Source: a virus
DNA length: 20,219 nt
Strand: one strand, 5' to 3'
IMG/VR virus record: IMGVR_UViG_3300039106_000353
Span: 1 to 20,219 of that record
Part shown: positions 1-20,219 of the stretch, one piece after another
Layout: every line of letters starts with the position of its first letter
Position numbering within the stretch: position 1 is the first letter of the stretch
Position numbers and translations under genes: made by a program
Notes under the pieces: model-generated
Database searches by the model: none
Seen by the model: only the letters and a program-made list of their open reading frames with translations
What the model was told of the DNA's origin: nothing

Positions 1-77
1 GCCTAACACCACACCCCCAACAATGTTAAGCACACCTAACACCATAGGCGCGACTCTCCCGACCGTCACACCTCCGA

Positions 78-223
78 CGAACAGGTGTTCGGTAGGCCAG
101 CGAACAAGTGTTCGCAATACGTATAGGGGGGTACAGGTGTTCGGGAGAACAGGTGTTCGTGACGACCCTCCCCCCGACCGAACAAAAGTTCGTAAGGCAA
201 GGGGGTAGGGGAACAGATGTACG
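78..223. repeat. Six-copy array of GAAC-N4-GTTC palindromes (SOS-box-like operators)
   Basis: Six 14-bp sites are visible: CGAACAGGTGTTCG (78-91), CGAACAAGTGTTCG (101-114), GGTACAGGTGTTCG (130-143), AGAACAGGTGTTCG (146-159), CGAACAAAAGTTCG (179-192) and GGAACAGATGTACG (210-223). Start-to-start distances are 23, 29, 16, 33 and 31 bp. Sites 1, 2 and 5 are full dyads; 3, 4 and 6 carry damage in one arm. The dyad fits the LexA box known from Bacillus (CGAACRNRYGTTCG) and mycobacteria (GAAC-N4-GTTC). It could bind host LexA, a phage repressor with similar specificity, or a replication or partition protein. No regulator gene is in the window, so the binding partner is unknown. Confidence 0.75.
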
Positions 224-251
224 AACCGGTGGTCTGCCGAGCTACACCCAC

Positions 252-270
252 GGTATATATATATATTACC
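252..270. repeat. A+T-rich near-palindrome
   Basis: GGTA and TACC flank an alternating TA tract. It is the most A+T-rich stretch in an otherwise G+C-rich part of the region and lies 29 bp to the right of the last SOS-box-like site. It could be an easily melted element or the -10 of a promoter in either direction (TATATT at 262-267 on +). No -35 element is clear. Confidence 0.4.
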
Positions 271-423
271 CTTTATCGGGATGTGTGGTTTTTACTGTTC
301 ACGGAGGGTGGTGGTTTGGTGTGTTTTGTCACTGTGGGTGGGGTGTATGTTTATGCAGCAGAGTGCATGATGGTCTGTAGGGTTTTTCCCCCCACTATTT
401 GAAACGCATGTGTGCTTGTTTCT

Positions 424-599
424 GGGAGCCGGTCAATGTTTGGGTGGACAACCTTTTGCCTTGTACGTTGGTGCGCTGATCGACTGTCTCGTTGGATAGT
501 CGTCTACCCACCTTTCGGTGTGTCATCCTCGGCCAGGTTCAGCTGCTGGTGGGTCTGGTGAACCCTGACGGTTCTGTCCCCAAATGGGGTGTTGGGTTT
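424..599 (-). ncRNA. Candidate structured small RNA (leftward)
   Basis: Read on the minus strand, this stretch contains consecutive stem-loops: CCCC-ATTT-GGGG (589-578), GAACC-GTCAG-GGTTC (574-560), CACC-GAAA-GGTG (520-509, a GNRA tetraloop only on this strand) and CGACT-N12-AGTCG (502-481). GGGTTC at about 565-560 could instead pair with GAACC at 540-536, giving alternative folds. An extended -10 lies just upstream at 614-606, with a start expected near 599. There is no open frame of note and no T-run terminator, so the 3' end is arbitrary. It may simply be a structured 5' leader of leftward genes beyond the window. Confidence 0.3.
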
Positions 600-605
600 G
601 GTTTC

Positions 606-614
606 ATTATAGCA
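606..614 (-). promoter_or_regulatory. Leftward extended -10 promoter
   Basis: The minus strand reads TGC followed by TATAAT, a perfect extended -10 element, at 614-606. No good -35 hexamer lies 16-18 nt upstream, which extended -10 promoters tolerate. It overlaps the last codons and stop region of the replication gene and would start transcription near 599, going left into the hairpin cluster and the palindrome array. Confidence 0.45.
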
Positions 615-617
615 TTT

Positions 618-1412
618 TTATAGGCAGTTGGGGCATTTTGTGACGGTGTTGTCGGGTAAAAATATCCAGCTGTTTCGGCAGTCGGGGTTGTTGCATGGTT
701 CGGTGGGTTTGGGTTGTTCGGGTTCTTTTTGCTCTAAAGGTTGGTTGGGTTCGTCGAGGTATCGTTCTTGGTTGAGCCAGGTGATTGGGTGGGCGGTGTA
801 TTGTGGGTCTTCGTTTTTGCGTCGGAGTGCATAGATGTGGGCTGCGCTAATAACAATTTGTGGGTCTACGGTTAGGGCTATCCGGTTGAATTTCTTTTTG
901 CATACTCCTTTGCCTTCTTTGCGTGGGTAGATCGCCCAGAACTCATCAAATTCCAAATCGAATGATTTGGATGAGAGAGGTTCTTTTGGTTTCTTCTTGG
1001 GTTCTATTGGGTTAGTGCTACCTGTGGTAGCGGGTGGTGTAACGTCAGGTAGCGGGTGGTGTAACGTGACGTTACGGGTGGTGCTACCTACGGTTACGGG
1101 CTGTGGATAACCTGGGGGTGTGGTTCGGGACTCATAGATAACCGGTGCATCAACAAAAACGAACCTGTACAAATTCGTTCCTCCTGGGCGTTCTTTCTCT
1201 AACACCAAAAATCCATCTGCGACGATTTTGCTTACAGCAAAAGAGGCGGTCTTTCGGGCCACCCGACTTTTGTTTGCGAGTTTCGCTATGGACATCCAGA
1301 ACGTGTTGTGGTTCTGATCGTTCACGCTGTCAGCTATTGCTAGATGGATTGCGAACTCTGCGCCTGTGTAAGGGGAGTGTCGATACACGTACCCCATTGC
1401 TTCCATGCTCAT
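618..1412 (-). CDS. Phage replication initiator / helicase-loader-like protein (winged HTH, zinc ribbon)
   Basis: This 264-residue protein probably starts phage DNA replication by binding the origin and recruiting a helicase, like lambda O or DnaD-type proteins. Residues about 15-90 look like a winged helix-turn-helix (SIAKLANKSRVARKTAS, then a beta-wing around GGTNLYRFVF). Residues 91-145 form a Pro/Thr/Lys-rich linker. Residues 155-221 carry the pattern FDEFWAIYPRK...HPITWLNQERYLDE, seen in many phage replication proteins. The C-terminus has a zinc-ribbon-like set, C240, C245, C260, C263. The start is ATG at 1412 with a purine-rich stretch (GAGAGAAAGAAG) 5 nt or more upstream; a second ATG lies two codons inside. 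It is the only leftward gene and is divergent from the terminase. The linker-coding DNA carries repeats and a DnaA box, so the gene probably contains its own origin. The general class is fairly sure; the exact partner is not. Confidence 0.8.
   Translation of the reverse strand: MSMEAMGYVYRHSPYTGAEFAIHLAIADSVNDQNHNTFWMSIAKLANKSRVARKTASFAVSKIVADGFLVLEKERPGGTNLYRFVFVDAPVIYESRTTPPGYPQPVTVGSTTRNVTLHHPLPDVTPPATTGSTNPIEPKKKPKEPLSSKSFDLEFDEFWAIYPRKEGKGVCKKKFNRIALTVDPQIVISAAHIYALRRKNEDPQYTAHPITWLNQERYLDEPNQPLEQKEPEQPKPTEPCNNPDCRNSWIFLPDNTVTKCPNCL
953..970. repeat. Perfect inverted repeat in the replication gene
   Basis: CCAAATC-GAAT-GATTTGG has 7-bp arms and a 4-base centre. It lies about 35-55 bp from the tandem 22-bp repeats, in a locally A+T-richer, strand-asymmetric stretch (945-1008). 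Together these resemble the parts of a phage origin, though a single small dyad could be chance. Confidence 0.45.
1004..1113. repeat. Tandem 22-bp repeats (iteron-like) inside the replication gene
   Basis: Units start at 1026, 1048, 1070 and 1092, exactly 22 bp apart, with a degenerate one at 1004. The first two share GGTAGCGGGTGGTGTAACGT and differ at one base of 22. The third keeps CGGGTGGTG with changed arms, and the fourth keeps GGTTACGGG. Junctions between units form perfect dyads: GCTACCTGTGGTAGC (1017-1031) and GTAACGTGACGTTAC (1061-1075). Because 22 is not a multiple of three, each copy is read in a different frame and the protein is not repetitive here. Selection therefore appears to act on the DNA. 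Iterons inside an initiator gene are the known design of the lambda-type origin; that this is an origin is inference. Confidence 0.8.
1102..1110 (-). promoter_or_regulatory. DnaA box
   Basis: The minus strand reads TTATCCACA, the exact strong DnaA-box consensus. It sits within the last 22-bp repeat of the iteron-like array. One 9-mer could occur by chance, but its position in the array supports a role in recruiting host DnaA to a phage origin. Confidence 0.55.
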
Positions 1413-1436
1413 AACATCTTCTTTCTCTCTGTTGTA

Positions 1437-1445
1437 AATGTATCA
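1437..1445 (-). promoter_or_regulatory. Leftward promoter (-10) of the replication gene
   Basis: The minus strand reads TGA then TACATT at 1445-1437, an extended -10 match (TGN-TANNNT). It would start transcription near 1430, about 18 nt before the ATG at 1412. No clear -35 is present. It abuts the CACAC/GTGTG dyad. Confidence 0.4.
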
Positions 1446-1458
1446 CACATTTGGTGTG
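1444..1458. promoter_or_regulatory. Operator-like dyad between divergent promoters
   Basis: CACAC-ATTTG-GTGTG is a 5+5+5 inverted repeat. It lies directly upstream of, and touching, the leftward -10 and covers the -15 to -30 zone of the rightward -10 at 1468. A protein bound here could control both the replication gene and the terminase transcript. The binding protein is unknown. Confidence 0.4.
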
Positions 1459-1467
1459 TTGGTGCGC

Positions 1468-1473
1468 TATACT
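1468..1473 (+). promoter_or_regulatory. Rightward promoter (-10) ahead of the terminase
   Basis: TATACT is preceded by GGTGCGC. The same GGTGCG precedes the -10-like TACAAT at 15813, which suggests a shared phage promoter style. There is no convincing -35. The start would be near 1480, giving a leader of about 100 nt before the terminase ATG. Confidence 0.4.
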
Positions 1474-1520
1474 ATTTCTTGTCGACTTGTACTCTCTCTC
1501 CGAGTTGACCCCCATAGCGA

Positions 1521-1558
1521 ACCCCTGACCAGCTTCCCCCCTTTCACTGGTCAGGGGT
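1521..1558 (+). promoter_or_regulatory. 11-bp perfect stem-loop in the terminase leader
   Basis: ACCCCTGACCA (1521-1531) pairs perfectly with TGGTCAGGGGT (1548-1558) around a 16-nt pyrimidine-rich loop. There is no T-run after it, so it is not a typical terminator. It lies between the likely transcription start (about 1480) and the terminase start codon (1585). It could be an RNA control element or a DNA site bound by terminase (pac/cos-like). Confidence 0.55.
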
Positions 1559-1584
1559 CTCGTTGGGTATATGATCGGTAGACG

Positions 1585-3579
1585 ATGACTGGCAATAAAA
1601 ATAGTGGGCGAAAGTTTATTACTCCTGAAGACAAGATCAGGTTTTGGGAAGCTCGTGCCGCCGGCATAACTATCAAGGAAGCCTGCAAAATTGCGGGTAT
1701 TCATTACAACACTGGTCAAGAGTGGGATAGTAAACGCCGTAAGATGCAGGCAGAGTTGCAGGCCGCTAACCTTGAAGTCAAAGTCTCAGGGGTTAAAGCG
1801 CACCGTAACGGTGACAAAGTTGCTGAATTGCGGGCGACAATAGATCAGACCGCAGAGTTACCTCCTGTTATCCCGTATGCCCGTCTTGGTGAGAGGGCTA
1901 AACAGGGGTGGGATGATTTTGAGTATTTCCGTCGAGTGTATTTGGGGCGTGTTTCGTCACCGTGGCAGGTAGAAGCCGCTTTACGGATCGTGGAATATTT
2001 GGAATCTGAAGAAAAAGAATTCCTAGTCCTGAACTGTCCCCCAGGTGCAGGTAAATCTACCCTGTTCCATGACGTTGCCGTGTGGTGCATTGTTCGTAAC
2101 CGGTCTATCCGTGTGCTGATTGGGTCTATTTCGCAGACGCTAGCCAAAATGTATTCTCGTCGTATCCGTGAAACCCTTGAACGACCCACCCGTCTTATTG
2201 CTGACCCTGAACTGGTACGCAAAGGGTTAGCGGTTGATGCTGAGGGCTGTTTGTCGCACGATTACGGTAGGTTCAAACCGACCGCTAGCGGTTCATTGTG
2301 GCGAGCCGAAGAATTCATTGTTGAACAACTCAACATTGGTATGCTCGAAAACAAAGAACCGACCGTTTCGGCTTACGGTATTGACTCAGAGTTCATTGGC
2401 CATCGTGCCGATCTCTGTCTGTTTGATGACGTGTCGTCTACGGAGAACGCTAAAGAGTCAACTTCTCGTGACCGCCTGCTGGAACGATGGGATTCGATGG
2501 CTGAAGCCCGTTGCGATCCAGGCGGGCTGGTTGCTGTGATCGGTCAGCGGTTAGGCCCAGGCGACTTGTACGCCCACTGCCTCAATAAGATCACATATGA
2601 CGATATCGATGACGATGATGATGCTTCCGGTGAGGATGCGACGGTTGAAGAACAGTTCAAAGAACCTGTCAAGAAACAGAAATATCATCACATCATTTAT
2701 AAGGCGTATTACGAAGAATTAGACACGGGTATTAAGTCTCGTTCTAAGAAAGCGTTACCGTGGCCGAACGGCCCACTGCTTGATCCGGTGCGTCTGCCGT
2801 GGAAAGACCTGTCGTTTATCAAATACAACCAGCCTTCCAAGTTTCGGGTGGTGTATCAGCAAGAAGATATCGATTTGGACTACCAGTTGGTTGAACGCAC
2901 CATGTTGACTGGCGGTACTGGTGTTGACGGGGTGCAATATCCTGGTTGTTTGGACAGGGAACGCCACCCTGGAAACATTCAACGGGGTTTATCTGCCCCG
3001 TGGGTGTCTATTATTTCTGTTGACCCGTCACCTTCACAGTTCTGGGGTGTCATTTGGACTATTGTGCAACCTGACCTGGGGTTATACCATGTTGTTGACA
3101 TTGAAAGAGTTAAATTGACTGCCGAAGAACTGTTGGGTTGGCAGATGGCGACGGGTGAGTACAGCGGTATTCTTGAAGATTGGGTGTGGCGAGCCGCCGA
3201 AATGGGTTATCCGGTGACTCATATCATTGTTGAGGTTAATGCTGCCCAGCGTTTCTTGTTGGCACACGATTTTGTGCGTCGCTGGCAGGCTTCTCGTGGG
3301 GTGAATATCATTCCTCATACGACTAGCCGTAACAAACTTGACGAGAATCTTGGTTTGGAAGCTTTGATTCCTCCGGTTGTGCGTTCGGGTTCGTTGCGGT
3401 TGCCTACTTTGTCGGGTAACTGGAAAACTTTGGCTTTGGTCGAGGAGTTATGTTCGTGGACTAAGGATAAGAAGAAGGGTACTGACCTTGCAATGTCGTT
3501 ATGGTTTACACTTCTTCATGCGCCACGGTTGTCTGCGCCTCGTTTGCCTCCTCAAAAGTGGAGACCTTCGTGGTTGTGA
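1585..3579 (+). CDS. terL: Terminase large subunit with N-terminal helix-turn-helix
   Basis: This 664-residue protein is the ATP-driven DNA packaging motor and nuclease. Walker A is PPGAGKST (152-159), Walker B is DLCLFDD (276-282), and a motif-III-like VIGQR follows at 318-322. The C-terminal nuclease carries the three expected acidic residues: D480 (ISVDPS), E550 (HIIVEV) and D634 (GTDLAMS). Residues 14-50 (KIRFWEARAAGITIKEACKIAG and on) look like a helix-turn-helix of the type found in small terminase subunits. No separate small-subunit gene is seen, so recognition and motor functions may be fused. An acidic stretch (YDDIDDDDD, 338-346) between ATPase and nuclease is unusual. The length is slightly above the typical 450-600. 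The start ATG has only a weak GGTAG-type ribosome site. Identity is very sure; the recognition role of the N-terminus is inferred. Confidence 0.95.
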   Translation: MTGNKNSGRKFITPEDKIRFWEARAAGITIKEACKIAGIHYNTGQEWDSKRRKMQAELQAANLEVKVSGVKAHRNGDKVAELRATIDQTAELPPVIPYARLGERAKQGWDDFEYFRRVYLGRVSSPWQVEAALRIVEYLESEEKEFLVLNCPPGAGKSTLFHDVAVWCIVRNRSIRVLIGSISQTLAKMYSRRIRETLERPTRLIADPELVRKGLAVDAEGCLSHDYGRFKPTASGSLWRAEEFIVEQLNIGMLENKEPTVSAYGIDSEFIGHRADLCLFDDVSSTENAKESTSRDRLLERWDSMAEARCDPGGLVAVIGQRLGPGDLYAHCLNKITYDDIDDDDDASGEDATVEEQFKEPVKKQKYHHIIYKAYYEELDTGIKSRSKKALPWPNGPLLDPVRLPWKDLSFIKYNQPSKFRVVYQQEDIDLDYQLVERTMLTGGTGVDGVQYPGCLDRERHPGNIQRGLSAPWVSIISVDPSPSQFWGVIWTIVQPDLGLYHVVDIERVKLTAEELLGWQMATGEYSGILEDWVWRAAEMGYPVTHIIVEVNAAQRFLLAHDFVRRWQASRGVNIIPHTTSRNKLDENLGLEALIPPVVRSGSLRLPTLSGNWKTLALVEELCSWTKDKKKGTDLAMSLWFTLLHAPRLSAPRLPPQKWRPSWL

Positions 3580-3589
3580 CAAGTTTTTG

Positions 3590-3598
3590 TGGTATATT
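3590..3598 (+). promoter_or_regulatory. Extended -10 promoter after the terminase
   Basis: TGG followed by TATATT fits an extended -10. It lies in the 45-bp gap between the terminase stop and the next gene and could start the transcript of the small basic genes, portal and internal virion genes. The -35 is weak (TTGTGA at 3574 is too close). Confidence 0.4.
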
Positions 3599-3624
3599 TA
3601 GTTCAATTCAATTAAGGAGAAAAA

Positions 3625-3894
3625 ATGCCTCCTGGCAACGATAAAGAAATGCAAATCCAGAAAGCATTACGAGAGCTTAAAAAGCAAGAATTTTTTGATG
3701 GTTATAAAGCTTCAGATATTCGTAAAATGAAATCTGCACAGCAACTTATCAACGAAGGTTTAGATGCTGTTGAACACGATCAATACCGTTTTAGTGTTGG
3801 TGTGGTTAATACTGCTATTCGTCGACTTGCTGTTCAAACATATAATCAAAATCAACCTAAACTAAATTCAACAACCCGAAAGAAGAAAGCATAA
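3625..3894 (+). CDS. Small basic protein, unknown function
   Basis: An 89-residue protein that I do not recognise. It is predicted mostly helical and charged, with a basic tail ending TTRKKKA. It has one of the best ribosome-binding sites here: AAGGAG (3614-3619) five bases before the ATG, after a likely promoter, so it should be well expressed. Its stop shares a base with the next start (TAATG). It is the first of three small lysine-rich genes between terminase and portal. That position in phages is often held by packaging or head-assembly accessories, but nothing in the sequence proves such a role. Confidence 0.75.
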   Translation: MPPGNDKEMQIQKALRELKKQEFFDGYKASDIRKMKSAQQLINEGLDAVEHDQYRFSVGVVNTAIRRLAVQTYNQNQPKLNSTTRKKKA

Positions 3895-4208
3895 TGGCCG
3901 CTAAAAAAGTAAGTTCATCTACCCCTGTTGACCAAGCGATTGCCGCTATCAAGCGTCGCTATCCTGGTACTGTTTTGGGTGAGTTCAAAGGTGTCCGGTC
4001 AACAACTCAGGCTGTTCAACAGTTCCAAGATGTTGTTGCTGAATCTGCTTTGACTGACAAGTTCAATAACCGTACTTTGATGGCTGCTGCCGCTAAGGTT
4101 GCTACTCAGCGTTTTGCTGCTTATGGTGGTGGCAGTGAGGATGCTCGTAAAATGCGTGCAGCTGGTAAGCCTGCTGCCGCTAAAATGGCAACCAAGAAAA
4201 TGAAGTAA
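3894..4208 (+). CDS. Small Ala/Lys-rich protein, unknown function
   Basis: A 104-residue protein with an Ala/Lys-rich C-terminus (about residues 85-104, KMRAAGKPAAAKMATKKMK) and a basic N-terminus (MAAKK). The middle looks globular and helical (PVDQAIAAIKRRYPGTVLGEF, then FQDVVAESALTDKF). The tail resembles the flexible basic tails of histone-like and nucleoid proteins, so DNA binding is possible, but there is no recognisable fold signature. Translation is coupled to the preceding gene through TAATG. I do not recognise the family. Confidence 0.7.
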   Translation: MAAKKVSSSTPVDQAIAAIKRRYPGTVLGEFKGVRSTTQAVQQFQDVVAESALTDKFNNRTLMAAAAKVATQRFAAYGGGSEDARKMRAAGKPAAAKMATKKMK

Positions 4209-4216
4209 CAAACTTT

Positions 4217-4459
4217 ATGAAAGATGCAAAATCACGTGGCGGTTCAAAATCTAATCGTTTTGATGAAGAAGTTGCTGTTCTAGTCAAATACGGTGTTGCA
4301 AAATCACAAGCAATACAGATCGTTAACGGTCGAGCAGAACTTTTGATGCGACAGGGTTTGACTGGTAAGCCAAGCGCAACCGTTAAAAGTGAAGGCAACC
4401 GCACTGGTGGCGGTGGCCGTTCAGCTTCTACTCTTAAAAATGTAAACCCAAAGAAGTAA
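4217..4459 (+). CDS. Small basic Gly/Lys-rich protein, unknown function
   Basis: An 80-residue protein with basic, flexible ends (MKDAKSRGGSKSNRF; then TGGGGRSASTLKNVNPKK) around a short helical centre (DEEVAVLVKYGVAKSQAIQIV). It is separated by 8 bp from the gene before and 10 bp from the portal after it. The ribosome-binding site is weak, so translation may depend on upstream ribosomes. Family unknown. It shares the basic-tail character of its two upstream neighbours. Confidence 0.65.
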   Translation: MKDAKSRGGSKSNRFDEEVAVLVKYGVAKSQAIQIVNGRAELLMRQGLTGKPSATVKSEGNRTGGGGRSASTLKNVNPKK

Positions 4460-4469
4460 CAAATAACAC

Positions 4470-6236
4470 ATGCGATCAATTGAAGAAATAGTTGCACTGT
4501 ACAACCATCGTCGTCGCTCGCTCGGCCCTGTTCATCAACAGATGCAACGAGTACGAGAACTAGCCAACGGCGACATTGTTGTACCTCTCAACGAGTTAGA
4601 TCGCAACGCCAAATCTTCTGTTGCTAACCTGCTTGTTCAAGGTTTAGATCAGATGTCAATGCGAATATCGTCAACGATGCCCGCACCATACTTCCCACCA
4701 TTCAGGGAAGGTTCAGAACGATCCAAAGAAATGGCAAACCTACGCAAAAAAGCGATGCTGTCCATTTGGGATCAGAACCGTATGAACATGAAAATGCGTC
4801 GACGTGCCAGACACTTCCTCGCATACGCTTCAGCACCAGTGATCCTGAAGCCTGACTTCAAAACACTTACCCCAAAGTGGCATGTTCGTAACCCGTTAGA
4901 TACTTTCCCTTGCCCATCAGACGATCCGGACAACCCTGTCCCATACGACTGCATTTTCACTTACCGCAAACCGTATTCGTGGCTAGTGATGAACTACGGC
5001 AACCTCGTTGACGGTCGTCTGCGTTTAGGTCAAGTTGAATACGACACCATGTTCACCATCATTGAATACATTGACGAACACGAACTTGTACTCGGTGTTA
5101 TCGGTGCTGAAGACAACCCGCAACTCACACAATACGAACGATCAGGTTTAGATTTCATTGAACTAGAACGCATCATCAACCGTACCGGTATGCCGTTATG
5201 TGTCGTTCCGCAACGCATCACTCTTGACCGCCCTCACGGACAGTTCGATGGTCTTATGGGAATGTTCTATACACGAGCAAGACTGCAAGCTCTCACCGAA
5301 ATTGCTATTGAACGAGGCATTTTCCCTGACGAATATTTGGTTGCCCGCCCAGGCGAAAACCCCGAAATCTTGCAAGTCGCTGACGGTAAAACAGGATTGC
5401 TCGGTGTTGTCAAGGGTGGCGACCTACAAATTCAGCAAGTCAACCCTGGATATAAAACTGATACTGCGCTTGACCGTTTGGAACGCCAAGAACGACTTGA
5501 AGGTTCTATCCCCGCAGAGTTCGGTGGAGAATCAGGAACAAACATTCGTACAGGTCGGCGTGGAGAAAACGTGCTTTCTGCTACTGTTGACTTCCGTGTT
5601 CAGGAAGCACAAGAAGTGTTCGCTACTTCTATTCTTGAAGAAGACAAGATCGCTATTGCTATCGAGAAGTCGTATTGGGGCGACACACCTAAAATGTTTT
5701 TCCTTCCAGGTAAAGCAACTGTCGGCAAAGTTGATTACACACCAAACAAAATTTGGGAAACAGACTTTCACTATGTTGCATATTCGGCGGCAGGTTCAGA
5801 TGTCAACAACCTGATTGTCGGTTTAGGTCAGCGTGTCGGTACAGGATTGATGTCTAAGGAATCTGCTCGTGAAGCCGATCCGCTTATCAGCGATCCCGAT
5901 ATGGAACATGACCGCATTATCGGTGAAGGTGTCGAAGCAGCTTTGCTGTCATCAATTCAGCAGCAGGCCGCCAGCCCGCAGTCACCGTATCAACCTGCCG
6001 ATCTCGCATCGTTGGTCAAAAAGGTTTTGGTGGAAAACAAATCGTTGTTTGACGCTGTATCTGAAGTTGATTCCGCAGCTAAAGAACGTCAGGCCGCTGA
6101 AGCACCGCAGGGCGCACCTGAAACTATGCCAGGTCTTGCACCTCCAGGTATGGGGGCTGAACAACCTGTTGCTCCACCGGAAGGCGCACAGGGTCAACCT
6201 GATATCCAGTCGTTACTTGCTCAATTGGGGGGCTAA
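4470..6236 (+). CDS. Portal protein
   Basis: A 588-residue protein that would form the ring at one capsid vertex through which DNA enters and leaves, and that docks the terminase. Evidence is the position between terminase and capsid genes, the size, and the overall make-up: a mixed alpha/beta body (DGIVVPLNE-like N-terminus; RNPLDTFPCPSDDPDNPVPYDCIFTYRKP around 140-170; a region about 330-390 with KGGDLQIQQVNPGYKTD then RLERQERLEGSIPAEFGG, as in portal stem/crown segments). The last about 80 residues are Q/P/A-rich and probably disordered (PQGAPETMPGLAPPGMG). No catalytic motif is expected. The ATG start lacks a clear Shine-Dalgarno site. The next gene starts directly after its stop. The call is likely, but rests partly on synteny. 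Confidence 0.8.
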   Translation: MRSIEEIVALYNHRRRSLGPVHQQMQRVRELANGDIVVPLNELDRNAKSSVANLLVQGLDQMSMRISSTMPAPYFPPFREGSERSKEMANLRKKAMLSIWDQNRMNMKMRRRARHFLAYASAPVILKPDFKTLTPKWHVRNPLDTFPCPSDDPDNPVPYDCIFTYRKPYSWLVMNYGNLVDGRLRLGQVEYDTMFTIIEYIDEHELVLGVIGAEDNPQLTQYERSGLDFIELERIINRTGMPLCVVPQRITLDRPHGQFDGLMGMFYTRARLQALTEIAIERGIFPDEYLVARPGENPEILQVADGKTGLLGVVKGGDLQIQQVNPGYKTDTALDRLERQERLEGSIPAEFGGESGTNIRTGRRGENVLSATVDFRVQEAQEVFATSILEEDKIAIAIEKSYWGDTPKMFFLPGKATVGKVDYTPNKIWETDFHYVAYSAAGSDVNNLIVGLGQRVGTGLMSKESAREADPLISDPDMEHDRIIGEGVEAALLSSIQQQAASPQSPYQPADLASLVKKVLVENKSLFDAVSEVDSAAKERQAAEAPQGAPETMPGLAPPGMGAEQPVAPPEGAQGQPDIQSLLAQLGG

Positions 6237-6623
6237 ATGGTCGATTATCCGAATCGTTCAGATTTGCGTAATCCTGCAACTAAAAAGGTTGCGTTTACGG
6301 GACAAACTTATGGGCAGGCTTCACAGCAGGCTGCTTCTCAGCAATCGGTGTCTCCTGGTTCTGCGCCGGCTGATGTTCAGGCACAGCAGGTTGTTCGACC
6401 TGTTCCTGGCGCACAGTCTTTGACTCGCCCTACTGAACGACCTGGTGAACCTGTTACTGCTGGTGCTGATATTGGTGCTGGCCCTAACGCTATGCAAGCA
6501 GGGTTAACTAAACCGATTATGCCACAAGACGATACTTTGACTCGTTTACGAGCTTTGTACAGCATGTTCCCTAATGATGATCTTGCCAACATGATTTCTA
6601 AATATGAAAGCCGTGGTCGTTGA
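6237..6623 (+). CDS. Q/P-rich small protein, unknown (virion accessory?)
   Basis: A 128-residue protein. Residues 20-95 are rich in Q, A, P, S and T and look disordered, followed by a short helical segment (DDTLTRLRALYSMFPNDDLANMISKYE, about 98-124). The start codon follows the portal stop without a gap (TAA-ATG) and its own stop overlaps the next start (TGATG), so it is translated within a tight virion-gene series. It could be a linker or assembly factor for the portal or the giant protein; no family is recognised. Confidence 0.7.
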   Translation: MVDYPNRSDLRNPATKKVAFTGQTYGQASQQAASQQSVSPGSAPADVQAQQVVRPVPGAQSLTRPTERPGEPVTAGADIGAGPNAMQAGLTKPIMPQDDTLTRLRALYSMFPNDDLANMISKYESRGR

Positions 6624-9600
6624 TGTCCTTGTACCAAAGGTATACATCAAAAGAAGAAACACAAATTTTGTCGGATATGGCAGCCGAAGATCAACGTGTC
6701 TTTTCTTATCGATCACAAGCCACCCCGCAGTTAGCTCGCATTACTGGTGACTTATATCGTCAGTATCCAGCAGCAAATGTTGGGTTGATTGAAGCGCAAG
6801 CTCGTGGTGTTGCTGCCGGTCTTGCTTCTGTTGAGCAAGCACAAAATTTGTTGTCTGAATCTATTAAATGGGATGCTAAAGCTTTACCTGAAGAATGGTA
6901 TGGCCCTCGCCCAAATCAATATGGGATTACACGTGTAGGTGCTACACCTGCAAGCACTAACGATAATAGTGAGGAAGATAAAGGTGTATGGCAGGAAACT
7001 ATTTATCCTGCAATTAAAACGGGGTCTCGTTGGGTAAACGCAGCTTTACAAACGACAAACGATCTTGCTCAAAGTGTGGCTGGACAAATCGTTGGTATTC
7101 AAGGTTTTGGTGTTGAAAATCAAGCAGCATTTTCTGACGGATGGTTTATCTCAACAAGTCTTGGTTCAATGATCGCCAATAGCGGTGATTCTGGCGAAGG
7201 CTGGTTTATGGGTGGTAAAGCTTTCCAACTTCAAGCGGAACGTGCGCGACGTTATCGAGGCGAAATAGATGGTCATGCTTTCACTATTGGTAGATTGTTA
7301 ACACAAAACATTTTTCAACCACAAGCAGATGATCTTGCTGTAGAAGTTGGTTTGAAACAAATAGCAGAAAACATTATTTCAGGAACTATTGATGCTTATG
7401 TAGCCATGAAAGTTCCTGCCGTACCTGGTTTCAAACTTGCCACTAAAGGTGTCACAGCACTTGAAGAACTTGGTGGGTTAAAAGTATTCCGTGGTTTAAC
7501 AGACTTTGAATCAGCCGCAATTGTTCCAGAAAAAATTGGTAAATGGCTTGACACACGAACTGGTCAAAAAGTTGTTGATGTTTTAGCCACAAAAGTAAAC
7601 ACTGTCAGCCAAGCAATTCACATGTTTCCTAACGCCAACGGAAAATTTTGGGAGAACGTTGTAAACATTGATAACGCTACCGATATGCGTAAGTTTCTTG
7701 CTGAAGCAATTGGCGAAGGAAACGTTGCTCTAGGTAAAGCTCCACGGTCAATGAACGATTTTAATATGACCAGTTGGTCTGACATGAAGTATCGTGCCAC
7801 ACAAGGTAACAATTGGTTAAGCAAAGTTTATTCAAGTTTGGGTGCTAAAAACTTTGGTGACGAAGTAGTTGTTTCTTTATATTCTGATCGTGATGCCGCT
7901 AATTCTATTCTTGCTATTGATTCGTATATGCGTCGAGCAAGAGTTGACCCAGCTGATAGAGACAAACTATTAAAAGAATTTTTGAACGCATACAATAATT
8001 CACCTGGCGAACTTCGTGGTGCGTCTACAAAGTTAAATAAAATATTAGAAAAGTCTTTGATTTCATACGGTGGAGATAATCAAGTTGTCAAAGCAATGCT
8101 TGACGGTCTAAGAAAATTTCAGACAAGCCCGTTGTATGCAATTGTAAATGATTTTAATCAACCTAATAATTTAGGTGTAAAAATGTTCCAACCTGATGGA
8201 TCAATTATTGATTTACCGTTGGCAACAGCAGCTATTCGATCAGAAATTATGCGTAACTCGTTAATTTTGCCTGATGCTCGACGTGTTCGACGTATCGTCA
8301 GCGAATTCGGTTGGATTACAGGTAGAACAACTTTGATGGACACGATGCAACAGGGAAACCCTCGTTTGCCATTGGTGGCCGTTGAATATTTGCAAAACCA
8401 AGTTTGGCGACCATTCACTCTTTTAACAGGTGGATACGTTCTTCGTAACTTGACCGACTCAACATTACGTCATGTGTTAGCAGCAGACCTTAACCGTGGC
8501 GTATTCCATCCTCTTGAATTTATGCAAATAGCAATGTTCAAAAAAATGGGTGGAGACATTGAAGGTATTACTTTTGATGATGCACAAGATGTTATTTTGC
8601 GTACTCAAAAAGAATACGCACAAGCTATTAACGCTCAGATGAGAGAAAACTTTGATCCGCTTCTTCGTGCAAAACAAGAAACACAGACCGGCGCATGGCG
8701 GGCAGTTAACGCATCTTATGGTGAAGATTTTATTCGTGGTGTTGCTGACGAGACACATTTGTTAGCTAACGATGATCTTGTTAGGAGAGTTGCTGCTGGT
8801 GATGACACTGACGACATTTTGATCTGGCTTGAAACAGACCCAAATGGTCAACAACATATGCGTGATATCCAGGGTATGTGGCGTGAGGTCTATCAATCTG
8901 ATGTTAACGGTGTCCCAGGAAAAGTAACAGTAGATTTGCATGTCCCAGGTCAAGCCATGACACCTCAACAAAAAGAGAACTGGGTTCGCTACATTGACGA
9001 TTACATACGGCCTCGTATTGATGACACTGTTGGCAAAGACGTTAATTTACGGAACATTATTAAAGATGGTACATTTGTTGACGCTAACGGTAATGTAGTT
9101 CAAGCTTTCCAAAAAACTAAAGGTGGAGCGTTTATTGGTTTTACAGACGAATTCTTTGATGAAATTCGTCGAGTAGTAGGAACACCAAATAACGGATTAA
9201 AAGAAACTTATAAACAACGTGTTCATATGGATGCTAGTAATTTGCGTGGCAAAGGCGCAAACATGACAGCAGAACAACGTCAACTAATGGACTCAAAAAA
9301 CCAAGTTGTTCGCCGTTTCTTCTCAGAGTTATACCCCAAGCGTGAAGCATGGTTAAACCGTTCACCTGCGTTCCGAAAGTTTTATTACAACTCAATCAAT
9401 AATTATTTGCATTTACTTGCCCCAGGCGAAGCAGATAATATTATTCGTGCAGTACAACAATCTGCTAAAGATGCCAATGTTGTTTACGACACAAAATTTT
9501 TGTTCAAATGGGTTGGAAGTGAAAAATTAGGTCAACGCATTTTAGACATGGCTTCAGGAAAAATTAAATCTACAGGCCAACGTACACACACAGAAATCAG

Positions 9601-11245
9601 TGCGCTTGCTAAAGGTTATGCTTTAGATTCGACAGAAGAACTGTTTTATAACGCCGCAGCCAAATCAGACTTTGCTGATGTGTTCCGTATCATTACACCA
9701 TTTGGTTCTGCATGGGCTGAAGTAATGAAATCGTGGACAAAACTTTTGGCTACTAACCCTGAGAACTTAGCCAAAGTTGAAAAATCTGTTATGGCCTTAC
9801 AAGAAGGTGACCCAGACGGTGACGGTAAAGGTTTCTTTTGGAAAGACCCTCAATCCGGTGAATATATGTTTAACTATCCGTTCTCAAAACAGTTAGGCCC
9901 ATTTGTTGCGGGTTACGGTGGAGCTGTTGTCGGTGGCATTTTGGGTGGGGCTAAAGGTGCTATAGCCGGCGGTCTTACTGGTTTAGGTATTGGTGGTGTT
10001 GCACAAAAAATTATTGGGCCAGACATCAACCCTGTTTTTTCTGCTCCAGCAAAATCGTTGAACATGGGTTTGCAAGTTCTTCCTGGTTTCGGGCCTGTCA
10101 TGCAACTTGCAGCATCAAAATTGATTCCCAATATGCCTCAAACGGACTGGATTAGAAAATTCATTTCACCATATGGCGCACCGGAACTGAATGTTATTGC
10201 GTTACCTTCATGGTCTTCAAAACTTATTGATGCGTTATCTGATCCTAAGCAAGCACGTTTACTTGGTGATCTGCAAATGGATGTTATGAAAACTTTGGCT
10301 ACCGCACGAGACAGTGAAGGTAATCTTAAATATGATTTGACTGATCCTAAAGGTCGTCAAGATTTAGAAAATGATGCAATTATGAAAGCGCGAACACTTC
10401 TTGTTTTACGTGCTATGGGTCAATTTGTTGGGCCTTCACGACCTGATGTGGATTTCACTTTAGAAACTGAAGCCGGCGATGTTTTTGCTTCTGAGGTTTC
10501 AAAAGCGTGGAATGATATGCGAGCAGAAAATTATGATACTGCTGTAGAAACATTTGTAAATACTTTTGGTGAAGATTTCTTTTTGTATATGCAAGGTAAG
10601 ACACAAACAGATTTGTACGGTCTTGAAGCGTCAAAAGATTTTGGTCGATGGGAACGACAAAACACAGATTTCTTTGGTCGACATAAACAAGTTGCTGGCT
10701 TCTTTGCTGATATGGGTTCAGATTTTGATTATCAAGTTTATTTGCGTCAACTAGAACTTGGTTACCGTGAACGCATACCGGCTGATGAACTTGTTTCTTT
10801 GGCACAAGAAACTGTTGGTAAAGCTTTATATCGTCATGCTGTTAATAAGGTTGGCCCAAAACCTAATGATGAACAAAAACTTTGGCTTTCTGAACAAAAA
10901 GCAGCGATTTCAGAGTTGTACCCTGGTTACGCTACTGCTCCGATGAGTGTTAATGATTTTAAGCGTCAAATTATTTGGTTGACAGAAGCGTCTTCTGATT
11001 CTGCGATGGATGGCAACCCTGTTGCTGAAGCTACACGTTTCTATTTGGAGCAACGTGATGCTGCTATTCAATTGTCTATTGATCGTGGTAGTGGTACTGG
11101 CAAGTCGTTAGATGGTAAAAATGATGCTGATTTGCGGGACTCTTTGAACACTATCGGTATGGCTTTAATTGAAAAGTATCCTGAGTTTGCTCGTTTGTGG
11201 GATCGTGTGTTCTTTAATGAAGTTGATCCAGGTAAGGAAGGATAA
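6623..11245 (+). CDS. Giant virion protein, probable DNA-ejection / internal virion protein
   Basis: A 1540-residue protein starting at ATG 6623, whose A is shared with the preceding TGA; a TTG one codon earlier is less likely. It lies directly downstream of the portal and the Q/P-rich gene. The sequence is mostly helical. A glycine-zipper hydrophobic segment (VVGGILGGAKGAIAGGLTGL, about residues 1100-1120) could cross a membrane. Other notable stretches are LLTGGYVLRNLTDSTLRHVL (about 598-618) and FADVFRIITPFGSAWAEVMK (about 1025-1045), which resemble large structural proteins of uncultured and actinobacterial phages. No lysozyme, transglycosylase or peptidase motif was found. Giant helical proteins encoded near the portal are typical of short-tailed phages, where they are ejected to form a conduit (T7 gp15/gp16 type). 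The function is inferred from size, membrane segment and context. DNA here is richer in A+T than in the capsid genes. Confidence 0.75.
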   Translation: MSLYQRYTSKEETQILSDMAAEDQRVFSYRSQATPQLARITGDLYRQYPAANVGLIEAQARGVAAGLASVEQAQNLLSESIKWDAKALPEEWYGPRPNQYGITRVGATPASTNDNSEEDKGVWQETIYPAIKTGSRWVNAALQTTNDLAQSVAGQIVGIQGFGVENQAAFSDGWFISTSLGSMIANSGDSGEGWFMGGKAFQLQAERARRYRGEIDGHAFTIGRLLTQNIFQPQADDLAVEVGLKQIAENIISGTIDAYVAMKVPAVPGFKLATKGVTALEELGGLKVFRGLTDFESAAIVPEKIGKWLDTRTGQKVVDVLATKVNTVSQAIHMFPNANGKFWENVVNIDNATDMRKFLAEAIGEGNVALGKAPRSMNDFNMTSWSDMKYRATQGNNWLSKVYSSLGAKNFGDEVVVSLYSDRDAANSILAIDSYMRRARVDPADRDKLLKEFLNAYNNSPGELRGASTKLNKILEKSLISYGGDNQVVKAMLDGLRKFQTSPLYAIVNDFNQPNNLGVKMFQPDGSIIDLPLATAAIRSEIMRNSLILPDARRVRRIVSEFGWITGRTTLMDTMQQGNPRLPLVAVEYLQNQVWRPFTLLTGGYVLRNLTDSTLRHVLAADLNRGVFHPLEFMQIAMFKKMGGDIEGITFDDAQDVILRTQKEYAQAINAQMRENFDPLLRAKQETQTGAWRAVNASYGEDFIRGVADETHLLANDDLVRRVAAGDDTDDILIWLETDPNGQQHMRDIQGMWREVYQSDVNGVPGKVTVDLHVPGQAMTPQQKENWVRYIDDYIRPRIDDTVGKDVNLRNIIKDGTFVDANGNVVQAFQKTKGGAFIGFTDEFFDEIRRVVGTPNNGLKETYKQRVHMDASNLRGKGANMTAEQRQLMDSKNQVVRRFFSELYPKREAWLNRSPAFRKFYYNSINNYLHLLAPGEADNIIRAVQQSAKDANVVYDTKFLFKWVGSEKLGQRILDMASGKIKSTGQRTHTEISALAKGYALDSTEELFYNAAAKSDFADVFRIITPFGSAWAEVMKSWTKLLATNPENLAKVEKSVMALQEGDPDGDGKGFFWKDPQSGEYMFNYPFSKQLGPFVAGYGGAVVGGILGGAKGAIAGGLTGLGIGGVAQKIIGPDINPVFSAPAKSLNMGLQVLPGFGPVMQLAASKLIPNMPQTDWIRKFISPYGAPELNVIALPSWSSKLIDALSDPKQARLLGDLQMDVMKTLATARDSEGNLKYDLTDPKGRQDLENDAIMKARTLLVLRAMGQFVGPSRPDVDFTLETEAGDVFASEVSKAWNDMRAENYDTAVETFVNTFGEDFFLYMQGKTQTDLYGLEASKDFGRWERQNTDFFGRHKQVAGFFADMGSDFDYQVYLRQLELGYRERIPADELVSLAQETVGKALYRHAVNKVGPKPNDEQKLWLSEQKAAISELYPGYATAPMSVNDFKRQIIWLTEASSDSAMDGNPVAEATRFYLEQRDAAIQLSIDRGSGTGKSLDGKNDADLRDSLNTIGMALIEKYPEFARLWDRVFFNEVDPGKEG

Positions 11246-11247
11246 TT

Positions 11248-12468
11248 ATGGCTACTAAAAAAATTCAAACTGTTACAATTCCCGATCCTAAACCTGGTGA
11301 AAATAGTGCGTCGTATTTTAATCGAATAATGAAACTGCGACCTAAATCTACTGATTATGGGCCAGCAGCATACAATGTTTTTGTATCAGAACAAATGGCT
11401 TTTACCCGTCTTGCAACAGAAAAGTTGTCTAGATTTTTTCCTGCCGAATACGATCAATACGTTCAGGAAGGTATTGCTTTTCAAGAAGGTTATGCCGCTG
11501 CCCGTGGAGCTGCTACACCTTCTACTAGCACCCCTCCTACTACAAGGCCGCCTGTAACTACTCCTCCTACTACAAGACCTCCTTCTACTAGCACTCCTCC
11601 TACTACTACGAGACCACCGACAGGTACTATGCCACCGACTACTACACCACCGACGACTCGACCGACTAGCACTACTGTTCCTCCGACTACTGTTCCTCCG
11701 ACTACCACTCCTCCGACTACCACTCCAAATACGGGGACTACAGTTCCTACAATTAGTGGGATTTACGGTGCAGTAGCACCGACCGGCGGCACAACTACTG
11801 ACGCAACAGATGCCCCACCGTATCTTCCACCACCACGATACGCAAAAGACGAAAACGGGAAGTGGATTGTCTATGATGGGCCAGGTCTTGTAACACTTGA
11901 TGGAAAAATTAGTGAAGTTTATTACGATGTAACTAACGATCCAGGCATCATTTATGCGGGCATGACTCCAGCGGAAAGACTTGACGTATTAAGTAAATTA
12001 AATGATTCAGGTTTTTACACTGCTGGAAATATTGGTAATTATGCAAGTGACCTAAATGCTATTTCTGCTTGGCTTGAATACTCTAACAACGCTGGTGTTG
12101 ATCGAGAAGCAGCTTTAGGTCAGATTGTTTCTAGTGGGGCGACAATGCCCAAAACAGGGACTGGTGGTACACCTCGTACATATAAGACATCTAATACTGA
12201 TGATCTTAAAGTGATGGCTAAAAAGATTTCGCAGGACACTCTTGGTCGTATGATGTCGGATGAAGAATTAAGTCGATTTGTTTCTTCGTATCAACAATCA
12301 GAAATTGATTATCAGAAATCAAAATATGCTGGTGCAACAACAGAAGATATGCAACCAGCCGATATTGCTGCACAACAGTTTTCCCAAGAGTTAGCACCTA
12401 CTGAGGCTAACGCATACAAATATTTGGGTTATGTAGATCAGTTCTTTAACTCTATTGGAGGTTTGTGA
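11248..12468 (+). CDS. Virion protein with mucin-like Pro/Thr linker
   Basis: A 406-residue protein. Residues 1-88 form a helical head (FNRIMKLRPKSTDYGPAAYN, then a helix ending GYAAARGAA). Residues 90-166 are almost only P, T, S and R (PPTTRPPVTTPPTTRP and similar). Residues 168-406 form a second folded part with LDVLSKLNDSGFYTAGNIG and a long C-terminal helical region. GGAAGG-type sequence GGAAGG (11236-11241) lies six bases before the ATG, two bases after the previous stop. It sits in the giant-protein module, so it is probably a virion component, with the Pro/Thr stretch an extended rod or spacer and a possible glycosylation target. Family unknown. Confidence 0.75.
   Translation: MATKKIQTVTIPDPKPGENSASYFNRIMKLRPKSTDYGPAAYNVFVSEQMAFTRLATEKLSRFFPAEYDQYVQEGIAFQEGYAAARGAATPSTSTPPTTRPPVTTPPTTRPPSTSTPPTTTRPPTGTMPPTTTPPTTRPTSTTVPPTTVPPTTTPPTTTPNTGTTVPTISGIYGAVAPTGGTTTDATDAPPYLPPPRYAKDENGKWIVYDGPGLVTLDGKISEVYYDVTNDPGIIYAGMTPAERLDVLSKLNDSGFYTAGNIGNYASDLNAISAWLEYSNNAGVDREAALGQIVSSGATMPKTGTGGTPRTYKTSNTDDLKVMAKKISQDTLGRMMSDEELSRFVSSYQQSEIDYQKSKYAGATTEDMQPADIAAQQFSQELAPTEANAYKYLGYVDQFFNSIGGL
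11515..11745 (+). repeat. Low-complexity Pro/Thr-coding repeat
   Basis: Irregular repeats of CCTCCTACTAC and CCGACTACCACTCC encode the Pro/Thr linker. Such DNA can gain or lose units by slippage or recombination, so its length may vary between related phages. The opposite strand shows an open frame only as a by-product. Confidence 0.8.
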
Positions 12469-13412
12469 TGAGTAATGTTCCTGATCTATCTGGTGTAGAT
12501 TTTGAAGGTCTTGGCCGTTTGATGAAAGCTAATGGTATGGAAGTACCTGTTGATTGGGAAGCGGCTGCTAAAGAACAGTACGGTGGTTATTTCGCTATTA
12601 TCCAGTCTGTACCTGAAGTTGGTATTCTTCTTAAAAATGCTACGTCACAAGGTTGGTCAAAAGCAAAGTTTGATTACGAGTTAAAGCAGACATCTTGGTA
12701 TAAAAGTAATTCTGCTTCGGCACGAACATGGGATACAAATAAGCAACTTGATCCTGCTTCTGCACAACAACAAATAGATTCGCAATCTCAATCCATTCGT
12801 TCAATGGCCTCTAATTTGGGTGTTTTTCTTGATGATGTTACAATTTCAAAACTTGCTGAAAACAGTCTTCGAGGTGGATGGAACGAAACTGTTTTGCAGA
12901 ACTCCGTAGGTGCTGAAGCAGTTAAAAGTTCTTCAGGTAAATCACAATTAAGCACAGGATATTTCGGTCAGCAAATCAAAAATATTGCTGCTGATTACGG
13001 TTTACAACTATCTGAAACTACTTTTGACCAATGGATCAATAAGGTTGCTGTTGGGCAAGAAAATGTGCAATCGTTTAAGCAGTACGCATTGAATACTGCT
13101 AAAGCATTGTTCCCTGGTATTTCCACACAGTTGGATCAGGGTTTAACATTTGGGCAGATCACTGACCCGTATAAGCAGACAGCTGCTCGAACATTAGAAA
13201 TCAACCCTGAAACCATTGACTTCACTGATCCACGATGGTCTAAAGCAATCACTTTTAGCACAGATAAAGGTGAACAACGCCCCATGAATTTTAACGAGTG
13301 GGGCAACTATCTTCGATCAGAACGATCATTGGGTTACGAATACACTAATGAGGCTCGTTCACGGGCATACCAAGTCACATCCGGTTTAGCTAACATTTTT
13401 GGAAAGATATGA
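12468..13412 (+). CDS. Probable internal virion protein, unknown fold
   Basis: A 314-residue protein whose ATG overlaps the previous stop (TGATG) with GGAGG (12457-12461) six bases before it; a GTG one codon upstream would leave only three bases. It looks helical and soluble throughout, with no signal peptide or membrane segment. Two halves have a similar feel (SIRSMASNLGVFLDDVTISKLAENSL and IKNIAADYGLQLSETTFDQWINKVA), suggesting an internal duplication of a helical unit. A later segment (ALFPGISTQLDQGLTFGQITDPYKQTAARTL) resembles structural proteins of other actinophages. It belongs to the giant-protein module by spacing. Function is unknown beyond that. Confidence 0.75.
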   Translation: MSNVPDLSGVDFEGLGRLMKANGMEVPVDWEAAAKEQYGGYFAIIQSVPEVGILLKNATSQGWSKAKFDYELKQTSWYKSNSASARTWDTNKQLDPASAQQQIDSQSQSIRSMASNLGVFLDDVTISKLAENSLRGGWNETVLQNSVGAEAVKSSSGKSQLSTGYFGQQIKNIAADYGLQLSETTFDQWINKVAVGQENVQSFKQYALNTAKALFPGISTQLDQGLTFGQITDPYKQTAARTLEINPETIDFTDPRWSKAITFSTDKGEQRPMNFNEWGNYLRSERSLGYEYTNEARSRAYQVTSGLANIFGKI

Positions 13413-13413
13413 T

Positions 13414-14247
13414 ATGAGCGATACAGGCGCACCTCAGTCGGCATATGCCATCATTGGGCAAGACCTAGAACGTTACGGTTTGGGTAGCCTCACACAGTTC
13501 GTGAACGATCTTGTGTTCAAAGAGAACGTGTTAGATGAGAACATTATTCGTGGTCGTATGCGTGAAACTGAGCAGTACCGGACACGGTTCGCTGGCAATG
13601 AGACTCGACGCAAAGCAGGGTTCAACGTTCTTTCTGAGAACGAATACTTGTATTTGGAGAACGCTTACCGTCAACAGTTACGTTCGGCTGGTATGCCCCC
13701 AGGTTTCTATGACAGCAGTGAAGATTTTAATGCCATGATCGGTGGAGATGTTTCTGTAGCGGAACTTGCTACACGAGTCAATCAGGGTTATGAGGCAGTG
13801 AAGAACGCTGATCCGCAGGTCATCCAAGAGATGCAACGGTTGTACGGTGTGACTGACAGCCAGTTAGCCGCTTATTTCCTTGACCCTACGAAAGCTGCAC
13901 CTATGCTTGTTGAGCAGGCTAAGTCTGCCCAGATCGCTTCTGAGGCTACCAGGCAGGCAGGATTGGCTATTACAGCCCAACAGGGAGAGCAGTTGGCACA
14001 GGCAGGGATCAATGCGGAGCAGGCTCGACAAGGGTTCGCTACGCTCGGTCAGGCACAAGAACTGTTCAACCCTCTTGCCGGCGAACAAGGTCAAGGTATG
14101 ACTCAGCAGGAGCAGATCGGGGCAGTGTTCTCTACTGACGCTGCGGCTGCTCAACGCCTTCGTAAGAAGCAAGCGGAACGAACCGCAGTCTTCCAGGGTG
14201 GCGGTAGTTTCGCTGGGCAAGGTCAAGGACAAACTGCTTTAGCGTAG
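13414..14247 (+). CDS. Probable virion protein, unknown function
   Basis: A 277-residue protein starting at ATG 13414 with GGAAAG (13401-13406) seven bases upstream; an earlier in-frame TTG at 13399 overlaps the previous gene and is less likely. The N-terminal half carries a run with many aromatic and charged residues (FNVLSENEYLYLENAYRQQL, then AGMPPGFYDSSEDFNAMIGG). The C-terminal half is Q/A/G-rich and helical, ending in a flexible tail (QGGGSFAGQGQGQTALA). Patterns of this kind recur in actinophage structural genes of unnamed function. It closes the giant-protein transcription unit; the next gene has its own promoter. Confidence 0.7.
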   Translation: MSDTGAPQSAYAIIGQDLERYGLGSLTQFVNDLVFKENVLDENIIRGRMRETEQYRTRFAGNETRRKAGFNVLSENEYLYLENAYRQQLRSAGMPPGFYDSSEDFNAMIGGDVSVAELATRVNQGYEAVKNADPQVIQEMQRLYGVTDSQLAAYFLDPTKAAPMLVEQAKSAQIASEATRQAGLAITAQQGEQLAQAGINAEQARQGFATLGQAQELFNPLAGEQGQGMTQQEQIGAVFSTDAAAAQRLRKKQAERTAVFQGGGSFAGQGQGQTALA

Positions 14248-14251
14248 GTAC

Positions 14252-14279
14252 TTGCATAACACAAATAATGTGCTACACT
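14252..14279 (+). promoter_or_regulatory. Capsid-operon promoter
   Basis: TTGCAT (14252-14257), a 16-base spacer, and TGC plus TACACT (14271-14279) form a -35/extended -10 pair. It is the best full promoter in the window. It lies in the 124-bp gap before the scaffold gene, so it probably boosts scaffold and capsid protein. Transcription should start near 14286. Confidence 0.6.
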
Positions 14280-14286
14280 TAATCCG

Positions 14287-14397
14287 ATGCCAATAGGCAG
14301 GAACACCTTAACGGGTTGTAAGCAGCGAACCGCCATGCCTCCGTGGTGGTTCTGGGCAAAGGAGTGTACATATGGACAGCGACATCGAATTCGATGA
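14287..14397 (+). CDS. Possible leaderless leader peptide ahead of the scaffold gene
   Basis: A 36-codon frame starts at an ATG seven bases after the -10, so its start would be at or next to the 5' end of the mRNA (leaderless), a common arrangement in actinobacteria. The peptide includes MPPWWFWAKEC in its middle, with three Trp codons in or beside the 3' arm of the 14327-14352 stem-loop. It runs past the scaffold start in another frame and stops at 14397. It might tune translation of the scaffold gene by ribosome passage through the hairpin. It may also be chance: there is no independent evidence of translation. Confidence 0.3.
   Translation: MPIGRNTLTGCKQRTAMPPWWFWAKECTYGQRHRIR
14327..14352 (+). 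promoter_or_regulatory. Leader stem-loop before the scaffold ribosome site
   Basis: GAACCGCCA pairs with TGGTGGTTC (nine pairs with one G-U) around an 8-nt loop. It ends six bases before the AAAGGAG ribosome site (14358-14364). The location suits control of translation or mRNA stability of the capsid transcript. It is not followed by a T-run, so it is not a terminator. Confidence 0.5.
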
Positions 14398-14809
14398 ACA
14401 AGAAACAGGCCGAAATCCTCTGCGTGATCGCATGAAGCAGCTTGAATCGGAAAACGCAGCACTGAAGGTAAGGGCCGACGAAGCCTCTAACGCCGCACGT
14501 GAACTAGCTTTCGTAAGAGCAGGAGTTGATTCTGCCGATCCGTTGGCCAAGTATTTCGTGAAGGCTTATGACGGTGAACTTTCCCCTGATGCTATTAGAG
14601 CCGCTGCTATCGAAGCGAGACTCATCCAAGATACTAAGGCTGCACAGGTAGCGCAGGAAGCTAAAGGTTGGGACAGAACCAACCAGGCCGCTTCCGGTAA
14701 CACTGTTGGTGAAGCCCCTGTGGATATGGTGACTCGGATCAGTAAGGCTACTAGCCAAGCTGAGATTGAGATGTTGCTGGAAGAAGTAAGGTCTCTCCAA
14801 CAAAACTAG
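14372..14809 (+). CDS. Capsid scaffold protein
   Basis: A 145-residue protein. The N-terminus is acidic (MDSDIEFDEQE), followed by a coiled coil (MKQLESENAALKVRADEASN, about 22-41), then ELAFVRAGVDSADPLAKYFVKAYDGELSPDAI, a pattern common in actinophage scaffold proteins, and a final helix (EIEMLLEEVRSLQQ). Acidic, helical, small, and immediately before the capsid protein: the usual scaffold profile. It would shape the procapsid and leave before DNA packaging. A strong site, AAAGGAG (14358-14364), lies seven bases before the ATG. The gene stands 18 bp before the capsid gene in the same transcript. Confidence 0.85.
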   Translation: MDSDIEFDEQETGRNPLRDRMKQLESENAALKVRADEASNAARELAFVRAGVDSADPLAKYFVKAYDGELSPDAIRAAAIEARLIQDTKAAQVAQEAKGWDRTNQAASGNTVGEAPVDMVTRISKATSQAEIEMLLEEVRSLQQN

Positions 14810-14827
14810 CCCCGAAAGGCAAATCTC

Positions 14828-15781
14828 ATGGCTTATACCCAGACATCCTCCCTATCAGTTGACCAGGTGGCGTTTGACCGCCTCGCCTATTTCGCTCTCC
14901 GTTCAGAACTGTTGTTCGATGCGGCTGCCGATGTTCAACCCACCAACCAGTCAATGCCTGGTACTGGCGTAACGTTCACGATCTTCAACGATCTTGCTAC
15001 CGCTACCAGCACCTTGTCGGAAACCACTGACGTTACTGCACCCGCTTTGAGCGACTCGCAGGTCACGGTTACCCTCAACGAATACGGTAATGCCGTTATC
15101 ACCACCGCTAAGTTGCGTGGAACTGCTTTCCTTGACGTTGACTCGGCTGCTGCAAACATCGTTGGTTACAACGCTGGTGCTTCAATTGACGAAGTTGCTC
15201 GTGAAGTTCTCGCCGGTGGATCAAACGTGATCTACGGTGGTGGCGGTACGACCACTCCGACTAGCCGCACCACGGTTAAGGCCGCTGACATCATCGAAGC
15301 GAACGACATCCGTAAGGTAACTGCACAGCTTCGTGGTGCTAACGTTCCTACTTTCAACGGTTTGTACATGGCTTACATCCACCCCGATGTGGCTTATGAC
15401 CTCCGTAAGGAAACTGGTGCTGCTGCTTGGCGTGACCCGCATGTGTACAGCGATCCAAGCAACATTTACAACGCCGAAATCGGTGCTTTTGAAGGTGTCC
15501 GTTTCATCGAAACTCCTCGTGCAAAAGTGTTCGAGAACGCTTCTGACGGTTCGGGTTCAACCGGAACTATCGAAGTTTACTGCACTCACGTGATGGGTCG
15601 TCAGGCTTTGGCTAAGGCGTATTCGTCAATTGACGGTAACGGTTCTGTTCCGAAGGTTGTTCGTGGCCCCGTGGTTGACACCTTGAACCGCCTCCAGCCA
15701 ATCGGTTGGTACTGGTTGGGTGGCTACGGTCGCTTCCGTGAGGCTTCGTTGCGCCGAATCGAATCGTCAAGCTCTATCTGA
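14828..15781 (+). CDS. Major capsid protein (N4-gp56-like, HK97 fold)
   Basis: A 317-residue protein that would form the icosahedral shell. The sequence has a typical layout for the N4-gp56 family: an N-terminal arm, an A/T/S-rich beta region (TLSETTDVTAPALSDSQVTV, about 62-81), a long helix region (ASIDEVAREVLAGG), then AYIHPDVAYDLRKE (about 182-195), EIGAFEGVRFIETPRAKVF (about 217-235) and a final TLNRLQPIGWYWLGGYG. No protease is encoded next to it and no cleaved delta domain is visible, fitting the use of a separate scaffold. GAAAGG (14814-14819) lies eight bases before the ATG. The gene is richer in G+C than the internal virion genes and is closed by a terminator, as expected of a highly expressed gene. 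Confidence 0.9.
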   Translation: MAYTQTSSLSVDQVAFDRLAYFALRSELLFDAAADVQPTNQSMPGTGVTFTIFNDLATATSTLSETTDVTAPALSDSQVTVTLNEYGNAVITTAKLRGTAFLDVDSAAANIVGYNAGASIDEVAREVLAGGSNVIYGGGGTTTPTSRTTVKAADIIEANDIRKVTAQLRGANVPTFNGLYMAYIHPDVAYDLRKETGAAAWRDPHVYSDPSNIYNAEIGAFEGVRFIETPRAKVFENASDGSGSTGTIEVYCTHVMGRQALAKAYSSIDGNGSVPKVVRGPVVDTLNRLQPIGWYWLGGYGRFREASLRRIESSSSI

Positions 15782-15799
15782 GTTTGTTCGGTGTGAAGG

Positions 15800-15847
15800 C
15801 TGGGTGGTGCGATACAATGGTGTCGTGCCACCCAGTTTTTATTTTTG
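15800..15847 (+). terminator. Terminator after the capsid gene
   Basis: CTGGGTGG (15800-15807) pairs with CCACCCAG (15828-15835); inside, CGA pairs with TCG. A run of T (TTTTTATTTTT, 15836-15846) follows. This is a rho-independent terminator pattern and ends the scaffold-capsid transcript. A -10-like TACAAT sits in its loop, so the same DNA may stop one transcript and start the next. Confidence 0.75.
15813..15818 (+). promoter_or_regulatory. Promoter -10 inside the terminator loop
   Basis: TACAAT is preceded by GGTGCGA, nearly the same upstream context as the TATACT at 1468. There is no clear -35. It would start transcription near 15825 for the tail-fibre genes. Confidence 0.35.
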
Positions 15848-15860
15848 TAGGAGTGTTTGA
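15825..15860 (+). CDS. Possible 11-residue leaderless leader peptide
   Basis: GTG at 15825 follows the -10 by six bases. The frame runs 11 codons through the terminator 3' arm and T-run, and its TGA overlaps the ATG of the next gene (TGATG). The peptide is rich in aromatics (PPSFYFC). The arrangement would couple translation of the next gene to ribosomes entering at the mRNA 5' end. The aromatic codons come from the T-run, so the frame may be accidental. Confidence 0.2.
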   Translation: MPPSFYFCRSV

Positions 15861-16222
15861 TGAGTATTTCTAATTATGGTGAGTTAGCGTTTCTTAATAC
15901 GTTGCGTAACACTTCGTTTGCTGTGACTGCCCCGTATGTGAAGTTGCATTTGGGTGATCCTGGCGAAGCTGGTACTGCTAATGCTGCTGTTGAAACGACT
16001 CGTAAGGCGATTTCGTTTAGTGCTGCGTCGGGCGGTTCGATGGTTTCTAGTGCGACGGTTGAGTGGACTAATGTGTCTACGACTGAAACTTATTCGCATT
16101 GGTCGTTGTGGGATGCTTCGACTGCTGGTAACTGTTTGTGGACTGGTGCTTTGGCTTCGTCTGCTGCGGTTACTGCTGGTGACACATTCCAGATTACGAG
16201 CCTTACACTGTCGTTGGACTGA
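15860..16222 (+). CDS. Tail-fibre-associated beta-sandwich protein
   Basis: A 120-residue protein starting at ATG 15860, with TAGGAG (15848-15853) six bases upstream; the TTG one codon earlier would be too close to the ribosome site. It carries the pattern YVKLHLGDPGEAGTANAAVE (about 26-45) followed by alternating beta strands (SSATVEWTNVSTTETYSHWS). This pattern is frequent in small phage proteins encoded beside tail fibres. It is likely a structural virion or fibre component. The fold is predicted beta; its exact place in the particle is unknown. The next gene begins four bases after its stop. Confidence 0.75.
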   Translation: MSISNYGELAFLNTLRNTSFAVTAPYVKLHLGDPGEAGTANAAVETTRKAISFSAASGGSMVSSATVEWTNVSTTETYSHWSLWDASTAGNCLWTGALASSAAVTAGDTFQITSLTLSLD

Positions 16223-16226
16223 GTAG

Positions 16227-17030
16227 ATGGCTACTTCGTTTCCTTCGGGGCTTGATGCTTTAACTAACCCTACTTCTGCGAATGGTTTGAATTCGCCGGA
16301 TCATGCGGGTCAACATTCTGATGCCAATGATGCTATTGAGGCGTTGCAGGCAAAAGTTGGTATCAATAGTTCTGCTGTTACGACGAGCCTAGATTATAAA
16401 GTGTCTTACGGCATCCCTGCTGGTGTTATCAACATGTGGGCTACGACTACTGCCCCTACCGCATGGTTGTTGTGTGATGGTACTGCTGTTAGTCGTACTA
16501 CTTACGCTTCTTTGTTTGCGGTTATTAGCACTACTTATGGTGTTGGTGATGGTTCTACAACGTTCAACTTGCCTAACTTAAAAGGTAAAGTTCCTGTTGG
16601 TCGAGATTCTGGTGATGCTTCGTTTGACACTATGGGTGAGTTGGGTGGTGCTAAGACTCATACTTTGACTAGCGCAGAAATGCCTGTTCACACGCACACG
16701 CAAGATAGTCACAACCATACTCAGAACTCGCACAACCACACGCAAGATAGTCACAACCACACGCAGAACGCTCACTCACATACTGTTGACGGTGCATTAG
16801 TTCCACGTGGTACTGGAGCAAACTTCCGTGAATTAACAGATGGTGGTACGGGTGGTTCTAATGTTACAAGCCGCACCCAAACTGCCACGAACATTGCTAC
16901 AACAGCGACAAACCAGGCTACTACCGCTGTAAACGTTGCTGCTACTGCCACTAACCAAAATGCTGGTAGTGGCGGCGCACACAACAATCTTCAACCCTAC
17001 ATTGTCCTCAACTACATCATTAAGACCTGA
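16227..17030 (+). CDS. Tail fibre with phage tail-collar domain and H-x-H metal-binding repeats
   Basis: A 267-residue fibre protein. The N-terminal part (SPDHAGQHSDANDAIEAL, 23-40, then VGINSSAVTTSLDYKV) is a common fibre-attachment pattern. A tail-collar domain covers about 66-125 (GVINMWATTTAPTAWLLCDG, then YGVGDGSTTFNLPNLKGKVP). Five H-x-H motifs follow at H155, H162, H169, H176 and H183, exactly seven residues apart. In T4 gp12, H-x-H repeats from three chains bind metal ions along the fibre axis; the same is likely here. A Thr/Asn/Ala-rich stretch (TATNIATTATNQATTAVNVA) and the typical ending GAHNNLQPYIVLNYIIKT complete it. It should trimerise and contact the host surface. Its assembly protein is the next gene. 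Confidence 0.9.
   Translation: MATSFPSGLDALTNPTSANGLNSPDHAGQHSDANDAIEALQAKVGINSSAVTTSLDYKVSYGIPAGVINMWATTTAPTAWLLCDGTAVSRTTYASLFAVISTTYGVGDGSTTFNLPNLKGKVPVGRDSGDASFDTMGELGGAKTHTLTSAEMPVHTHTQDSHNHTQNSHNHTQDSHNHTQNAHSHTVDGALVPRGTGANFRELTDGGTGGSNVTSRTQTATNIATTATNQATTAVNVAATATNQNAGSGGAHNNLQPYIVLNYIIKT
16689..16772 (+). repeat. 21-bp tandem repeats coding S-H-N-H-T-Q units
   Basis: Four 21-bp units plus a partial fifth encode H-x-H-T-Q-D/N-S. The third and fourth units share most bases (CACAACCACACGCA). Copy changes would keep the reading frame and lengthen the metal-binding stalk by seven residues per unit. Confidence 0.85.
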
Positions 17031-17031
17031 T

Positions 17032-17277
17032 ATGAGCATTTCGTCTAACAACAACCTTACTTTGGATCAAGTTCAACAGTATTTTCCTGATGAGACTATG
17101 TTATTTGTAATCCGTCATTATCGAGATCATCTTCTTGTCGCATCAGATTGGGCTATGTCTTCTGATGCTCCAACCGATAAACAAGCATGGGCCACATACC
17201 GTCAGGCGTTACGTGATTTCTTTGTTAATTGGGTAGAGGGTGACCCTATTGAATTTCCTGACAAACCGGAGAGCTAA
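17032..17277 (+). CDS. Tail-fibre assembly chaperone-like protein
   Basis: An 81-residue protein starting at ATG 17032, one base after the fibre stop. Residues about 40-66 read SDWAMSSDAPTDKQAWATYR followed by QALRDF, a close match to the conserved core of phage tail-fibre assembly chaperones (W, Asp-Ala/Val-Pro, then WxxYRxxLRDxP). It probably helps fold or trimerise the fibre encoded just before it. A long upstream extension of the frame into the fibre gene is not used. Its stop overlaps the next start (TAATG). Confidence 0.8.
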   Translation: MSISSNNNLTLDQVQQYFPDETMLFVIRHYRDHLLVASDWAMSSDAPTDKQAWATYRQALRDFFVNWVEGDPIEFPDKPES

Positions 17278-18092
17278 TGCCCAGGCTGTATAACGATTCA
17301 ACGTTTCTTTATAACGCTAGCAATCTTTCGTATAACGGAATAGTTACATTTGCTCGTACAGCCACGGGTTCAGGTTTAGGTACAGAGTCAACAGTATCGG
17401 CGGTTATACGAGCAAGAACCGCTACAGGTTCAGGTCTAGGTACAGAAACTGCCGACTCAAATATCAATCCAGTTCGTACCGCCACAGGCTCAGGAACAGG
17501 TATAGAGTCAGCTACCCGTATCCGTGTACCAGTCCGTACCGCTACAGGGTCAGGCGTAGGAGGATTTGATTCCACCGGACTACACATCGCCCCACGTTCT
17601 GCTACAGGTTCAGGCGAAGGCACATCGCTTACCAGTATCCTCCACAAGAATTTGCGTACCGCTTACGGTGCAGGAGGGTCGACAACCAGTGATACTGCTG
17701 TCGGTGTCCATATCGCACTTAGAACCGCTACAGGCTCAGGATTAGGATCACAAACTGCTCTGGGTGGCATCGTGTATATCCGCACCGCCACAGGATCAGG
17801 GGTGTCAACCCAAACCGCCACCTGGACTAAATCGTTGATCTTCCGCACACCTGTCGAAGACAGATTCCCGTGGGATGACTACCGTAAAGCCGAACCAGCG
17901 CATCGTTTATTCGCCAAAGCTAACCAGGGGTATCGGGCAAGAAACATCTTTCAACTCACTAACGGCACATACACAAACACCGATCCGTTAGACCCTACGC
18001 TTGTCACCAAAGTGTATTACGGCGGCCACGAATACTTTGTTGACCAAACCGAAAAAGACCAGTTAGTTTCCGCAGGGTACACTGTTACCTGA
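17277..18092 (+). CDS. Repeat-rich fibre/appendage protein
   Basis: A 271-residue protein. After about 25 residues come eight repeats of RTATGSG with variable four to five residues after (GLGTES, GTGIES and so on), starting at residues 27, 47, 67, 87, 107, 127, 149 and 169: a 20-residue period with one 22-residue step. Copies 5 and 6 are degenerate (RSATGSG, RTAYGAG). Such short Thr/Gly/Ser repeats with alternating hydrophobic residues suggest a beta-rich rod. A distinct C-terminal domain (196-271: FPWDDYRKAEPAHRLFA, RARNIFQLTNGTYTNTDP, YYGGHEYFV) is repeated in the next gene. Start and stop codons overlap those of both neighbours. Probably a fibre or spike part; the family is known to me only by pattern. 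Confidence 0.8.
   Translation: MPRLYNDSTFLYNASNLSYNGIVTFARTATGSGLGTESTVSAVIRARTATGSGLGTETADSNINPVRTATGSGTGIESATRIRVPVRTATGSGVGGFDSTGLHIAPRSATGSGEGTSLTSILHKNLRTAYGAGGSTTSDTAVGVHIALRTATGSGLGSQTALGGIVYIRTATGSGVSTQTATWTKSLIFRTPVEDRFPWDDYRKAEPAHRLFAKANQGYRARNIFQLTNGTYTNTDPLDPTLVTKVYYGGHEYFVDQTEKDQLVSAGYTVT
17355..17844 (+). repeat. Eight 60-bp repeats coding RTATGSG units
   Basis: Each unit contains a version of CGTACCGCTACAGGTTCAGG, with 60-bp spacing for the first six, then 66 and 60. Bases differ mainly at third codon positions, so the repeats are old and kept at protein level rather than recently amplified. Confidence 0.85.
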
Positions 18093-18403
18093 TGCCTACA
18101 TTCACCCCACCCACAGACGCATATCTAAACCTTACAGACTTTGATGTTGACACACCCCCAACACAAAACTTACGGTTGTCATTCCGGTTGCTACGCCACT
18201 TCCAGTCGCTTCCACGAGGCAGAAATGTTTATAAACTTAACGACAATACATACACCGAAAATGATCCTCCCAACTCAGACACAATTCAAATCAGTTACCT
18301 CGGTGGACATACCCATACCGTTACTGATGCTGAAGCTGCCAGTCTGACAACAGCAGGATACGGCGACTATATTGAAGGCTATGACAACAATAACAACAAC
18401 TGA
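18092..18403 (+). CDS. Paralogue of the repeat protein's C-terminal domain
   Basis: A 103-residue protein overlapping the preceding stop by one base (TGATG). Residues 42-90 align without gaps to residues 220-268 of the previous protein, with 19 of 49 identical (RxRN, TYT, DP, YxGGH, AGY). The first 25 residues are a Pro/Thr/Asp-rich arm and the end is five Asn. The conserved pattern (NVYKL..NTYTENDP..ISYLGGHTHTVTDAE) recurs in actinophage minor tail proteins. It may be a free copy of a cap or attachment domain. A local duplication in the fibre operon is the simplest explanation. Confidence 0.75.
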   Translation: MPTFTPPTDAYLNLTDFDVDTPPTQNLRLSFRLLRHFQSLPRGRNVYKLNDNTYTENDPPNSDTIQISYLGGHTHTVTDAEAASLTTAGYGDYIEGYDNNNNN

Positions 18404-18406
18404 CTT

Positions 18407-18676
18407 ATGATTAAACATCAAGAAACCCACCCCACCCTCGACGTTGAAGGCTGTTTCGCCTGCCGAATCTCCTCAGTGTCAATGGACTCCTCATGCACCC
18501 CCAACCGTCGCAAAGATGCAGCCCGTATCAATGCCACAGAATCCCGTTGGGACAAAGACATGGCCGCCTACAAACGCCTACGAGCAGACGGTCTACAACC
18601 CAACAAAATTGATGGTGCAGCCAACGTAGAAAAAAAGGCTGAGACAGCGTTCCAAGTGGAATCAGGCCACGTGTGA
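18407..18676 (+). CDS. Small CxxC phage protein (conserved, unknown)
   Basis: An 89-residue protein with HPTLDVEGCFACRISSVSM near its start (C16 and C19 form a CxxC) and a later C30, which may bind metal. The rest is a charged helix (ESRWDKDMAAYKRLRADGLQP), a pattern I associate with a small conserved protein family encoded beside tail genes in many actinophages. No clear ribosome site precedes the ATG, three bases after the previous stop. Its last codon and stop overlap the GTG start of the glycosyltransferase (GTGA), so the two are translationally coupled. Function is unknown. Confidence 0.7.
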   Translation: MIKHQETHPTLDVEGCFACRISSVSMDSSCTPNRRKDAARINATESRWDKDMAAYKRLRADGLQPNKIDGAANVEKKAETAFQVESGHV

Positions 18677-19791
18677 AACACCCTTACGACATCCAGGGTG
18701 TCAACATCCCTCATGTCGGTTACGGCAGGATGATGCAAGAAATACAGGATGTTGCTGTAGATCGCATTGACCAAACTGAAGACGCAGGAACAGTCGTATA
18801 CGGTATGACCCCTGACATGATTAAAGGCTCATGGGAAGGGCAGTCAACCGCAGTTCTTACTATGTGGGAAACCGATGTTTTGCCTCCCCGTTTCGCTCGA
18901 CTTCTTCCCGCATATGATCGAGTCTTAGTCCCCTGCGACTGGAACAAAGAACTGTTTGACGCTATCCACCCTGATGTCCATGTTGTACCGTTGGGTGTCA
19001 ACCATGATGTGTGGAAACCCCAGGTAGTAGAAGATAACCCTAAGTTCAGGTTTATGACCGGTGGTTCAGGATGGTTACGCAAAGGTATTTCGCAGGTGGT
19101 ACAGGCGTTCCATGATGCTGCTTTGCCTGACAGCGAACTGATTGTCAAACTTCCCACCTATCTGTTTGATGATCCTAAAGAGTTCAACCTCGGCCCAAAT
19201 GTGACCATTGTCAGGGACAACTTGTCGGTTGCTGAAGAACGAGACTTACACGCCTCTGCTGACTGTTTCGTGTCTGCTTCTAGAGGCGAAGGGTTCGGGT
19301 TGATCCCGTTACAGCAGTTGGCGTTAGGGAACAGGGTAATCGCCCCTGCTACTACAGGACACCTCATGTTCTCCCACCTGTTCGACTATGCGCTGGATGC
19401 TTCCCCTGAGACAGCGCACATGCAAACATATAAAGATATCGGCAACTGGCTTGTCCCTAACCACGACCAACTAGTGGACAGTATGCGAGATGCCTACGCT
19501 AAGGGTCGCCCTACTTTTATTCAACGGCAGGCTCGACATAAACGGACTTTAGGGTTTTCGTGGGATAACACTGTGGACAAACTGTTGACCGCCCATCCCC
19601 CTACAGGGATGTTGACTACAAAAAAGTGGAAACCTGCTGGAGAGAACCTGGTGTGTGTCAGGGCGTTAAAAAAAGTTGAGGCCGATATAGGGGCGTACAA
19701 GATCAGGATTCCGAATGGGGAGCTGAAATGGGTTCCGGTGTCTACTTTTGATGCTCTTGTGGACTCAGGGAATGTTACCGAATTTCTGTGA
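18673..19791 (+). CDS. Glycosyltransferase, GT-B fold (family-4-like)
   Basis: A 372-residue protein starting at GTG 18673 (overlap GTGA). It probably transfers a sugar from a nucleotide-sugar donor. Hallmarks are HVGYGRMM (14-21, the acceptor-side glycine loop), VVPLGVNHDVWKP (104-116), RKGI (136-139), a DCFVSASRGEGFGLIPLQ segment (197-214) and NRVIAP after it. In retaining GT-B enzymes the usual motif is E-x7-E; here it is E206 and Q214, so the second Glu is replaced. Residues about 320-372 form a small beta-rich extension (YKIRIPNGELKWVPV) beyond the usual fold. It lies in the fibre operon, so the substrate may be a virion protein or the host envelope; that is inferred. Activity is likely but not certain because of the substitution. 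Confidence 0.88.
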   Translation: MKHPYDIQGVNIPHVGYGRMMQEIQDVAVDRIDQTEDAGTVVYGMTPDMIKGSWEGQSTAVLTMWETDVLPPRFARLLPAYDRVLVPCDWNKELFDAIHPDVHVVPLGVNHDVWKPQVVEDNPKFRFMTGGSGWLRKGISQVVQAFHDAALPDSELIVKLPTYLFDDPKEFNLGPNVTIVRDNLSVAEERDLHASADCFVSASRGEGFGLIPLQQLALGNRVIAPATTGHLMFSHLFDYALDASPETAHMQTYKDIGNWLVPNHDQLVDSMRDAYAKGRPTFIQRQARHKRTLGFSWDNTVDKLLTAHPPTGMLTTKKWKPAGENLVCVRALKKVEADIGAYKIRIPNGELKWVPVSTFDALVDSGNVTEFL

Positions 19792-19801
19792 CCAAATAGG
19801 G

Positions 19802-19807
19802 TATACT
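19802..19807 (+). promoter_or_regulatory. Promoter-like -10
   Basis: TATACT lies in the 55-bp gap after the glycosyltransferase gene, with no convincing -35. An ATG follows seven bases after it. It might start a new transcript for the following gene and connector genes. Confidence 0.35.
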
Positions 19808-19814
19808 TGGGTCT

Positions 19815-19847
19815 ATGTCTAAGAAACGATCTAGGAGCAAAAAGTAA
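19815..19847 (+). CDS. Possible 10-residue basic leaderless mini-ORF
   Basis: ATG at 19815 starts seven bases after the -10 and encodes MSKKRSRSKK, then TAA overlapping the next ATG (TAATG). There is no ribosome site before it, so only leaderless initiation could work. The peptide is almost entirely basic and polar. It is either a coupling leader or a chance frame. Confidence 0.25.
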   Translation: MSKKRSRSKK

Positions 19848-20170
19848 TGAAAAAAATTGATCGTGGTGGCTCTGGCGGTAAAGGCAAAGATGTAAAGCCT
19901 GGTACTAGTTATCCTGGCAATAACCCTAACAAAGCTTTTCCTATTAAAGGGTATGGCGAAGTAGGGTTGACAGGGCATGAATGGAATATGCCTATTTGGG
20001 GTGTTGCTAAAATCCGCAATAAGAACGATACTGGTACTCACCCTGTTTCTACATATGATAGTGGTAAAGGTCGACCGAATTGGGATAAGTATGTCCCACC
20101 GAAAACCAACATGGTTGGCGCACCCAGCAAACCAAAACCATCAAACAAGAAGGCCGCTAAGAAAAAGTGA
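19847..20170 (+). CDS. Small basic Gly/Lys/Pro-rich protein, unknown function
   Basis: A 107-residue protein preceded by AGGAG (19833-19837) nine bases before the ATG. Ends are basic and flexible (MKKIDRGGSGGKGKDVK; PKPSNKKAAKKK); the centre is GYGEVGLTGHEWNMPIWGVAK. Not recognised as a named family. The lysine-rich tail is like the three small genes behind the terminase. It precedes the probable connector gene, with which its stop overlaps (GTGA), so it is likely part of the head-tail assembly unit. Confidence 0.7.
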   Translation: MKKIDRGGSGGKGKDVKPGTSYPGNNPNKAFPIKGYGEVGLTGHEWNMPIWGVAKIRNKNDTGTHPVSTYDSGKGRPNWDKYVPPKTNMVGAPSKPKPSNKKAAKKK

Positions 20171-20219
20171 CTACAGCAGGTACGATCCTTGATCGAGCCA
20201 ACCAGTTACTCCTGGCAGG
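20167..20219 (+). CDS. Partial gene: probable head-tail connector protein
   Basis: A frame opens with GTG overlapping the previous TGA (GTGA) and stays open to the window edge (17 full codons: TTAGTILDRANQLLLA after the start). The pattern T-x-x-x-I-L-D-R-A-x-x-L-L is typical of the N-terminus of small phage head-tail adaptor/connector proteins. The fragment is short, so this call rests on one motif and on gene order. Confidence 0.5.
   Translation, partial: MTTAGTILDRANQLLLA

Follow-up and report, generated by a model that had tools for sequence, protein, structure and literature searches.

A probable replication origin of lambda design inside the initiator gene of a phage with a presumed actinobacterial host

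Introduction

Can the gene for a phage replication initiator also hold the origin at which the initiator acts? The question is raised by a locus in virus record IMGVR_UViG_3300039106_000353 from IMG/VR. We analyzed bases 1–20,219 of this 37,573-base record, referred to here as the window. A preliminary description had proposed an origin inside the replication gene, and our sequence-level checks (repeats in relatives, synonymous depletion, and domain layout) support that proposal. We consider it very likely that window positions 945–1110 are a phage replication origin of the lambda design, in which the origin lies inside gene O. The phage, whose host is an uncultured actinobacterium, would then have an origin located closely enough to be tested. 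See Table 1 for the features and their coordinates.

Table 1. Features of the initiator gene and the candidate origin (window coordinates)
Feature	Position	Strand	Remarks
Replication initiator gene, 264 aa	618–1412	-	phrog_270 / O-like N-terminus, primosomal C-domain; PHROGs and AlphaFold model
Winged helix DNA-binding domain, residues 1–88	1149–1412	-	pLDDT ~75–94 by block; PDB fold matches
Disordered linker carrying the array, residues 89–147	972–1148	-	pLDDT ~30–47
Helical C-domain, residues 152–226	735–959	-	pLDDT ~79–89; primosomal / DnaD-like profile matches
Putative zinc ribbon CNNPDC...CPNC, C-terminus	624–698	-	Two cysteine pairs, kept in L002–L004
Perfect DnaA box TTATCCACA	1102–1110	-	Sole exact copy in record; identical in L002–L005
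Iteron 1 dyad GTAACC-GTA-GGTAGC	1083–1097	-	
Iteron 2 dyad GTAACG-TCA-CGTTAC	1061–1075	-	Perfect halves
Iteron 3 dyad GCTACC-TGA-CGTTAC	1039–1053	-	
Iteron 4 dyad GCTACC-ACA-GGTAGC	1017–1031	-	Perfect halves
A-rich tract, candidate unwinding element	972–1016	-	Between iterons and hairpin
Hairpin TCCAAATC-GAAT-GATTTGGA	952–971		8-bp perfect stem, 4-nt loop
Block without synonymous change, codons 130–156	945–1025	-	Five genomes; longest such run, permutation P 0.0036

Results

The phage and its initiator protein

Two WhiB-family genes and a capsid closest to those of Streptomyces phages indicate an actinobacterial host, in keeping with the earlier reading of the genome as actinophage-like. The WhiB genes lie at 14419–14691 and 14983–15366 of L009, a part of the same record. 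The record encodes a RecE-like exonuclease, an annealing protein, and SSB. In the record, which is possibly incomplete, there was no match to DnaB (DnaB_C) families, to IstB/DnaC-like loader families, or to tyrosine-integrase families. Since neither a DnaB-type helicase nor a DnaC-like loader was found, the phage probably uses the host replisome. A comparison with plasmid DNA gave no match, and within positions 1–1700 there was no Rfam match and no promoter signal above chance. Elsewhere in the record, at L009 16480–18843 (record ~34.5–36.8 kb), several small minus-strand genes share an upstream DNA element whose translation reads RDYSPIPV...; we take it to resemble the start-associated repeats of some mycobacteriophages.

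The best overall profile match of the initiator in PHROGs is phrog_270, "replication initiation protein" (E 4e-24), which spans most of the protein (residues 17–237 of 264). The N-terminus matches phrog_6643, 8540, and 391, and the O-like families matched by the protein are 391, 8540, and 678. Residues 142–227 match phrog_9327, "primosomal protein" (E 2e-14). No match to lambda O's own family (phrog_277 / PF04492 Phage_rep_O) was reported at E values up to 1, and sequence searches of the PDB and NCBIfam gave no match of any kind. An AlphaFold model was built from a 21-sequence alignment, the five close sequences alone having given an unusable model with a pLDDT of 33. The cysteine-pair tail is weakly modelled. 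A fold search with the whole model was dominated by residues 2–90, and the matches listed are to the winged helix alone. The best of these are generic regulators; N-domains of staphylococcal plasmid initiators (4pql, Z 8.4; 4pt7, Z 8.3) and the Rep-DNA complex 5kbj are also among the matches. The C-domain is a probable helicase-recruiting module, a role read only from the profile names.

Anatomy of the iteron array

The array lies entirely within the low-confidence linker of the model. Self-identity at a lag of 22 is 0.625 over 1004–1113, compared with a best of 0.52 in 300 shuffles of the segment and 0.56 over 150 shuffled genes. All the elements first reported are present in this linker DNA, namely four 22-bp repeats and a perfect DnaA box, and units 1026–1047 and 1048–1069 are indeed identical at 21 of 22 bases. 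The 22-bp period stands, but its natural units are four 15-bp dyads separated by the 7-bp spacer ACCACCC (ACTAACC after the last dyad), and the supposed degenerate unit starting at 1004 marks the array's edge. The probable origin also continues past 1004 to ~945 and takes in an A-rich tract and a hairpin that had been overlooked. Along the coding strand, the DnaA box TTATCCACA comes first, followed by iterons 1 to 4, the A-rich tract, and the hairpin. Each iteron contains a dyad, with 94 of 120 half-site positions symmetric across five genomes, and the motif occurs nowhere else in the 37.5-kb record.

The A-rich tract directly beside the array has 41% A on the coding strand and 63% A+T over gene nucleotides 398–470. 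The DNA close to the array is least stable here; the instability is modest (z +1.6, ~94th percentile of the record). The hairpin, TCCAAATC-ATTC-GATTTGGA on the coding strand, lies 45 nt past the last dyad and is the only perfect stem of at least 8 bp with a loop of 3–8 in the record. It is invariant in five genomes; because it overlaps codons at the edge of the C-domain (SFDLEF), constraint on the encoded protein may account for part of this.

From this layout, we propose that winged-helix domain dimers of the initiator most likely bind the four dyads, which, about two helical turns apart, would present themselves on the same face of the DNA. Once assembled, this complex would melt the A-rich tract that separates array and hairpin. 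The C-domain would bring in the replicative helicase of the host, a source we propose because the record shows neither a DnaB-type helicase nor a DnaC-like loader. Host DnaA, bound at the box beside iteron 1, may assist in melting the DNA or in loading the helicase, with the chances about evenly balanced.

Conservation at the DNA level

Four close relatives (L002–L005) were found in IMG/VR, with 90–97% protein identity, and all four keep the array, DnaA box, A-rich tract, and hairpin. A scan of viral contigs by DNA pattern returned the same four and nothing further. The tests of DNA-level conservation cover five close genomes. Synonymous change was seen at 5 of 61 synonymous-capable codons within codons 98–158 versus 58 of 162 elsewhere (P 2e-5). 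Amino acids changed at 7 of 37 positions in the linker versus 7 of 97 in the DNA-binding domain (P 0.06). Synonymous sites are thus depleted of change, and the amino acids of the linker are no less variable than those of the DNA-binding domain; selection therefore acts on the DNA, as had been argued from the frame-shifting period. The suggested check in homologs gave a consistent picture: besides the close relatives, distant homologs have arrays at these codons, with sequences unrelated to the one here.

These data bear on whether the repeats are simply a repetitive protein linker. Repeats in coding sequence have periods that are multiples of three, and many of the surveyed homologs whose periods are divisible by three may be of this kind. 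The other strong arrays in the record have periods of 15, 30, 36, and 42, and only this one departs from the rule. Here, the 22-bp period changes the frame at each copy and the encoded peptides differ, and the codon analysis contradicts a protein-level cause, as synonymous sites are the depleted class. We regard this explanation as extremely improbable.

Since 22 is not a multiple of three, the iterons are read in phases 0, 1, 2, and 0, which brings a risk of in-frame stops: GTAAC contains TAA, and GGTARC contains TAA or TAG. Of the eight half-sites, just two would bring a stop triplet into frame: iteron 2 right and iteron 3 left. Both are spelled without the stop, as CGTTAC and GCTACC, respectively, and both spellings are fixed in the five genomes. 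The remaining half-sites comprise four that vary and two that are also invariant, namely GTAACG on the left of iteron 2 and GGTAGC on the right of iteron 4. That the stop-free spelling occurs exactly at both in-frame half-sites suggests that the reading frame at least partly explains these two spellings. The pattern illustrates how one stretch of DNA can serve protein binding and all three reading frames.

GC skew and a nearby palindrome cluster

Cumulative GC skew, proposed earlier as a check, places its minimum in the neighborhood of the array but not at it, and so lends support to the neighborhood, not to the array as such. The minimum lies at window ~100, at ~6200 in L002, and at ~7100 in L003, which is ~0.8–1.0 kb from the array in the window and ~1.7 kb in L003. 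Each time it is at or beside a cluster of palindromes. In the window, this cluster comprises four perfect GAAC-N4-GTTC palindromes in 113 bp (79–191), with 0.5 expected in the whole window, and it is conserved in L002 (6193–6272) and L003 (6931–7069). In L003, an extra gene separates the array from the palindromes, and the skew minimum stays with the palindromes. Placement of the origin by GC skew alone was rejected, as the minimum follows the cluster. Either forks diverge at the cluster or strong early transcription starts there.

The extra gene of L003 (5698–6570, between the initiator and the palindromes) is possibly PAPS-reductase-like, as judged by eye; its start is also present in L004, and the gene is absent from the window. 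Downstream of the initiator, a non-coding stretch at window ~420–560 is conserved in L002 (~5830–5990) and also in L003, beyond the extra gene, and has no Rfam match.

The skew raises the possibility that the dyads are autoregulatory operators of the initiator and that the start of replication is at another site, such as the palindromes at which the skew switches. The minimum does sit on conserved clusters in three genomes, and the L003 switch falls inside a run of genes in the same direction, such that gene orientation alone is no explanation. On the other hand, operators normally lie upstream of a gene and not in its linker-coding part, and the array is followed by an A-rich tract and a hairpin as in lambda. 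Furthermore, the 79–191 motif matches the LexA consensus CGAAC-N4-GTTCG, quoted for Bacillus (PMC4551915), and this match suggests regulation at the cluster. LexA possibly controls early genes through 79–191, as in phage GIL01. Taken together, we judge the operator explanation improbable and retain an origin at the array, our confidence in which is not higher mainly because the skew minimum sits at the palindromes.

A survey of initiator lineages

A survey of phage records, viral contigs, and ~1,500 bacterial genomes yielded 95 initiator genes belonging to 70 lineages. Mid-gene tandem periodicity was significant in roughly 52 of the 70, most commonly with a period of 21–25 (21 lineages). Twenty of the 52 have frame-shifting periods, hence DNA-level repeats; the periods of the other 32 are multiples of three and maybe include protein repeats. 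The test misses diverged arrays, as lambda itself fails with a 66-base window (22 of 200 shuffles) and passes with 44. An inverted repeat follows the array (p 0.01) in 7 of the 52, versus about half a case expected. The mid-gene arrays in most surveyed homologs suggest that origins within initiator genes extend far beyond lambda, and such arrays could serve to map origins from sequence alone.

The DnaA box

The DnaA box lies at the outer edge of the array, next to iteron 1, and is conserved there; 0.33 exact copies would be expected in the record. Its nine bases are invariant in five genomes despite a 6-nt insertion beside the box that separates two subgroups. Across the survey, exact boxes occur in the initiator linkers of 3 of 70 lineages and in none outside linkers, compared with an average of 0.13 lineages for anagrams of the box, 9 of 1680 of which reach three. 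Besides the phage studied here, the lineages are L036, from a Mariprofundales bin, with an exact box directly beside a 21-bp array, and L028, whose linker (2335–2425) has two exact boxes in opposite orientation around repeated GATGCACAGTGTG motifs. Thus, the claim that a lambda-style origin with a DnaA box is unusual holds for the box but not for the intragenic array, which is common. The combination is rare, not unique, and probably no accident. We found no paper describing it in a search without most subscription journals, so this absence proves little.

Exact boxes in three unrelated initiator lineages are candidates for a recurrent, apparently undescribed subclass of origin, in which a lambda-type intragenic array is joined by a DnaA box and the initiator of the host chromosome would have a direct part in starting phage replication. 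We put this forward tentatively, at a little under an even chance. A contrary explanation, to which we also give slightly less than an even chance, is that the box is incidental: the origin would be of lambda type and work without DnaA, and the match would stem from the degenerate edge of an iteron (GTTA + CCACA), which also encodes YPQ. The box takes the place of an ACCACCC spacer and looks like an iteron junction that has been expanded, and 67 of 70 lineages have no exact box. In lambda, moreover, DnaA is described as acting through pR transcription and competition for DnaB, with DnaA boxes near pO (PMC7466680, PMC3985674). Against an incidental match stand the invariance of the nine bases despite the adjacent insertion and the independent boxes in the linkers of L036 and L028. 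The box could be partly a by-product of iteron-like sequence (GTTA...CCACA). Its presence makes direct recruitment of DnaA by some lambda-type phages a testable question.

Comparison with known systems

A close parallel is the lambda origin inside gene O, whose iterons, as the preliminary description noted, are in the same place. Applied to lambda, our analysis found the parts in the order and at the spacing seen here. Midway through the lambda initiator gene are four dyad iterons, spaced by about two helical turns, and next to them is an A-rich tract; the inverted repeat follows 43 nt beyond the final iteron, compared with 45 nt in our phage when measured with the same script. Unlike lambda, the iteron sequence is unrelated, the initiator has no reported phrog_277 / PF04492 match, and a DnaA box adjoins the array, with none in lambda O. 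Lambda also has a separate P-like loader; in our record, which is possibly incomplete, no IstB/DnaC-like loader was found.

Arthrobacter phages Melons, PhluffyCoco, and their relatives have a homologous initiator (~25% identity), whose gene likewise holds a 22-bp array over the same codons (~102–133). However, their iteron core, AACGGGGTGnCA, is unrelated and there is no exact DnaA box, although PhluffyCoco has a one-mismatch box, CGTGGATAA, beside its array. SPP1 oriL, inside gene 38, likewise has direct repeats and an AT-rich region within the initiator gene (PMC6316719), but in SPP1 the loader and the helicase are phage-encoded (gp39 and gp40).

Among plasmids, the RepA_N members pSK41 and pTZ2162 have initiators with a winged-helix N-domain of similar fold and semi-palindromic iterons, and pSK41 is listed among plasmids with an origin inside the rep gene. 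These are plasmid initiators, however, and the fold match reflects a common domain and is no sign of membership. The iteron plasmids P1, F, RK2, and pSC101 combine initiator iterons with a DnaA box (PMC3155836), but their direct-repeat iterons bind monomers (PMC5043065) and their origins are not described as inside the initiator gene. Judged by sequence, the origin proposed here is of a known design, the lambda-type intragenic one, and the exact DnaA box appears to be its rarer part.
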